In this document: in pieces, positions 1 to 64,000 of the stretch | How the letters are laid out: each line of letters begins with the position of its first letter | Numbering within the stretch: the stretch's first letter is position 1 | Origin: Fibrobacter sp. UWEL | Lineage (GTDB): Bacteria > Fibrobacterota > Fibrobacteria > Fibrobacterales > Fibrobacteraceae | Direction: 5' to 3' | Assembly (NCBI RefSeq): GCF_900142535.1 | Contig: NZ_FRBE01000002.1 | Span: 124,001-188,000, forward strand | DNA: 64,000 bases | The notes under the pieces: model-generated | Told to the model about the DNA's origin: nothing | The model's input: the letters and a program-made list of their open reading frames with translations, nothing else | Database searches by the model: none | Made by a program: the position numbers and the translations under genes

Positions 1-413
1 GCGCTATTGCTGGTGGTGGCCGTTATGACAGCCTTACCGAAAAGCTTGGTGGCGACCGTATTCCGGGCGTTGGCTTTGGCATGGGCGACGTTGTGCTTGC
101 AGACTTGCTCCGCGAACACAACCTGCTCCCCAGCCCCAAGCAGAGCGTCGACTTCTACATCGCAAGCTTCACCAACGACATGAAGAAGGTCTTTGAAGCA
201 GCCCAGATCTTCCGCGCAGGCGGCAAGACCGTTTCCCACCCGCTGGCATCCATGAAGATGGGCAAGCAGCTGGACCAGGCAAACTACCAGGGCGCAAAGA
301 TTGTGGTTTATGTTGATGGCGACAAGGCACAGGCCGGCGAGTTCGAATACAAGGACCTCCGCGACGGCACCATGCACGTTGGCAACGTAGAAGCAATCAA
401 GGCTGCACTATAA
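1..413 (+). CDS. hisS: Histidyl-tRNA synthetase, C-terminal part (5' truncated by window edge)
   Basis: Charges tRNA-His with histidine in the cytoplasm. The reading frame is open from base 3 and ends at TAA 411-413. The visible part starts with class II motif 3 in the form AGGGRYDSLTEKLGG, followed by PGVGFGMGDVVLADLL and then an anticodon-binding (HGTP) domain with a typical alpha/beta pattern. The GFGMGDVV version of motif 3, rather than GFALGxER, is what I associate with the archaeal/Bacteroidetes-type HisRS (recall, not checked). The start codon lies outside the window. No other member of an operon is seen: a gap of 90 nt with heptad repeats follows. Confidence 0.88.
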   Translation, partial: AIAGGGRYDSLTEKLGGDRIPGVGFGMGDVVLADLLREHNLLPSPKQSVDFYIASFTNDMKKVFEAAQIFRAGGKTVSHPLASMKMGKQLDQANYQGAKIVVYVDGDKAQAGEFEYKDLRDGTMHVGNVEAIKAAL

Positions 414-458
414 ATGAAGTATGAAGGGTGAAAAATTAAGAATGGTTAACATCAAATT

Positions 459-486
459 TTTCATCTTTCATCTTTCATCTTTCATT
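459..486. repeat. Heptanucleotide tandem repeat (TTTCATC x4)
   Basis: Four consecutive 7-nt units, the last one changed to TTTCATT, between hisS and the acylation operon. It ends just before the -10-like hexamer of the next gene. Two other heptad tracts with different sequences occur at 8419-8446 and 42410-42472. Confidence 0.85.
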
Positions 487-503
487 AATTATTCTCGGTT
501 ATA

Positions 504-2123
504 ATGTCTCCTCTTAAAACTCTACTCAGTATTCTTAGCCTTTTCGTGGTACTTGGCCTGATGGCCGCAGTTTACCCAGAAGGCGGTATTTCTGTTGGTG
601 ATTATACACTTCGATTCCCGGCCCTTACGGATATTTTCGTGAAGGATGACGGACAGTCCAGCGATTCCGCAGGAGTCGCCCAGGCTGATCCGGAAGCAGC
701 CCTCAAGGAAATGCTGGAAGCAACCCGCCAAAAGGAATTCGCAGAATTCTCCGACTCCCTGAATTTCTATGAAGAGTTTTTCCAGAAGGGACGAACCAGG
801 TTCGATCTTCCCAACGACGACCCCACCTGGTTTGACCGTTTCTTCCTGCACTTGGAGCTGGCGGAAATGGACAGCACGGTGGTCCACATCGTTCACTACG
901 GCGACTCCCAGCTGGAAGAAGACCGCATTTCCTCCACCATTCGCGAAGACCTGCAGTCTAAGTTTGGCGGAAATGGTCCGGGCATGTTGCCACCTATCCT
1001 GAATACTCCGTCCATGAACACCTCCTACTGGAACAATGGCGACCTGAAGCGTTTCATGGTGTACGCAACTGCGGATGACATGGCAACCCATAACCGTTAT
1101 GGCATTCTTGCCCAGATGGCAGAATTGAACGGTAATGCAGTGATCGGTCTGAAGAAGCGTATTGAACGTAAGGACAAGTTCCCCCACGTTGGCGGCTACG
1201 CCACCATTAAGGTTCTTGCAGGCAATCGCGGCAACCTGAAGCTGAAGCTCACCTACGAAAGTTCCTATCAGGATTCCGTAGGCGTCAATGAAGACGGAAC
1301 TGTAAAATACAAGAAGAAGACAAAGACTGTAGATGCAGGTGCTCCCCAGATTGAAAAGATGAAAAAGCTGGCGGTTTATACTTGGAAACTTGCAGATACA
1401 ACCTCCAGCGCAAAAATCAACCTTAGTGGCAACACGGATATTTACGCCATCGCAGCAGATGGTAAGTACGGTGTCGCAGTGGACAACGTGGCCATGCGCG
1501 GAAGCTCCGGCACCATGTTCCATAAGATTGACGCAGAACTTCTGGCCGAATCCTACAAGGCAATGAACGCCCGCCTGATCATTATGGAATACGGTGGAAA
1601 CCTGGTCCCGGGCACCAGTTCCAAGAACATCGATTGGACCAAGAAGATTATTACCAAGCAGATCAAGACCATCCAGGAAGCAAACCCCAATGCGGACATC
1701 CTGTTCATCGGCCCTGCAGATATGGCAAAGCAGGTGGATGGCAAGTGGCAGACTTATCCGGCATTGAATATGACCATCAAGGCACTGCGTGAAGTGGCTC
1801 TGGAAAACGGCCTCGCCTATTGGGACATGCACCGAGTCATGGGCGGTAACGGATCCATCATGAAGTGGGTCAAGAAGGAACCGCCTCTTGGCTTTACGGA
1901 TCACGTCCACTTCACCCGCCGCGGAGCCGCCTACATGGGCGACCTCTTCAGCGAAGCTCTGAAAATGCATTACGATTACTTCAAGTTCCGCGACGTGCAC
2001 AACATTAACGATGCGAAGTTGAAGGAAATCCACGATTACAAGAATTCAAAGGCAAAGGGCGCTGCACAAGAAAAGCCGGCACCCAAGAAAGCCAGCAAAA
2101 AAGCCCCGGAGACTAAGAAATGA
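504..2123 (+). CDS. Membrane-anchored SGNH/GDSL-fold protein of an O-acylation operon
   Basis: 539 aa. An uncleaved signal-anchor (residues about 5-25) puts the body in the periplasm. SGNH hydrolase blocks are visible: HYGDSQLEED with the nucleophile Ser near residue 135, a glycine-Asn block (MEYGGN, about 355), and the Asp-His pair in DHVHFTRRG (about 475). The C-terminal tail is rich in Lys/Ala/Pro. It overlaps the next gene by 4 nt (ATGA), and an MBOAT gene follows, so it probably moves or removes acyl groups on an exported polysaccharide, as AlgJ/AlgX-like proteins do with AlgI. The substrate cannot be told from sequence. The start has no Shine-Dalgarno site; TATTCT at 490-495 lies 8 nt before ATG, suggesting a leaderless mRNA. 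Confidence 0.72.
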   Translation: MSPLKTLLSILSLFVVLGLMAAVYPEGGISVGDYTLRFPALTDIFVKDDGQSSDSAGVAQADPEAALKEMLEATRQKEFAEFSDSLNFYEEFFQKGRTRFDLPNDDPTWFDRFFLHLELAEMDSTVVHIVHYGDSQLEEDRISSTIREDLQSKFGGNGPGMLPPILNTPSMNTSYWNNGDLKRFMVYATADDMATHNRYGILAQMAELNGNAVIGLKKRIERKDKFPHVGGYATIKVLAGNRGNLKLKLTYESSYQDSVGVNEDGTVKYKKKTKTVDAGAPQIEKMKKLAVYTWKLADTTSSAKINLSGNTDIYAIAADGKYGVAVDNVAMRGSSGTMFHKIDAELLAESYKAMNARLIIMEYGGNLVPGTSSKNIDWTKKIITKQIKTIQEANPNADILFIGPADMAKQVDGKWQTYPALNMTIKALREVALENGLAYWDMHRVMGGNGSIMKWVKKEPPLGFTDHVHFTRRGAAYMGDLFSEALKMHYDYFKFRDVHNINDAKLKEIHDYKNSKAKGAAQEKPAPKKASKKAPETKK

Positions 2124-3838
2124 AATTTGTAGCCGCCCTGTTGCTTCTTGTTTCGGTCATGGTCTGTGCTCGCCCCACAGACAAGCCGGGCGTCTATTCC
2201 ACAAATGCAGAGAAGTACGATTTTATCGACACGTCCCTGAACATCATTCAGTTTCCTAAAGGGGATGCAAAATTCCAACCCTTATTCAACAAGTTGGATA
2301 CGCTAGTATTTGAAAACCGCGGTCAGGTGAAAATTCTCCACATCGGTGGTTCACACCTTCAGGCGGATGTTATCTCCGGACGTATCCGCGAACATTTCGT
2401 GAAGGAATATCCGGGCGCTTCTGCAGGTCGTGGATTTATCTTCCCCTACTCTGCGGCAAGAACAAACACTCCTTCCAGCTATGCGTCAAAATACCAGGGC
2501 ATCTGGGACAGAAGCATGAACATCATGCGTGAAGTGAATAAGCCTCTTGGACTTCTGGGAATCGCCGTAAGTACCAGCGACCCTCGCGCAGAAATCACCT
2601 TGCTGTTGAACAAGTACAATACCACTCCGATCTGGAACGAATCCAGCATCCGTCTGTTCGGCTATAGCGACAGCAACAATGTGGTTCCCGTACTGAAAGT
2701 GGACTCCATTGAAATTGAAGGCATCCACGATACCGCTAGCCATAGCTACGTGTTCACCCCACCCCATCCCATTGACACCATCCAGATCGCTTTCCGCTGG
2801 ACGGACACTACCTACCAGAGTTCCATGTCCCAGTTTGTGACGGACTCCCTCATTCAGGATTCCATCACCCGCGTGCAGGACTCCATCCAGCACATTCAGG
2901 ACTCTCTCGAAGCGTTAAAGAATCCCAAGGCAAAATCTTCTTCCAGCGCCAAGAGTTCTTCTTCTGCCGCACCTGTGGGAGTCGCAAAAACGGACATCCT
3001 GCTGAACAATTCCGAAGTGGCACTGGACTCCATGTTCGAAGGGGAATGCGACGTGCTGGACACCGCCTGTCTTGCCATGGAAGAACGTAGAAGCCTTGAA
3101 GAGGGAAAGCTGGTAGCAGACACTCTCGCTTCCGATTCCAACAAGGTTCGCGTCCGTCCCCGCTTTACACTCACGGGCCTCTTGACGGAAACGAACGCAC
3201 CTGGAATTTCCTACACCAACGTAGGCATTAACGGAGCTCGCGTTCCCAGCTATTTCGAGGAAATCTGCCCGAACTTTGAAAACGAACTGAAGTTCTTCAA
3301 GCCGGACCTGGTGATTTTCGCCATCGGCATTAACGATGCCAATGTGGAAAAGTTTGACGCAGACGGATTCCGCAAGAACTATGAACAGCTTATTGCAAGA
3401 ATCCAGAAGGTCAGCCCCAACACAGCCCTCATCTTTGAGACCAATAACGATATGTACCGCAAGGTGAAGCGTCGTTACGTTCAGCATCCCGTTGGAGAAA
3501 CCGCCCGCAAGGCATTCTTCCAGCTGGCAGAAAAATACGGCGCCGGCGTGTGGGACAAGTTCTCCCTGATGGGTGGCCTCGGTTCCATGGCCCAATGGGA
3601 AAAGGCAAACCTGGCAAAGAAGGACAAGGTTCACTTCAACTTGAACGGCTACCACCTGCTGGGAGATTTGTTCTTCAAGGCATTCACCCAGGCATACCAG
3701 GAACATGTTGCAGCACTCCCCGCTCTGGAACCTGTAACACCTGCAGCAGACACAACAAAGCCTGCAGCCGCCCCGGCAAAACCTGCAACAGTCCCCGCAA
3801 AGGCAGCCACCCCGGCAGCAGCACCCGCAAAGAAATAG
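2120..3838 (+). CDS. Periplasmic SGNH-fold protein with GGSH nucleophile motif and low-complexity linkers
   Basis: 572 aa. A signal peptide (cleavage near VCA, residue 17) precedes an SGNH domain that is split by a linker. The nucleophile block reads HIGGSHLQAD (Ser about 77) instead of GDS. The later blocks are conserved: FAIGINDAN (about 400) and DKVHFNLNGYH (about 500). Between them are an Asp/Gln/Ser-rich helix with repeated QDS triplets and a Ser-rich linker (about 270-290). The C-terminus is an Ala/Pro/Lys-rich tail. The start overlaps the previous stop by ATGA, indicating translational coupling. It is a paralogue-like partner of the preceding gene in the acylation operon. Whether the altered block I is still catalytic is uncertain, because the Ser is kept but the Asp is not. 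Confidence 0.7.
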   Translation: MKFVAALLLLVSVMVCARPTDKPGVYSTNAEKYDFIDTSLNIIQFPKGDAKFQPLFNKLDTLVFENRGQVKILHIGGSHLQADVISGRIREHFVKEYPGASAGRGFIFPYSAARTNTPSSYASKYQGIWDRSMNIMREVNKPLGLLGIAVSTSDPRAEITLLLNKYNTTPIWNESSIRLFGYSDSNNVVPVLKVDSIEIEGIHDTASHSYVFTPPHPIDTIQIAFRWTDTTYQSSMSQFVTDSLIQDSITRVQDSIQHIQDSLEALKNPKAKSSSSAKSSSSAAPVGVAKTDILLNNSEVALDSMFEGECDVLDTACLAMEERRSLEEGKLVADTLASDSNKVRVRPRFTLTGLLTETNAPGISYTNVGINGARVPSYFEEICPNFENELKFFKPDLVIFAIGINDANVEKFDADGFRKNYEQLIARIQKVSPNTALIFETNNDMYRKVKRRYVQHPVGETARKAFFQLAEKYGAGVWDKFSLMGGLGSMAQWEKANLAKKDKVHFNLNGYHLLGDLFFKAFTQAYQEHVAALPALEPVTPAADTTKPAAAPAKPATVPAKAATPAAAPAKK

Positions 3839-3862
3839 TTTAACGCTCTACTGATTATTATT

Positions 3863-5710
3863 ATGGATTACATCCTTCCTTTCCTCACTAGAACTTTTGC
3901 TTTTGACCCCAATAGTCCCCTGCTCTTTACGCAGTTCTATTTCTGGGGATTCTTCGCAGTAGTCTTTGCTATCCTGACTTTGGTCCATAACAAGATCCTG
4001 ATGCGCAACGCCTTCCTGTTTGCCACCAGTATGTTCTTCTACTACAAGACCAGCGGTAGCTATGTCTGTATTCTAGTCTTCTGCGTGGTGGCCAACTTCT
4101 TTATCGGTAAGTTCATTGACAATGTGGATGAGAAATGGAAAAAGAAAGCCTGGATGATCGTTTCCGTCATCATAGACCTTCTGGTTCTTTGCTACTACAA
4201 GTATGCCTATTTCTTCCTGGATGTGCTTTACGATATCTTTGGCGTAGAACTTCATGTCTATAACTTCTTTGCAGCCGCCAGCAACGCCATGTTTGGCACC
4301 AACTCCCTGGTGGATCGCATCGTCCTGCCGGTAGGTATTTCCTTCTTTACCTTCCAGGCAATGAGCTACTGCATTGACATCTACCGCGGTAAAATCAAGC
4401 CCGTGTCCAATATTCTGGACTTCGGCTTCTACCTGACCTTCTTCCCCCAGCTGGTGGCAGGTCCTATTGTCCGTGCAGATAAGTTCGTTCCCCAGCTTTA
4501 CAAGAAGTTCTTCCTCCCCCGCCGTACCTTCGGTATTGCCGTATTCTGGATCTTGAACGGTCTTGCAAAGAAGATTATCCTCAGTGACTATCTGTCCACC
4601 AACTTTGTGGACCGCGTCTTTGACACGCCCCTGCTGTTTACCGGCTTCGAAAACTTGCTGGCACTTTTCGCTTACTCCCTCCAGGTTTACGCCGACTTCT
4701 CCGGCTATACGGATATCGCCATCGGTGTTGCCCTCCTCATGGGCTTCCGTCTGCCCCAGAACTTTAATAGCCCTTACAAGGCCCTGTCTCCTACGGAATT
4801 CTGGCGTCGCTGGCATATCAGCCTTTCCAGCTGGTTGCGCGACTACGTTTATATTCCCCTGGGCGGTAACCGCGAGGCAAGTGTGGGTACCTACTTCTGG
4901 ATTGGCTTTATCAGCCTGGTAGCCATTATCCTTTCCGGTAGTGGCTGGGTCGGTCTCTGCATCGGTCTGTTCCTTCTCTACATTGCCTTGTTCGCCTACT
5001 TCAAGCCCGAATCCCGCAAGTTCATCACCACCAACATGAACGCCATGTCTACGCAGATTATCGGTGGTTGGTGGCACGGCGCCAGCTGGAACTTCATTAT
5101 CTGGGGTGGTTTGAACGGCTTTGGCCAGGTATTCAACAAGTTCTGGGTCAAGCGCGGCCTTACCTTCCGAGCATCCGCAGCATTCGCACTGTTTGCAGTC
5201 AGCGCTATCCTCTGGAAAAATCTGGACTACCCCATCTTCGCCATCACCACCGTATGGTTTGGCGTTCTTTTCACAGGTATTTACGCCGTGATGATTTTCC
5301 GTCTGTTCAGCGACAAGACATTCCATTGGCTCTATACCGCCTGGAACGTGACGCTGACCTTCGTGTTCATCACCTTTACCCGTCTGTTCTTCCGCGCCGG
5401 TTCCAACCTGGATCCTGCAGAAGCCAACGAAGTGGCATGGAATACCGCCAAGAACATGGTGCAGCAAATGGGTACCGCCTGGAAGCTGGACAACCTCTGG
5501 GATCTGGCCAGCGCCCATATGAACATCATCCTGGTATTCATTGCCGGTATGCTGATCCACTGGGTTCCTAAGAAGGTCAAGTCCCGTTACCGCATCACAT
5601 TCGCAAGCCTTCCCATTCCCGCCATGGTGGCTGCAACTGCAGTGATCATCTTCGTGATTTACCAGTTCATGAGCGCGGATTCCCAGCCCTTCATCTACTT
5701 CCAGTTCTAA
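3863..5710 (+). CDS. MBOAT-family O-acyltransferase, AlgI-like
   Basis: 615 aa polytopic inner-membrane protein. MBOAT hallmarks are clear: FWRRWHISLSSWLRDYVYIP (about 314-333) and WHGASWNFIIWGG (about 403-415), whose His is the expected catalytic residue, plus a C-terminal PFIYFQF ending typical of AlgI-like proteins. These enzymes move acetyl or other acyl groups across the membrane onto exported glycans. It is longer than AlgI (about 520 aa) because some 35 residues with an extra hydrophobic hairpin lie between the two motifs. It follows the two SGNH genes by 24 nt and is closed by the terminator at 5750-5776, so the operon has three genes. Confidence 0.88.
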   Translation: MDYILPFLTRTFAFDPNSPLLFTQFYFWGFFAVVFAILTLVHNKILMRNAFLFATSMFFYYKTSGSYVCILVFCVVANFFIGKFIDNVDEKWKKKAWMIVSVIIDLLVLCYYKYAYFFLDVLYDIFGVELHVYNFFAAASNAMFGTNSLVDRIVLPVGISFFTFQAMSYCIDIYRGKIKPVSNILDFGFYLTFFPQLVAGPIVRADKFVPQLYKKFFLPRRTFGIAVFWILNGLAKKIILSDYLSTNFVDRVFDTPLLFTGFENLLALFAYSLQVYADFSGYTDIAIGVALLMGFRLPQNFNSPYKALSPTEFWRRWHISLSSWLRDYVYIPLGGNREASVGTYFWIGFISLVAIILSGSGWVGLCIGLFLLYIALFAYFKPESRKFITTNMNAMSTQIIGGWWHGASWNFIIWGGLNGFGQVFNKFWVKRGLTFRASAAFALFAVSAILWKNLDYPIFAITTVWFGVLFTGIYAVMIFRLFSDKTFHWLYTAWNVTLTFVFITFTRLFFRAGSNLDPAEANEVAWNTAKNMVQQMGTAWKLDNLWDLASAHMNIILVFIAGMLIHWVPKKVKSRYRITFASLPIPAMVAATAVIIFVIYQFMSADSQPFIYFQF

Positions 5711-5749
5711 TAATACTAGCGGGCTGGACCTGCGGAGTAAAAAGTGAGA

Positions 5750-5776
5750 AAGCATCCCCCAAAAGGGATGTTTTTT
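5750..5776 (+). terminator. Rho-independent terminator after the acylation operon
   Basis: CATCCC (5753-5758), loop, GGGATG (5765-5770), then six T. It is extendable by A-T and G-T pairs. It overlaps the upstream extension of the next reading frame, which argues for the downstream start of that gene at 5897. Confidence 0.85.
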
Positions 5777-5896
5777 CGTTTCATTCCATTTGAGACTATT
5801 TATTTCCTCAATAATCGAACAAAATCATCTATTCCAAAGCCACTACCATCATTATTTATTATAGTTTACACATATAAATTATTGGTTTTTGGATTA

Positions 5897-7744
5897 ATGG
5901 ACATTCAGTTTCAAATTTGCAGTTTGATTATCGTATCCATGATACTTGTGATTTATGGAACTCACAAGCGTCTGATGTTGCGTAGTGAACGTGTTTTCTA
6001 TAGGGCACTGTTCCTTACGACGGTAATGCTCTTCCTTGATATTCTGACCATATCTACCGTTAGCCATATTGCCGACGTTCCAGCATGGCTTCCCCGAATT
6101 CTGTGCAAGGCTTTTGAGTCCGTTCTGATTCTCTGTTCGGGAACGGTACTGATCTACATGATGGCGGATGTTCTTTCGAAAGAAAAGTACCGCACATTCA
6201 ACCGAAACCTACTTGCAGTCCTCGCTACAGAAATTATTGTCACCTGTACACTCCCACTGACCTTTTCGCCCAAGGGATATGCGGAAGGTTTGGCGATTCA
6301 CGCAGGTTACGGTTGGTTTGTCATCAACTTCAGTATTACCCTGGCATTCCTGGCAAGAAGTTTCAACAAAATTACCAGACGTCGACGATTCGGCATTATG
6401 CTGTGGATCGGGCTTTGGGTCGTTCTGTCCCTGATTGAGATGTACAATCCCGAAATGACCTTGGTCAGTCTCGCGGTCACTCTGGGCATTCTGTTAATGT
6501 TCGGTCTTCTGGAAAAGCCTGAATCCAAGCTGGAAAGACAGTACGGATGCTTCAACTACTTCGCTCTTATGGGATTCCTGGACGAAATGGTCGAGGAAAA
6601 GACTCCCATTTCCATCATTTCAGTCTCTCTCAAGACCACGGACATCTTAACGGGGGACAATCTTTATCAAGAAGCCAAGCATGTCCTCAAGGTTCTGGAA
6701 AAGAACAAGGACATGTGGATTTTTAGAGGAGTCAACCAGGACTTCGTCTGTGTGGCAAAGAATAAGGAAACCATAGACAAGGTTTCCGAAGATCTAGAAC
6801 AGGAATCCAAGCAATTCCCTCAAGCCGCATGTTACGCGAGAATTACCCGCAGTTACGACAATACGAGTTTCACATCCGCAGATGAAATCATCCAGTTTTT
6901 GAATTTCATTCGTAACAAGGATACGGAACAGAATCGCATCTTTGACGCATCCGCCGAACTGATGAATACATTCCACAAGAGGAAAATCATCGAAGTGGAA
7001 TTACGAAACGCATTGATCGAAAACCGCGTAGAAGTATTCCTGCAGCCCATTTACAGCACTAAGGAAAAGCGCATTACCTCCTGCGAGGCACTGGCCCGCA
7101 TTCGAAAGACCGACGGTAGCATTCTCATGCCGGGAGACTTCATTCCTGTGGCGGAAGACAACGGAAGTATTCTTGAACTGGGATACAAGATTTTCGAGCA
7201 GACCTGCAACTTTATCGCCCAGCACGGAGACCTGATTGAATACGTGGAAGTGAACCTTTCCGTGGTGCAGTGCGAAGATGAAGACTTGTCCCGCAGGCTC
7301 ATCGAAATTATGGAACACTATAAGGTTGCTCCTCAAAAATTCAACTTGGAAATTACAGAAACCGCATCCATCGTGACCAAGCAGAAACTGCTGAAGAACA
7401 TGGAACGGATGCTGGAATATGGCGTGACCTTCTCCCTGGATGACTTCGGCAAGGGTGAATCCAACCTGATGTATGTGGTGGATATGCCCATCTCCATCGT
7501 GAAACTGGATTTCGACATGAGCAAGTCCTACTTCAGAAATGAAAAGGCCAAGTTCGTGGTAAACGCTGTGGAACAGATGGCTCACGGTCTGAATCTGAAA
7601 CTTGTGGCAGAGGGCATTGAAACCGCCGAAGAACTTGCCGCCATGGAAAAACAGAAAATCGACTACATCCAGGGATATTACTTCTCCAAGCCCTTACCCC
7701 AGGATCAGTTTGTGGAATTCGTCCAGAATTATAACAAGGACTAG
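5897..7744 (+). CDS. Membrane EAL-domain c-di-GMP phosphodiesterase with degenerate GGDEF
   Basis: 615 aa from ATG 5897. An in-frame start at 5744 would place a transcription terminator inside the gene, so I reject it. Residues 1-210 form about seven membrane helices. Residues about 215-330 look like a degraded GGDEF domain (VFRGVNQDFVCV-like core instead of GGDEF). The C-terminal EAL domain keeps the catalytic set: EALARI, EVNLS, NLEITET, LDDFGKGESNL, VKLDFD, LVAEGIET and QGYYFSKP. It should hydrolyse c-di-GMP to pGpG at the inner membrane. The degenerate GGDEF may act as a regulatory GTP-binding module, as known for other such pairs (inference). Confidence 0.85.
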   Translation: MDIQFQICSLIIVSMILVIYGTHKRLMLRSERVFYRALFLTTVMLFLDILTISTVSHIADVPAWLPRILCKAFESVLILCSGTVLIYMMADVLSKEKYRTFNRNLLAVLATEIIVTCTLPLTFSPKGYAEGLAIHAGYGWFVINFSITLAFLARSFNKITRRRRFGIMLWIGLWVVLSLIEMYNPEMTLVSLAVTLGILLMFGLLEKPESKLERQYGCFNYFALMGFLDEMVEEKTPISIISVSLKTTDILTGDNLYQEAKHVLKVLEKNKDMWIFRGVNQDFVCVAKNKETIDKVSEDLEQESKQFPQAACYARITRSYDNTSFTSADEIIQFLNFIRNKDTEQNRIFDASAELMNTFHKRKIIEVELRNALIENRVEVFLQPIYSTKEKRITSCEALARIRKTDGSILMPGDFIPVAEDNGSILELGYKIFEQTCNFIAQHGDLIEYVEVNLSVVQCEDEDLSRRLIEIMEHYKVAPQKFNLEITETASIVTKQKLLKNMERMLEYGVTFSLDDFGKGESNLMYVVDMPISIVKLDFDMSKSYFRNEKAKFVVNAVEQMAHGLNLKLVAEGIETAEELAAMEKQKIDYIQGYYFSKPLPQDQFVEFVQNYNKD

Positions 7745-7762
7745 ATTATCTATCTTTGTAAT

Positions 7763-9079
7763 ATGGCTGACGAATTGAACAAATCCGCCCTAGAAAAAAG
7801 AATCAAGAAACACTTGATTGGAAAGCCCCACCGCTTTATGGCGGTGGCTCCTTTGGGTTTTGAAAAGACCCTGATGGATGAGTTGCTAGTGATCTTGGGT
7901 ACCGAAGGTGCCGCAGAAATAAACGTGGCAGGTGACGGCAAAGTGGAGTTCGTCACCAAGCTTACGGAAGCCTGGAAAGTTGTTGCCTACAGCCGTATCG
8001 CCAATCGAGTCCTGATGGAAATCGATTCCTTCAAGGCAGAAAACTTCGGTCAGCTGGAAAAGGGCGTGAGCGCAGTTCCTTGGGAACTGTATTTACCACA
8101 CGTCATCCTGGAGGGAGGAACTCCCGATAGGATCCAAGATGCGCTGAATATTCACGTGACTTGCAAGCATTCCAGACTTTATCACAGCGATGCTGTAGAA
8201 GAAAGAGTCCGGAAGGTCATCAATGTCAATGATGGGCCAGCCGAATCACCTACCGAGATGCAGCAACACCTGTACGTCAACCTTCTGGACGACCGCTGCA
8301 CTCTATGGCTAGACTTGGCAGGTGAAGAACTTTACAAGCGGGGTCACGAACGTTTCGTAGCGGAAGCACCCCTGAAGGAAACCATCGCCGCTGCCATGAT
8401 TTTTGAAGCTTCAAAACTAACCACTAACCACCAACCACTAACCACTATTCTGGACCCCATGGCCGGCAGCGGAACCTTCAGTCTTGAAGCAGCCTACATC
8501 GCAAACGGTCTTATTCCAGGTAAGTGCCGCGATTTCGCCCTGAAGCACCAGCCCGCCTTTAAGGAAGCCACCTGGAATTACCTGCTTAAAGCTGCAGATC
8601 GCGCACAGAGTCATCCTGAGCGGAGCTCTGCGGAGTCGAAGGATCTAGCAGTTCAACAAAGCGGTGATGAAGGAATCTCAATCATCACCTCCGACATCTC
8701 GCAGCGTCCCATCGACATTCTCCGGCATAATGCGGAAGTCTCCCCGCTCCCCGCCGGAGTCATCGACCCGCAACTGAAGGATTTTTTCAGCTACACCCTT
8801 TCTGATTTTCAAAAAAACTCTAGCGGAAATGTGGTCATCCTGCTGAATCCACCCTACGGAAAGCGCCTCGCCTTCGACGCCCCCAAGCTTTATACAAAAA
8901 TCGGGAAAAAGCTGAACGAATTCAAGGGCTGTACGGTGGCCATTCTAGTACCCAAAGACTGCATGTCCAACCTTATCCGGGAATGCCCTGCGCTGGATTC
9001 AAGCCGCAATTTTGCAGCCAAGACAATCGAGACCAGTCACGGCGGGTTCAGTCTCAACGCAATCTTTGCAAAGATTTAA
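7763..9079 (+). CDS. THUMP-domain SAM-dependent RNA methyltransferase (RlmL N-terminal-like) with repeat insertions
   Basis: 438 aa. The N-terminal part has the ferredoxin-like/THUMP region of the UPF0020 family. The C-terminal Rossmann domain has SAM motif I (ILDPMAGSGTFSLEAA, about 229-244) and catalytic motif NPPYGKRLAF (about 361-370), as in the enzymes that make N2-methylguanosine in 23S rRNA or tRNA. Two segments look foreign: four heptad repeats (8419-8446) just before motif I, and a dispersed palindromic element (8610-8649) encoding SHPERSSAESKDLA in a loop. The frame stays open through both. TATCTT at 7751-7756 lies 6 nt from ATG, so a leaderless mRNA is likely. The exact target cannot be decided from sequence. 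Confidence 0.82.
   Translation: MADELNKSALEKRIKKHLIGKPHRFMAVAPLGFEKTLMDELLVILGTEGAAEINVAGDGKVEFVTKLTEAWKVVAYSRIANRVLMEIDSFKAENFGQLEKGVSAVPWELYLPHVILEGGTPDRIQDALNIHVTCKHSRLYHSDAVEERVRKVINVNDGPAESPTEMQQHLYVNLLDDRCTLWLDLAGEELYKRGHERFVAEAPLKETIAAAMIFEASKLTTNHQPLTTILDPMAGSGTFSLEAAYIANGLIPGKCRDFALKHQPAFKEATWNYLLKAADRAQSHPERSSAESKDLAVQQSGDEGISIITSDISQRPIDILRHNAEVSPLPAGVIDPQLKDFFSYTLSDFQKNSSGNVVILLNPPYGKRLAFDAPKLYTKIGKKLNEFKGCTVAILVPKDCMSNLIRECPALDSSRNFAAKTIETSHGGFSLNAIFAKI
8419..8446. repeat. Intragenic heptanucleotide repeat (AACCACT x4)
   Basis: Four 7-nt units (the second is AACCACC), inside the methyltransferase coding region directly upstream of SAM motif I. Seven is not a multiple of three, so gain or loss of one unit would shift the frame. 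Confidence 0.85.
8610..8649. repeat. Dispersed palindromic element inserted in frame
   Basis: Runs from GTCATCCTGAGCGGAG to GAAGGATCTAGC. The same family lies between genes at 31631-31661, 23757-23793, 45847-45880 and 12187-12217. Here it is translated without a stop. Confidence 0.75.
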
Positions 9080-9146
9080 CAAAAGCGTACTTCTTTATAC
9101 AAGTTCATTTTCATATATTTAGCTCGGGTTGTTTCACAGCGAGTGA

Positions 9147-9602
9147 GTGATGCTAAGATTTCAAGATATTTCGTTGCTTGTGGCAGGGGTAATGATCGTC
9201 CCTATGATTCTGGGGATCATAAGTTCCTCCATGAAAAAGGGCGGTTCCTTTTTTACCGCAATCGCCGGCATAATGTCCGCACTGCCCCTGGCTCCTATCG
9301 GCTACTTTTTCATTGACAATTTTCTGCATCATCCGGAACGCTACGGCACCACCAACTGGACCGCATTCCTTGTCCTTTCCCTTCAATTCGCAACTCTTTC
9401 CCTGGCAATGATTGACGCCATTGTCCTTGGGGGAGCATTTTCCAAAGGCCCCGCCAGAACCCTCGTTTCAGTGATTGTATGTATCGCGGTCTGCAGCGCA
9501 TTTATCTTTGGGCTTGATGTTTTTAACGACAGCACGAATCACGTCCATTTTGTACTGAAGGATGTGATGCACGTATTTGACGGACTATCTAAACCTGTTT
9601 AA
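9147..9602 (+). CDS. Small polytopic membrane protein, unknown
   Basis: 151 aa (150 if ATG 9150 is used instead of GTG 9147). Four hydrophobic segments can be seen at about 7-28, 38-58, 72-98 and 108-128, with short polar loops and no recognisable motif. I do not recognise the family. It stands alone: the upstream methyltransferase ends 67 nt before, and a strong promoter for the toxin-antitoxin locus begins 10 nt after its stop, so it is not obviously part of that system. Confidence 0.6.
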   Translation: MMLRFQDISLLVAGVMIVPMILGIISSSMKKGGSFFTAIAGIMSALPLAPIGYFFIDNFLHHPERYGTTNWTAFLVLSLQFATLSLAMIDAIVLGGAFSKGPARTLVSVIVCIAVCSAFIFGLDVFNDSTNHVHFVLKDVMHVFDGLSKPV

Positions 9603-9612
9603 CGAGCCCCAT

Positions 9613-9641
9613 TTGACAACCAAAATATCATTTTGTATATT
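9613..9641 (+). promoter_or_regulatory. Strong sigma-70-type promoter of the RNA antitoxin
   Basis: TTGACA at 9613-9618, a 17-nt spacer, and TATATT at 9636-9641. Predicted transcription start is about 9648-9650, exactly where the first 51-nt repeat begins. Confidence 0.8.
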
Positions 9642-9649
9642 ATTAGCTG

Positions 9650-9751
9650 ATGACAGGGTGGCAGGCCAGCCCACCTAAGATAAAAAAGAACGGCCATTGG
9701 ATGACAGGGTGGCAGGCCAGCCCACCTAAGATAAAAAAGAACGGCCATTGG
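9650..9751 (+). ncRNA. Predicted antitoxin RNA: two perfect 51-nt tandem repeats (TenpI/ToxI-like)
   Basis: Units 9650-9700 and 9701-9751 are identical, and a 4-nt start of a third unit follows. Each unit has a GC-rich imperfect dyad (GGTGGC ... GCCCACC) and an A-rich tract (GATAAAAAAGAAC). In type III toxin-antitoxin systems, such repeats are cut by the toxin and the processed RNAs bind and inhibit it. Promoter just before, terminator just after and toxin gene next all fit. The 51-nt unit is at or slightly above the long end of what I recall for ToxI, CptI and TenpI. The repeats are also open in one frame only because 51 is divisible by 3. Confidence 0.78.
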
Positions 9752-9754
9752 ATG

Positions 9755-9798
9755 AAAATCCGCGTTTCGTATATCCCTATGAAACGCGGATTTTTTTT
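9755..9798 (+). terminator. Intrinsic terminator between antitoxin repeats and toxin gene
   Basis: A perfect 14-bp stem (9755-9768 with 9781-9794), a 12-nt loop and a run of eight T. In known type III systems a leaky terminator at this place sets a high RNA-to-toxin ratio. Confidence 0.88.
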
Positions 9799-9817
9799 GT
9801 TTCTAAAGGAAAAACAT

Positions 9818-10273
9818 ATGAAAGAAATAAAAACCGTGGTTCTAACAAAGGATTTCTACGAAAGACATAAGGATCATAAGGAAATACTTTCCAATAAAGA
9901 TGGACGTCCCTACCTTACCTTAGTCATTGAACATAAGGACAAGATGTTCGCCATTCCTTTCAGAACAAACCTTAAACACAAATTTGCATTCTATTTTTAT
10001 TCTTCTGAAAGGAAAAAGGGAGACGGGAAAGGTCGTCCCGGTATTGATTATACAAAAGCTGTAATCATCCAGGAATCCGATGTGGAACGAAACAGTGCTA
10101 TTGATAAGAAGGAATGGCTTGAATTAAAGAAAAACATCAATACGATTATCCGAGAATTTGAAGAATACGTCAAGGCATTCAAGCACAGTCTTGAAAATGG
10201 AGATTTTGGCGTAAGGCCGGTATTCAAGTTTTCCGCATTACAGTACTTCATTCAGGAAATTAAGGATTTTTAG
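9818..10273 (+). CDS. tenpN: TenpN-like type III toxin (endoribonuclease, ToxN/AbiQ fold)
   Basis: 151 aa from ATG 9818. AAAGGA at 9805-9810 is a good Shine-Dalgarno site, and the upstream in-frame extension is the repeat RNA itself. The sequence matches what I recall of the TenpN family: VVLTKDFYERH at the start, DGRPYLTLVI (about 28-37), FAIPFRTNLKHKFAF (about 45-59), GIDYTKAVII (about 74-83) and DVERNSAID. The predicted role is a sequence-preferring RNase in the cytoplasm, held inactive by the repeat RNA encoded just upstream. Such systems can act as plasmid-stability or anti-phage abortive systems; which applies here is unknown. The A+T-rich coding sequence differs from the GC-richer neighbours and suggests acquisition by transfer. 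Confidence 0.8.
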   Translation: MKEIKTVVLTKDFYERHKDHKEILSNKDGRPYLTLVIEHKDKMFAIPFRTNLKHKFAFYFYSSERKKGDGKGRPGIDYTKAVIIQESDVERNSAIDKKEWLELKKNINTIIREFEEYVKAFKHSLENGDFGVRPVFKFSALQYFIQEIKDF

Positions 10274-10325
10274 GAAACGCCCCTTTACTATATTTTACCC
10301 GTTCAAATTTTTATGAGGTAACATT

Positions 10326-12185
10326 ATGCCGAAACTTCGTTCGTTGAAGACTATGGAAGGCCGCGAAATGGCCGGTGCACGTGCCCTTTGGCACGCAACA
10401 GGTACCAAGGTGGAAGACTTTGGCAAACCGGTGATTTGCGTTGTTAACAGCTATACCCAGTTTGTTCCGGGTCACGTTCATCTGAAGGACGTTGGCCAGA
10501 TCGTTGCCCGCGCTATCGAAGCTGCAGGTGGTGTTGCCAAGGAAATGAGCACCATCGCTGTGGACGACGGTATCGCCATGGGTCACGACGGCATGCTTTA
10601 TAGCCTCCCCTCTCGTGACCTCATTGCAGACTCTACCGAATACATGGCTAACGCACACCGCGCCGACGCCCTGGTCTGCATCTCCAACTGCGACAAGGTT
10701 ACCCCGGGTATGCTCATGGCTGCAATGCGCCTGAACATTCCTGCAATCTTCGTTTCTGGCGGCCCCATGGAAGCTGGCCACGTCACCACCAAGGACGGCA
10801 AGGACCGTGCCCTTGACCTGATTGACGCCATGATCGATTCTGCCGACAACTCCGTCTCCGACGAAGAAGTTGCCGCTATCGAAGCTAACGCCTGTCCCAC
10901 TTGCGGTTCCTGCTCCGGCATGTTCACTGCAAACTCCATGAACTCCTTGACCGAAGCTCTTGGCCTTTCTTTGCCGGGCAACGGCACCATCGTCGCCACC
11001 CACTCCGAACGTAAGAAGCTGTTCGAAGCTGCCGGTAAGCGCATCGTGGAACTCTGCCACCAGTACTATGATTTGAACGACGAAAGCATCCTGCCCCGTA
11101 GCATCGCTACCATGGACGCCTTCGAAAACGCAATGCGCCTGGACATCGCCATGGGCGGTTCCTCCAATACCGTGCTCCACCTGTTGGCTGTTGCACAGGA
11201 AGCTGGCGTCAACTTCACCATGAAGGACATCAACCGTCTTTCCCTGAACACTCCATGCATCTGTAAGGTTGCTCCCACCGTTCATAACATCCACATTGAA
11301 CAGGTGAACCGCGCTGGCGGTATCATGGGCATCCTCGGTGAACTGGACCGCATGGGCCTCATCCACAAAAATGCAAAGACTGTTCACGCAGCAACCATGG
11401 GCGACGCTCTGGAAGCTAACGACATTATCCGCGGCAACGCTTCTGAAGAAGTGAAGCAGCGTTACCTGGCTGGTCCGGGCCGCAAGTACAACCTGGTTGC
11501 CTTCAGCCAGAGCACCTACTACGAATCTCTGGACACCGACCGCGCTACCGGCGCAATCCGCGATGGCGAACACGCTTACACCAAGGACGGCGGTCTCGCT
11601 GTTCTGTACGGTAACCTGGCTCAGGACGGCTGCATCGTGAAGACTGCAGGCGTTGACGAATCCATCTGGAAGTTCACTGGCCCCGCAGTCGTGTTCGAAT
11701 CTCAGGAAGACGCCGTGAACGGCATCCTGGGCGACAAGGTTAAGGCTGGCGACGTTGTGGTGATCCGTTACGAAGGTCCTAAGGGTGGTCCGGGCATGCA
11801 GGAAATGCTGTACCCCACTTCTTACCTGAAGAGCCGTCATCTGGGCAAGAGCTGCGCTCTCCTCACCGACGGTCGTTTCTCTGGTGGTACCAGCGGTCTT
11901 TCCATTGGCCACGCTTCTCCGGAAGCTGCTAACAAGGGTAACATCGGCCTGGTGGAAACTGGCGACGTGATTGAAATCGATATCCCGAACCGCACCATCA
12001 ACGTGCAGCTCACCGACGACGAACTGGCAGCACGCCGTGCCGCTATGGAAGCTCGTGGTGCTAAGGCATGGCAGCCCGTTAGCCGCGACCGCGTGGTTTC
12101 CAAGGCTTTGCAGGCTTACGCTGCAATGGCTACCTCTGCTGACAAGGGCGCAGTTCGCGACCTGAGCCTCATTGGCGTAAAGTAA
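10326..12185 (+). CDS. ilvD: Dihydroxy-acid dehydratase
   Basis: 619 aa, the usual length. It converts 2,3-dihydroxy-isovalerate and 2,3-dihydroxy-3-methylvalerate to the 2-keto acids of valine and isoleucine synthesis. Signature blocks are present: [20 protein letters not shown] (about 117-136) and [17 protein letters not shown] (about 194-210) with the iron-sulfur cysteines, and [20 protein letters not shown] near the C-terminus (about 516). A TATATT-like -10 (about 10288) gives a leader of some 30 nt with TGAGGT before the ATG. It is monocistronic. leuC and leuD of the same pathway lie 50 kb away. Confidence 0.96.
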
Positions 12186-12186
12186 T

Positions 12187-12217
12187 GCTAGATCCCCGCC
12201 TACGCGGGGATGACAAC
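12187..12217. repeat. Short palindromic intergenic element
   Basis: GCTAGATCCCCGC ... GCGGGGATGACAAC directly after ilvD. The CTAGATCC and GGATGAC edges are shared with the other dispersed elements of this window, but the stem is different. Confidence 0.6.
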
Positions 12218-12234
12218 TGGCAACACAATTAAAG

Positions 12235-12264
12235 AATCCCGGCGGTTCACCCGTCGGGATTTTG
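12235..12264. terminator. Bidirectional hairpin between ilvD and the c-di-GMP gene
   Basis: An 11-bp stem (12235-12245 with 12251-12261, one G-U pair) and a short T run. It lies between two convergent genes. Confidence 0.7.
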
Positions 12265-12277
12265 TATTTCTGTAATT

Positions 12278-14668
12278 TTAATGTTGCTTGCTGGCTCCGC
12301 TTAAGAGTCGCAACAGTTCATCAGCCACATCACCCCACATGTCCAGCACCATCTTGCCAATTGCAGGATCATACATCTTGCCTAGATTCTTCTCGATTTC
12401 CTCACGGCAGAAGTCTAGGGACATGGCGTCACGATAACAGCGGCGACTTGTCATGGCGTCAATGGAATCCGCCACCGCAATAATGCGGGCGCCCAGAGGA
12501 ATATCCTCGCCCGACAATCCTTCCGGATAACCGCGGCCATCGAAACGTTCATGATGATGCATCACAACGTTCACCAGTTCCTGGGTATAGTTGGACTGCA
12601 TCAAGATTTTCGCACCGATCACAGGATGCTGCTTAATGACAGCAAATTCCTCATCCGTCAGTTTGCCCGGCTTACCAAGAATGGCATCGCTAATTCCCAC
12701 CTTGCCAATATCGTGAAGGATGGCGGCATCTGTAATCAGCTTAACCGTACTATCGGAAAGTCCAAGCTTCTTCGCGAACAAGATGGAAAGCGCCTGCACA
12801 CGGTCCGAATGATGGGCGGTGTAAGCGTCCTTTGCTTCTTCGATAGAAATCAAGCAGGATACCAATTCCCTCAGGTTTTGATTATCCCCGGTTTCTCGTG
12901 CATGATGAGTCGCGGACTTATCGCGATACATATTCAAGTCCGCATCCATTTTCCAGTCACTGATGGACTTGCGAGCACCAAATTCATTCTTCAATCGGCT
13001 TTCGCCTACGGCCACAGACAAGTGATACAAGGCTGTCTTGTTGTATTCCTCAATGCCCTTCTTCAAATTGCATTGAAGCTTGTACATCTTATCCAATCCG
13101 GCATCGGCAAGAACTACAAATTCATCGCCCCCAATACGGAAACAATGTCCAGAGGCCCCAAAGGCATCTGTAATGGTCTGGGCGGCAGCCACAATCAAGG
13201 CATCGCCTGCCAGATGACCGAAAGTATCGTTGGTGTACTTCAAGCCGTTCACGTCTATCATGAGCATGACCCAGTCAGACGGATTACGATCAGAATCAAT
13301 CTTTTTCAGCAGATTATCGAAGGACAATCTATTTTCTAGCCCGGTCAGGGAATCTGTAGATGCAATTCCCTTCAGCTGCTGGTTATACACCTGAAGCTTG
13401 CTGTTAATTTCTTCCAATTCGAAAGAGGTCTCTCGAATAAAGGTTGCCATTCGGGCGGCCAAGGGCAGCTTGGTCACGGTATTATCCTGCTTCTGGTAGG
13501 CGGAAGCCTGCAGGCCCTTCCCGTAGCCTTCGCGCATGGCCGCAATCACTAGCGTAATATTGTGCTGATTCAAGTGTCCCTTTTCTCTCAGGAATTCACC
13601 ATGAGAGAAGAAGCCTGTACAGCCGGCAATATTCTTGAAGGGATATATTTCATAGGTCGGTTCCTGGCTCGCCCAGAAAGCCTTACGGGCAGCGCAGGAG
13701 AAAATGTGCAGTGTATCCGGATTAAAGGACTTGATACGGTCACTTTCCTGACGAATGGAATCCACAATAGTCTGAGGTTCACCGTAAGAGAGTCTGATGA
13801 TAGAGCCCACTTCCACGTCGGAACTCATGGTCAAGGATCCATCGGGATTGCTGGCTGCAGGAGCTCGAACGATGGTAGTTCCATTATGTTCATAAAGAAC
13901 AGGAAATTCCAGAGCATTCTCAAAGAAGTGTTCATCGTTATTGATATTCAGATACTTGCGGTAAATTTCATAAGCAGGGACACCACCCATTTCATACAGG
14001 GTTCGCCCGGAGGCCCTTGTCACATGGAAGTTTCGACCAATGGGCTTCCATCCGCTAATCTTAAAGGACTCCACATAGAAATCTTCGCCACCGAAAAGCA
14101 TCACCAGAAGTCCACTTTTGGAAAAGCCTCCCACAGAAGAGAATACGCAGGAATCGGAACTGGAGAGATCCGTGGAGCAGACAATGCCGCCAAACATCTG
14201 GATGTCCGGACGGAGAGGGTTCATCCCCTTGCAAAAGTTTGTCGTGGAAAAGTCAGCAATGGTATGGTACATTTCCAGGGCCTTCACCCAGGGCTGTCCA
14301 TTGGCGCGGGTCACCAGATCAGATGCAATTTGTTCCACACTGAGTTTTTTCAGATCATACTGCAGCAACTCGAACTGGGAAGTACTTTTTTCAAAAACTG
14401 TGGCAGCCACGGAAATTTCGGGAGCCACATCGCAGTCCACAATGTTACCGCTGGTGGAATGTCCAAACCAGACCGCCTCGGGAAAAACACTTTCAATGGT
14501 TTTCCATACGGGCGTCAGCCGATCCTTATCAAGGATTGTTGAAAAAATCTGAAAATATACGGAAGGAACGGTCCCATTTTCAGACATCATGGGCAAAAGA
14601 GTGCTAAACGCCTCTAGATTATTCCTAAAATCATCTTCATTCTTAAAAATGAACGTTCTTTTTTGCAT
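12278..14668 (-). CDS. FIST sensor - GGDEF - HD-GYP fusion protein
   Basis: 796 aa from ATG 14668 (MQKRTFIF). A frame extension to 14731 runs through AT-rich promoter-like DNA and is not used here. The N-terminal half is a FIST_N domain (about 20-200) and FIST_C domain (about 200-360), a soluble sensor often thought to bind small ligands such as amino acids. Then come a GGDEF domain with intact LTGLENRLSFDNLL and RIGGDEFVVL (about 445-590) and an HD-GYP domain with HDIGKVGI and HHHERFDGRGYPEGL (about 620-780). It therefore carries both a predicted c-di-GMP cyclase and a predicted phosphodiesterase. There is no membrane segment, so it is cytoplasmic. Which activity dominates is unknown. Confidence 0.88.
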   Translation of the reverse strand: MQKRTFIFKNEDDFRNNLEAFSTLLPMMSENGTVPSVYFQIFSTILDKDRLTPVWKTIESVFPEAVWFGHSTSGNIVDCDVAPEISVAATVFEKSTSQFELLQYDLKKLSVEQIASDLVTRANGQPWVKALEMYHTIADFSTTNFCKGMNPLRPDIQMFGGIVCSTDLSSSDSCVFSSVGGFSKSGLLVMLFGGEDFYVESFKISGWKPIGRNFHVTRASGRTLYEMGGVPAYEIYRKYLNINNDEHFFENALEFPVLYEHNGTTIVRAPAASNPDGSLTMSSDVEVGSIIRLSYGEPQTIVDSIRQESDRIKSFNPDTLHIFSCAARKAFWASQEPTYEIYPFKNIAGCTGFFSHGEFLREKGHLNQHNITLVIAAMREGYGKGLQASAYQKQDNTVTKLPLAARMATFIRETSFELEEINSKLQVYNQQLKGIASTDSLTGLENRLSFDNLLKKIDSDRNPSDWVMLMIDVNGLKYTNDTFGHLAGDALIVAAAQTITDAFGASGHCFRIGGDEFVVLADAGLDKMYKLQCNLKKGIEEYNKTALYHLSVAVGESRLKNEFGARKSISDWKMDADLNMYRDKSATHHARETGDNQNLRELVSCLISIEEAKDAYTAHHSDRVQALSILFAKKLGLSDSTVKLITDAAILHDIGKVGISDAILGKPGKLTDEEFAVIKQHPVIGAKILMQSNYTQELVNVVMHHHERFDGRGYPEGLSGEDIPLGARIIAVADSIDAMTSRRCYRDAMSLDFCREEIEKNLGKMYDPAIGKMVLDMWGDVADELLRLLSGASKQH

Positions 14669-14784
14669 ACTGATCCACAAACACGAACAAAAGAATTGTA
14701 ACGTAATTTTAATATATACACAAAACCGCAAAAAACTGCTTTTTTCGCAAAAAAGGGAACAATTTTTTTTGTATTTTCCACCCT

Positions 14785-14982
14785 ATGATTAAGGTATGGT
14801 TTAATAACGCTAAGGACTGGTGCATCCAGTACGCAAAATCCCTGAACTGGATCGTGCTTCTGGGCATCGCCGCATTCTGTATTGCACTTGCAATTATCAA
14901 CAACATCCGTGTGGACGACGCTAAATCCGTCGAATGGATCGGCAGCCAGGAAATCCTGGAAAAGCCGGCGGAAATTCTTTAA
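14785..14982 (+). CDS. Small single-span membrane protein upstream of DoxX/MauE-like gene
   Basis: 65 aa with one hydrophobic segment (about 22-40) and a short acidic C-terminal tail. TATTTT at 14772-14777 lies 7 nt before ATG, so the mRNA is probably leaderless. The next gene starts 10 nt after its stop behind a clear AAGGAG site, so the two form one transcription unit. I do not recognise the family. A role as an accessory of the following redox-associated membrane protein is only inferred from position. Confidence 0.6.
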   Translation: MIKVWFNNAKDWCIQYAKSLNWIVLLGIAAFCIALAIINNIRVDDAKSVEWIGSQEILEKPAEIL

Positions 14983-14991
14983 GGAGCCCCC

Positions 14992-15693
14992 ATGGAAAAG
15001 TTTACGAAAAAGACTGCATGCTCCTTGGTATTACTGCTCATTGCATCCGTCCTGGTTGCTTTTGGCGTTGCTGAAATTTCCTTCCCGGAAACCTTCCTGA
15101 CCGTAACGGACAAGGACTGGCTTATCGACTTGTGGCCCAAGGCATACCGCTACAACGTACACGTAGGTGTTGGCGCCATCATCATCGCCTCAGGTCTTTG
15201 CGTTCCCGCCTACAAGCTTCATAAGGATTTCGCTGTTCGCGCTCTCGAGACCTTGTTCCGCGTGGGCATCGGCGGCATGTTCATCTTCGCAAGTATTTTC
15301 AAGATCCAGGATCCCCATCAGTTTGCAACTCTGGTGGCACAGTACCAGTTCTTCTCTGCGCTGCACCTGGATTTCGTCAACAACTTTTTCGCCCTGGTGT
15401 ACCCGCAGTTTGAACTGTGGTTCGGTCTGGCAATGATCGTTACTCCCTTCGTGAAGGAGAGTGCATTTGCCATTTTCTGGATGTTCGTGAGCTTTATTAT
15501 CGCGCTGTCTTGGGCATTGGGCAACGACCTGGGGATTACCTGCGGTTGCTTCGAACTGGAAGACGGCGACGCTCACGACAAGGCAGAAGCCTGGACCAGC
15601 CTGATCCGCGACCTGATTCTCATCTGGCCTACCCTGTGGCTCGCCCTGCGCAAGAACAAGAGCCTCATCAAGGTCTGGACGGAAAAGAAATAG
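14992..15693 (+). CDS. DoxX/MauE-family membrane protein
   Basis: 233 aa with about six to seven membrane segments. Family cues are the FKIQDPHQFA segment (about 101-110) after the third helix, the long hydrophobic YPQFELWFGLAMI helix, and a CGCFE cysteine pair (about 182-186) after a helix, as in MauE-type proteins that are tied to thiol or quinone redox work. AAGGAG ahead of ATG 14992. It is coupled to the upstream 65-aa membrane protein. The substrate is unknown. The terminator at 15788-15815 closes the unit. Confidence 0.7.
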   Translation: MEKFTKKTACSLVLLLIASVLVAFGVAEISFPETFLTVTDKDWLIDLWPKAYRYNVHVGVGAIIIASGLCVPAYKLHKDFAVRALETLFRVGIGGMFIFASIFKIQDPHQFATLVAQYQFFSALHLDFVNNFFALVYPQFELWFGLAMIVTPFVKESAFAIFWMFVSFIIALSWALGNDLGITCGCFELEDGDAHDKAEAWTSLIRDLILIWPTLWLALRKNKSLIKVWTEKK

Positions 15694-15698
15694 CAAAC

Positions 15699-15770
15699 GT
15701 CATTCTGGAGCCGAAGGCGATAGAATCAAGTCTTTTGAATCCTATCGGGCCATTGGCCCTCCAAGATGAC
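15699..15770. repeat. 72-nt palindromic element, copy 1
   Basis: Begins GTCATTCTGGAGCCGAAGGC and ends CCTCCAAGATGAC. The ends are inverted copies and an inner CGATAG/CTATCG pair adds a second stem. It is closely similar to 16241-16312. It lies right after the DoxX-like gene. Confidence 0.8.
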
Positions 15771-15787
15771 ATACGGATATAGAATCT

Positions 15788-15815
15788 AAGACCTCTCGTT
15801 GGAGAGGTCTTTTTT
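15788..15815. terminator. Terminator between DoxX-like and GIY-YIG genes
   Basis: AGACCTCTC (15789-15797), GTTG loop, GAGAGGTCT (15802-15810), then T-rich. It lies between convergent genes and could serve both. Confidence 0.85.
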
Positions 15816-16101
15816 ATAGCTGATAGTAAAGATCCTGCCATTCTGGATTCATGGAATGAATCAATTCTATCTTCTTTCTTCTGAGAAGATTCTTCAAGGA
15901 TTTTTCCCGTTCTATCGCAAAGCGAATGTCAGTATGTTCTTCATAATAACCCAGCTTGTCTATACCGTATTTTTTCGTAAATCCTTCAAACACCTTTTCC
16001 TTATGCTGCGTAACCCTATTCTTTAAATCACTAGTTACCCCTACATAAAGGGATCCATTTTTCTTATTGAATAAAATGTACGTATATGATTTTTTCTGCA
16101 T
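15814..16101 (-). CDS. GIY-YIG nuclease-family small protein
   Basis: 95 aa, a single GIY-YIG domain of the UPF0213/YhbQ size class. YTYILFNKKNGSLYVGVTSDL carries the Y-I-L/Y-V-G core split over two strands, followed by Arg in NRVTQHK and the catalytic-type Glu in EREKSLKNLLRRKK. Genes of this type are often single and spread by transfer; their cellular role is poorly known. GGA precedes ATG 16101 at short distance. It is flanked on both sides by 72-nt palindromic elements. Confidence 0.85.
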   Translation of the reverse strand: MQKKSYTYILFNKKNGSLYVGVTSDLKNRVTQHKEKVFEGFTKKYGIDKLGYYEEHTDIRFAIEREKSLKNLLRRKKIELIHSMNPEWQDLYYQL

Positions 16102-16214
16102 TATTTTTTCCTTATTATGCAGAAAAATATATTAACGAGAAAGTGTCATTTTAAGACACTTTTAAGATTTGCAGAATTGAACACATCTCGTTTTATTCTG
16201 GAGCAACTTATAAA

Positions 16215-16312
16215 CATCATTCTGGAGCCGACTTTATTATGTCATTTTGGAGCCGAAGGCGATAGAATCAAGCCTTTTGGATCCTATCGGGCCTTTGGCC
16301 CTCCAGGATGAC
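16215..16312. repeat. 72-nt palindromic element, copy 2, preceded by a partial copy
   Basis: Full copy 16241-16312 (GTCATTTTGGAGCCGAAGGC ... CCTCCAGGATGAC), nearly the same as 15699-15770. A 16-nt partial copy, CATCATTCTGGAGCCG, sits at 16215-16230. The full copy ends 1 nt before the stop of the glycosyltransferase on the minus strand and may act as its terminator. Confidence 0.8.
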
Positions 16313-16313
16313 G

Positions 16314-17468
16314 TTAGGACAAAGCGTTTAATACGCGTTCCTTAAAGGATTTCATCGAGCAGTGGAGCAGGAGTTCCGCTGCTTTTTCTTCGTTTAGGAC
16401 GTTCTCGCCGGAGATGACGCGGTCAATGACCTTGGCGTAGGCTTCTGCGTCTGTAGGCGGATCAATGAGGGGGGCGACCCCATCCAGATTTTCCTTGACA
16501 GCGGAGGTTGCTGCGCAAAGCGCGGGAGTGCCGCAGGCAATTGCCTCTATGGGAGGCAAACCGAAGCCTTCCAGCAAGGAGGGATAAACCATCAAGTCGG
16601 CATGGCGGTAAAGGTCCCGCAATTCATCGGCGTTCAGACGTTCAAAGTGGAACACGTTGTAAAGTTTCTTCACGTTGATGATTTCCCGGAGACGTTCCGA
16701 AAGCTTACCCACACGGACAAAAGCCACATCCGGGCGCAGTCTTGCGGTTTCAAAGTACGTGTCGATATTCTTTCGAGGTTCATCCAGACTTACGTTGACG
16801 CACATGCCCGTAAAGTTCCGCATGCCCTTCTTGCGACGGAACGCTTTCTTATCCTCGGCGGTGATTGCCACTTCTGGCTTATTGAACAGTTCACTATCGA
16901 TGGGGCAGCCAATGACGGTACCAGGAGCGTTGGACATCTTGGGACCGAAATGTTTTGCAGCCTCTTCACGAGTCCATCCGGAGTTATACACAAAAGTACT
17001 GGCGGATACGCAACTGCGGATATAGAACAAATTAAGCAGAATGAACTTGGGACTGGTAGGGTACAAGGTTTCCGCAAAGGTATCGTGAACGAACATCACC
17101 GTGCGGCCGTTGTTCTTGCAGGATTTCAAGGCGGATTTTGCCACCGGCACCAGAAAGCCCAATTCCGGTCGAATGAAGAAAACCACATCCGGCTGCACGT
17201 CCTTCACCACCTTCTTCAGGGGGCTGCGGAAGGAGAAAAAGCCCGTGTAGAGGGACTTGCCCCACACTTCGTGAGAGGTATAGGAATCGGGCGAAACCAC
17301 CGAGGCGGCACCCTGGGCAGATTTTTCCGCATCCGGGAAGAACTTCGGGGTCTTAAGCCACAGCACATGGGCCTCGAACTCGGGAGTTACGGCCTTGATC
17401 AAGTTCAAGGTCAGGCGACCAAAGCTGGTACACTCATTCTTATCGCAAACAAAAAGGATTTTCTTCAC
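16314..17468 (-). CDS. Glycosyltransferase family 4
   Basis: 384 aa from GTG 17468. An ATG at 17492 would add an FF-II-rich stretch of eight residues; I prefer GTG because the body begins KKILFVCDKNE and a TATTAT -10 (17476-17481) lies 7 nt before GTG. It is a GT-B fold: N-terminal Rossmann domain, a C-terminal part with NVSLDEPRKNIDTYFETARL (about 223), and the nucleotide-sugar site YPSLLEGFGLPPIEAIACGTPA (about 298-320) with the E-x7-E pattern. It uses a retaining mechanism and faces the cytoplasm. It is divergent from a second GT4 gene, so both belong to one surface-glycan locus. Donor and acceptor sugars are unknown. Confidence 0.88.
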   Translation of the reverse strand: MKKILFVCDKNECTSFGRLTLNLIKAVTPEFEAHVLWLKTPKFFPDAEKSAQGAASVVSPDSYTSHEVWGKSLYTGFFSFRSPLKKVVKDVQPDVVFFIRPELGFLVPVAKSALKSCKNNGRTVMFVHDTFAETLYPTSPKFILLNLFYIRSCVSASTFVYNSGWTREEAAKHFGPKMSNAPGTVIGCPIDSELFNKPEVAITAEDKKAFRRKKGMRNFTGMCVNVSLDEPRKNIDTYFETARLRPDVAFVRVGKLSERLREIINVKKLYNVFHFERLNADELRDLYRHADLMVYPSLLEGFGLPPIEAIACGTPALCAATSAVKENLDGVAPLIDPPTDAEAYAKVIDRVISGENVLNEEKAAELLLHCSMKSFKERVLNALS

Positions 17469-17509
17469 AAGTTCAATAATAAAAAAATCCATTTTTTATA
17501 TTGTGGGCT

Positions 17510-18622
17510 ATGAACAAGCACCTCTACTTTTACAGCGATGCGCCAGAATGGGGCGGCCAGGAAATTCTCGCAGCCCGCATTGCCAATATCCTGGCACAAA
17601 GCTATCAGGTGCATTTTTTCTTTGCCGCAGAGAAGTTCGATCGTGAACTGAGCCCCAGCGTGGAGCGCATTCCCCTTCCCTTCCATTCCCAAGGGCCCTT
17701 CCCTATTGTGAGGGATCGACTTTCCCGAAAGGCGGGAAAAGCCAGAAGAATCTTGCAGAAACATGGAGCAGGAAGCGATCACTTTAAGCAGCTGATTATC
17801 TGTCCGGGAAACATAGAGCGGTGTATTCCTGCGGTGGTGGCAGCCCGAAAGCTTAAGCTGGAAATTATTTCCTACTACCCCATGGCCTTTACCCAGAAGG
17901 AATCCCTGGCTACCCTAGGTTCCCTGAGGGACAAGTTGGCTTTGAGAGTCTACCCGAAGATTTCCAAGTGGATTGTGAATACGCCCTACCAGGAACGACT
18001 TCTTCGCAGGTTTATCCAGCCGGAAACGGTTGTATTCCAGTTACCCAACCCGCTGACCTACCAGGAAGATCTTCCCCCGAAAAAGCCCAAGATCTTGAAA
18101 CAGGTGGCCACCATCGGTAGACTTTACTTCGGGCAGAAAGGCCAGGAGATTATTCCCGAAATAGCAAGTCTCCTGAAAGACAAGACCGACGTTCGATTCC
18201 ATATTATCGGTCAAGGTCCCGATGCAGACAAACTAAAAGAACTAGCCCAGAGCAAGAACGTTTCCGACCGTATGATATTCACCAGCTGGGCTACAAAAAA
18301 CGAAGTTCAAAACCAGCTGGCCCACCAGACCGACATTCTGCTTATTCCCTCCAAGTTCGAAAGCGGCCCCATGGTTCTATTCGAAGCATTGCAGTGCGGC
18401 ATTCCCGTCCTTGCGGCCAACGAGGAATACATCCAGGATTACAAGCTTCCGGAATGGATGACCTACCAGCCAGGCAATGCCCAGGACGCCGCCCAGAAGA
18501 TTTTGGATATGGCCAGTTCCTGGAACCTGGAGCAGCTGGAACAGGTACGCAAGTATTTATTTACAGGCCGTAGGGACAACGAGTTCCAACAGCAGGTTTT
18601 GGACATCTTCGCCCAGATCTAA
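17510..18622 (+). CDS. Glycosyltransferase family 4
   Basis: 370 aa from ATG 17510 (an in-frame GTG at 17501 is closer to the promoter and less likely). YSDAPEWGGQEILAARIA near the N-terminus is the typical GG-x-E/Q acceptor loop of GT4, ATIGRLYFGQKGQEIIPEIA begins the second Rossmann domain (about 199), and IPSKFESGPMVLFEALQCG (about 281) is the donor-site E-x7-E motif. TATATT at 17497-17502 lies 7 nt before ATG. It is followed at 26 nt by two GT2 genes and an outer-membrane protein, pointing to a cell-surface polysaccharide. Confidence 0.88.
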   Translation: MNKHLYFYSDAPEWGGQEILAARIANILAQSYQVHFFFAAEKFDRELSPSVERIPLPFHSQGPFPIVRDRLSRKAGKARRILQKHGAGSDHFKQLIICPGNIERCIPAVVAARKLKLEIISYYPMAFTQKESLATLGSLRDKLALRVYPKISKWIVNTPYQERLLRRFIQPETVVFQLPNPLTYQEDLPPKKPKILKQVATIGRLYFGQKGQEIIPEIASLLKDKTDVRFHIIGQGPDADKLKELAQSKNVSDRMIFTSWATKNEVQNQLAHQTDILLIPSKFESGPMVLFEALQCGIPVLAANEEYIQDYKLPEWMTYQPGNAQDAAQKILDMASSWNLEQLEQVRKYLFTGRRDNEFQQQVLDIFAQI

Positions 18623-18648
18623 TTCAGCATAATTTATATATTGGGGCT

Positions 18649-19590
18649 ATGAATTCTGTACACGTAGTCCTATGTACTTATAATGGCGAGCGCTTTCTCA
18701 AAGAAATGCTCCAGTCCATTGCGTGTCAGACCGTTCCCTCCAAATCTGTCACGATTTTGGATGACGCCTCCTCCGACAACACCTGCAGTATTGTGGAGAG
18801 TTTCGCAGAAGTTCTTCCCCTGCACTTTTATAAAAACACAAGCAATACTGGCCATCGGGCTGCATTTTCAAAAGCACTTGAATACGCCAGCCAGTTTGTG
18901 GAACCGGGAGACTACATCGCCCTGGCCGATCAGGACGACATCTGGGAACCGAATAAGAACGAATTGTTGCTGAAAGGCATCTGTGAAAGCGCCCTGGCAT
19001 TTGGCGACGCTCAGATTATTGACGGAGAAGGCAAGAAAACCGCCGACTCCTGGCGAGCTCTAGCCCATATTAGCAAGGACACCAACATCAATCGACAGGT
19101 GGCAGGCATCAACAATGTGACCGGTATGATTTCCCTGTTCAAGGCGGAATTGCTCCAGGACATCCTCCCCATTCCTGAAGGTGTCACAGTACACGATCGC
19201 TGGATCGCCATGATGGCAGTCAAGAATGGTGGCATAAAAGCCATTGACCAGGTGGTCGCCAAATATCGCATTCACGGAAACAATGCCGTTGGCGGAGTGG
19301 CAACGCCCTGCATGAGCAAAACTCTGGCCACAGCCATTTCCTGGAATGAAACCATCCTAGATAACGCCAGCCGATTGAAGCTGACGGACGCAGAAATCTC
19401 CTTTGCGAAAAAACACTTGGCCTGGACCAAACGAAAAATGAATTGCGCAACAGCCCTCCGAGACTTGCCCTGGGTCATCGCCAATCGAGACAATCTTTTC
19501 TTAAAGACTTCCCCCGCTACACGGTTGAAGCAAGTACTTTTTAGTGCCTTTGGACTACCTCTGGCCAAGAAACTTTTTGGGAAGTCCTAA
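18649..19590 (+). CDS. Glycosyltransferase family 2
   Basis: 313 aa GT-A enzyme. It opens with VHVVLCTYNGERFLKEMLQSI, then TILDDASSDNT (first Asp pair), LADQDDIWEPNKNELL (the DxD-type metal site, about 90), and an HDRWIAMMA block typical of the catalytic base region. It should add one sugar to a lipid-linked glycan on the cytoplasmic face. TATATT at 18637-18642 lies 6 nt before ATG, so this gene seems to have its own leaderless promoter within the cluster. It overlaps the next gene by one base (TAATG). Confidence 0.9.
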   Translation: MNSVHVVLCTYNGERFLKEMLQSIACQTVPSKSVTILDDASSDNTCSIVESFAEVLPLHFYKNTSNTGHRAAFSKALEYASQFVEPGDYIALADQDDIWEPNKNELLLKGICESALAFGDAQIIDGEGKKTADSWRALAHISKDTNINRQVAGINNVTGMISLFKAELLQDILPIPEGVTVHDRWIAMMAVKNGGIKAIDQVVAKYRIHGNNAVGGVATPCMSKTLATAISWNETILDNASRLKLTDAEISFAKKHLAWTKRKMNCATALRDLPWVIANRDNLFLKTSPATRLKQVLFSAFGLPLAKKLFGKS

Positions 19591-20582
19591 TGGAAAAGAA
19601 GACCGCCATTATTCTGGTCACCTACAACGGGTGGGCTCTAACAGAAGCCTGCCTGAAAGATTTATCCGGATTGACTGATGGTCCGTTCGTCGTGGCCGTC
19701 GCAGATAATGGCAGTTCGGACGGAACTGTAGAAAAAATCCGCCAGCAGTTCCCTTGGGTTCACGTTTACCCGCAGGCAGGGAACCTGGGGTTTGGCGCGG
19801 CCAACAACGGCGCTATTCGCGGGCTCATTGCGGACGGAATCGAATTTGACGCAGTCTGCCTCCTGAATAACGACACCCGTTTTGATGCATGCGCCATCGT
19901 GAAATTGCGTGAAGATCTTGATAAAGCGGGCGGAGTCGTAGCCCCCACCACCTTAAATGCGGATGGCAGCAGGCAAAACAATTTCTTCGCAGGTCTTGGT
20001 CCCGATGGTATCGGCTCCCTGCAGTTTTTCCTCAACGCTTTCCGCGGGGAAGGCGGTGCAGCCAGAGTCCTGGAAGGAACGCCCCAGCCCGTTACCATCG
20101 AGGCAATCGAGCAGGCTTCTTCAGAGAACTGCGCAGAAGATGCCAGCGAGAACAGCGCCACGCTTCTGGAAACCCGCTGGACCAGTGCCGTCTGCTGGAT
20201 CCTTTCCCGCAAACTTTGGGAAGCCGCCGGCGGTTTCGACGAAAAGATCTTTATGTACTACGAAGATGGGGACTTGGCCTTACGTCTCCGTGCATTGGGC
20301 GCCCGCTTCTTCATTAGCCAGGAAAGTGTCATCACCCACTTGGGCGGCGGTTCCGCAAGCAACAGCCTGAGCCGCGCTTTACAGCATGACCGTTCCCAGC
20401 AATATGTATTCCGCAAGCACTTCGGCATCCGCGGTCTTCTGCTTTCAAAAGCCTTCCGCATTACCCGCAGTCTTGTCCGTATGGGAAGTGTCCTGCCCCG
20501 CTGTTTCGTGGGGGCAAACGCCAAACAGAAACGGGAATACTTCCGCCATCATTTCGCCTTGTTGAAGGAGGCTCTCTCATGA
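19590..20582 (+). CDS. Glycosyltransferase family 2, rhamnosyltransferase-like
   Basis: 330 aa. Visible motifs are AIILVTYNGWALTEACL, VVAVADNGSSDGT, GNLGFGAANNGAIR (the WbbL-type loop), LLNNDTRFD (metal-binding region) and GGFDEKIFMYYEDGDLALRLR (about 214-235). This arrangement is typical of GT2 enzymes of the rhamnosyltransferase kind; the true sugar is not determinable. Start by one-base overlap with the preceding GT2, end by 4-base overlap with the outer-membrane gene, so it is tightly coupled. Confidence 0.88.
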   Translation: MEKKTAIILVTYNGWALTEACLKDLSGLTDGPFVVAVADNGSSDGTVEKIRQQFPWVHVYPQAGNLGFGAANNGAIRGLIADGIEFDAVCLLNNDTRFDACAIVKLREDLDKAGGVVAPTTLNADGSRQNNFFAGLGPDGIGSLQFFLNAFRGEGGAARVLEGTPQPVTIEAIEQASSENCAEDASENSATLLETRWTSAVCWILSRKLWEAAGGFDEKIFMYYEDGDLALRLRALGARFFISQESVITHLGGGSASNSLSRALQHDRSQQYVFRKHFGIRGLLLSKAFRITRSLVRMGSVLPRCFVGANAKQKREYFRHHFALLKEALS

Positions 20583-22018
20583 GAATCGCAGCAGCTCTTT
20601 TAACTCTCGCATCCATCGCCCTTGCACATCCGGACTTTCAAGGTCCAGCCCACATTACGCTGCAGGACACGTCCCGCAACTATGAGGTGAATATCCGCGG
20701 GCAGCTGCTGGACTCTCTGGCCATTACCAATCTGGACAACGCCCCCACGCATTACGACAACTCCATGTCGGTCCGCCTGTTTCTGGACGGACACTTTACG
20801 GACGCCTTCCAGTTTGCCGCCCGAGTGAAGGTCAGCACCGACTTTACCAATCGTGACATTGCGGATCACTTCTACAATCCCAACGAAGGTATTCCCTACA
20901 ACAAGCAGAGCGATACCAAGCGCACCTGGGACTTGTTTGCGGCACATGCCAGCTACCAGCTTTCTCCCGTGAAGCTAATGGCCGGATTTGATTATCTAGA
21001 CATGGGTCCCGCCCGCCGTAACCACGTCATTCTTCGCGGGGAACAGGACATTTACCGCCCCTGGCAGGATTCCAGCAGCCGTATTCCCGACGCCGCACCC
21101 ACCCCCTATTTTGGCTATCAGTTTGAAATTGGCCCCGTAGTATATTCCCAGTACGGAATGAAGCTTTTCGAAAAGAAAGGCGCAGGCAAGTATCTTCACG
21201 TCCATCGTCTGGACCTGAACCTGCCTAAGAACATTACCCTGGGGCTTTCTGAAACAGCCCTTTACGGCACCACCACCGAAGCCGCAGGAACCAATCCCAA
21301 TCTGGACGCAGACAGCAGCGGCCGCGATTTCGAATGGGCCTACATGATTCCCTTTGTTCCCTACGTTTTCCAGGAACACTTGCAGGGCGATCAGGACAAC
21401 ATAGGTCTGGCATTTGACTTGAGCGTCAAGACAATTCCCCACTGGGAATTTTACGGAGAGCTGCTTTGGGACGACATGAAGTCCCCCACGTCCATGTTTG
21501 ACGATACCTGGTGGGGCAATAAATGGGCCGCCTCTATTGGCGTCGCTCGTGATAGCCTGCGCCTAGGCAAGACGCTCTGGAACTGGTACGGCGAATACAC
21601 CCGCGTGGAGCCCTGGGTATATACCCATCACAAAGGCGGTGCCTATACCTACGTGAGCTACGCCCAGAGTATGGGTACGGATTTAGGCCCCAACAGTCAA
21701 GAAATTTATACGGAAATCAATGGCACCTATAAGGTAGAATCCGGTTTCCTGAAGGATGCTTTGATTCGCGGCACCGTGCTTGCAAGCGCTGTGGCCAAGG
21801 ATACTGCTTTCGGTGGAAATCTATCGGATATTCATACTCCGGAAAGCGCCATCGACAAAAAATACCTGAATGATGAAACCACATTCAGGTACTATGAAGT
21901 TGGCGGTAAGCTGGAATTCTATCCCTTCCATTGGATGAGTATTCGCGCAGGATATTCCCGTTTCTTCGGGGACTACGAAGGATTTAGAGCTTACGGCTTC
22001 GGATCAATCCAGTGGTAA
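20579..22018 (+). CDS. Outer-membrane beta-barrel protein, possibly Wzi-like capsule-attachment protein
   Basis: 479 aa with a signal peptide (cleavage after ALA, residue 16). The rest alternates short amphipathic strands rich in Tyr/Trp/Phe, and the chain ends in FGSIQW with a terminal aromatic residue, as in barrels inserted by the Bam complex. DYLDMGPARRNHVILRG (about 140) recalls the Wzi family, which holds capsule at the surface, but I cannot confirm this. The start overlaps the GT2 stop (ATGA). Co-transcription with glycosyltransferases supports a role in export or anchoring of their glycan. The 3' end overlaps the convergent permease gene by 35 nt. Confidence 0.6.
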   Translation: MRIAAALLTLASIALAHPDFQGPAHITLQDTSRNYEVNIRGQLLDSLAITNLDNAPTHYDNSMSVRLFLDGHFTDAFQFAARVKVSTDFTNRDIADHFYNPNEGIPYNKQSDTKRTWDLFAAHASYQLSPVKLMAGFDYLDMGPARRNHVILRGEQDIYRPWQDSSSRIPDAAPTPYFGYQFEIGPVVYSQYGMKLFEKKGAGKYLHVHRLDLNLPKNITLGLSETALYGTTTEAAGTNPNLDADSSGRDFEWAYMIPFVPYVFQEHLQGDQDNIGLAFDLSVKTIPHWEFYGELLWDDMKSPTSMFDDTWWGNKWAASIGVARDSLRLGKTLWNWYGEYTRVEPWVYTHHKGGAYTYVSYAQSMGTDLGPNSQEIYTEINGTYKVESGFLKDALIRGTVLASAVAKDTAFGGNLSDIHTPESAIDKKYLNDETTFRYYEVGGKLEFYPFHWMSIRAGYSRFFGDYEGFRAYGFGSIQW

Positions 22019-23153
22019 TTAACACCGCGAGAACGGCTACACAACCGTAATCGAACCAGCTTAAACCATCACCGTGACAAGCCATTCCCTTCATGGTAAT
22101 GGAACTGAGGAAGGTATCCATCATAAAGGTGTCCACCACCCAGCCAAAGAAGAAAGCTCCCGCAGCGATGCTGAACAGGTAAGCTACCAGAGTGCGCTTG
22201 CCAAAGGTCTTACCCACCACCACCATGGAGGCGATGCTAGTTGCAGGACCAGCCATCAGTAACACCAGTGCGGCACCAGGAGGCAACCCCTTTGCCATAA
22301 GAGCCAAAGCCAGCGGGATAGAGCCTGTAGAGCAGGTGTACATGGGCATGGAAATCAACAGCATAGCGAACATGCAGAGAATGGGGTATTCGCGAATGGA
22401 CATGAACAGTTCATTGGGAACGAATGCCGCAATCAAGGCGCCCAATACCAAGCCGATCAACAACCAGCGGGTAATTTCGGGAAGCAAGTCGCCGAAGCCA
22501 TACTTGAAGGTATCCTTCAACTTACCCACGAAACCGTCATTGTGTTCAGATTCATCGTCATGACCGCAGCAACAACACTTGTGTTCTTCTTCGTGAGATT
22601 CTTCATGTTCATGACAGCAGCAGCAACCATGTTCTTCATGTTCTTCATGTTCCTCATGATCATCGTGGTCGTCGTCGCAACCACCGCAACAGCAACTTTC
22701 CTTAGGAACTTCAATCTTAGAAAGATCTTCTTCCTTTTCGCCGCGGGTCACAATATTTGTAAGCAGCCCACCAAACATGGACGAAACAAAAGCTGCCACT
22801 GGGCGAAGAATTGCAAAGGGCAAACCCAGCAGGGAGTATGTAGCCAGAATGGAATCCACACCTGTAGCCGGCGTAGAAATCAGGAAGCTGACGCTTGCGC
22901 CCTTGCTAGCACCTTCCTTGCGTAAGGCAACCGCCGTAGGAATCACGCCGCAACTGCAAATGGGCAGCGGAATGCCAAACAGCGCAGAAAGCAGCACCGA
23001 CTTAAAGTTAGGCTTGCTAATCTTGGGCACGTACAGGGAGCGAGGCACCCAAACATGCAGAATACCTGCCAGCAAGAAACCCAAGAGCAGGAAGGGAGCC
23101 ATTTCCGCAAACAGTTCCACTAACGCAGAAAGAAATGTTGTTATGTATTCCAT
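21984..23153 (-). CDS. ArsP/DUF318-family permease with a Cys/His/acidic metal-binding loop
   Basis: 389 aa. Two membrane halves of four to five helices each carry the family motifs PLPICSCGVIP (about 60-70) and MYTCSTGSIPLA (about 270). ArsP-type members export organoarsenicals or related metal compounds. Between the halves, at residues about 152-205, is a loop with four clusters of Cys (CCCGGC, CCCC, CCCC and the like) between stretches of Asp, Glu and His, which looks made to bind soft or transition metal ions. A near-palindromic operator at 23179-23198 sits just upstream and matches one before the ArsR-type gene, so the permease is probably metal-induced. Confidence 0.85.
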   Translation of the reverse strand: MEYITTFLSALVELFAEMAPFLLLGFLLAGILHVWVPRSLYVPKISKPNFKSVLLSALFGIPLPICSCGVIPTAVALRKEGASKGASVSFLISTPATGVDSILATYSLLGLPFAILRPVAAFVSSMFGGLLTNIVTRGEKEEDLSKIEVPKESCCCGGCDDDHDDHEEHEEHEEHGCCCCHEHEESHEEEHKCCCCGHDDESEHNDGFVGKLKDTFKYGFGDLLPEITRWLLIGLVLGALIAAFVPNELFMSIREYPILCMFAMLLISMPMYTCSTGSIPLALALMAKGLPPGAALVLLMAGPATSIASMVVVGKTFGKRTLVAYLFSIAAGAFFFGWVVDTFMMDTFLSSITMKGMACHGDGLSWFDYGCVAVLAVLITTGLIRSRKL

Positions 23154-23178
23154 AATTTATCCTTTTTTCAAATCCAAT

Positions 23179-23198
23179 AGTTGAGCAATTCTTCAACT
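23179..23198. promoter_or_regulatory. ArsR/SmtB-type operator copy 2 (before the permease)
   Basis: AGTTGAGCAATTCTTCAACT, with arms AGTTGA/TCAACT. It shares the pattern GTTGARYAATTSTTCAAC with the site at 23808-23825 and ends 26 nt before the permease start. Confidence 0.7.
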
Positions 23199-23229
23199 TT
23201 AAAAAAAAGAAATCGTCCTTTAATTCATT

Positions 23230-23332
23230 CAAAGCTTCCAGGGGGTTTTTAGGGGTGGCTCCCCTAATCCTCAAATACTTGCAACGCAAGTTTTGAGCAG
23301 GGGGTCCAGGGGGCGGAAGCCCCCTGCATCAT
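23230..23332. repeat. GC-rich hairpin block between regulator and permease
   Basis: Three strong hairpins in a row: AGGGG/CCCCT around 23252-23267, a bulged CTCAAATACTTGC/GCAAGTTTTGAG stem, and CAGGGGGC GGAA GCCCCCTG with a GNRA-type loop. It probably ends or dampens the regulator transcript, leaving the permease to its own promoter. Confidence 0.6.
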
Positions 23333-23742
23333 TCTAACACATGGGCCATGCCCTGATTGAAAATGGTCTTTACATGTTCATCGGCTAAGGAATAATAAAC
23401 CACGCTACCTTCCTTGCGATACTTCACCAGATTGGACTGTTTAAGGATTCGTAGCTGGTGAGAGATGGAAGACTTTGTCATATTCAACAGTACAGAAATA
23501 TCACTGACACACATTTCCGGACGGCATTCGTAGCCGTGGTCCTTATGATCAACCATATGTTCCTCGGCACGCATTAGGGCACAAAGAATCTTGACGCGGG
23601 TAAAATCACTGAAAATCTTGAAGGTATCAGCCAGATCCATAAGAGATTCATCTTCAGGTAGCATAGGACGAATCGCATTCACCACTTCTTCATGAATAGT
23701 GCTGCAGTCTGATCCTTCGAATTCCATTTCCTTTTCTACCAT
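23329..23742 (-). CDS. ArsR/SmtB-family metalloregulator
   Basis: 137 aa winged-helix repressor. The core ETC-like ECRPEMCVSDISVLLNMTKS (Cys residues about 69 and 74, alpha3 site region) is followed by the recognition helix SSISHQLRILKQSNLVKYRK and wing GSVVYYSLADEHV. DEHVKTIF...H near the C-terminus is the alpha5 metal-site pattern (Asp-x-His ... His). An N-terminal Cys and His-rich HMVDHKDHGYEC loop may add ligands. It should bind the two GTTGARYAATTSTTCAAC sites and release on metal binding. It lies upstream of the permease on the same strand with a hairpin block between. Confidence 0.88.
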   Translation of the reverse strand: MVEKEMEFEGSDCSTIHEEVVNAIRPMLPEDESLMDLADTFKIFSDFTRVKILCALMRAEEHMVDHKDHGYECRPEMCVSDISVLLNMTKSSISHQLRILKQSNLVKYRKEGSVVYYSLADEHVKTIFNQGMAHVLE

Positions 23743-23756
23743 ATTACCTCACTTAC

Positions 23757-23793
23757 TAAATCCTTCGACGCGCTTCGCTTGCTCAGGATAACG
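23757..23793. repeat. Dispersed palindromic element upstream of the regulator
   Basis: ATCCTTCGACGCG ... GCTCAGGATAACG, of the CTAGATCCTTCG/CTCAGGATGAC family. It sits between the regulator start and its operator, so it is in the 5' untranslated region. Confidence 0.65.
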
Positions 23794-23799
23794 TCAACA

Positions 23800-23832
23800 A
23801 TTAAAGAGTTGAATAATTGTTCAACTATTAAT
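23800..23832. promoter_or_regulatory. ArsR/SmtB-type operator copy 1 (before the regulator)
   Basis: An imperfect dyad with core GTTGAATAATTGTTCAAC at 23808-23825, extended by ATTAA/TTAAT arms. This is the form known for SmtB/CzrA-type sites (TGAAYAA...TTCAA). Confidence 0.72.
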
Positions 23833-23879
23833 CTAGAAGAATCTTTATAAAAATTCAAGAGGTTGATTCAAATTTCCAT

Positions 23880-23912
23880 AAAAAAAAGACCTCGCCATCG
23901 CGAAGTCCTTTT
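23880..23912 (-). terminator. Terminator after the EIIA gene
   Basis: Stem 23888-23895 with 23900-23907 (one G-U) and, on the minus strand, a run of seven T. Confidence 0.85.
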
Positions 23913-23935
23913 AAACACTGGATTATGGATCCGGC

Positions 23936-24361
23936 TTACTCAAATAGAGCCTTGATTTCCTCGTCACTCTTGACCGCCAGAGCTTTTGCCTTCCATTCGG
24001 GATCCAGCATTTTCTTGGCCATGCTGGCGATTACCGTGGTATGAGCCATGGCAGATTCCGCAGGAGACAAAAGCAAGCACATAAACTGAGCCTTCTCGCC
24101 ACCGCGGATTTCGATATCGGTCAAGCCTTCGGGACAAACCACAAAAGCCATCAAGGGTTCTGCAAGTCCCGGCACGCGAGTGTGGGGCAACAACAAGCCC
24201 TCACCCATATACACACCCTGTTTTACACGTTCCACCACCCCTTTCCACGTAGCGTTGGCATCAAACTTACAAGGCCCATGAACCAAGGCATCGTAGGCAA
24301 AGCCAATGGCACGTCCAAAGGTTTCACTACTCGTATATAATTTCGTATAAACTAAAGCCAT
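23936..24361 (-). CDS. PTS EIIA component, fructose/nitrogen (PtsN) type
   Basis: 141 aa from ATG 24361, with AGGTG just before it. The single PTS_EIIA_2 domain has the phosphoryl-accepting His in GLLLPHTRVPGLAEP (His about 60), where PtsN has PH. No EIIB or EIIC is near, so a regulatory role (as for PtsN) or a role with a distant transporter is more likely than direct sugar uptake. It is 84 nt downstream of a kinase-like gene, but a hairpin (24409-24433) separates them. Confidence 0.85.
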   Translation of the reverse strand: MALVYTKLYTSSETFGRAIGFAYDALVHGPCKFDANATWKGVVERVKQGVYMGEGLLLPHTRVPGLAEPLMAFVVCPEGLTDIEIRGGEKAQFMCLLLSPAESAMAHTTVIASMAKKMLDPEWKAKALAVKSDEEIKALFE

Positions 24362-24408
24362 AATCACCTAGCGTCCTTCTAACCCACCCGATGATTAGCA
24401 AACAAGAC

Positions 24409-24433
24409 AGGCTGCAGTAAAATACCGCAGCCT
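24409..24433 (-). terminator. Hairpin after the kinase-like gene
   Basis: AGGCTGC (24409-24415) with GCAGCCT (24427-24433), extended by GTA/TAC. The minus-strand 3' side is T-rich but not a clean run. Confidence 0.55.
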
Positions 24434-24445
24434 ATTTCAAATAAT

Positions 24446-25459
24446 CTATGCCAAAGCCTTTTCCATGAATTCAAAGACTTCCGGGCTAGTCACCTTGGCA
24501 ATCTTCTTGAATTCACCAAACAGGACACGAAGCTGAGCCTTACCCGGTTCGATGTACTGCTCGAACTTCTGGATGCCATTCACCTTGGAAAGCTTGCAAT
24601 AAGCGCCCATGGCCTGCATCACGCGCTGGAGACTTGCATGGATAAATGCTTCCCAAGCGTCTTCCTTAGTGTAAGTCTTGGTTTCGCGGAAAGAGGTTCG
24701 CCAGTATTCAAAGAAATCCTGAATTTCAGTCAGAGAGAGACCTACATACGGATCCCACAGGAGGCTAGCCAAATCGTAGAACATGGAACCACGACGGGCG
24801 CCCTGATAGTCCACGAAAGCAATATCGGAATCCGGCTTCACCATAATATTCTGGCTCTGGAAGTCGCGATGCATCAGCACCTTGGGCTGTGCGTCCACGG
24901 TCAAGGCCAACATGGAGTAGCAATTGCGGACAGACTCCGGAATTTCTGTAATGCCCTTATGGCCCATCAGGTAATGTTCCGTGAAGTAATCGGTTTCCCA
25001 CTTGAGGGCAGCAAAGTCAAAACGACGGAGCCACAAGTCAGAACGAGCACTGAACAGGGAGCGGGAAACTTCCTGCCACTTGATCAAGGCGTCAATAATC
25101 ACAGGATAAAGAATACGGACATTGCCGGACTTGCCCTGACCAGAAGGACGAACTTCGTCCAGCACGTTGTGAGCGCCCAGGTCTTCCTGAAGGACGGAAG
25201 CGGACTCTTCGTCTACGAAATAGACACTGGGGACCGGCAAACCGAAGTCCTTAAAGGCAACGGAATAATCAACAAAACGCTTAAAATCATCATCTACTGA
25301 AGCAGAAACCTGGAGAACGCAGGAGCGGTCACCACTTGCGATTCGATAATACTTGCGGCCCGAACCGGCACCGGCAATATTGGAAACTTCAAAATCGGCA
25401 TCATAGCCATGAGAGAGCAAGAAATCTTTAACAGCAGGAGAAATCATATCGTTATTCAT
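24446..25459 (-). CDS. APH-fold phosphotransferase, AmgK-like sugar 1-kinase
   Basis: 337 aa from ATG 25459 (a TTG nine bases earlier is the only upstream alternative). It has a kinase fold of the aminoglycoside phosphotransferase family: GAGSGRKYYRI N-lobe loop, Brenner motif MHRDFQSQNIMV (catalytic Asp about 210) and metal-binding FVDYQGARRG (about 228). It is most like the AmgK group, which phosphorylates MurNAc/GlcNAc in cell-wall recycling, but related genes act on other small molecules. TATATT at 25467-25472 lies 7 nt before ATG, so a leaderless mRNA is likely. Confidence 0.72.
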   Translation of the reverse strand: MNNDMISPAVKDFLLSHGYDADFEVSNIAGAGSGRKYYRIASGDRSCVLQVSASVDDDFKRFVDYSVAFKDFGLPVPSVYFVDEESASVLQEDLGAHNVLDEVRPSGQGKSGNVRILYPVIIDALIKWQEVSRSLFSARSDLWLRRFDFAALKWETDYFTEHYLMGHKGITEIPESVRNCYSMLALTVDAQPKVLMHRDFQSQNIMVKPDSDIAFVDYQGARRGSMFYDLASLLWDPYVGLSLTEIQDFFEYWRTSFRETKTYTKEDAWEAFIHASLQRVMQAMGAYCKLSKVNGIQKFEQYIEPGKAQLRVLFGEFKKIAKVTSPEVFEFMEKALA

Positions 25460-25554
25460 GTGAAGCAATATATATAAAATGAAGAATGAAATATGAATGA
25501 TGAAAAATGATTTATTTGTTTTGCGTCATATTTTCATTCTTAATCATTCACTTT

Positions 25555-26571
25555 TTAGGAGAACTTGATTCGCGGATCCACTACGGTATAAAGAATGTCA
25601 CTGAACAGGCGCCCCACCATGGCCATCAGGCTGCTGAGGAAGATGACACCCATGACCACGTTGTAGTCGCGGTTCACCATGGAGTTGTAATAGAGCAAGC
25701 CCATGCCATCAATATCGAAGACCTTCTCGATGAGAAGGGCCCCCGCAAACATCAAGGTACAGATTTCGGACAGACGTGTAGCAATGGGAATCAGGGCGTT
25801 ACGTAAGGCGTGACGAACCAGAGCTTTTCTAAAACTCAAGCCCTTGGCAAGTGCGGTGCGCATATAATCTCTACCCAATTCCTCCAAAGCGGAGTTCTTC
25901 ATGAGGAAGGTCAGGAAGGCAAACTCCCCGATCATATAGCAGAAGATAGGCAGCACCAGGTGATGAGCCAAATCCCCAATCTTCTCGAAGAAGCTGAAAT
26001 CCTCGAAGTCGTCGGAGGTCAAACCTCCTAAGGGGAAGATATCCAGATAAGATCCGCCAGCGAGGAAAATGATTAGCAAAATACCAAGCGCATAACCAGG
26101 CATCACATAGCCCGAGAAGATGGCACCAGACGTAAAGGAATCCATCTTGCTGCCGTGGTGAACCGCCTTCCAGAGTCCAAGAGGGATACAGACTAGATAG
26201 CTCAGGAAGAAAGAGGTAAACCCGAAGAACAAGGAAATGGGGAAACGACTGGAGATGACGTCCCACACGGGAAGGCCGTAGGTATAGCTGGAACCAAAGT
26301 CCAGGTGGAGCACGTTCCAAAGCCAAGTCAGATAGCGCTGCCAGGCAGGCTTGTCAAAACCGAAGTAGGCCTGAATCTGAGCAATCTGATCGGGAGATAG
26401 AGCCTTAGACGCATCTACCCCACCCTTCATGGCGGCAGCGGCCTGGGCGCGGGAAATCATTTCTTCCACGGGGCCACCAGGCAACAGCTGAATCAGGATA
26501 AAGCACACCAATGAAATCCCGATGAGAGTCGGGATCATTAGCAGCAAACGTCTAAGGATATAGGAACGCAT
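25555..26571 (-). CDS. Orphan peptide/nickel-type ABC transporter permease (YejB/OppB-like)
   Basis: 338 aa with six membrane helices. It begins MRSYILRRLLLMIPTLIGIS, as DppB/OppB-family permeases do, and has the EAA-loop-like GLSFRKALVRHALRNALIP (about 245-263). The insertion of about 35 residues after LPGGPVEEMI and the ...DPRIKFS ending are like YejB. Its start overlaps the dapB stop by one base, so it is translated from the dapB mRNA. No binding protein, second permease or ATPase is in the window, so partners must be elsewhere. Confidence 0.85.
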   Translation of the reverse strand: MRSYILRRLLLMIPTLIGISLVCFILIQLLPGGPVEEMISRAQAAAAMKGGVDASKALSPDQIAQIQAYFGFDKPAWQRYLTWLWNVLHLDFGSSYTYGLPVWDVISSRFPISLFFGFTSFFLSYLVCIPLGLWKAVHHGSKMDSFTSGAIFSGYVMPGYALGILLIIFLAGGSYLDIFPLGGLTSDDFEDFSFFEKIGDLAHHLVLPIFCYMIGEFAFLTFLMKNSALEELGRDYMRTALAKGLSFRKALVRHALRNALIPIATRLSEICTLMFAGALLIEKVFDIDGMGLLYYNSMVNRDYNVVMGVIFLSSLMAMVGRLFSDILYTVVDPRIKFS

Positions 26572-27401
26572 TACCTCATCTTACCGGAGCGGAGAACGTC
26601 CATCATGTTGAAGGGCTTTGCAGTGCCGTTGGCCAGCTGTTCAGCCAGGAAGTTCACGGCGTCCACAGTACCTTCGGCGTAAATCTTACGGCCGCAAACA
26701 TTGTGCTGGAATTCGAAGTGAACGGTGCCGTCTTCGCTGTCCAGGTTGTAGGTGTGGAATGCGTGGCCGCCCAGGTATTCTTCGGGTACGTGCATACGTT
26801 CCATCTGGCTCTTTTCGTCACGAACCTTCTCGATATCGTCCGGAGTATAAGTGAAGCCCATCTTCTGGAAGGAACCAACCACTGCACGGGCAGTACCGCT
26901 GGTGTCAGCCTTGGTCTTCTGGTGGCTTTCAACCACAGAAAGCTTGTAGCCGCTGAATGCGGTGGGGAACTCGTTAGCCAGCCATTCGATCATGGTCTGG
27001 AAAGCAACAATCTGCTTGCTCATGTTGGGAGCAATCACGCTGGGATGGTTTGCATCGGCCACCAGCTTCAGCAGGGCGTCGCGGTCACCACCGGTGGTGC
27101 CCATCACGAAAGGAATCTTGTGCTTTACGTAGAAAGCGGCGTTGTCGTTTACTGCAGTAGGATGAGTGTAGTCCACGCAGATGAGGTTCGGGTACTTTTC
27201 CAAAACTTCACCGATGCGAGCTTCACGATTGCTAGGCTTCAAAAGCTGGATGGTCTTGCCGGCCACTTCAGATTCATTTTCAACAATGATTTCGCCAGTG
27301 AGAGAATACGGGACAAGTTCCAGGCCGCGCTTAACGCAGGTCTCTGCAACGATCTTACCCATGTTACCCGGGATACCATTCACCATTACATAAACGGACA
27401 T
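26571..27401 (-). CDS. dapB: 4-hydroxy-tetrahydrodipicolinate reductase
   Basis: 276 aa. It reduces HTPA to tetrahydrodipicolinate in lysine and diaminopimelate synthesis. NGIPGNMGK is the dinucleotide-binding loop, VMGTTGGDRDALLK (about 95) and ESHQKTKADTSGTARAV (about 155) are the substrate and catalytic blocks, close to the plant-type DapB group in layout. The ribosome-binding AGGAG lies in the 3' arm of a hairpin (27408-27429) six bases before ATG. The reading frame ends in TAATG shared with the permease start. Confidence 0.92.
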   Translation of the reverse strand: MSVYVMVNGIPGNMGKIVAETCVKRGLELVPYSLTGEIIVENESEVAGKTIQLLKPSNREARIGEVLEKYPNLICVDYTHPTAVNDNAAFYVKHKIPFVMGTTGGDRDALLKLVADANHPSVIAPNMSKQIVAFQTMIEWLANEFPTAFSGYKLSVVESHQKTKADTSGTARAVVGSFQKMGFTYTPDDIEKVRDEKSQMERMHVPEEYLGGHAFHTYNLDSEDGTVHFEFQHNVCGRKIYAEGTVDAVNFLAEQLANGTAKPFNMMDVLRSGKMR

Positions 27402-27437
27402 AAAAAACTCCTGTAATTATTTACAGGAGCCAAGATA
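27402..27437 (-). promoter_or_regulatory. Hairpin holding the dapB ribosome-binding site, with a -10 just before it
   Basis: CTCCTGTAA (27416-27408 arm on the plus strand) pairs with TTACAGGAG; the minus-strand order is arm, ATAA loop, arm with AGGAG, TTTTTT, ATG. TATCTT at 27437-27432 would start transcription inside the first arm. It can therefore terminate or silence read-through from upstream while leaving the site free in its own transcripts (inference). Confidence 0.6.
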
Positions 27438-27445
27438 GAAAAATT

Positions 27446-28345
27446 TTAGTTTCGTATAAAAACGCCGCCTGAGCAAACGTAGCTTTCAACCACATCATTA
27501 TTGTTTAAGTAAATGGAGCGACTAATTTCCTCCCCCTCGTAACGGCAATCGCGCTTAAACTGGGTAAGAAGATCCTTACAAGAAGGAAGATTTAGCTGAA
27601 GAGCTTCCTTAGTCTGGTTGCTATATCCAAATTTCATTAGGCAGGATGCCACCGCCCAGTCTACAGGAACATTCTTACCATCCCGAAGATAGTCGGAAAT
27701 TTCAAACTTGATGGGTTCATATCGACTGACCAGTTCAATATTTTCCAGCCATTCCTCGTTCATTCCAGTCCAATGAAAACTCATCAAATAATCACGAGCC
27801 TTTGCTACAAGAGAACGGAAGGGATAAACAGCCACATCCCTTACATTTTTCACGTTCATGTTTCTTTTCTCTAAGCATTCCGTATTCCGTTTGTTTTCAA
27901 CAAATTCATACACCATATTGTAACACTTAGACAGACTATCCTCTAGATCCTTTCCTCTGGAGGAAAGATCGCATTTATTCTCCGAATAGTAGCTATAAAC
28001 AGAAATACCCAAAAAGCGATTTACACCCGCCGCATTTTTCTTGGTGTAAATTTCCTTTTTGTATTTATCTAATTCCTCGTTCCATTTATCCATACATCCT
28101 GGATTTTCTACTACGGCTGTATATACGGTATCAAATACTTCCTGCTCTGTAAACCTGAGATTATCGGTTTCATCCAAAAGTTTAAGATACTTCATCAATT
28201 GTTCAAGAGGAACACTATCAAGCCTATCGCGGCACAAATTCAACGACTCACGACTAGAACACAGTCGAGTCAACGCAGAGTCCAATCCGCCATTCGCAAA
28301 AGACAGTACGGAAAGAACGAGAACCAAAAAAGCAGTTCTTATCAT
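27446..28345 (-). CDS. Secreted protein of unknown function
   Basis: 299 aa with a signal peptide (cleavage near FANG, residue 18). The mature part is mostly helical and charged, with at least ten Cys that could form disulfides, and no motif that I recognise. Codon use is more AT-rich than in the neighbours. It lies alone, 17 nt before the dapB hairpin, and a CRP/FNR-like dyad (28415-28430) is about 70 nt upstream of its start. Confidence 0.65.
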   Translation of the reverse strand: MIRTAFLVLVLSVLSFANGGLDSALTRLCSSRESLNLCRDRLDSVPLEQLMKYLKLLDETDNLRFTEQEVFDTVYTAVVENPGCMDKWNEELDKYKKEIYTKKNAAGVNRFLGISVYSYYSENKCDLSSRGKDLEDSLSKCYNMVYEFVENKRNTECLEKRNMNVKNVRDVAVYPFRSLVAKARDYLMSFHWTGMNEEWLENIELVSRYEPIKFEISDYLRDGKNVPVDWAVASCLMKFGYSNQTKEALQLNLPSCKDLLTQFKRDCRYEGEEISRSIYLNNNDVVESYVCSGGVFIRN

Positions 28346-28414
28346 TTCGTGAAGCCTATATCCATAAACACAGACAAAATATAGGCCTTTAATTGAGGTC
28401 TTTCAATACCAGTA

Positions 28415-28430
28415 CGTGACATCCGTCACG
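28415..28430. promoter_or_regulatory. CRP/FNR-type dyad
   Basis: CGTGACATCCGTCACG, i.e. GTGA-N6-TCAC with symmetric C/G flanks. Close relatives are at 58683-58698 and 61961-61975. It is upstream of the secreted unknown on the minus strand. Confidence 0.5.
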
Positions 28431-28520
28431 AGATCCCTAGGACAAAAATCTTATTTTTTCGCTACTTCGTTTTCTCTACGATCTTGTAACGAAACTTTAC
28501 AAAATTCATTTACTAAAAAT

Positions 28521-29711
28521 TTACAAAGCCAGCTTGTAAATTTCCATAGTGGCAGCGGCATCCAGATCCATATAGCCGTGGAGAACAGCTCCCTTCAAAT
28601 TATGGAGACGTTCGTTGAGAAGTTCCAGGTTGGGATTTGCAACACCCAGCTGTTCGAACGTCACAGGCATATGGAGCTTGTCGTGGAGCCAAGTCTTAAG
28701 GGCAAGTGCGGCAGCCATTGCATCAGCAGATGCGTCGCCGGAGTCGGCAATTCCAAGAACGCGATGACCCAGCTGGGCAATCTTGTGAGGATTGTGCTTT
28801 GCACCGTACTGCAGGAATGCCGGGAAAATCACCGCAAGGCCGGCGCCGTGGGTAACGTCGTACTCTGCAGAAATTTCATGTTCCATGGCGTGGCTGTTCC
28901 AGTCTTCGACGCGGCCCAAAGAGCAGGTATCGTTATGGGCGATGGTAGCACTCCACATAATGTTGGCGCGGGCTTCATAGTCCTGCGGGTTGGCAATGAG
29001 CTTTTCCGCACTTTCCATAATGGCAAGAAGCATACCTTCGGCAAGACGGTCGCCGATCTGCACGTCAAGAGTATTACTCAGGTAACGTTCCAGAATGTGG
29101 GCCATCATATCGCTAACACCGCTGGCCGTCTGCCATTCCGGCAAGGTCATGGTCAGCTCCGGATTCATTACCGCAAACTTCGGGCGAAGAATCATGGGAT
29201 AGCGGATACCCACCTTCACCTTGGTGGCAGTATTTGTAATCACTGAATTGCCGGAACCTTCGGAACCAGCAGCAGGAATGGTGAGCACCACGCCAATAGG
29301 CAGCGCACGAGATGTCGTCGCCTTCTTCTTGCAGTTCACCATCTCAAAAAGGTCCCAGAAGTCACCTTCGTAATAGTAACCCACAGCCATAGCCTTGGCT
29401 GTATCGATAACGGAGCCGCCGCCCACCGGCAGCAAAAAGTCAGGCTTAAATTCACGGGCAATTTCAAGGCCCTCACGAACCTTGGTATCAACGGGATTGG
29501 GCTGCACGCCACCCATTTCAGTAAAGGTAATTCCAGCGGCAGTCAACGCAGACTTTACTTTGTCCAACAGGCCGGAGCGAACAACGCTTCCGCCACCGTA
29601 AATAATCATCACGCGGCTTGCGCCATGCTTAAGGCAAAGGTCCCCCACCTGAGATTCCGTGGAACGACCAAAAACAAATTCTGTTGGACTGTAGAAGGTA
29701 AAGTTATTCAT
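28521..29711 (-). CDS. Iron-containing alcohol dehydrogenase, butanol dehydrogenase/YqhD type
   Basis: 396 aa. The N-terminal Rossmann part has YGGGSVVRSG (about 39) and PVGGGSVIDTAKAMA (about 95), and the C-terminal helical part has the metal-ligand region HAMEHEISAEYDVTHGAGLA (about 260-280) with the Asp and three His. It belongs to the BDH/YqhD branch that reduces aldehydes, often with NADPH. In a succinate- and acetate-producing fermenter it could serve detoxification of aldehydes; this is inference. TATATT at 29719-29724 lies 7 nt before ATG, consistent with a leaderless mRNA. Confidence 0.92.
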   Translation of the reverse strand: MNNFTFYSPTEFVFGRSTESQVGDLCLKHGASRVMIIYGGGSVVRSGLLDKVKSALTAAGITFTEMGGVQPNPVDTKVREGLEIAREFKPDFLLPVGGGSVIDTAKAMAVGYYYEGDFWDLFEMVNCKKKATTSRALPIGVVLTIPAAGSEGSGNSVITNTATKVKVGIRYPMILRPKFAVMNPELTMTLPEWQTASGVSDMMAHILERYLSNTLDVQIGDRLAEGMLLAIMESAEKLIANPQDYEARANIMWSATIAHNDTCSLGRVEDWNSHAMEHEISAEYDVTHGAGLAVIFPAFLQYGAKHNPHKIAQLGHRVLGIADSGDASADAMAAALALKTWLHDKLHMPVTFEQLGVANPNLELLNERLHNLKGAVLHGYMDLDAAATMEIYKLAL

Positions 29712-29775
29712 GAGATTGAATATATAAAAGAAATGCCGGGGCAGAACATCGGCATCTCTTGAATATTTGTTTCAA

Positions 29776-30128
29776 CTAGTCTTTTACGCAACGGATGGAG
29801 AAGGCTCCGTACTTATAAGATGTATTCAGTTCCATATCATCAAACAGCGCCTTCGCTTCCCAGATATAACAAAGCCGTATAAGTCGTTTCCCCTGGAAGA
29901 CTTACTCCATTCTATTTGAGCTTTCAACTTTATTCCAGCAGAATCAACGCCGCCAATAGACTCAAATAGAGTTTTCCATTCAATCACATTCGGCAAATGC
30001 CAATTTTCAGGGCAAACACCACGATAAACTAGGTCATTACTGCAATTTACACCATAACCACAGCCTGCGTAACGGAATGTTAAAAAAAACAACATACCGT
30101 CAAACGGAAGCGACGTTTCCTCAATCAT
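29776..30128 (-). pseudogene. Decayed FISUMP (Fibrobacter major paralogous) domain gene
   Basis: The open part (30128-29826) reads AGCGYGVNCSNDLVYRG, then VCPENWHLPNVIEWKTLFES and SIGGVDSAG, the middle of a FISUMP domain. Its C-terminal part, YKYGAFSIRCVKD and stop, is present at 29776-29817 but in another frame, so there has been a frameshift near 29860-29880 and loss of the section between. No signal peptide or N-terminal half is seen: the fragment begins at the iteron array 30128-30214. The match to FISUMP rests on the memory of its CPxGWHLP and SVRCVKD motifs. Confidence 0.65.
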
Positions 30129-30214
30129 ATATCTGCATTTTCGTGCAATTCCAACAAAAATATATCTGCATTTTCGTGTAATTTTTATTAAATTATATCT
30201 GCACTTTCGTGCAA
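30128..30214. repeat. Three 21-nt iterons with exact 33-nt spacing
   Basis: Copies at 30128-30148, 30161-30181 and 30194-30214 share ATCTGCAYTTTCGTGYAA. Each has a TGCA ... TGCA inner symmetry. The distance of 33 nt is about three helical turns. They lie just upstream of the ATPase gene and end at its ribosome-binding site. Confidence 0.85.
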
Positions 30215-30227
30215 AATAAGGAATAAC

Positions 30228-31592
30228 ATGCTTAAAAGAACCGCATATTTAAAGCTTCTAGAATGGAAAAACACCCGCAAGGGCACATCAGCCCTACTCA
30301 TCAATGGTGCACGACGTGTCGGAAAAACATTCCTAATTAAGGAATTTGCCCAAAACGAGTACAAAAGCTGTATTTTTCTTGATTTCGGACATATTTCCAA
30401 ACAGATTTTAGATCTTTTTGAAAACGATTCAGACGATTTCGACGTATTCTTTGCAAAACTATCGTCTTTCTGCAAGACGCCCCTCTATAAAAGAGAATCC
30501 TTGATTGTTTTTGACGAAGTCCAGCTATATCCAAGAGCAAGACAATTAATCAAGCATCTTGTTGCTGACGGACGTTACGATTATATTGAAAGTGGTTCCT
30601 TGATTTCACTGAGGCAAAATGTCAAAGATATCCTTATTCCTTCGGAAGAGGAATGGTTAGAACTCCATCCCCTGACTTTTGAGGAATTCCTTTGGGCCGA
30701 CGGGGACGAAGTCAGTTATCCTGTCCTCAAAATGCTCTTTGAAAAAAAGATTCCTTTAGGCCCCGCACTTCATCGAAAAATGCTAAACCGTTTTCGCGAA
30801 TATATGCTTGTAGGAGGTATGCCGCAAGCCGTCAACGCATATATGGAAAACAAGGACTTTGCAAAAGCAGACCGCGTCAAAAGAGACATTCTAAACCTCT
30901 ATAGGAATGATGTCACCAAATTTGCCAAGGGGTACGAAGCAAAAGTCCTAGCCCTGTTTGACAAGATCCCCGCACAACTATCAAGAAAGGAAAAGCGCTA
31001 CAAGTTTTCTACACTAGAAAAGAACGCACGCTTTCGATCATATGAAAACGCCTTCGTTTGGCTCAACGAAGCAATGGTTATTAATCCATGTTTCAACGCA
31101 ACCGATCCTAATGTCGGCCTTGCGTTAAGCGCAGATATATCCACCCAAAAATGCTACATGGCAGACACCGGACTTCTAGTTACACAGACTTTTATGGATA
31201 AGTCCTACACCAGCAATGAGCTATACAGGGCGATTCTTTTTGACAAGCTGGACATCAACGAAGGCATGATCATGGAGAACGTTGTGGCGCAGATGCTACG
31301 AGCGAAAGGACACAAGCTTTACTTCTATTCCAGATCCGATTCTGCCAACAGGAAGAACAACATTGAAATTGACTTTTTACTCCGAGAACAAATTGGAATT
31401 AAGGAAAAAATTTGTCCTATAGAAGTCAAGTCCGGCAGTTACAAGCAGCACGTTTCACTTGATAAATTCTGGGGAAAATTCCACAAGAATTTAACACAGC
31501 CATACATTCTATACACAAAGGATTTAGAAGTCCGTAAAACAGACTACGGAGAAATCCTTCATTTACCGCTGTATATGGCAGGACTGCTATAA
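30228..31592 (+). CDS. AAA_14/DUF4143 family ATPase
   Basis: 454 aa. Walker A is NGARRVGKTFLIKEF (about 26-40), Walker B is ESLIVFDEVQLYPRA (about 91-105), and the C-terminal DUF4143 region ends in a PD-D/ExK-like strand: NNIEIDFLLRE ... KICPIEVKSGSYKQH (about 378-408). Proteins of this kind are common in multiple copies in gut bacteria and have no settled role. AAGGA at 30218-30222 precedes ATG. The base composition is AT-richer than in neighbours, and the iteron array and broken FISUMP gene next to it suggest a mobile or variable spot. Confidence 0.82.
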   Translation: MLKRTAYLKLLEWKNTRKGTSALLINGARRVGKTFLIKEFAQNEYKSCIFLDFGHISKQILDLFENDSDDFDVFFAKLSSFCKTPLYKRESLIVFDEVQLYPRARQLIKHLVADGRYDYIESGSLISLRQNVKDILIPSEEEWLELHPLTFEEFLWADGDEVSYPVLKMLFEKKIPLGPALHRKMLNRFREYMLVGGMPQAVNAYMENKDFAKADRVKRDILNLYRNDVTKFAKGYEAKVLALFDKIPAQLSRKEKRYKFSTLEKNARFRSYENAFVWLNEAMVINPCFNATDPNVGLALSADISTQKCYMADTGLLVTQTFMDKSYTSNELYRAILFDKLDINEGMIMENVVAQMLRAKGHKLYFYSRSDSANRKNNIEIDFLLREQIGIKEKICPIEVKSGSYKQHVSLDKFWGKFHKNLTQPYILYTKDLEVRKTDYGEILHLPLYMAGLL

Positions 31593-31626
31593 AAGAAATG
31601 CGGCCCAATTCAGGGCCGCACTTCTT
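31593..31626. terminator. Strong terminator after the ATPase gene
   Basis: AAGAAATGCGGCCC with GGGCCGCACTTCTT, one mismatch, loop AATTCA. Confidence 0.8.
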
Positions 31627-31630
31627 AATT

Positions 31631-31661
31631 GCTAGATCCTTCGCATTCGCTCAGGATGACA
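31631..31661. repeat. Dispersed palindromic element
   Basis: GCTAGATCCTTCGCAT ... GCTCAGGATGAC. It is the reverse complement of the copy found within the methyltransferase gene at 8610-8649. Confidence 0.75.
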
Positions 31662-31723
31662 CAGAGTATCAATTTCGCTTTAGAACAATTTTTCGTTGAG
31701 ATGTTATTTCACAACAAGAATCC

Positions 31724-31827
31724 GTTTTGTTCTAGAGTCAAGTGAGACAAGGCGCGAGCCCCCGTAGCGTACTAATCGTACGTGAGGGAGCGAGCAACGC
31801 TGTATCACGCAGGCTATAGGACAAAAC
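31724..31827. repeat. 104-nt structured element ending at the purB stop codon
   Basis: Outer arms GTTTTGTTCTA (31724-31734) and TAGGACAAAAC (31817-31827), with an inner CGTAC ... GTACG hairpin and CGAG-rich segments. It ends at the stop codon of purB on the minus strand and may serve as its 3' end. Confidence 0.6.
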
Positions 31828-33269
31828 TAGACTTTCAACTCACCTGCGTCAATGTTGTTCCAGTCAGCCACTGCATCGATAGCGGGGCGGACTTCTTCGG
31901 TCACGAACTTCACGACCTGGCCAGGAGCACGACCAACGAACTTCTTCAGGTCGAGGATTTCCTTCAGCTTTTCTTCGGTGATGCCGAGAGCCTGGAACTT
32001 TTCGTTCTTGAGGACGCGTTCGAGGAGGTCATTGTCCTTACCCTGTTCCTTAACAACCTTGCCAGCTTCCATGGACATCACGCGGATTTCTTCGTGGAGT
32101 TCCTGACGGTCGCCGCCATTCTTCACGCCTTCCATGATGATGTTTTCGGTAGCCATGAACGGGAGTTCTGCCATGATGCGCTTTTCGATCACCTTGGGGT
32201 AAACAACAAGACCGTTGGTCACGTTTTCAGCGATGATGAGCATTGCATCCATAGCGAGGAATGCTTCGGGGATGGCGAGACGCTTGTTAGCGGAGTCGTC
32301 CAGAGTACGTTCGAACCACTGGGTAGCCTGAGTGATGGCGGTGCTGTTCACCTGAGCCATCACGAAACGGGCCAGAGAGCAGATACGTTCGGAACGCATG
32401 GGATTACGCTTGTAAGCCATTGCAGAGGAACCGATCTGAGTCTTTTCAAACGGTTCTTCCACTTCCTTGACACCCTGCATGAGGCGCATGTCAGTTGCAA
32501 ACTTGTGCAAGGACTGTGCGATGGAAGAGAGCACCTGGTTTACGCGGTTGTCCCACTTACGAGTGTAGGTCTGGCCGGTGATGGTGAGAACGCGCTTGAA
32601 GCCAGCCTTAGCGGTAACGCGGCGGTCCAGTTCCATGATCTTTTCTTCGTCGCCGTTGAACAGGTCCATGAAGGAAGCCTGGGTACCGGTGGTGCCCTTA
32701 ACGCCGCGGAACGGCAGCACTTCGATAAGGAAGTTCACTTCTTCCAGGTCGATAAGCAGGTCCTGGAGCCAGAGGCAAGCGCGCTTACCAACGGTGGTGA
32801 GCTGAGCAGCCTGGAAGTGAGTAGCACCCAGCTGAGCCATGTCCTTGTATTCCATGGCAAACTTGGAAAGCTTGTCCATGACGCGGCAGAGGCGCTTACG
32901 AACGATGATCAAAGCCTGCTGCATCTGGATGAGGTCGGTATTGTCGCCAACGAAAGCGGAGGTAGCACCCAGGTGGATGATGCCCTTAGCCTTGGGGCAC
33001 TGCACACCGTAAGCGTAAACGTGGCTCATCACGTCGTGACGGCGGCGCTTTTCTTCTTCTTCGGCAACGTCAAAGTTGATATCGGTAGCGTGAGACTTCA
33101 GTTCGTCCACCTGTTCCTGAGTAATGGGCAGGCCAAGTTCCTTTTCGGATTCGGCCAGGTAGATCCACAGCTTGCGCCAAGTCTGGAACTTGTACTGCGG
33201 GCTGAAGATGAAACTCATTTCCTTAGAAGCATAGCGCTGAATCAGCGGGCTTTCGAATTGGTCACGCAT
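31827..33269 (-). CDS. purB: Adenylosuccinate lyase
   Basis: 480 aa. It splits SAICAR and adenylosuccinate in purine synthesis. The superfamily signature [15 protein letters not shown] is at about 290-305, [14 protein letters not shown] (about 101) and [16 protein letters not shown] (about 149) are the other conserved blocks. The length and these blocks fit the longer, eukaryote-like PurB group. AAAGGACG precedes ATG 33269, with a leader of about 40 nt. It lies 55 nt after a nitroreductase gene on the same strand. Confidence 0.94.
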
Positions 33270-33324
33270 TTTGACGTCCTTTTTTTGTGTTTTAACGGGT
33301 CAAATGTAGAAAATTTGAGAATTT

Positions 33325-33846
33325 TTACAATACCTTGGCAAATTCAGCCATAGGCTTGCGGGCTTCATGGCGGGGAGAGGGGCCACCCTGTTCCGGATCG
33401 GCGTAACCCACATCCAAAATACAGGCCACATGGGTGTTTTCCGGAAGATCAAAAGCCTTGGCCACATCGGCGGCGTTAAAGGCACGGGCCCAGAGGGTAT
33501 CCAAGCCCACGTTTTTTGCGGCAAGAGCCATATGAGTGGTCACAATACTTGCGTCCATATCGCCTGCGTCAAAGTCGTCATTGTAGTTCTTGGCCTTCCA
33601 GCTAATGTCCGTGTTGTAGCAAACCACAAGAATCAAGTTTGCATTGTAAGTCATGCGAGTCAATGCACGGAGCTTATTCAGAGATTCTTCGGATTTCAGG
33701 ACCAGAACCGTTACCGGTTGGGCATTAGTGGCCGTAGGCGCCAGACGACCCGCCTCCAGAATGTATTGAAGCTTATCTTCTTCTACTGTTTTTTCCAAAA
33801 ACTTGCGGCAACTATAACGGGCCTGGGCCAATTCATTAAAATCCAT
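33325..33846 (-). CDS. Nitroreductase-family flavoprotein
   Basis: 173 aa from ATG 33846, which has AGAGGATG before it; an extension to 33885 lacks such a site. It starts DFNELAQARYSCRKF, the classic FMN-binding Arg-x-Ser motif, followed by LEAGRLAPTATNAQP (about 45) and the C-terminal GYADPEQGGPSPRHEARKP. Such enzymes reduce nitro groups, quinones or flavins with NAD(P)H; substrate unknown. The small size fits the one-domain subgroup. Confidence 0.88.
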   Translation of the reverse strand: MDFNELAQARYSCRKFLEKTVEEDKLQYILEAGRLAPTATNAQPVTVLVLKSEESLNKLRALTRMTYNANLILVVCYNTDISWKAKNYNDDFDAGDMDASIVTTHMALAAKNVGLDTLWARAFNAADVAKAFDLPENTHVACILDVGYADPEQGGPSPRHEARKPMAEFAKVL

Positions 33847-33974
33847 AAAAACATCCTCTTGGAACTTTGGATTATAAGATAGCACTAAAATAAACGAATG
33901 ATTCTTATTTCCCTAAGGGAGCACACTGTTTAGTAAACAAATATATCCTATATTTCCACCCAATAGGAGGATTT

Positions 33975-36101
33975 ATGAAATTTGCAAAGTTTGCAATGCT
34001 TTTGGCGGCTTTAGCCACATTTTCGTTTGCGGAATGGGACGGCACTTCAAAAGAGCCGGAGAAAGTCAACAAGATTTATGAAGTAACAACCCCTGAAGAA
34101 CTGATATGGGTCTTAGACCATTGCTACTTTCCCGATTCATGGAATCTTGCTAACGACATCGTTTTCGGAAAGGATACTGCAAGTCTATCCCCCATCGTCT
34201 GGAATGTTCAGGAACATTTCAATTGCGACAGAAACAATCTTTATCTTTATGGTTCTTTCGATGGAAACAACCACACCATCTATGGAATAAACAGCCACCA
34301 GAGTTTATTTGCCTACATTAGCGGTTTTAAGAATCTGACCATAGCCAACTCCCAGTTCGGGGGATTTGATATTGATTCCGTTGCCCCTCTCGCGCTCACT
34401 GCAGAAGGACAACTCAAGAATATTGAAATCCGAAACACAAAGATCATGGCCGCCAAATATGCCGCAGGCGTGGTGGTAGAGAATAAATTCTACGTCATTC
34501 CAAATGATAAAACCGGAGGTATCAAACTAGATACAGTTACCTCAGTACAAGACATTCGCGTTATCGGCGGTTCCGTTGAATCCATGGGCCATGCCGCAGG
34601 TATTTTCAATGTAAACGGTCTTGCCGCCACGAATCTGTACAACTCCAGTTCCGTCACCGTCATTGATACATCTACAGATTGTTCAGGCTACCAGACCGAT
34701 AAAATCGCAGCAGGACTGATTGGTCAAATGGACGCCTATTACGCCACCTACAACAGCAGTCTGGAATCCATCTCCAACTCGGTAAACGAGGGTGATGTCA
34801 AAGTCATCAGCAAGTGCGGTAACGTTTACGCCGGTGGTATCGCCGCAACCACCAATGGCGTATTCCGGAATGTAGAAAATAAAGGAAACATCTACGGAAA
34901 AACCACAACGAGCACAACCTATGCAGGCGGTATCCTGGGCCACCAGGACAAAACAGAACTCGGCTACTACTTCAACAACAAAAAGTTAAGTAACAAGGGC
35001 GACGTCTATGGGGAATCATCCCTCTATGACTACGTCGGCGGTATTTACGGTTACACCACAGGAACCGCTCTGGACTCGGCCTTTAACGAAGGGAGCATCA
35101 CCGGTGTTGCCACGGGAAAGGATTCCTCCTACGCAAATGTTGGCGGTATCATCGGTTATGCCATTAGATTGAGTTCCTATGGTCACTTTGCAAATCTAGG
35201 CAACTGGGGCAAAATTCAGGGTAAATCCGAAAAGTTCGTTGCCGCCGCAGGTGTAATCGGTCGTTTCGGAAGTCCAAGTAATTATCCCTCCTCGGCCTTG
35301 TTAGCCGCGCTGAACTATGGTGACGTAGACGCACATATTACAACTAGAAGCACCTACGACGCCAAGCTGTATGCAGCTGGCATTACCGCCTATAGCAAGT
35401 TCGCCCCGATATACGCAGTATACAACTACGGAAACATTACCGGGGATACGGACATCGAGAATAGTATTGTAGCTGGCCTCATGGCTTACGGGACCTCCTC
35501 GACAGACTACGTCACAAACGGCTACAACGTGTCTCCGAAAATCATCGGCAAGAAGAACGGAGCCCTCATTGCCTACGGTCCCCTGTCCCGTTACGATTTC
35601 ACCAACTGTTTCAACGACAAGGACGTGAACCCCATGAAAATTCTGGTGGACACCAGCGCCGTCACAGAAGAACAATTGGCTGAAGCAAACGTAAGGAACC
35701 TGACTACAGAAGAACTGCAGTCCGACACCCTCCTCAATATGTTCAATTCCTACCAGAACCAGTTCTACGACGAGGTCCTCTGGAAGAAAGGCTCTCGCGG
35801 CTACCCTGTATTCCTCTTTGACACTACCCAGGCGTCCCGAGATTCAAACAGCACAGGAGAAATCGACCCGCCTTTGATTTGTCATAAGACACAAGCCAAT
35901 GTTACAGGCTTTACAGTGGCGATCTCAGGACACGACGTAACCCTCATGAACGCTAAGGACGAGGTATCCGTCTTTGACCTGCAGGGAAACAGGATTGCCC
36001 GGGTGAAAACCATCCAGGGGGCCGCCCAGTTCCAGTTTCCGGCTACAGGAAGCTACATCCTGAAATCAGGACGGCAAGCCCAGTCTATTACCATCAAATA
36101 A
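33975..36101 (+). CDS. Secreted GLUG-like repeat protein with sorting-like C-terminus
   Basis: 708 aa with a signal peptide (cleavage near SFAEW, residue 19). From about 140 to 540 there are repeated glycine-rich motifs with the form AGGI-x-G / SVNEGDV / NYGNITG / VGGIIGY, as in GLUG repeats of adhesin- or protease-like surface proteins that fold as beta-solenoids. The last 70 residues (SVFDLQGNRIARVK ... GSYILKSGRQAQSITIK) resemble type IX sorting domains. A strong TAGGAGGA site precedes ATG, with TATATT at 33949-33954. Role unknown; a surface-exposed function is likely. Confidence 0.72.
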   Translation: MKFAKFAMLLAALATFSFAEWDGTSKEPEKVNKIYEVTTPEELIWVLDHCYFPDSWNLANDIVFGKDTASLSPIVWNVQEHFNCDRNNLYLYGSFDGNNHTIYGINSHQSLFAYISGFKNLTIANSQFGGFDIDSVAPLALTAEGQLKNIEIRNTKIMAAKYAAGVVVENKFYVIPNDKTGGIKLDTVTSVQDIRVIGGSVESMGHAAGIFNVNGLAATNLYNSSSVTVIDTSTDCSGYQTDKIAAGLIGQMDAYYATYNSSLESISNSVNEGDVKVISKCGNVYAGGIAATTNGVFRNVENKGNIYGKTTTSTTYAGGILGHQDKTELGYYFNNKKLSNKGDVYGESSLYDYVGGIYGYTTGTALDSAFNEGSITGVATGKDSSYANVGGIIGYAIRLSSYGHFANLGNWGKIQGKSEKFVAAAGVIGRFGSPSNYPSSALLAALNYGDVDAHITTRSTYDAKLYAAGITAYSKFAPIYAVYNYGNITGDTDIENSIVAGLMAYGTSSTDYVTNGYNVSPKIIGKKNGALIAYGPLSRYDFTNCFNDKDVNPMKILVDTSAVTEEQLAEANVRNLTTEELQSDTLLNMFNSYQNQFYDEVLWKKGSRGYPVFLFDTTQASRDSNSTGEIDPPLICHKTQANVTGFTVAISGHDVTLMNAKDEVSVFDLQGNRIARVKTIQGAAQFQFPATGSYILKSGRQAQSITIK

Positions 36102-36114
36102 GTCCATTTCTACC

Positions 36115-36142
36115 AAAAGTCGCCCCAAAAGGCGACTTTTTC
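36115..36142 (+). terminator. Terminator after the GLUG-like gene
   Basis: AAAAGTCGCC, loop CCAAAA, GGCGACTTTT; a perfect 10-bp stem followed by TC. Confidence 0.88.
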
Positions 36143-36254
36143 TATTTCAAGAGAATGCTATTAGCGGTTGGAATATGATTTTTCATATTCCATTCATCAT
36201 TTTTCAATTTCTGCATTATAAATATAGATGGGTATAGTAGTAGGAATTAAAATA

Positions 36255-37475
36255 ATGAAGAAATTAATTCTTTATACAAAGAACGGCGTGAGCGACAAGG
36301 TGTTGGAAGACATCTTGAAGGAATGCTACGATTGCCAGTTCTTCGATATTGATTCCTGCGAAGACATCTGGGGACTAACCTCCCAAATCAGCCCCGACAT
36401 TATCCTGGTCATGTCCAATGCGGCTCTGGATCAGGATTACAGAGTCCTGAAGATATTACAGTCCAAAAAGACCCTCCTTCCCTCCTCCGTGCTGGTTGCT
36501 ACCCAAGCCACCCCTACAGAGGACGAATTCAAATGTCTGGACTACGGCGCCCTGGACTTTATTATTGCGCCTTTCAGAAAGAAACTGATTCTCAATCGCC
36601 TGGACAATCTGACAAACGTCAGAAACTCCATCCACCTTCAGGAACTGGAAAACATCCTGAAGCGTCTGCCCTCCAACATCTTCCTGAAGGATGCGGAAGG
36701 CAAGTACGTTTTCTGCACCCACTATTGGCATCACCTCCACGGAGCCGATGAACCGGGCTGGACCATCCGCGGGAAAACCGACGTAGAAATCCGCAAGGAT
36801 ACGGAAAACGCCAAGATGGCCATGGAGAAGGATAAGGAAATTATCCGCACAGGCAAGGGCACGAATTACGTCATTGAAATCAACGCCGACGGTATCCAGG
36901 AATTCATGGAAATCATCAAGGAGCCCGTTCACGATGACGAGGGTAACATTTACGGTATCGTGGCCTTGATCAACAACGTGACGGAGCAGGAACTTCTAAA
37001 GCGAAAACTCCACAAGCTGGCCATTACCGACGAAATGACGGGGCTTTACAACAGGACCTACCTTCAGGAAGTACTGAAAGAAATTGACAACGAAAAGAAT
37101 CTGCCCCTAGGGTTTATTTCTGCGGACTGTAACTACCTGAAGATGATCAATGACTACTACGGTCATATGATGGGCGACGAATACATCCGCCTGGTGGGCG
37201 TGCTGTTCAAGATGGTGCTGCCCAAGGAAGCCCTCATGTTCCGTGTAGGCGGTGACGAATTCCTGGCCATAATTCCCAATACAACGGAGCCCCAGCTCCT
37301 AAATTACGTCCTCCAGATGAAGGAACAGGCAAAGACCTTCCAGATTAAGGGAAAGAAATTCAGCGCAGCCTTCGGTTACTCCTTCATGGAAAACAACGAC
37401 GAAGACATCATGTGCTACCTGGAAAAGGCGGACCGCGAAATGTACGTGGACAAAGCCGAAAAAAGACGCCTTTAG
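36255..37475 (+). CDS. Pseudo-receiver - PAS - GGDEF diguanylate cyclase
   Basis: 406 aa from ATG 36255 with TAGGAAT ahead; ATG 36228 is close to the likely start of transcription (TATAAAT at 36217) and is less likely. The first 120 residues fold like a response-regulator receiver, but the phospho-Asp strand reads PDIILVMSNAAL without the Asp, so it is a pseudo-receiver. A PAS-like domain follows (NIFLKDAEGKYVFCT, about 145), then a GGDEF domain with ITDEMTGLYNRTYLQ (about 265) and FRVGGDEFLAI (about 335). It should make c-di-GMP under control of the PAS or N-terminal module. Confidence 0.85.
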   Translation: MKKLILYTKNGVSDKVLEDILKECYDCQFFDIDSCEDIWGLTSQISPDIILVMSNAALDQDYRVLKILQSKKTLLPSSVLVATQATPTEDEFKCLDYGALDFIIAPFRKKLILNRLDNLTNVRNSIHLQELENILKRLPSNIFLKDAEGKYVFCTHYWHHLHGADEPGWTIRGKTDVEIRKDTENAKMAMEKDKEIIRTGKGTNYVIEINADGIQEFMEIIKEPVHDDEGNIYGIVALINNVTEQELLKRKLHKLAITDEMTGLYNRTYLQEVLKEIDNEKNLPLGFISADCNYLKMINDYYGHMMGDEYIRLVGVLFKMVLPKEALMFRVGGDEFLAIIPNTTEPQLLNYVLQMKEQAKTFQIKGKKFSAAFGYSFMENNDEDIMCYLEKADREMYVDKAEKRRL

Positions 37476-37484
37476 CGCCTTTTT

Positions 37485-37895
37485 TTAATTCTCATCCAAC
37501 CATCTTTGAAGAATAATTTGTGCGGCCAGCTGATCGATGACTGCCTTATTTTTCTGTTTTTTCTTCTTACTGAAGTGTGATGTGCAAGCCTGGGCCTGGA
37601 CACTGGAGTAGGATTCGTCCTGTGTGTACACGGGCATTCCAGGGAAACGTTCCTTTAAATCCTGAACGAACTTCTCCACCACCACATTCTTACCATTGGC
37701 TCTACCATCCGGATGATAGGGCATTCCAACCACGAAGGCATTCACCTTGTTCACCTTCACCAGTTCATCCAGGCGGACCCACAGGTTTGTAGTCTTCTGG
37801 TCGATGGTTTCTCGGGCAAATGCGAATTTTAGTTCAGAATCGGCAAAAGCAACGCCTACGCGATGTTCACCATAGTCAAGAGCAAGATAATTCAT
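37485..37895 (-). CDS. ruvX: Putative pre-16S rRNA nuclease / Holliday junction resolvase YqgF
   Basis: 136 aa, the family length. LALDYGEHRVGVAFAD carries the first catalytic Asp, FVVGMPYHPDGRAN the middle motif, YTQDESYSSVQA the Glu-rich motif and AVIDQLAAQIILQ the last Asp, which gives the RNase H-like site. It acts in 16S rRNA 5' end processing in other bacteria. TAATTT at 37902-37907 lies 6 nt before ATG. It is divergent from the activase gene, with only 38 nt between starts. Confidence 0.93.
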   Translation of the reverse strand: MNYLALDYGEHRVGVAFADSELKFAFARETIDQKTTNLWVRLDELVKVNKVNAFVVGMPYHPDGRANGKNVVVEKFVQDLKERFPGMPVYTQDESYSSVQAQACTSHFSKKKKQKNKAVIDQLAAQIILQRWLDEN

Positions 37896-37933
37896 AACCC
37901 AAAATTAAAAATTTTTCTAAATTTCGCCCCACT

Positions 37934-40900
37934 ATGAGTATTTCTACAAATGATTTATGGGTCGGTGTTGACGTCGGTTCTACTACCGTAAAGATTGCCG
38001 TCGTCGATCCGGAAACCTCCAAGCTTTTGCACTATACGTACCAGCGTCACAATGCCATGCAGGCACAGAAGGTGTACGAGGTACTGCGTGAAGCCCACGG
38101 TCTTTTCCCGGGCAAGAACTTCAGAGTAGCATTCTGCGGCAGTGGCGGTCAGCCCTTTGCAGACGCAACCCATTCTTTCTTCGTACAGGAAGTGGTTGCC
38201 AACGCTCTCGCCGTCCGTGCAACTTATCCCGATACAAAGGTCGCTATTGAACTGGGTGGTCAGGACGCCAAGGTGGTGTTCTTCGAAAAGGATCCCACCA
38301 CAGGCAAGCTGATTGCAAGCGACATGCGTATGAACGGTGTCTGTGCCGGTGGTACCGGTGCATTTATCGACCAGGTGGCAGAACTCCTCCGTATCAAGAC
38401 CGAAGCCTTCGAAGGTTTCGCCAAGCGCGGCCAGAAGGTTTATGAAATTTCCGGCCGTTGCGGCGTGTTCGCCAAGACCGACATTCAGCCCATGCTGAAC
38501 AACGGTATCGCCAAGGAAGATATCGCCCTTTCCAGTTTCCACGCCATTGCAAAGCAGACCATCGGTGGTCTTGCCCAGGGTATGGAAATCAAGCCCCCTG
38601 TCATTTTCGAAGGTGGCCCGCTGACCTTTAACCCGACCTTGGTTCGTGCATTCAAGGAACGTCTGGGTATTACCGACGAACAGGCAATCGTGCCTGAACA
38701 TTCCGAAGTGCTGGTTGCCATGGGTGCAGCCCTTTCCGTAGGCTCCATGTTCGCCGGTCAGGAATGCTACTACCGCGAAGAAGGCTCTCTGGACTCCCTG
38801 GTCCACTTCAACGAAACTCGCCAAGCCGAACATAAGGCCAAGGCTGCCGCAGACCTGTTCTTCAAGAACGACCTTGAATACAAGCAGTTCCTGGAAGATC
38901 ACAAGATGGCTGGCAACAACTACCCCCAGCCCGCTTCCGGTTCTGAACTGAATGTCTATCTGGGTATCGATGCCGGTTCTACCACCACCAAGTTCGTTCT
39001 TATGGACGAACAGGACAATATCGTCGACGGTTTCTACGCCTCTAACGATGGTGAACCTCTGGCCGTGCTGAAGCGCGCCATGAACGAGCTCATCGACCGT
39101 TACGAAGAATACGGCTGTAAGTTGAACATCCTGGGTGTGGGTACTACCGGTTACGGTGAACAGCTGTTCGCCAAGGCAGTCCACGCCGACTACCACACTG
39201 TGGAAACCGTGGCTCACGCCAACGCTGCCCAGCGCCTCTGCCCCGACGTATCCTTCATCCTGGATATCGGTGGTCAGGACATGAAGGCCATCTCCGTTAC
39301 CGACGGTGTGGTTACCGGCATTATCCTGAACGAAGCCTGCTCCTCCGGTTGCGGTTCCTTCATCGAAACCTACGCTCGTTCCCTGGGTATCCCCATGGAA
39401 AAGATTGCCCAGATGGCTTTCGATGCCAAGAGCCCTTCTCAATTGGGTTCTCGCTGCACCGTGTTCATGAACAGCTCCATCATTACCGAACAGCGTGATG
39501 GTAAGCAGCCTGAAGACATTATCGCAGGTATCTGCCGCTCTATTATTAATAACGTGTTCACCAAGGTGATTCGTATCCGTAACCTCAACACTCTGGGTAA
39601 GAAGGTTGTGGTCCAGGGCGGTACCTTCAAGAACAACGCAGTGCTCCGCGCCTTTGAACAGTACACCGGCCTCAAGCCCATCCGTCCGGAACGTCCGGGT
39701 GAAATGGGTGCAATCGGTATCGCACTTCTCACCAAGAAGTACATGGAAGAAAAGCGCAAGACCGATCCGGAACTGAAGTCCAGCTTCATCGGTCTGGAAG
39801 CTATGAAGACCTTCAGCTGGCACAACCAGCCGGGTCAGCTCTGCCAGTACTGCACCAACCATTGCTCTCGTACCATCGTGACCTTTAGCGATGGCCAGAG
39901 CTTCGTTACCGGCAACCGTTGCGAACGCGGTGAAGTGACCGCAGATCCCAACGACCCGAAGACCAAGGCTTTGATTGCAGAAATCAACAAGAAGATGCTT
40001 TCCGTGCCTGACATGATCAAGCGTACCAACCAGCTGTTGGTAAAGGACTACGCTCCTGCCAAGCTGGTAGAACCGCAGCTGAAGGCTGATGGCACTCAGA
40101 AGACCATCGGTATTCCTCGCGCTCTTGAATTCTGGGCAAGCCTCCCCTTCTGGAAGGCATTCTTCACCAGCCTCGGCTATACCGTAGTCGTCAGCCGTAG
40201 CTCTGACTACAAGATGTTCGAAGCAGGCCTCCATAGCGTGCCATCCGACACCGTCTGCTTCCCGGCCAAGCTGGTTCACGGCCATGTGCTCTCCCTCATC
40301 GACAAGAAGGTGGACCGCATCTTCTTCCCCATGATGGTAGCTATTCCCAGTGACCACACCAAGTTTGACGCAACGGCAGTCTGCCCCGTGGTCCAGGCCT
40401 ACCCCAATGTCTGTAAGAATACCGACGAACCGGAAAAGAATTACGGCGTCCCCATGGATCAGCCCATCTTCCACTGGTTCAACGCAAAGCTCCGTCGCTC
40501 CCAGACCATCGACTGGTTCAGCACCAACTGGGGCCTGGACAAGAAGCTGATCAACAAGGCTGTGGACGAAGGCGAAAAGGCCCTCAACAACTACCGCACC
40601 ACCTTGCTGGAAGAAGGCCAGAAGATTCTGGACGACGTCCGTGCAAAGAACAGCTTCGCCGTGGTCATCGCAGGTCGCCCCTACCATGTGGACCCGCTGA
40701 TCAACCACAACATTGCAACTCACTTTACCGCCATGGGCATTCCGGTTCTTACTACCGAGTCTCTCCCGGGCGTGTACGATCAGGATGTTCCCAACCACAC
40801 CCGCGTGGAAATCAAGAACACCTTCCACCTCCGTATGCTTGGCGCCACCATGATTGCCGCTAAGGATCCCAACGTGGAACTGGCTCAGATCGTAAGCTTC

Positions 40901-42388
40901 GGCTGCGGTCACGACTCCATCCTGACCGACGAAATGATGCGTATGCTCCATCGCGATTCCAACAAGGAAATGCTGATGCTGAAGCTGGACGAAGGCGACG
41001 CCCGTGGTCCTGTGGGTATCCGTATCAAGAGCTTTATCGAAACCGTTAAGGCCCGCCGTGCAGCCAACCTGCCGGACAAGCCGGAATCCAACGAACCGCT
41101 GTTCACCACTCCCTTCACCAAGGAAGACAAGGACAAGCGTACCATCCTGGTTCCCAACCTGTCCCCCGCATTCAGCGTGCTGGCAGCAGCCTACATGCGC
41201 GCCAAGGGCTACAAGGCATCTCCCCTGCCTGTTGCCGACAAACGCGCCATCGAACTGGGCAAGAAGTTCGTCCATAACGACATCTGCTTCCCCTGCCAGG
41301 TGAACATCGGTGAAAACCTCCTGTGGCTGGAACAGCATCCTGAAGCAAAGCAGGAAGAAGTCTCCATCGGTCTTGCCAAGAACTGCGAAAACTGCCGTGC
41401 CGTGCAGTACGCCGTACTTGCCCGTAAGGCTCTGGACGAAGCAGGATATCCCAACGTTTCCATCATCACTACCGGTTCCGACAACAAGAACATGCATCCG
41501 GGCTTCCAGCTGGGTCTGGACTTCCGCCTCCATATGTTGTGGGGTCTGGTGACCATGGACGCCATCGAAATCATGTACCGCGCACTCCGTCCGTACGAAG
41601 TGAACAAGGGCGACACCCAGAAGGTATACGACGAATGGATGCCCAAGGTCATGAACCGCGCCGCAGTTCTTTCCAAGCTTGAATTGGCAAAGCCCACTGC
41701 AGTGATCAACCTGTTCCGCGAAACTATCGCAGCCTTCAATACGGTTGAAATTACCGAAGACCGTAAGAAGGGGCTCCGCAAGCCTCGCGTCGCTGTGCTT
41801 GGTGAAATTCTCATGAATTACCATCCCAGCGCCAACGGCTACATCGAAGAATACCTGATGAACAACGGCATGGAAGTCTACCTGCCGGGTATGACGGACT
41901 TCTTCCGTGTGGACGAAATCGTCCGTGCCGAAAAGATCAAGCGTGGTTTCTCCGCCAATCCTATCGAAGACCGCATCATCGGTGGTGCAACCGCCAAGGT
42001 TTACACCCACGCTCTGGAAGTGGTCCGTAAGGAAATGGAAGCAAACTTCAAGCTGTACGAACATCATGCAGACTGCTATGAATTGATCAACATGGTTGGT
42101 GACATTATTGACCCCACCTACAACACCGGCGAAGGCTGGCTGATTCCGGGCGAAATTCTGTACAACTCCCAGCATGGCATCAACAGCCATATCATTCTGC
42201 AGCCCTTCGCCTGCTTGGCTAACCACATTTCCGGCCGCGGCCTGACCAAGGCTGTGAAGGAACGTTGCCCCCATATTCAGGTGCTGTCTCTGGACTACGA
42301 TCCGGATACCAGCTTTGCAAACATCGAAAACCGTTTGCAGATGCTAATCATCAACGCCCGCGAATTGGAAAAGGCAAACCAGCAGTAA
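37934..42388 (+). CDS. 2-hydroxyacyl-CoA dehydratase activase - HgdB-like fusion (BadF/BcrA family, two ASKHA domains)
   Basis: 1484 aa. Two BadF/BcrA-type ATPase domains in tandem begin LWVGVDVGSTTVKIAVVD (about 8) and VYLGIDAGSTTTKFVLMD (about 341); their cluster loops read GVCAGGTGAFIDQ and ACSSGCGSFIETYA, with the second pair of Cys expected to bind a [4Fe-4S] cluster. From about 720 a DUF2229 part (IGIPRALEFWASLPFWKAFF) and then an HgdB/dehydratase-like region (to 1480) follow. Proteins with this layout are widespread in anaerobes and probably use ATP to drive low-potential electrons to an unknown substrate. An extended TTTTTCTAAATTT sits 10 nt before ATG. The gene is monocistronic. Confidence 0.85.
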   Translation: MSISTNDLWVGVDVGSTTVKIAVVDPETSKLLHYTYQRHNAMQAQKVYEVLREAHGLFPGKNFRVAFCGSGGQPFADATHSFFVQEVVANALAVRATYPDTKVAIELGGQDAKVVFFEKDPTTGKLIASDMRMNGVCAGGTGAFIDQVAELLRIKTEAFEGFAKRGQKVYEISGRCGVFAKTDIQPMLNNGIAKEDIALSSFHAIAKQTIGGLAQGMEIKPPVIFEGGPLTFNPTLVRAFKERLGITDEQAIVPEHSEVLVAMGAALSVGSMFAGQECYYREEGSLDSLVHFNETRQAEHKAKAAADLFFKNDLEYKQFLEDHKMAGNNYPQPASGSELNVYLGIDAGSTTTKFVLMDEQDNIVDGFYASNDGEPLAVLKRAMNELIDRYEEYGCKLNILGVGTTGYGEQLFAKAVHADYHTVETVAHANAAQRLCPDVSFILDIGGQDMKAISVTDGVVTGIILNEACSSGCGSFIETYARSLGIPMEKIAQMAFDAKSPSQLGSRCTVFMNSSIITEQRDGKQPEDIIAGICRSIINNVFTKVIRIRNLNTLGKKVVVQGGTFKNNAVLRAFEQYTGLKPIRPERPGEMGAIGIALLTKKYMEEKRKTDPELKSSFIGLEAMKTFSWHNQPGQLCQYCTNHCSRTIVTFSDGQSFVTGNRCERGEVTADPNDPKTKALIAEINKKMLSVPDMIKRTNQLLVKDYAPAKLVEPQLKADGTQKTIGIPRALEFWASLPFWKAFFTSLGYTVVVSRSSDYKMFEAGLHSVPSDTVCFPAKLVHGHVLSLIDKKVDRIFFPMMVAIPSDHTKFDATAVCPVVQAYPNVCKNTDEPEKNYGVPMDQPIFHWFNAKLRRSQTIDWFSTNWGLDKKLINKAVDEGEKALNNYRTTLLEEGQKILDDVRAKNSFAVVIAGRPYHVDPLINHNIATHFTAMGIPVLTTESLPGVYDQDVPNHTRVEIKNTFHLRMLGATMIAAKDPNVELAQIVSFGCGHDSILTDEMMRMLHRDSNKEMLMLKLDEGDARGPVGIRIKSFIETVKARRAANLPDKPESNEPLFTTPFTKEDKDKRTILVPNLSPAFSVLAAAYMRAKGYKASPLPVADKRAIELGKKFVHNDICFPCQVNIGENLLWLEQHPEAKQEEVSIGLAKNCENCRAVQYAVLARKALDEAGYPNVSIITTGSDNKNMHPGFQLGLDFRLHMLWGLVTMDAIEIMYRALRPYEVNKGDTQKVYDEWMPKVMNRAAVLSKLELAKPTAVINLFRETIAAFNTVEITEDRKKGLRKPRVAVLGEILMNYHPSANGYIEEYLMNNGMEVYLPGMTDFFRVDEIVRAEKIKRGFSANPIEDRIIGGATAKVYTHALEVVRKEMEANFKLYEHHADCYELINMVGDIIDPTYNTGEGWLIPGEILYNSQHGINSHIILQPFACLANHISGRGLTKAVKERCPHIQVLSLDYDPDTSFANIENRLQMLIINARELEKANQQ

Positions 42389-42409
42389 GCTGAGAGCGAT
42401 GAGCAAAAA

Positions 42410-42472
42410 CTCATAACTCATAACTCATAATTCATAACTCGTAACTCGTAACTCGTAACTCGTAACTCGTAA
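42410..42472. repeat. Heptanucleotide tandem repeat (CTCRTAA x9)
   Basis: Nine 7-nt units: three CTCATAA, one TTCATAA, five CTCGTAA. The A-to-G change splits the tract into two blocks, as in arrays that grew by slippage. It lies between the activase gene and its terminator. Confidence 0.9.
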
Positions 42473-42474
42473 CT

Positions 42475-42511
42475 AAAAAAGGTCGTCGGCTTAGGTCGGC
42501 GCCCTTTTTTA
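42475..42511. terminator. Terminator after the activase gene
   Basis: A 16-bp stem with one mismatch and two G-U pairs (AAAAAAGG ... CCCTTTTTT), loop TTAG. Confidence 0.75.
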
Positions 42512-42600
42512 CGCTCGTAAACAAAAATTGAACGAAATAACCCGCCCCTCCCCCGCTTAAAAACCTAATTTTCCTATAACAAGATTTGGTGTGAGGTTAT

Positions 42601-44139
42601 ATGAAGAGCAAGATTCTTACCGCTGCAATTTTTGCCATCTGCGGCGCAATTTCTACCCCGTTTGCCGTAATGGACATTCCCAATACCCAGCCCAAGGTAG
42701 ACGCAAGTTTTTGGAACCAGGTGCTGGACAAGACCTGGAGTGGACTGAAGAAGCGCAATATTGAACCTTACGAAAACGGTGTAGGTGCAGGTCTCATCCA
42801 TCGTCCCAAAAGCGAATATCCTGGCGACGCCGTCAGCGAAGCGGTAGGATACGGCATGCTGGTGGCGCTTTACGCCAATGACCAGGAAACCTTCAACAAG
42901 ATTTGGGAAGCCGCCAATAAGAATATGTGGAACGGCAGTTACTACGATTGGCAGCTGAAACTTTCCGGCAGCAAGAGTGAAGGTGCAGCCACCGACGCCG
43001 AAGAAGACATCATCATGTCCCTGGTTTTTGCCGACAAGTTGGTTCAAGCAGGCAAGTGGCAGGACTTCACCACCTCCGATGGCCGCAAGTACCTGGATCA
43101 CGCCAAGAAGATGATGGGCAAGATGTGGGAAACCAGCCAGATTACTTCTCAGGGAACACTAGCTCCTGGGGCCGGCTGGGGTGGAGAAAACTTCGTGAAC
43201 GTAGGCTATTTCTCCCCCGCCTGGTACAAGATTTTTGCAAAATACGATAGCAACCACGACTGGAACAAGGTGGTGGACCGCAGTTACGAAATCATCGGCA
43301 ACAGCCCCGGATACGCACTGGGCATGGTACCCGACTGGATGAAGCCGGACGGAAGTCCCTCCGGTTCACTGGGCTACAACGCCTACTTTAATGCCAAGGC
43401 TTTCTTCAAGGACGCCATCCGCATCCTGTGGCGTGTGGCCATTGACGCCATCTGGTTTGACGAGCCCCGCGCCAAGAGTTTCCTCCAGAATTCCATGAAG
43501 TTCATCAACTCCATCGGTGGTGCGGAAGCAGCCAACTTCTTCCAGATGGACGGACAGTTGCTCCCTGCAGAAGACGTATGGGAAGACATGCTTGCCGGCA
43601 CTATTACCCGTCACCGTCGAGAACACAGCCCTCTGACCATTGGCATGTGGGCAACCGCCGCCATGGCCGTCGGTACGGATGACGACAAGAAGGCCTTCAG
43701 TATGGAAATGGCAAAGTTCTACGACAAGGACGCCGATTACTTCGGTCTAGCAGTAGACCCTAGTGGCGCCGAAGAAGACACCCTCCACAACGAAATGTAC
43801 TTCGAACAATTCCTGGGCTGGTTCGGCACTTCTCTCATGACGGGCGTATTCAGCAACATCATCGACGACATCGACAATCCCAAACAGAACGCCCCGGGAT
43901 TAACCACAGAAGTCTCCACCCCCAAGGAAGAAACCCCCGAGGAAAATCCCAACGACAATCCAGACAAGGAACCTGGTAAGGAACAAGACGCCATCGGCAA
44001 CTCCATGGCAACGCCTGTTGCAGAAAGTTCCATCCGCGTCCAACGCAAGAATGGACAAATCCAGATTTTCCGCAAGGATTCCGAAAATCACTGGACCGTG
44101 TACGGATTGAACGGTAAGAGACTCTTTAAGGTTCAATAA
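42601..44139 (+). CDS. Glycoside hydrolase family 8, secreted
   Basis: 512 aa with a signal peptide (cleavage near PFA, residue 22). The (alpha/alpha)6 GH8 core spans about 30-420. GDAVSEAVGYGMLVAL (about 76-91) holds the acid Glu, and GAATDAEEDIIMSLVFA (about 128-144) the Asp region typical of GH8. The family cuts beta-1,4-glucan, xylan or chitosan with inversion; cellulose or xylan is likely here, but exo- or endo-action is not decidable. An acidic Pro/Glu linker (about 425-465) leads to a short C-terminal sorting-like segment (FRKDSENHWTVYGLNGKRLF). Expected on the surface or outside the cell. Confidence 0.88.
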   Translation: MKSKILTAAIFAICGAISTPFAVMDIPNTQPKVDASFWNQVLDKTWSGLKKRNIEPYENGVGAGLIHRPKSEYPGDAVSEAVGYGMLVALYANDQETFNKIWEAANKNMWNGSYYDWQLKLSGSKSEGAATDAEEDIIMSLVFADKLVQAGKWQDFTTSDGRKYLDHAKKMMGKMWETSQITSQGTLAPGAGWGGENFVNVGYFSPAWYKIFAKYDSNHDWNKVVDRSYEIIGNSPGYALGMVPDWMKPDGSPSGSLGYNAYFNAKAFFKDAIRILWRVAIDAIWFDEPRAKSFLQNSMKFINSIGGAEAANFFQMDGQLLPAEDVWEDMLAGTITRHRREHSPLTIGMWATAAMAVGTDDDKKAFSMEMAKFYDKDADYFGLAVDPSGAEEDTLHNEMYFEQFLGWFGTSLMTGVFSNIIDDIDNPKQNAPGLTTEVSTPKEETPEENPNDNPDKEPGKEQDAIGNSMATPVAESSIRVQRKNGQIQIFRKDSENHWTVYGLNGKRLFKVQ

Positions 44140-44160
44140 AATTTTTCTAAATTTGGCGCC

Positions 44161-45759
44161 ATGCTCAATGTTTCTAATGTAAGTCTTCAGTATGGCAGCC
44201 GCGTCCTTTTCAAGGAAGTGAACCTTTCCTTCAAGCCCGGTAACTGCTATGGCGTTATCGGCGCAAACGGCGCAGGCAAATCCACCTTCCTCAAGATCCT
44301 TTCCGGCGATCTTGAACCCAACACTGGTGAAGTCACCAAGAACCCTGGCGAACGTATCGCAGTCCTTAAGCAGGACCACTTCGCCTACGAACAGAACACC
44401 GTTCTCGAAACCGTCATGATGGGTTTCCCGGAACTGTACGAACTGGGCAAGAAGCGTGAAGAACTTTACGCTCTTCCCGAGATGACCGACGAACAGGGCG
44501 AAGAAGCCATCAAGGTGGAAGAACGCTTTGGTGAAATCGGCGGTTACGAAGCCGACTCTAGCGCCGCAGTGCTCCTGAAGGGCCTCGGCATTCCTGAAGA
44601 ATTCCACTACAGCCTCATGGCAGACCTGGACGGTAACCAGAAGATTCGCGTGCTTTTGGCACAGGCCCTCTTCGGCAACCCCGACATTCTGCTTCTTGAC
44701 GAACCTACCAACCACTTGGACCTGGATACCGTCGCCTGGCTGGAAGACTATCTGGAACGTTTCGAAAACGTGGTGATCGTGGTGAGCCATGACCGTCACT
44801 TCCTGAACACCGTCTGTACCCACACTTGCGATATTGACTACGGCAAGATCAACATCTACGGTGGTAACTACGAATTCTGGTATGCAGCTAGCCAGCTGGC
44901 CCAGAAGCAGCGTAAGGACCAGAACCGCCGCGCCGAAGAAAAGATCGAAGAATTGAAGGCCTTTATCCGCCGCTTCGCATCCAACGCAGCAAAGGCAAAG
45001 CAGGCCACCTCCCGTAAGAAGCTCCTGGACAAGATGTCCGTGGAAGAAATGCCCGCCTCCAGCCGTAAGTTCCCCTGGGTCAACTTCAAGATGGATCGCG
45101 AACCGGGCAAGATCGTGCTGGAAGTGAACAACGCTACCATCGATGGCGGCGACGGCATTATCTGCAAGGGTCTGAACTTCAAGCTGAACGCAGGCGACAA
45201 GGTTGCTCTCGTTGGCGAATACGGCACTCTCAAGACCGCATTCTTCCAGCTGATCGCTGGTGAAACCCCGGCACCGGAAGGTGTCATCAAGTGGGGCAAC
45301 ACCATCACTCAGAACTACTTCCCCAAGAACAACGACGCCTACTTCCAGAGCGAACTCTCCCTGGTTGACTGGCTCCGTCAGTACAGCAAGGAACAGGACG
45401 AAACCTTCATCCGCGGCTTCCTGGGCCGTATGCTCTTCACCGGCGAAGAAGCCCTGAAGTGCTGTAACGTCCTTTCCGGTGGTGAAAAGGTCCGCTGCAT
45501 GCTCTCCAAGATGATGCTTTCCAACGCAAACTGCTTGCTGCTGGACGAACCGACCGCTCACCTTGACTTGGAAGCAATTACCGCCCTGAACAACGGCCTC
45601 ACCGCTTTCCAGGGACCCATCATCTTCTGTACCCAGGACCATGAATTTGCACAGACCGTTGCAAACCGCGTTCTGGAACTGACACCGGATGGTGTTCTCG
45701 ACCGTTCCATCACCTTCGATGAATGGTATGCGTCGAAGCCGAAGAACAAGAAGAAGTAA
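44161..45759 (+). CDS. ABC-F protein, YbiT-like, with degenerate second ATPase site
   Basis: 532 aa, two ABC domains and no membrane part, with the YbiT-type linker (ASRKKLLDKMSVEEMPASSR). ABC-F proteins act on the ribosome. NBD1 has an intact Walker A (GANGAGKSTFL), Walker B (LLLDEPTNHLDL) and H-loop (SHDRHF), and its signature LSGGQ is replaced by LDGNQ as in YbiT-type proteins. NBD2 has a signature LSGGEK and Walker B LLLDEPTAHLDL, but Walker A reads GEYGTLKTAF (no Gly before Lys) and the H-loop reads TQDHEF (no His). TAAATT at 44148-44153 lies 7 nt before ATG. Confidence 0.9.
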   Translation: MLNVSNVSLQYGSRVLFKEVNLSFKPGNCYGVIGANGAGKSTFLKILSGDLEPNTGEVTKNPGERIAVLKQDHFAYEQNTVLETVMMGFPELYELGKKREELYALPEMTDEQGEEAIKVEERFGEIGGYEADSSAAVLLKGLGIPEEFHYSLMADLDGNQKIRVLLAQALFGNPDILLLDEPTNHLDLDTVAWLEDYLERFENVVIVVSHDRHFLNTVCTHTCDIDYGKINIYGGNYEFWYAASQLAQKQRKDQNRRAEEKIEELKAFIRRFASNAAKAKQATSRKKLLDKMSVEEMPASSRKFPWVNFKMDREPGKIVLEVNNATIDGGDGIICKGLNFKLNAGDKVALVGEYGTLKTAFFQLIAGETPAPEGVIKWGNTITQNYFPKNNDAYFQSELSLVDWLRQYSKEQDETFIRGFLGRMLFTGEEALKCCNVLSGGEKVRCMLSKMMLSNANCLLLDEPTAHLDLEAITALNNGLTAFQGPIIFCTQDHEFAQTVANRVLELTPDGVLDRSITFDEWYASKPKNKKK

Positions 45760-45803
45760 TACTCGCTTTTTCTTTTGAGTCCGCGGAAATAATACCGCAA
45801 GTA

Positions 45804-45844
45804 ATTAAAAAATCCAGCAGGTTAAACCCGCTGGATTTTTTAAT
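45804..45844. terminator. Bidirectional terminator between ABC-F and GH74 genes
   Basis: ATTAAAAAATCCAGC ... GCTGGATTTTTTAAT, a stem of about 17 bp with loop TTAAA. It serves both convergent genes. Confidence 0.9.
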
Positions 45845-45846
45845 CC

Positions 45847-45880
45847 CTAGATTCTTCAGCCTAACGGCTTCAGAATGACG
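45847..45880. repeat. Dispersed palindromic element
   Basis: CTAGATTCTTCAGCC ... GGCTTCAGAATGACG, of the CTAGATYCTTC/TGAC family. It is placed between the terminator and the GH74 stop. Confidence 0.7.
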
Positions 45881-45885
45881 TCTTG

Positions 45886-48708
45886 CTATCGAGCGATCAT
45901 CACGCGGTTGCTGAACAGCACCTGCTTACCGCTTTCTACACGCACGTAGTAACTGCCCTTGGCGCGGATCAGTTCCTTCAAGGGAACGCTTACAGAGCCG
46001 TTGTATTCACGAGCCAGCAGCAGCTTACCCTCCATGTCGAACACAGAAACTCGGGCGCCTGCATTCTTCAGAGTCAGCTCCAGGTTGCCGTGGGCATATA
46101 CAGCCTTGGCGCCGGAAACCGCGGGAGTTTTCTTTTCCACAGTCAGGGTGCCGTTGGAAGTAGAGCTAGCCATTTCCCAGTTATCGGGAACACGCACTGC
46201 AATACCGCGACCCGCCGTACTCATGTACACGACGCCGTAGGTATTCATGTCACCCATCACGAATTCGCCATTAGCAAGACCGCCATATTCATGGCCGTCA
46301 TCGTTCACGCGGGTCCATGTGGCACCCTTATCGTCGCTGCCAAACACGCCGGTCACGCCATCAATAGTGGCATACACGTAAATCGCAGGATATCCGCCCT
46401 TGGTCTTGGACGCGCCAAAACCAACGGCTTCACAGTAACCTACGCCGGCCACCGCAGTCCAGGTCTTGCCCCCGTCGGTAGAGTGCTGCAGGCTTCCGCT
46501 AACGCCAGCACCGGTGGAAGGATCCTGCACAGCAATGGGTAACCACAAGTCACCTTCAAAGCCCGGAATGGCACGGAACTTCTTGAAGGCACTTACACCA
46601 GGAGCACTCACAGCGGCAAAGCTTACACCCTTGTCCGTACTCTTGTAGAACTTGCCTTCCGTCTTGTTGAAGGCGTAGAATACATCTGCATTCTCGGGAT
46701 CGCCCACCACGAAGGAGCCATTGTCAATGCCAGTGACTTCATCGTAGGCTGCATTGCTATAGCGATAAATCTTAGTACTACCTTCCATAGGCACAAACAG
46801 AGCGACAGCACCATCGGTAGAAATAGCGGCAGTACCGTTAGCAATCTTTTCATCAAGCTTGCAGTAGGTGCCAACAGTCCAAGTCTTGCCGGAATCGCTG
46901 GAGAACTGCAATGGTTCAATAGGAACGTCACTATACTTGCCCTCGTACTTACGAGCGTTAGCAACCTTTACCAGCTTACCAGACTTGTGGGCATATGCCA
47001 GGCCCTGGGTCGTTCCCAACGGGACTGCCGTACCACTTACATTGGTCATATGGCGGTACTGGGGGAACTTGGTCACATCCTCATGGCGGAAACCGTCATA
47101 GTCACCAATGATGGAAATCATGGGGCCGCCAGGAATGCTCACCACTTCGAAGGGAACCGTTTCTTCCACGCCATGAGCACTAAAATGCCACACCTGGTTC
47201 ATAGTAATCTGGTCTTCTTCCCAGGAGTTTTCCGCCTTCTGGATAGTATAATCGGACAGGTTGTCCGTACGGAAAAGACCATTACCAGAAGTGACAAAAA
47301 CGCGGTCATGGTCAAAAGGATCCATGGCAACGCTACCGGCCCAATGAATGGAACCGTCGTGCATCCAGCCAATGCCATTGGCATCCATCTGCTGGGTAGT
47401 GGGATAAACACCGCCTTCCATCCAGTAATATCGGAAAGAAGCCACCCAAGTTTCGCCACCGTCTGTAGTGTGGAAAATGTTGGAGCCCCAACGGTCACTC
47501 CACACATCCTTATCGCCATCCTTCTTGTACCAGAACTGAGGGCCATTGTAGCCTTCCGTGGTCACCACCATTTCCTGGTCATCGTTAGGATTGATGGTAA
47601 TGCCACCGTAAGGTGCGATATATTCGTACTCGGCCGTGTTAGAGTAGTCCGTCATATCGTACTTGGCCTCCCCTTCCCCATCCAGATAATCTGCAGGAGA
47701 AACATCGGTCCAGGTACCGGTGGTCAAGTCGCACTTCAATACGGAGCCACGACCAAAGCCGTCCCAGATGGGGCCCCAGCCTTCGTCCCAACCCATAGAA
47801 TGAGGGCCAGCACCATCAGCAAAAGTCACCACCATGGATTTTCCATCCTTGGTAATTACCGCACGCTGAGGCATCAGGCGAACAACACCCCCGCCCTTCG
47901 TGGTACGTAGGCTATCAGGAATGGGCAAAGCCTTCCAGGTAGTGCCCCCATCTTCGGACTTAAATACGTTTTCAAAAGTCTTCCCGGCAGTAGTTCCTTC
48001 ACGAAGGAAGCCGGCGTAAATATTCTTGGAACTACCGGGAGCATACTGCACAAAGCTAAAACCGGAACCGTTCCATGTGGTATCAGAGCCGGCAGCCTTC
48101 GTCCAGGCCTCCACATGAGTCCAGCTAGATCCGTTATCCTCGGATTTCCACAGGCCCCTATTCTTGGAACCATAGAACATAATCTTGGAATCATTGGGAT
48201 CGATTGCAAGAGCTTCGCCGTTACCGCGGCCCATGCCATTACCATGGGCTCCGAAACGTTCCACCTTGGCACCCTTGGTACCGTCAGTGTCCAAAGTGTA
48301 AAGCACTTCCCAGGAATTACCATGGTCCTTACTGCGGAGGAACGCGCTTCGGCCGCTATTCCAGTAGGAGGTACCCGTCATCATGTACACCACGCCTTCT
48401 TCCTGAGGGTCAACCGCAATAGCTTCCACGCCAAGGAGACCTCGTTCCGTAATGTCCACCCAGTCCATGAGGGAGACCCAGCGGGAAGTAGATTCATCCC
48501 AGCGATAGGCGCCACCCACATCCGTACGGGCATAAAAAAGTCCCTTTTCCAGAGGAGAGGCAATGACAGCACTTACAAAGCCGCCACCGCCCATACTGAC
48601 TGCACTCCAGCTATATCCAGTAGAGGCAGATTCAGCAGCGCAAGCTAAACCAGCAAAAGCAGAAAGGCCAAAGGCCAATCCAGAAACCAAAAACATCCCT
48701 TTAATCAT
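45886..48708 (-). CDS. Glycoside hydrolase family 74 (xyloglucanase-like), secreted
   Basis: 940 aa with a signal peptide (cleavage after CAA, residue about 25). Two seven-bladed propellers are shown by at least seven Asp-box-like motifs (SKDHGNSWE, SEDNGSSWT, SEDGGTTWK, TTDGGETWV, SSDSGKTWT, STDGGKTWT, SDDKGATWT). YARTDVGGAYRWD (about 58-70) contains the family's first catalytic Asp, and LLGVEAIAVDP and GRGNGEALAIDPND are GH74 blocks. It should cut xyloglucan of plant cell walls. The C-terminal 80 residues (VSVFDMEGKLLL ... GSYYVRVESGKQVLFSNRVMI) look like a sorting/cargo domain. CGAGGA precedes ATG. Confidence 0.9.
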   Translation of the reverse strand: MIKGMFLVSGLAFGLSAFAGLACAAESASTGYSWSAVSMGGGGFVSAVIASPLEKGLFYARTDVGGAYRWDESTSRWVSLMDWVDITERGLLGVEAIAVDPQEEGVVYMMTGTSYWNSGRSAFLRSKDHGNSWEVLYTLDTDGTKGAKVERFGAHGNGMGRGNGEALAIDPNDSKIMFYGSKNRGLWKSEDNGSSWTHVEAWTKAAGSDTTWNGSGFSFVQYAPGSSKNIYAGFLREGTTAGKTFENVFKSEDGGTTWKALPIPDSLRTTKGGGVVRLMPQRAVITKDGKSMVVTFADGAGPHSMGWDEGWGPIWDGFGRGSVLKCDLTTGTWTDVSPADYLDGEGEAKYDMTDYSNTAEYEYIAPYGGITINPNDDQEMVVTTEGYNGPQFWYKKDGDKDVWSDRWGSNIFHTTDGGETWVASFRYYWMEGGVYPTTQQMDANGIGWMHDGSIHWAGSVAMDPFDHDRVFVTSGNGLFRTDNLSDYTIQKAENSWEEDQITMNQVWHFSAHGVEETVPFEVVSIPGGPMISIIGDYDGFRHEDVTKFPQYRHMTNVSGTAVPLGTTQGLAYAHKSGKLVKVANARKYEGKYSDVPIEPLQFSSDSGKTWTVGTYCKLDEKIANGTAAISTDGAVALFVPMEGSTKIYRYSNAAYDEVTGIDNGSFVVGDPENADVFYAFNKTEGKFYKSTDKGVSFAAVSAPGVSAFKKFRAIPGFEGDLWLPIAVQDPSTGAGVSGSLQHSTDGGKTWTAVAGVGYCEAVGFGASKTKGGYPAIYVYATIDGVTGVFGSDDKGATWTRVNDDGHEYGGLANGEFVMGDMNTYGVVYMSTAGRGIAVRVPDNWEMASSTSNGTLTVEKKTPAVSGAKAVYAHGNLELTLKNAGARVSVFDMEGKLLLAREYNGSVSVPLKELIRAKGSYYVRVESGKQVLFSNRVMIAR

Positions 48709-48884
48709 AATTATCCTCGGGTTTTACCCATGGGTCGAAAATCCAATACACCATTTTTCGACAAATCCAGAATAAAACTATACAACAATCACAAAAAACG
48801 AACCGTGTTCCCAAATCCGATTCCATTAACCCTTGAGAACTTTACAACAAAAGTTTCCATTTTGAAACAAAAAGTTCCCAAATA

Positions 48885-48920
48885 CAAGAAGACCCCGCGA
48901 CTAATCGCAGGGTCTTCTTG
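48885..48920. terminator. Hairpin after the giant repeat gene
   Basis: CAAGAAGACCCCGCGA with TCGCAGGGTCTTCTTG, loop CTAA, one mismatch. No clean T run, but the stem is very strong. Confidence 0.75.
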
Positions 48921-48952
48921 AAATTCAGGGCTAAGCCCTAGGCAATCAAAGA

Positions 48953-51900
48953 TTACTTACGCTTCTTCTTGCCCTTGGGAGCCTTTTCTTCAGCCTTAGG
49001 TTCTTCCTTCTTGGCATCGGCCTTCTTATCAGCCTTCTTGCCACCGCGGAGGTCATTCATCTTGAAGCTGACGTTGACTTCTGCAGTTGCAATGTTGGAG
49101 AATGCGCCGTTAGGATCCTTAGCCTTGTAAGTGAATTCATCCAGACCGGAGAAGCCCTTATTCGGCATATAGGTGAAGGAACCATCCTTTTCGTTCAGGG
49201 TAATCTTACCGTTGCGCGGCTTCTGGACAACTTGAACAGATACGGGCTTTTCGCCATCGGCGTCGGTCACAGCAGACATGAGACCTTCGGAAGCAGGAAC
49301 CTTCAGTTCGTCGCCTTCCTGAGTCATGTAAGTCATGTTGCTTGCAACCGGCAGGTCATTCACCGGCATAACGGTGAAGATTGCGCTCTGGCTAGCCTTA
49401 GCACCTTCCGGGTCGGTTACCGTAAAGGTAATCTTTTCCGGCTTGCCGTTCCAGTTTTCATGAGGCTGTTCCACAGAGACCGTCTTCTTGAACTTGTCGT
49501 ACTTCACAACCAGGAACTTATTGCCAGTGAAGCTCCACTTCAGGTCTTCAAAGCGATGGTCCTTATCACGAGCAATCTGCTGCAGGTTGAAGGTTGCAAT
49601 AACGCCACCCTTATCGTCTTCCTTAATGGTGTAGCCATCTTCACGGAAGGGCTTCATGATCGGAGCTGCATTCACATGCTTGACGACAAACTTGGCAACA
49701 GTCTTATCCATGCCACCAGCAGGATCCTGAGCGGTGAACACCAGGGTTTCTTCGCCAAACCAGTCACCCTTCTTCGGGCGGATATTGGCTTCGCGGTTAC
49801 CGTTGATTTCCACAGCGAGGTTCTTAGCACCGGAGACCTTCCACTTGATTTCAGAAACCTTATGGTCGGGGTCAGATACGTACTGGTCCAGCTTGATGGT
49901 CTTGAAGGGCTTGCCTTCGAAGGTTTCCTGGCCCGGGATTTCCTTAACAACAGGAGGATCGTTCACCGGCTTAACGGTGTACTTCACCTGGATGGAAGCC
50001 TTTTCGCCAGCCGGGTCAAAGACGTTCACAGTCACAACTTCAGAACCGTTCCACAGCTTGTTGGGGATGTCGCAGGTAAGGACGCCCTTATCGCTAATTT
50101 CGAAGTGCAGTTCATGCTTAACGGCAGGTTCACCACCCTTAGCAGCCTTACCCTTCTTACCACCAGCCTTAGCATTCTTGGAAGCCGGAGTTTCGTTGTC
50201 CAGAGTCCAGATCAATTCTTCCAGCTTGTTATCAGGATCGCTGACAACCTTGCTGAAGTCGAAGGGTGCGAAAGTCTTCTTTTCGTCAATAGTGAAGGGC
50301 TGAACCGGCTTCAGAACAGGAGGATCGTTCACCGGAGTCACTTCGAAGGTAGCGGTTGCAGAAGCAGAAGCACCTGCAATGTCCTTAACGGTAAAGGTCA
50401 GGGTTTCCTTGCCGAACCAGTTGGGGTTCGGAGTAAGGATCTGGGCACGATTACCCTTGATGTCAACCTTCAGGGCCTTGTTGCCAGTAACAGTCCAGTG
50501 GAGTTCATTGGGCTTGTTATCCGGGTCTTCAGCAGCCTTGGACAGGTCTACAACCTGGAACTTTTCCTTTTCCTTGATCTTCTGGCCAGCAATATGCTTG
50601 ATGACAGGAGGATCGTTCACCGGAGTCACTTCGAAGACGATCTGGACAGATGCCTTAGCTTCTTCCGGGTCAAATACATCCAGCTTGATCTTTTCGGTAC
50701 CGTTCCAGTACTTGTCCGGAGTGGTCACCACCAGCTGCTTCTTAGCATTGATGGAAGCCTTCAGTGCACGAGGTTCAGAGAGCTGGAACTTCAGCTGTTC
50801 GAACTTGTGGTCAGGATCGGATACATACTGAGTAAGGTCGATGGGTTCGAACTGCTTCTTTTCTTCGATGGACTGGACTGCGATAGGCTTGATCACCGGA
50901 GCATCGTTCACAGATTCCACGAGGAAGTTAACAGTGCGAGAATCCTTAGCACCTTCCGGGTCGGTAACAGTGAAGGTCACGTTACGTTCGCCATTCCAGT
51001 ACTTGTTCGGCAGCTTGACGCGAGCAATGTTCTTGCTGTCAATTTCAACCTGGAATTCATCAACAGGTTCTGCAGCAGGTTCAGCTTCCTTGGCACCCTT
51101 CTTAGCAGCCTTCTTGGCAGGCTTCTTGGCAGGAGCGGCGGCAGCGGAAACCTTGGCAACCTTAACGGTCCAGGTCAGTTCATTATTAGCATGGTCCGGA
51201 TCCTTCACGAACTTGTTCAAGTCGATTTCCTTGAAGGTACCCTTTTCCTTGATCTTCTGGGGAGGAATATCCTTCATCACAGGAGCGTCATTCACAGAAG
51301 TGATTTCGAAGTTCACGATCTGAGAGGTTGCGAGACCTTCCGGGTCCTTCACCATGATGACAATTGCTTCCGGAGCGCACCAGAAGTACGGATCAGGAGC
51401 GCTAACAGTCAGCACGCGGCTCGGAGAAATTTCAGCCTTCAGCTTCTTGTTGCCAGAGACAGACCAGATGAGTTCATTGGGCTTGTTATCCGGGTCCTTG
51501 ACGTATTCGTCAAGCTTAATCTGCTTGAAGGTTTCCTTTTCCTTAATCTTCTGGTCAGGAATCTTCTTTACAAGCACCGGAGCGTCGTTCACGCGGGTCA
51601 CTTCGAAGAGCATCTTCACGTTAGCAGAAGCACCTTCCGGGTCAGTAACGGTGAAGGTGATCATTTCCTTGCCATTCCACTGGTCGTGAGGCACGGAGAC
51701 GATTGCAGTGTTATCCTTACGGAGATCAACCTTCAGCTGCTTGTTGCCAGAAACACTCCACTTCAGCTGAGTAGTCTTGTGATCCGGGTCAGTAGCGAGA
51801 GTGGACAGGTCGATGGTCTTGAAGCGGCCACCTTCAGTAATGGTCTCACCCTTCGGAGCCTTATCGGAAATCTTCGGAGCATCGTTAATGGAACGAACTT

Positions 51901-54900
51901 CAAAGTGTGCAGTCTTGGAAGCCTTAGCGCCTTCCGGGTCGGTTACGTTAAAGGTAATGTCTGCAGCGCCATTCCAGTACTTGTTGGGAATAGCGATTAC
52001 AGCAACACGCTGACCGTTAACAGTTTCAACCTTGACCTTGAGAGTTTCAGTTGCAGGTGCGGCAGTTTCGGCTTCAGCCTTCTTTGCAGGCTTCTTGCCC
52101 TTAGCAGCAGGTTCTGCAGCGCCAACCTTAGCAGGCTTCACATCGAAGCTCCACTTCAGTTCACCCTTCTGGTGATCCGGGTCATTGACCAGGTCATCCA
52201 GCTTGATCTTTGCGAATTCCTTCTTTTCGTCAATGGACTGATCCTTCAGTTCACGAACAAAGGCAGGAGCATCGTTCACAGATTCAACGGTGAAGGTAAC
52301 GGTACGGCTGTCAGTAGCACCTTCCGGGTCAACAACAGAGAACTTAATCTTTTCGGAACCATGCCAGTACTGGTTGGGCTGAGCAATAGAAACATTGTGG
52401 CTTGCATCCATGGCAACCTTAAGTTCCTTGGCGCCTTCAATCTTCCACTTCAGCTTGGCCTTCGGATGGTCGAGGTCAGTAACATAGTCATCCAGGTTGA
52501 AGGACTTGAAGGAGCCCTTTTCCTTGATCTTCTGGTCAGCAATATCCTTCATGACAGGAGGATCGTTGATGGACTTCACGGTAAAGGCGGCGGTGGTCTT
52601 TGCAGAAGCACCTTCCGGGTCAGTAACAGTGAAGGTCAGCTTTTCAGAACCATTCCACAGATTGCTCGGGGTCTTCACGGAAACCTTACCGTCCTTGCCC
52701 ACATTCACCTTCAGGTCCTTAGCACCAGAAACTTCAATCTTCAACTTATCAAATGCATGGTCCGGATCCTTAACGATGGCAGCCAGGTCAAAGTCTGCAA
52801 ACTGCTGCTTTTCTTCGATGGTCTGATCGTTGATCTTACCAATAACAGGAGCGTCGTTCACAGAAGTTACAGTGAACAGAGCGGTGCAAGAAGCCTTGCC
52901 ACCTTCCGGGTCTTCCACCTTGAAGGTGATTTCTTCAGCGCCATTCCAGTACTTGGACGGGATCACAACCTTAGCCATACGCTGGTCGTCCACAGAGACG
53001 GTCAGCTTGGGAGTATAACCCTTAGGAGCACCCTTAGCACCCTTCACATCGAAGGACCAGGTAAGCTGTTCAGACTTGTGGTCCGGATCGTTGACAATAT
53101 CATTCAGGTTGATAATAGCGAATTCACGCTTTTCCTGGATGGTCTGATCCTTGATGGGCTTGGTGAATACCGGCAGGTCGTTCACAGATTCAACAGTGAA
53201 GGTAACGGTACGCTTGTCCATTGCACCTTCCGGGTCAGTAACAGTGAAGGTAACCTTTTCGGAACCGTTCCAGTACTTGTTCGGAGTGTTGATGGTAGCA
53301 ATCTTGTTAGCGTCAATAACGATCTTCAGATCCTTGTTGCCAGAAACAGTCCACTTCAGGTTCTTCTTGTCGTGGTCCAGATCGGAAACGTATTCGTTCA
53401 GGTCGATAGACTTGAATTCACCCTTTTCCTTGATAGTCTGGCTAGCAATATCCTTCATGACGGGAGGATCGTTGATGGACTTCACAGTGAACACAGCATC
53501 GCTCTTTGCAGAAGCGCCTTCCGGGTCAGTAACAGTGAAGGTAACCTTTTCAGAACCGTTCCACATCTTGGACGGAGTCTTGATAGTAGCAACACCATCC
53601 TTGGAGATTTCAATCTTCAAGTCCTTGTTGCCGGAAACAGTCCACTTCAGCTGCTTGAAGTCGTGGTCATCATCATGAGCAAGTTCAGCAAGATTGATAG
53701 AAGCAAATTCCTGCTTTTCTTCAATCATCTGGTCAGGAACCTTCTTGAGGGTCGGAACATCGTTCACGGACTGAACGGTGAAGAGAGCCTTAGAAGAAGC
53801 ACTTGCACCTTCCGGATCGGTAACAGTAAAGGTGATTTCATCAGCACCGTTCCAGAACTTGTTGGGAATATTGATCTTTGCAACCTGCTGAGCATCAATT
53901 TCAACAGTAAGACCAGCGTCCTTACCCTTAACAGTAGACTTCACGTCGACAGAGAAGGTCAGGTCGCTAAGCTTGTTATCCAGGTCGCGAACCATTTCGC
54001 CCAGCTTGATAGCGGTGAACTGGCCCTTTTCCTTGATGGTCTGAGGAGCAATCTGCTTTACGAATTCCGGAACATCGTTCACGGATTCAACAGTGTAAGC
54101 GATAGTACGTTCGTCGGTTGCGCCTTCCGGGTCGGTCACCTTGATGGTGAGAGTTTCGGAGCCGTTCCACTGCGGGCTCGGCGGAGTTACCTTCAGGACA
54201 CGGTTACCGTCAATAGAAACCTTCAGTTCACGCTGACCAGTAACGGACCACTTCAGCTTGTCCTTGGAATGGTCGAGATCTTCGACATACTTGTCCAGTT
54301 CCACAGTCTTGAACTGCTGCTTTTCCTTGATGGTCTGTTCCGGAATATCCTTCATGACAGGAGGATCGTTGATGGACTTCACGGTGAGCTTCATCTGAGT
54401 CTTAGCAACGCCGCCTTCCGGGTCAGTTGCAGTGAAGGTCAGAGTTTCAGAACCGTTCCAGAGTTCGTTCGGAGTCTTGAAGGAAACGTCGCGAGTCTTC
54501 TGGTTGTAGTCAACCTTGATATCCTTGTTACCGGTAATTTCAACCTTCAGCTTGGAGATATCATGGTCAGCATCGGAGAGGAATTCTTCCAGATTGATGG
54601 AATTGAATTCGTTCTTTTCTTCGATGGTCTGGTCAGGAATCTTCTTGAACACAGGAAGATCGTTGATAGATCTTACAGCCAAAGTAACATTCTGCTTGAC
54701 TGCAGCACCTTCCGGGTCAGTACAGGTGAAGGTAACGATTGCGGTACCGTTCCAGTAGACATCCGGAATTTCGATGGAAGCCACATGGTTTTCATCGATG
54801 TTCACATTCAAGGTACCGGATTCAGGTTCCTTGCCCTGGTGCTTCACTTCAGCTTCCCAAGAGAGTTCGCTCTTCTTGTGGTCAGCGTCATCGATGTAAT

Positions 54901-56266
54901 CGTCAAGCTTGATCTTTGCGAAAGTCTTCTTTTCGTCGATAGACTGGCTGGGGATGGTCTTCACGAATACCGGAACGTCATTCACAGAGTTAACGGTGAA
55001 GGAGTTTTCAGATTCTGCGCAAGCACCTTCCGGGTCGCAAACCTTGAACTTGAGGGATTCGCTACCGTTCCACAGCTTGTTCGGAGTCTTGATGGTAGCA
55101 GTCTTGCCAGCGATATTGACCTTCAGGTCCTTATTGCCGGAGACGGTCCACTTAAGTTGTTCGTAAGGATGATCCGGATCCTTAACCAACTGAGACAGGT
55201 CGATGGGCTTGAATTCCTGCTTTTCTTCGATGGTCTGTTCAGGAACTTCCTGGACAAATTCAGGAGGATCGTTGATGGACTTCACGGTAAGAGTGAGCTT
55301 GGAGCTTGCAGAAGCACCAGCAGCGTCAGTGCAGGTAACGGTGAATGTTTCGGAACCGTTCCAATATTCGTTAGGAATCTTGATGTTTGCGGTACCGTAC
55401 TTATCCACATCGATCTTCAGGTCCTTACCGCCAGTGATGGTCCACTTCAGCTTGGAGACATCGTCATCCACGTCAGTCACGAAATCAGTGAGGCTGATGG
55501 ATTCGAATTCGTTCTTTTCTTCGATGGTCTGGTCCGGAAGCTTCTGCATGACAGGAGCGTCATTGATGGGCTTCACAGTAAAGATTGCAGTCTTGGAATC
55601 GCTAGCATATTCACCATCAGTTGCGGTGAACTTAATCTTAGCAGAGCCATACCAGTTGGGGTCAGGAATGACAACGGTTGCAACGCGGTTCTGGTCGATT
55701 TCCACGTTCAGGTCGCCTTCAGCCTGGTCCTTGCCATTGGGAGTAATATCAAATTCCCAAAGCATCTGGTTCTTGGGATGGTCGGGGTCAGTGACGAAGT
55801 CATCCAGACGGATCTTGTTGAACTTCTGACCTTCATCGATGGTCTGGTCAGGAATCTGAGCCACCACCGGAGGATTGTTCACGGATTCAACATTGAAGTT
55901 TGCTGTTTCGGAACCGACAGCACCCTTGGTATCGGTGGCAGCGAAGGTGATGTCTTCGTTACCATTCCAGTACTGATCTGGGGTTTCGATGGTCGCAATG
56001 CGATCCTTGGAAATAGTGACCTTCAACTTCTTGTTGCCACTAACGGACCACTTCAGCTGTTCCGGCTTATCCATATCGTCGGACACATACTGGTCCAACT
56101 TGATGGGGGCAAACTTGCCACCTTCGTCAATAGATTCACCAGGAATTCCACTTACAGACGGGGCTTCATTTGCAGCTGCCTCGCCAGCTTCCTGTGCCAC
56201 ACCTAGTGAAGCAAGGAGTCCAGCAGAAGCTAGGAGCGCCGCCACAGACCAATTCTTTCGTCTCAT
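48953..56266 (-). CDS. Giant surface protein with 22 cadherin-like repeats in three-unit super-repeats
   Basis: 2437 aa from ATG 56266, which has GGGAG before it; the extension to 56398 is AT-rich and lacks a site. A signal peptide (RRKNWSVAALLASAGLLASL) ends near residue 25. Then 22 units of 85-120 residues follow, each opening NDxPVxxxIPDQTIxEKxxF and carrying LKWxVSGNKxLKV, YWNGSE and FTVTDPEGA. Every third unit (2, 5, 8, 11, 14, 17, 20) has a longer, often Lys/Ala-rich loop. A 23rd domain of another, tandem-95-like type and a Lys-rich tail (KKADKKADAKKEEPKAEEK) end the protein. Likely an elongated surface or adhesion protein; no catalytic domain is seen. It is a single gene, closed by the hairpin 48885-48920. 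Confidence 0.85.
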   Translation of the reverse strand: MRRKNWSVAALLASAGLLASLGVAQEAGEAAANEAPSVSGIPGESIDEGGKFAPIKLDQYVSDDMDKPEQLKWSVSGNKKLKVTISKDRIATIETPDQYWNGNEDITFAATDTKGAVGSETANFNVESVNNPPVVAQIPDQTIDEGQKFNKIRLDDFVTDPDHPKNQMLWEFDITPNGKDQAEGDLNVEIDQNRVATVVIPDPNWYGSAKIKFTATDGEYASDSKTAIFTVKPINDAPVMQKLPDQTIEEKNEFESISLTDFVTDVDDDVSKLKWTITGGKDLKIDVDKYGTANIKIPNEYWNGSETFTVTCTDAAGASASSKLTLTVKSINDPPEFVQEVPEQTIEEKQEFKPIDLSQLVKDPDHPYEQLKWTVSGNKDLKVNIAGKTATIKTPNKLWNGSESLKFKVCDPEGACAESENSFTVNSVNDVPVFVKTIPSQSIDEKKTFAKIKLDDYIDDADHKKSELSWEAEVKHQGKEPESGTLNVNIDENHVASIEIPDVYWNGTAIVTFTCTDPEGAAVKQNVTLAVRSINDLPVFKKIPDQTIEEKNEFNSINLEEFLSDADHDISKLKVEITGNKDIKVDYNQKTRDVSFKTPNELWNGSETLTFTATDPEGGVAKTQMKLTVKSINDPPVMKDIPEQTIKEKQQFKTVELDKYVEDLDHSKDKLKWSVTGQRELKVSIDGNRVLKVTPPSPQWNGSETLTIKVTDPEGATDERTIAYTVESVNDVPEFVKQIAPQTIKEKGQFTAIKLGEMVRDLDNKLSDLTFSVDVKSTVKGKDAGLTVEIDAQQVAKINIPNKFWNGADEITFTVTDPEGASASSKALFTVQSVNDVPTLKKVPDQMIEEKQEFASINLAELAHDDDHDFKQLKWTVSGNKDLKIEISKDGVATIKTPSKMWNGSEKVTFTVTDPEGASAKSDAVFTVKSINDPPVMKDIASQTIKEKGEFKSIDLNEYVSDLDHDKKNLKWTVSGNKDLKIVIDANKIATINTPNKYWNGSEKVTFTVTDPEGAMDKRTVTFTVESVNDLPVFTKPIKDQTIQEKREFAIINLNDIVNDPDHKSEQLTWSFDVKGAKGAPKGYTPKLTVSVDDQRMAKVVIPSKYWNGAEEITFKVEDPEGGKASCTALFTVTSVNDAPVIGKINDQTIEEKQQFADFDLAAIVKDPDHAFDKLKIEVSGAKDLKVNVGKDGKVSVKTPSNLWNGSEKLTFTVTDPEGASAKTTAAFTVKSINDPPVMKDIADQKIKEKGSFKSFNLDDYVTDLDHPKAKLKWKIEGAKELKVAMDASHNVSIAQPNQYWHGSEKIKFSVVDPEGATDSRTVTFTVESVNDAPAFVRELKDQSIDEKKEFAKIKLDDLVNDPDHQKGELKWSFDVKPAKVGAAEPAAKGKKPAKKAEAETAAPATETLKVKVETVNGQRVAVIAIPNKYWNGAADITFNVTDPEGAKASKTAHFEVRSINDAPKISDKAPKGETITEGGRFKTIDLSTLATDPDHKTTQLKWSVSGNKQLKVDLRKDNTAIVSVPHDQWNGKEMITFTVTDPEGASANVKMLFEVTRVNDAPVLVKKIPDQKIKEKETFKQIKLDEYVKDPDNKPNELIWSVSGNKKLKAEISPSRVLTVSAPDPYFWCAPEAIVIMVKDPEGLATSQIVNFEITSVNDAPVMKDIPPQKIKEKGTFKEIDLNKFVKDPDHANNELTWTVKVAKVSAAAAPAKKPAKKAAKKGAKEAEPAAEPVDEFQVEIDSKNIARVKLPNKYWNGERNVTFTVTDPEGAKDSRTVNFLVESVNDAPVIKPIAVQSIEEKKQFEPIDLTQYVSDPDHKFEQLKFQLSEPRALKASINAKKQLVVTTPDKYWNGTEKIKLDVFDPEEAKASVQIVFEVTPVNDPPVIKHIAGQKIKEKEKFQVVDLSKAAEDPDNKPNELHWTVTGNKALKVDIKGNRAQILTPNPNWFGKETLTFTVKDIAGASASATATFEVTPVNDPPVLKPVQPFTIDEKKTFAPFDFSKVVSDPDNKLEELIWTLDNETPASKNAKAGGKKGKAAKGGEPAVKHELHFEISDKGVLTCDIPNKLWNGSEVVTVNVFDPAGEKASIQVKYTVKPVNDPPVVKEIPGQETFEGKPFKTIKLDQYVSDPDHKVSEIKWKVSGAKNLAVEINGNREANIRPKKGDWFGEETLVFTAQDPAGGMDKTVAKFVVKHVNAAPIMKPFREDGYTIKEDDKGGVIATFNLQQIARDKDHRFEDLKWSFTGNKFLVVKYDKFKKTVSVEQPHENWNGKPEKITFTVTDPEGAKASQSAIFTVMPVNDLPVASNMTYMTQEGDELKVPASEGLMSAVTDADGEKPVSVQVVQKPRNGKITLNEKDGSFTYMPNKGFSGLDEFTYKAKDPNGAFSNIATAEVNVSFKMNDLRGGKKADKKADAKKEEPKAEEKAPKGKKKRK

Positions 56267-56674
56267 TTTTGATCTCCCATAATTTCCATCCACTATACCA
56301 TTCTCTTCTTTTTGTTCCACACAAAAACTCAAAAAACACGCAAGTGGGGTTGCGCAGTTAATCGGCTCAAATATAAGATTTATTGTGTTTTTTTTCATAT
56401 TTTGGGCAAAAAATCTTGATTTTTTTTAACAAACTCGTTTGACATTTTTTGTAATTTTTCGTAACTCATTGAGTATCAACAAGTTACGAATTCGTTCCAA
56501 ATGTTCTCAAAAAAACTTTTTCCAACGACTTTTGTAAACTTTTTGTAAAATTCATGATTTTTTCGCCCGCGGGCTCGTTTGAGCACTGTAAAATCCAAGA
56601 CAATTTTCACAAAGAAAGCTATTTTGTGGATGAACGGAAATGAATCCGTGTTTAAAAAACACATAGGTACAACA
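56267..56674. other. 408-nt intergenic region between divergent genes
   Basis: AT-rich. It contains TTGACA at 56439-56444 and an inverted repeat TTCGTAACT (56458-56466) / AGTTACGAA (56482-56490) with a 15-nt gap. Both sides are promoter regions (giant protein to the left, small protein to the right). No gene, RNA or repeat family of the window is recognised in it. Confidence 0.6.
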
Positions 56675-57085
56675 ATGAAATTCGTATTCCTCTGCGACGC
56701 CAACTACCTCAAGGGCGACATGGTCAACTTCGTGAACAACTTCCCCACCAATCACGAACTGGTCACCATGACTTCCGATGAACTGCTCCAGTCCAAGTCT
56801 ATTTTCGACGGCACCTTCGCAATTCTCGCTGAACGCGCTACCTGGCAGAAGAATTTCAGCCTGTTCCGTTACTTCGGTCTGCTTCCCCTGCTGGAAGTGC
56901 TCCCCCTGGGCGTCGTAAGCCGTTCCCGTCGTAGCGAACCCCTCAAGGGCCGCACCCAGAACCGCAACCAGGAAATCTATTTCAACCCCTCCGCATCCGC
57001 TGAAGAACTCTACCTCCAGGTGGACAAGTTCGTTGCAGCTCCTCCTGCAGGCTTCACCTACCCTCGCGGCACTGCTAAGGCATAA
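56675..57085 (+). CDS. Small protein of unknown function, upstream of M23 peptidase
   Basis: 136 aa from ATG 56675 (an in-frame TTG at 56579 is not used). No signal peptide or membrane segment is present. The chain opens MKFVFLCDANYLKGDMVNFV and then an alpha/beta-like part, with a basic loop SRSRRSEPLKGRTQNRNQ (about 88-105). I do not recognise it. It ends 9 nt before the next gene on the same strand, so it is probably co-transcribed with the M23 protein. Codon use is like that of the highly expressed genes of this window. Confidence 0.6.
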   Translation: MKFVFLCDANYLKGDMVNFVNNFPTNHELVTMTSDELLQSKSIFDGTFAILAERATWQKNFSLFRYFGLLPLLEVLPLGVVSRSRRSEPLKGRTQNRNQEIYFNPSASAEELYLQVDKFVAAPPAGFTYPRGTAKA

Positions 57086-57094
57086 TCTTTCTGA

Positions 57095-58618
57095 ATGCGC
57101 TATAAGGTTCTAGACTACTTGTATAAGCAGGGTGGTCTAACCCTTTTTGCCTTTACCGGCAAATTGGATTTACCCCTAGAAGCCTTGCAAAACACAGCGC
57201 TGGCATTAAACGCCGGCGCTCGTTTTGTTGTCATTGACTTTACTGGAAAAACAGAATCCTCCGGCGGAATCTACATCCATGATTTGCTGGAAAGACTCAT
57301 TACAAAGCAGGAGCTGGATAGCCTCGGCGATCAGTCCTGCATTATTTCAGGAACAAGGCTTTTTCCTTCCAACGACGAGCAGTTTAGAAACCTCTATCAC
57401 AATCTCCATCTAATTCAGGAACGAGTCCCGCAAATTGTTGGAATCGTCTCCATGGAGATGTCCCGAGAGGAAGCCGCTTACATCCCCTTGATTACAAGAC
57501 TTCTTGTGATTGCAGGAGAAGATCAGCAATTCGCATGTGAACAGATTGAAGACTTGAAGGGTTTACAACAAACTAACATTCTCTGGCTGTTCGACCAGAA
57601 GCCCCACAAGAAACGCTTTCCTAAGGCAACTGCGACAATCAACGCAAGTCAATCTTTCACGAAGGAATGCAGAGCATTATGCGAAAAGATGAATTGGGCC
57701 AAAGACGCCAATACTTTCGCAAAGACCATTGAAAGCCTTCACAAGGTTCAGATTCTCTCAAGGAACCCTCTAGACGGCATTCCAAAATTGTTCCGGAAGT
57801 TCTTCCCCATCTTCCTGGCAATCGCGGTCCTGGTTCCGTTCTTTTTCGTTTCCAAATTGGAACCCAATGTTTCCAATACCCGCAATAGAATTCACGAACG
57901 CGACGTAATCACCACAGCGCCTTTCTTCGAATACACCTTCGACGGAAAGGACAACCTGAATCGAATTGCACGCTATGGAATTGGACGCTTCAACGCTATT
58001 GTCGCCGACGAAAAGATGGTGAAGAAATATGCGGATATCACTCTGGACGAAAACGGATATTCCGCAAACAATTGGACCAAGGAAAACAACCACATCATTC
58101 CCCCAGCAGGAACGGTCATCAAGTTCTCCCGTCCGGAAATATTTGAACAAACTTCCACAGACTCCACCGGATCTGCATGGAAATACTGGACTTCCATTTT
58201 CTCGGATAGCATCGCCTACCTTACGGAATTCTATCACGAGAATCAGACCCAGACCGATCGAAAGCATCAAGCGATTGACGTGGCAGGCAGGCAGGGCGCA
58301 AGAATCCTAGCCCCCTTCTCCGCAAAGGCATGGACCAGCAAGGATGAACGAGGCGGCATCATTATCGGACTTGTTCATGAAAAACAAGTAATCGTCTTTA
58401 TGCATTGCGACAAGCTGCTTTATTTGGACGGCCAGGAAGTCATGGCAGGAGACCCCATTGCCACCGTAGGAACTTCCGGACACACCACCGGTCCTCACGC
58501 CCATATCGTTACAGGCGTCGTTGACAAAAACGGGACAAAACGCCTCGGAAATATTAAGTACAAGGTAATTGACCCCATCACTTGGTATTACCGATTCAAG
58601 CCCAAATCATTGAAGTAA
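57095..58618 (+). CDS. Membrane-bound M23 (LytM) peptidase with a cytosolic STAS-like N-terminal part
   Basis: 507 aa. Residues 1-110 look like a STAS/anti-anti-sigma-type fold (GGLTLFAFTGKLDLPLEALQ, FVVIDFTGKTESSGGIYI), followed by a helical part to about 225. One membrane helix (about 232-252) leads to a periplasmic region with a LysM-like turn (IARYGIGRFNAIV, DENGYSANNW) and a C-terminal M23 domain. HQAIDVAGRQGARI gives the His and Asp ligands and TSGHTTGPHAHIVTG the catalytic HxH; all are present, so it should cut peptidoglycan cross-links. The N-terminal part suggests control from the cytoplasm (inference). It starts 9 nt after the 136-aa gene. Confidence 0.8.
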   Translation: MRYKVLDYLYKQGGLTLFAFTGKLDLPLEALQNTALALNAGARFVVIDFTGKTESSGGIYIHDLLERLITKQELDSLGDQSCIISGTRLFPSNDEQFRNLYHNLHLIQERVPQIVGIVSMEMSREEAAYIPLITRLLVIAGEDQQFACEQIEDLKGLQQTNILWLFDQKPHKKRFPKATATINASQSFTKECRALCEKMNWAKDANTFAKTIESLHKVQILSRNPLDGIPKLFRKFFPIFLAIAVLVPFFFVSKLEPNVSNTRNRIHERDVITTAPFFEYTFDGKDNLNRIARYGIGRFNAIVADEKMVKKYADITLDENGYSANNWTKENNHIIPPAGTVIKFSRPEIFEQTSTDSTGSAWKYWTSIFSDSIAYLTEFYHENQTQTDRKHQAIDVAGRQGARILAPFSAKAWTSKDERGGIIIGLVHEKQVIVFMHCDKLLYLDGQEVMAGDPIATVGTSGHTTGPHAHIVTGVVDKNGTKRLGNIKYKVIDPITWYYRFKPKSLK

Positions 58619-58682
58619 GTTTGTTCAAAAACTGGTTCAAAGCCACACTTTCCCTGTTGACAAAATTACAACACGTTCCAGA

Positions 58683-58698
58683 CGTGACATTCGTCACA
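58683..58698. promoter_or_regulatory. CRP/FNR-type dyad
   Basis: CGTGACATTCGTCACA (GTGA-N6-TCAC), 14 of 16 bases as at 28415-28430. It is about 130 nt upstream of the lipoprotein gene. Confidence 0.5.
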
Positions 58699-58825
58699 AA
58701 AGGGCTTCGACTTGCACAAAATATAAGCGAATTGTTACATTTTTACTCTCGCCAAGTTATCCGTAATTAAGTAACTTTGTTCACGGAATTAGGGATTTGG
58801 GTAACTTCGAAAAAAAGGAAAAAGA

Positions 58826-59263
58826 ATGAAGTTCAGTGTTTTGGTGATCTCTGCAGTTGCCGCTACCCTCCTCGCCGGTTGCTCCGGTATCAAGACTCCT
58901 AAAGCCCAGTTGGCATCTCACGACATGGATCACAATATTCCTGCAATCGACGACCTGATTGTCACCATGAAGCAGGACTACATCAACAAGTGCTATATGC
59001 CTGTTGCCAAGCGCCGTCCTCCCGAAAACCAGTGCCAGTCCGAACTGTTCCAGATGTTGGAACGCAACTATCGTCTGGAATACCAGCAGGTTCATGTGGA
59101 CCGCGCAGCCAACGAACTGTTCTTCAAGGACGTAGCTCGCGAAATTACCATCCTTTCCAAGAAGGATCCGGACGTTCGTAACGCCATCCGTAACGGAGGC
59201 TTCCGCAGTAACGACGAAATGCTCGCTTACTATAAGGACGCCTATAAATTCGAGACTAAATAA
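58826..59263 (+). CDS. Small lipoprotein of unknown function
   Basis: 145 aa. The lipobox is TLLAGC (Cys about 19), followed by a short linker and a mostly helical domain with two Cys about 20 residues apart (NKCYMP and ENQCQSEL). No family is recognised. AAAGGA precedes ATG. It is preceded by 207 nt that contain a CRP/FNR-like dyad and followed by hairpins at 59266-59315 and 59363-59392. Expected on the periplasmic side of a membrane. Confidence 0.75.
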   Translation: MKFSVLVISAVAATLLAGCSGIKTPKAQLASHDMDHNIPAIDDLIVTMKQDYINKCYMPVAKRRPPENQCQSELFQMLERNYRLEYQQVHVDRAANELFFKDVAREITILSKKDPDVRNAIRNGGFRSNDEMLAYYKDAYKFETK

Positions 59264-59362
59264 AAGCAGCGCAAATCGTTCGTTAGAACATAAAACCTCC
59301 GATCATTTGCGCTGCACGCTGGAACACAGTGCGTACTTGATAGAGGTTGCTACTAGCAGGAT

Positions 59363-59388
59363 AAGACCTTCGTGTTAACGAGGGTCTT
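59363..59388 (+). terminator. Terminator-type hairpin 1
   Basis: AAGACCTTCGT, GTTA, ACGAGGGTCTT (one G-U), extendable by CAGGA/TCCTG on the outside. Confidence 0.75.
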
Positions 59389-59482
59389 TCCTGTTTCTTG
59401 CAGGATTTTTTTGCTCACGGTACGGTGTTGATTGTTCGTCTGGAGGATAAAGCGAGTACTTGATAGAGGTTGCATAGAAAAA

Positions 59483-59520
59483 GGGACCTAGGCGTTGGCC
59501 TGGGTCCCTAAATCTTTTTT
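59483..59520. terminator. Terminator-type hairpin 2, also ends the GH5 gene
   Basis: GGGACCTAGGC, GTTG, GCCTGGGTCCC, then T-rich on the plus strand and AAAA on the other side, so it works in both directions. Confidence 0.85.
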
Positions 59521-59532
59521 ACAGAAGGGCGA

Positions 59533-61869
59533 TTACTTCATGTACTTCTTGAAGACGTTCAGCATATTGCCATACCAGGAACCGCCATTAGAAGCTTCGA
59601 AGCCACCGCAGTTCTTGAAGCACCAGTATTGCCAGCTCATCTCATACTTTTCAGCCTGGGCAATCACAGCATCCACCCAAGCTTCGCGCTTGGTATCGGA
59701 AACGCTACTGCACTGTCCCTTGTTGGCAACACCGAATTCACCCATATTCAGGGGAACAGAGCCACCATTCACATCCGGATAGAAACGTGCCGCAGAGTCT
59801 GCATAGCTCTTGAAATGACCAGCCATATTGGAAATACCATCCTTTGCATTGCCATTGCAATCATAGCCATGTCCCTGGTGAGTGAATGAATACGGATCAT
59901 AATAGTGACCAGTAAAGATGATGTTTCCATCAGCAGGAAGATCAAGGTTCTGAATCTGAGCAAACTTTGCGTAACCATTGCCTTCAAACATAATGGTCTT
60001 ACCCTTAGACACGGAGCGGATAGCATTATAACCAGCAGTCATCAGCTTGTTCACCTGAGCGTTAGTCATGGGTTCTTTGGGTTCATTAAAGATTTCAAAG
60101 ACCACCGCATCATCCGAGAAGGAGTCAAAGGCCTGTGCAATCTTTTTCCACTCGGAGGCAAAGGTATTCACCGCATTATCAAAGTTTCCATTACCGGCAG
60201 CATCGTAAACATTCTGATGGTGATGGCTATTAATGATTACGGTAAGGCCAGCCTTGATGGCCAACTGAACATCTTCCTTAACACCGCTAATTTGAGCATC
60301 AACGCCAGGATACCAACGAACCGGGAGACGAACAGAATTGAAACCTGCATTCTTTACAGTACTGAAATCACCATCACTAATGGGATTACTCCAACCACCA
60401 TCGCCAACACCCGGAGCATCCCAGGAGTTGCCGAAATTAATACCGCGACCAAGTTTCTTGTTCATGGCACGACCCTTGGAGTAGTCAACGGCATCATGAG
60501 CAGCCTTGGTCCAAACGCCACCTAAGCAAACGAAGGAAACACCACCAGCAACAGCCACAGCCCTGTCGTTAGCAGAAGAACATGCTGTAGGAATCTGAGC
60601 AGCGGCAATATCATCAGCGGTTGCTACAGACCAGAGATTCTTCTTACAGAAATACTGTTTGCCATCGGTATGTGTAACAAGCTTACCTGCGGTAGTCTCA
60701 TCGCAAGCACCTGCAGTCTTTGCCACTTCAGCACTTAACATGAACGATGCAGGAGCTTCTGCCCAGGCACCATCAGACTTACAGGCAAAATACTTGTCCT
60801 GGATGGTACTGTTGGGGTTCTGATTAGCCTTCACTTCATTCAGGTTAGCTTCGTTACAGCTACCCAAATTGAACATGGCACCCCAAAGGTATCTCTTATG
60901 GGTGGTGTAAGTCATCACATCAGCATCGTTATTGACTGCAGAGAGGTTGGAAGAGTTCACATTCACGTCAATATTGAATGCGGCGTCACCAATGAGAGCC
61001 TTCACAGCATTTTCACCCAGTTTACCATCTGCGGCAATGTCATCTGCAGTAAGCTTCAGCAAATCATCCAGCAAAGAGGGATTTGTTTCCATTGCATCCG
61101 TAAGTGTAACGAGATTTGCTGCAGCCTCCGTCATGTGGTAGACGGAAATATCTTCAAACATTGTGGAATCAGCCTGGAAGCCAAAGGCAGCGAGAATTTC
61201 CTTCTCAGCACGTTCCTTAGCGGCAGTGAAGCTCAATCCCTGCTTAGACACCAACTCCTGTACACGACCATATTCCAGATGAGTCAAGATGTTAATGTTA
61301 ACGGTCTTGCGAGTTCTCAGGTCGGAAATAGCCTTCAGAGACTTCACTTCAGAAATATCCGGAAGAGAGAAGTTGAAGAACTTACCAGAGGCTTCAAAAC
61401 TACCGATTGCGGAAGTCAAGGAACCAGAAGCGCTATAACCGCCCAAATCGTTGATTGTCTTAGTCTTAACAGCGGCGGTGCCAACGGTCATAGTTTTCGC
61501 ATCAACACTAGACACGGTAACAGAGCCGCCCAAGCTCAGAGGGCCCACTTCCGCAACACCGGTAACACCAATGGTCAAAGAGCCAACAGAAGAAGTTCCA
61601 TCATCCTTCTTTTCGTCCGCAGAAATCGGCTGATCAGCAGGATTTTCTTCTGGTTCGGGAGTTACAGTCTGCCCAGCAACAGAACTGGAAGATACCACTA
61701 CAGGTATCGTCCCAGTAGTAGTCGAACTGCCAGGAACAAATGTGCTACCAGAGCTAAGACCAGGAACAACCGGATCCTGAGCAGCCGGAGTAGAAGAGCC
61801 ATCGTCGGAACATGCGGCGAGCATCATGACCGGGACAATGGAAGCTATGCCTAACAATGATTTTTTCAT
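59533..61869 (-). CDS. Lipoprotein glycoside hydrolase family 5 (cellulase-like) with Cys-paired modules
   Basis: 778 aa. Lipobox MLAAC (Cys about 20), then a Ser/Thr/Pro-rich stretch, a part of unknown type (about 95-300), three short Cys-paired modules (about 325-450) and a GH5 catalytic domain (about 455-778). GH5 residues are clear: RLPVRWYPG, SHHHQNVYD, FEIFNEPKEP (acid Glu) and LNMGEFGVA (nucleophile Glu). It should cut beta-1,4-glucan or a related chain, and it is held on the outer membrane. Each module has the form C ... Y/F-F/V-C ... W-x-x-A. A CRP-like site (61961-61975) is about 90 nt upstream. Confidence 0.9.
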   Translation of the reverse strand: MKKSLLGIASIVPVMMLAACSDDGSSTPAAQDPVVPGLSSGSTFVPGSSTTTGTIPVVVSSSSVAGQTVTPEPEENPADQPISADEKKDDGTSSVGSLTIGVTGVAEVGPLSLGGSVTVSSVDAKTMTVGTAAVKTKTINDLGGYSASGSLTSAIGSFEASGKFFNFSLPDISEVKSLKAISDLRTRKTVNINILTHLEYGRVQELVSKQGLSFTAAKERAEKEILAAFGFQADSTMFEDISVYHMTEAAANLVTLTDAMETNPSLLDDLLKLTADDIAADGKLGENAVKALIGDAAFNIDVNVNSSNLSAVNNDADVMTYTTHKRYLWGAMFNLGSCNEANLNEVKANQNPNSTIQDKYFACKSDGAWAEAPASFMLSAEVAKTAGACDETTAGKLVTHTDGKQYFCKKNLWSVATADDIAAAQIPTACSSANDRAVAVAGGVSFVCLGGVWTKAAHDAVDYSKGRAMNKKLGRGINFGNSWDAPGVGDGGWSNPISDGDFSTVKNAGFNSVRLPVRWYPGVDAQISGVKEDVQLAIKAGLTVIINSHHHQNVYDAAGNGNFDNAVNTFASEWKKIAQAFDSFSDDAVVFEIFNEPKEPMTNAQVNKLMTAGYNAIRSVSKGKTIMFEGNGYAKFAQIQNLDLPADGNIIFTGHYYDPYSFTHQGHGYDCNGNAKDGISNMAGHFKSYADSAARFYPDVNGGSVPLNMGEFGVANKGQCSSVSDTKREAWVDAVIAQAEKYEMSWQYWCFKNCGGFEASNGGSWYGNMLNVFKKYMK

Positions 61870-61960
61870 TTTATTAGCCCTTTTTTCACAAAATTACACA
61901 TAACCCCAAACCATATATAGTTAAATATTCATTTTTTTGTATACAACCGTTACACCGTGG

Positions 61961-61975
61961 TTGATAGACGTCACA
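61961..61975. promoter_or_regulatory. CRP/FNR-like dyad before the GH5 gene
   Basis: On the minus strand TGTGACGTCTATCAA, that is TGTGA-N6-TCAA, one base off TGTGA-N6-TCACA symmetry. Confidence 0.4.
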
Positions 61976-62119
61976 TACAAAGTGCCTTCTATTCCTCACA
62001 TTTTTCTTACATTCGTCATGAATAGAACAAAACTTCCCGTTTTTATCTCATAGCATGCTTGCCACTTTTACTATCTTTGAGCACGAATTTTTGTTAAAAC
62101 AAAACAAACGAGACACATT

Positions 62120-63529
62120 ATGGGAAAATCATTATACCAGAAAATCTTCGAAAGCCACACTGTTGCTAAGCTTCCCAGCGGCCAGTGCCAGCTTTTCATC
62201 GGTCTCCACCTCTGCCACGAAGTGACCAGCCCCCAGGCTTTCGCATCTCTCCGTGAAGATGGCACCAAGGTTCTGTTCCCCGAACGCACCTTCGCTACCG
62301 TTGACCACATTATTCCCACCACTTTCCCGGAACGTAACCGCCCCCTTCAGGACGGCATTTCCGAAGAAATGTTCTCCCATATCGAAAAGAACACCGAATC
62401 CAACGGCATCAAGTTCTTTGGCCCCAAGACCTGCGAACAGGGCGTGATCCACATCGTTGGCCCGGAAGAAGGCGTGACCCAGCCGGGTATGACCGTCGCT
62501 TGCGGTGACTCCCATACAGCAACCCACGGTGCATTCGGTGCAATCGCATTTGGTATCGGCACCAGCCAGGTGGCAGACGTTCTCGCTACCCAGACTTTGG
62601 CCATGAGCCCCCTCAAGACCCGCCGCATCAACTTCACCGGCACCTTGAAGGCTGGCGTTACCGCTAAGGACGTTGCCCTCGCCTACATCGCCAAGCTTGG
62701 CGTGAACGGTGGCGTTGGCTACGCATACGAATTTGCAGGCCCGGTTATCGAAGCTATGAGCATGGAAGGCCGTATGACCATCTGTAACATGGCTATCGAA
62801 GGCGGTGCACGCGTTGGTTACTGCAACCCCGACGAAAAGACCTTCGAATTCCTGAAGGGCAAGCCCTACGCTCCCAAGGCAGACAAGTGGGATGAAGCAG
62901 TCGCTTACTGGAAGTCCGTCGCTACCGACGCCGACGCACAGTTCGACGACGAAATCGAAATCAACTGCGACAACCTGGAACCCATGGTGACCTGGGGTAT
63001 CACTCCGGCACAGGCAATCCAGCTCAACGACAACATGCCGAAGATTTCTGAATTCGAAGGCTCCGAAAAGAAGGTCATCTCCGAAGCTTATGAATACATG
63101 GGCTGGGAAGAAGGTGGCAAGATGATCGGCACCCCCATCGATATCGCCTTCGTTGGTTCCTGCACCAACGGTCGTTTGTCCGACCTCCAGGCCGCAGCAG
63201 AAATCATCAAGGGCCACAAGGTTGCCGACACCGTCAAGATGTGGGTCGTTCCTGGTTCCATGAAGATCAAGGTGGAAGCAGAAGCTCTCGGTCTTGACAA
63301 GATCTTCAAGGAAGCTGGTGCAGAATGGCGCGAAGCCGGCTGCTCCCTCTGCCTTGCCATGAACCCGGATAAGCTGAAGGGCCGCCAGGTAAGTGCATCT
63401 TCCAGCAACCGTAACTTCAAGGGCCGTCAGGGCTCCCCCACTGGCCGTACCATTTTGATGAGCCCCGCCATGGTTGCAGCAGCTGCAATCGAAGGCAAGG
63501 TCACCGACGTCCGCAAGTACATCAAGTAA
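62120..63529 (+). CDS. leuC: 3-isopropylmalate dehydratase, large subunit
   Basis: 469 aa. With LeuD it isomerises 2-isopropylmalate to 3-isopropylmalate in leucine synthesis. [20 protein letters not shown] (about 128), [13 protein letters not shown] (about 342) and [13 protein letters not shown] (about 400-412) supply the [4Fe-4S] cysteines and the aconitase signatures. A TACTATCTT-type -10 near 62070 gives a leader of about 45 nt. leuD follows 21 nt later with AAGGAG ahead. Confidence 0.96.
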
Positions 63530-63550
63530 TAGGAACAAGGAGATTTAAAA

Positions 63551-64000
63551 ATGAATTCTATTGACATCGTTAAAGGTTCCGGCGTTCCTGTTCGCGGTAA
63601 CGACATCGATACCGACCGTATCATTCCGGCTCGCTTCCTCAAGTGCGTGACCTTCGAAGGTCTTGGCGCAAACGCTTTCGCCGACGACATCGCCGGCCTC
63701 GAAGCCCAGGGCAAGGTTCACCCCTTCCGTGACCCGGCCTACAAGAACGGCACCATCCTGGTTTCCAACCAGAACTTCGGTTGCGGTTCCAGCCGTGAAC
63801 ACGCTCCCCAGGCTCTGAAGCGTTGGGGCATCAAGGCTATCATCGCTGAAAGCTACTCCGAAATCTTCTTCGGCAACTGCGTCGCCCTGGGCGTTCCCTG
63901 CTACAAGGTAGACCACGCTACCGCCGACAAGATTCTCGCATGGATCGAAGCAAACCCCTCCAAGGAATTGGAAACCAGCACCGACAAGTGCACCCTGAAG
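63551..64000 (+). CDS. leuD: 3-isopropylmalate dehydratase, small subunit (3' truncated by window edge)
   Basis: The first 150 codons are present. VRGNDIDTDRIIPARFL (about 14) and the swivel-domain motif NQNFGCGSSREHAPQAL (about 73-89) are typical of the aconitase small subunit. The start is ATG 63551 with AAGGAG nine bases ahead. It is co-transcribed with leuC. The remaining C-terminal part lies outside the window. Confidence 0.94.
   Translation, partial: MNSIDIVKGSGVPVRGNDIDTDRIIPARFLKCVTFEGLGANAFADDIAGLEAQGKVHPFRDPAYKNGTILVSNQNFGCGSSREHAPQALKRWGIKAIIAESYSEIFFGNCVALGVPCYKVDHATADKILAWIEANPSKELETSTDKCTLK

Follow-up and report, generated by a model that had tools for sequence, protein, structure and literature searches.

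β-Sandwich arrays of bacteria are usually taken to be plain spacers. Among the described systems, the giant repeat protein encoded in the 64,000-nucleotide stretch of Fibrobacter sp. UWEL DNA analysed here (the window) is closest to the tandem-95 proteins (NF012211; Big_9, Cadherin_5). It scored 651 bits with NCBIfam NF012211 against a cut-off of 90, in 22 stretches, and also has Pfam matches to Big_9 and Cadherin_5. The giant resembles tandem-95 proteins in unit length, in its 22-stretch profile match, in the linker motif and in being an exported giant array, but differs in the three-unit order of its domains, with enlarged loops (arms) at one site; other profile-matching arrays are uniform. 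Units are 96-97 aa long in the arrays of other phyla (L114-L116) to which the unit profile matches; most other large class-level control arrays scored too low with that profile for comparison.

The extenders of RTX adhesins (MhLap, AhLap, MpIBP) likewise form tandem β-sandwich rods with linker Ca2+, which is presumed for the giant, and AhLap (6xi1) was among the fold matches of its modelled units. Unlike RTX adhesins, the giant has a Sec signal and arms on every third unit; a Pfam search matched no RTX repeats in it, and its termini are Sec-type (N) and Lys-rich (C). The repetition of a domain order as a block, domains of about 4 nm and conserved positions recall the A-band super-repeats of titin (PMC7427331), and the super-repeat order is kept between species in 48 orthologues, as in titin-like rulers. 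Titin is nevertheless an unrelated protein with 7- and 11-domain blocks and known binding to a periodic filament; the likeness is one of analogy, not descent. Within the same bacterial lineage, F. succinogenes S85 FSU_2932 and FSU_2931 share the cadherin-type annotation and were recovered from an envelope fraction (PMC4619616), but are of 318 and 22 kDa with pI 4.69, against 238-272 kDa and pI 5.3-5.6 for the measured orthologues of the giant, whose S85 counterpart could not be linked to a locus tag via the literature. A limited search of open papers turned up no bacterial cadherin-like array in which a three-domain super-repeat is strict and conserved and bears graded arms; literature on bacterial Ig-like super-repeats and tandem-95 proteins yielded nothing relevant, nor did the passages found in a survey of isopeptide bonds treat this domain family. 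The domain family and fold are already known; the ordered, graded super-repeat is a new variation on them.

The features of the gene and its surroundings are given in Table 1. When N-termini were aligned, the start at 56266 (MRRKNWSV...) matched homologue starts (MKRKNWSV...) better than a longer ATG at 56398. Unit boundaries were set by cutting at the linker motif, giving 22 units and a 23rd. A reading made earlier from the DNA sequence, without database searches (the sequence-only reading), had described a 2437-aa open frame with 22 cadherin-like units, of which units 2, 5, 8, 11, 14, 17 and 20 (here B units) are enlarged; unit lengths and the 48 orthologues agree. That reading also had the chain end in a different domain and a Lys-rich tail. 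The tail is there, but what was taken for a different domain is a further unit, unit 23, which is of canonical tandem-95/Cadherin_5 type and belongs, though diverged, to the superfamily of the other units. A second tandem-95 protein of the same genome (949 aa, G000:C23:17770-19326, L056) is kin mainly to unit 23, and proteins of 880-1040 aa resembling it occur across the genus. Antisense to the giant gene lies a 2324-aa stop-free open frame (49232-56206, + strand), and a second antisense frame, of 1439 aa, lies opposite 37934-42388; both are probably by-products of codon usage.

Table 1. Positions within the window of the giant gene, its parts and its divergent neighbours
Feature	Position	Strand	Basis
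Gene of 2437-aa repeat protein	48953..56266	-	Conserved start in open frame; orthologues throughout Fibrobacterales
Predicted Sec signal peptide, aa 1-25, without lipobox	56192..56266	-	Sequence and N-terminus alignment
22 cadherin-like (tandem-95) units, aa 33-2303	49358..56170	-	Profile matches; unit splitting; predicted fold of units 7-12
Units 2-14, core sequence also in three-unit phase	51884..55876	-	Lag identity and trees
Arm of unit 2, short acidic hairpin	55709..55753	-	Unit splitting and orthologue profile
Arm of unit 5, short conserved hairpin	54809..54853	-	Unit splitting and orthologue profile
Arm of unit 8, short hairpin, near neutral	53909..53950	-	Unit splitting, AlphaFold model, orthologue profile
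Arm of unit 11, short basic hairpin	53003..53053	-	Unit splitting, AlphaFold model, orthologue profile
Arm of unit 14, disordered, Lys/Ala/Pro-rich	52040..52147	-	Predicted disorder and orthologue profile
Arm of unit 17, disordered, Lys/Ala/Pro-rich	51053..51166	-	Predicted disorder and orthologue profile
Arm of unit 20, Lys/Ala/Gly-rich	50108..50203	-	Sequence and orthologue profile
Unit 23, canonical tandem-95/Cadherin_5/Big_9 unit	49052..49357	-	Best stretch of Pfam and NCBIfam matches
Lys-rich C-terminal tail, aa 2406-2437	48956..49051	-	Unit splitting and terminus alignment
Divergent neighbours: 138-aa protein, inner-membrane M23 peptidase, small lipoprotein-like protein	56669..59263	+	Conserved context

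Splitting of the giant at the linker motif gave unit lengths of 96-99 aa except for unit 22 (104 aa) and the B units, which at 105, 106, 105, 108, 130, 128 and 122 aa are the seven longest of the 22; if the seven longest fell at random, this placement modulo three would have P ~6e-5. The B-unit arms all sit at one site, the β3-β4 hairpin, and no other unit carries one, the extra residues of unit 22 being elsewhere in the domain. Loop lengths do recur at every third unit when the arm segment (profile columns 40-52) is measured in the 48 full-length, 22-unit orthologues. In the 15 non-B units this segment is normally 13 residues (means of 12.9-13.2 per unit, extremes 12 and 19), compared with 19-57 residues in units 2, 5, 8, 14, 17 and 20 and 16-25 in unit 11, and insertions of at least four residues sit at profile column 46 in seven of the seven B units.

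In a first search of 61 related genomes, the giant was present in every genome of the same genus that was at least 90% complete. Across 48 orthologues, which represent at least nine genera in two families, the pattern is kept. The count is 22 units in most copies, and the pattern recurs in further genera of the family and in two genomes from a different family (about 45-48% identity). A sub-clade (G001, G004, G006, G014, G019 and others) has 19 units and the last unit. Compared unit by unit, its units 1-8 match units 1-8 and its units 11-19 match units 14-22, so that one three-unit block among units 9-13 is missing while arms still fall on every third unit. The gene was absent from all nine sampled genomes of genus g20 (G080, G088, G096, G099, G106, G107, G109, G111, G119), and the role of the giant is thus dispensable there. 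Two labels in the collection are likely binning or naming errors: L112, titled Bacteroidales, holds a Fibrobacter-type fragment, and L109, titled F. succinogenes RUG14205, falls by sequence in another family (44% identity).

The core sequence of the units carries a period as well. In units 1-14, identity without the arms was 55% at lag 3 and 43-45% at lags 1, 2, 4 and 5. Within Fibrobacter the core of units 15-22 shows no phase, so the period there rests mainly on the arms; a weak phase was seen in the other family (p 0.02-0.03). An 88-unit tree from four species grouped all 21 B units of the three Fibrobacteraceae, with SH-aLRT support of 81, which is not strong. When the multi-species tree was repeated minus 20 columns around the arm, period 3 clustered (2 of 200 unit shuffles were as low) and periods 2, 4 and 5 did not; the B units as one clade were not rejected, and the constrained tree had the higher likelihood. 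Unit phylogeny accordingly has three-fold phasing, within the limit set by units 15-22. Because of the lag-3 identity, the period-3 arm-free tree and the one-block difference in the sub-clade, growth by duplication of three-unit blocks, as the sequence-only reading had proposed, is well supported as the probable origin of the array, clearest in units 2-14 and decayed in the C-terminal third. Identities within the single protein had pointed to an A-type core in unit 17 that gained an arm (62% identity to unit 10); this was dropped, since the multi-species tree puts unit 17 with the B units and relatives differ. Local gene conversion may have occurred.

Along the chain the arms of the orthologues are graded, from acidic in unit 2 through near neutral to basic in units 8 and 11 to Lys/Ala/Pro-rich in units 14, 17 and 20; the Lys/Ala-rich loops first noticed in this protein from unit 14 on are seen in most orthologues. 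The acidic hairpins of units 2 and 5 show sequence conservation, that of unit 5 as VKHQGKEPESGT, while in units 14, 17 and 20 the arm sequence drifts and composition and length order persist across two families. Such drift would be expected if the pattern were a neutral relic of block duplication, with the arms as tolerated linkers, their phase kept only by in-phase recombination and their Lys/Ala/Pro content a product of low-complexity drift. That the B units can form one clade, and that the single known block loss was in phase, as recombination alone would yield, also agree with a relic. We consider it unlikely, however, given the conserved arms of units 2 and 5, the persistence just described and the 48 orthologues, in which every B unit has retained its arm and none of the other units has acquired one like it.

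The AlphaFold model of units 7-12 is a well-ordered array (mean pLDDT 90.4, pTM 0.42). Its top-ranking hits in the PDB were protocadherins and cadherins, with E-values down to 4.5e-24 but low TM-scores of 0.2-0.4 over the whole array; the predicted fold of these units is cadherin-like. In this model the third strand has eight residues in B units and five in others, so that the arm lengthens the β3-β4 hairpin. Disorder is predicted for the arms of units 14 and 17 (pLDDT about 30), the rod that bears them being well predicted. Near-invariant in each unit are E15, D30-x-D32, D79 and N97-D1, laid out as are cadherin-type linker ligands; by likeness to cadherins and RTX adhesins (PMC7493085) they are candidate Ca2+ ligands. 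Nearly all orthologues show a net charge per unit that climbs along the chain, from near -7 up to roughly zero or a positive value, and in nearly all of them, including those of another family, the N-terminal third is acidic and the arms and C-terminal third are basic. Oppositely charged ends, together with fold relatives that are homophilic cadherins, would suit self-assembly, in which the acidic N-terminal region of one chain would bind the basic arms of another, building up a sheet or staggered bundles; in one genus (L130), though, the gradient is weak, and we regard self-assembly as very unlikely.

The mechanism that we tentatively favor, while holding it to be somewhat short of probable, is a rod in the envelope, stiffened by Ca2+, that would use cationic arms at regular intervals to hold on to an anionic polymer there; its Ca2+ binding, azimuth, anchoring and location are what we infer. 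The exported rod of 22 cadherin-like domains would be about 100 nm long if extended (roughly 4-4.5 nm per domain) and stiffened by Ca2+ in the domain linkers. Successive domains would turn about the rod axis such that arms three domains apart face the same way, a turn of about 120 degrees per domain placing them on one face; the RTX extender MhLap has a rotation pitch of about i+3 (PMC7493085). Units 14, 17 and 20, through their cationic arms, might then join with the Lys-rich tail to anchor the rod electrostatically and multivalently to an anionic polymer (peptidoglycan, LPS or capsule), with the acidic N-terminal two-thirds and its short conserved hairpins reaching outward to present repeated contact sites. 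The weak charge gradient of L130 and the lack of the gene in genus g20 speak against this mechanism. From charge and predicted disorder, binding of the arms to acidic polymers, membranes or partner chains, as suggested in the sequence-only reading, is plausible, and the conservation of the order across at least nine genera suggests that arm spacing matters. It is also conceivable, though we think it quite unlikely, that the protein is a bacterial molecular ruler, in which arms on one face, about 13 nm apart, would match a repeating envelope feature and charge polarity would set the direction of the rod.

The giant has a predicted N-terminal Sec signal and no lipobox, T9SS tail or membrane anchor, which would fit a periplasmic or non-covalently held surface protein. 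About 45 other frames in this genome carry the T9SS sorting domain TIGR04183, among them the adjacent 45886-48708 (- strand), a BNR-repeat enzyme, probably GH74-like, with a T9SS-type C-terminal tail, which varies between genomes. The divergent trio on the other side is conserved over the genus and several sister genera, while nearby glycoside hydrolases vary and the other family lacks the syntenic neighbors. The M23 peptidase (within 56669-58618, + strand) has a cytoplasmic-looking N-terminal domain; its 138-aa partner, which belongs to no assigned family, occurs across the class. Co-inheritance of the giant with the 138-aa/M23 pair was considered and is weakened by genus g20, which keeps the pair, before a probable D-Ala-D-Ala ligase gene, but lacks the giant; a link between pair and giant is therefore suggestive only, and no convincing genetic partner was found.

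This context bears on whether the rod might instead be a cell-surface adhesin that extends and binds cellulose, or plant fiber with acidic hemicellulose or pectin, through its hairpins or basic arms. Fibrobacter lives attached to fiber, other cadherin-annotated proteins occur in the envelope fraction of F. succinogenes S85, one of them only on cellulose (PMC4619616), and several glycoside hydrolase genes lie nearby within the window. Yet a Pfam search found no carbohydrate-binding module in the giant, the T9SS tail common elsewhere in this genome is missing from it, and it is the envelope genes beside it, not the hydrolases, that are conserved. We rate a fiber adhesin as rather unlikely, though next in line after the envelope anchor.

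The lineage is central to fiber digestion in herbivores, and its attachment machinery is incompletely understood. Genus g20, apparently without the giant, offers a natural control for the role of the protein. Strict domain order and graded arms have persisted through at least nine genera in two families, so that the notion of a rod coded by position is open to direct test.
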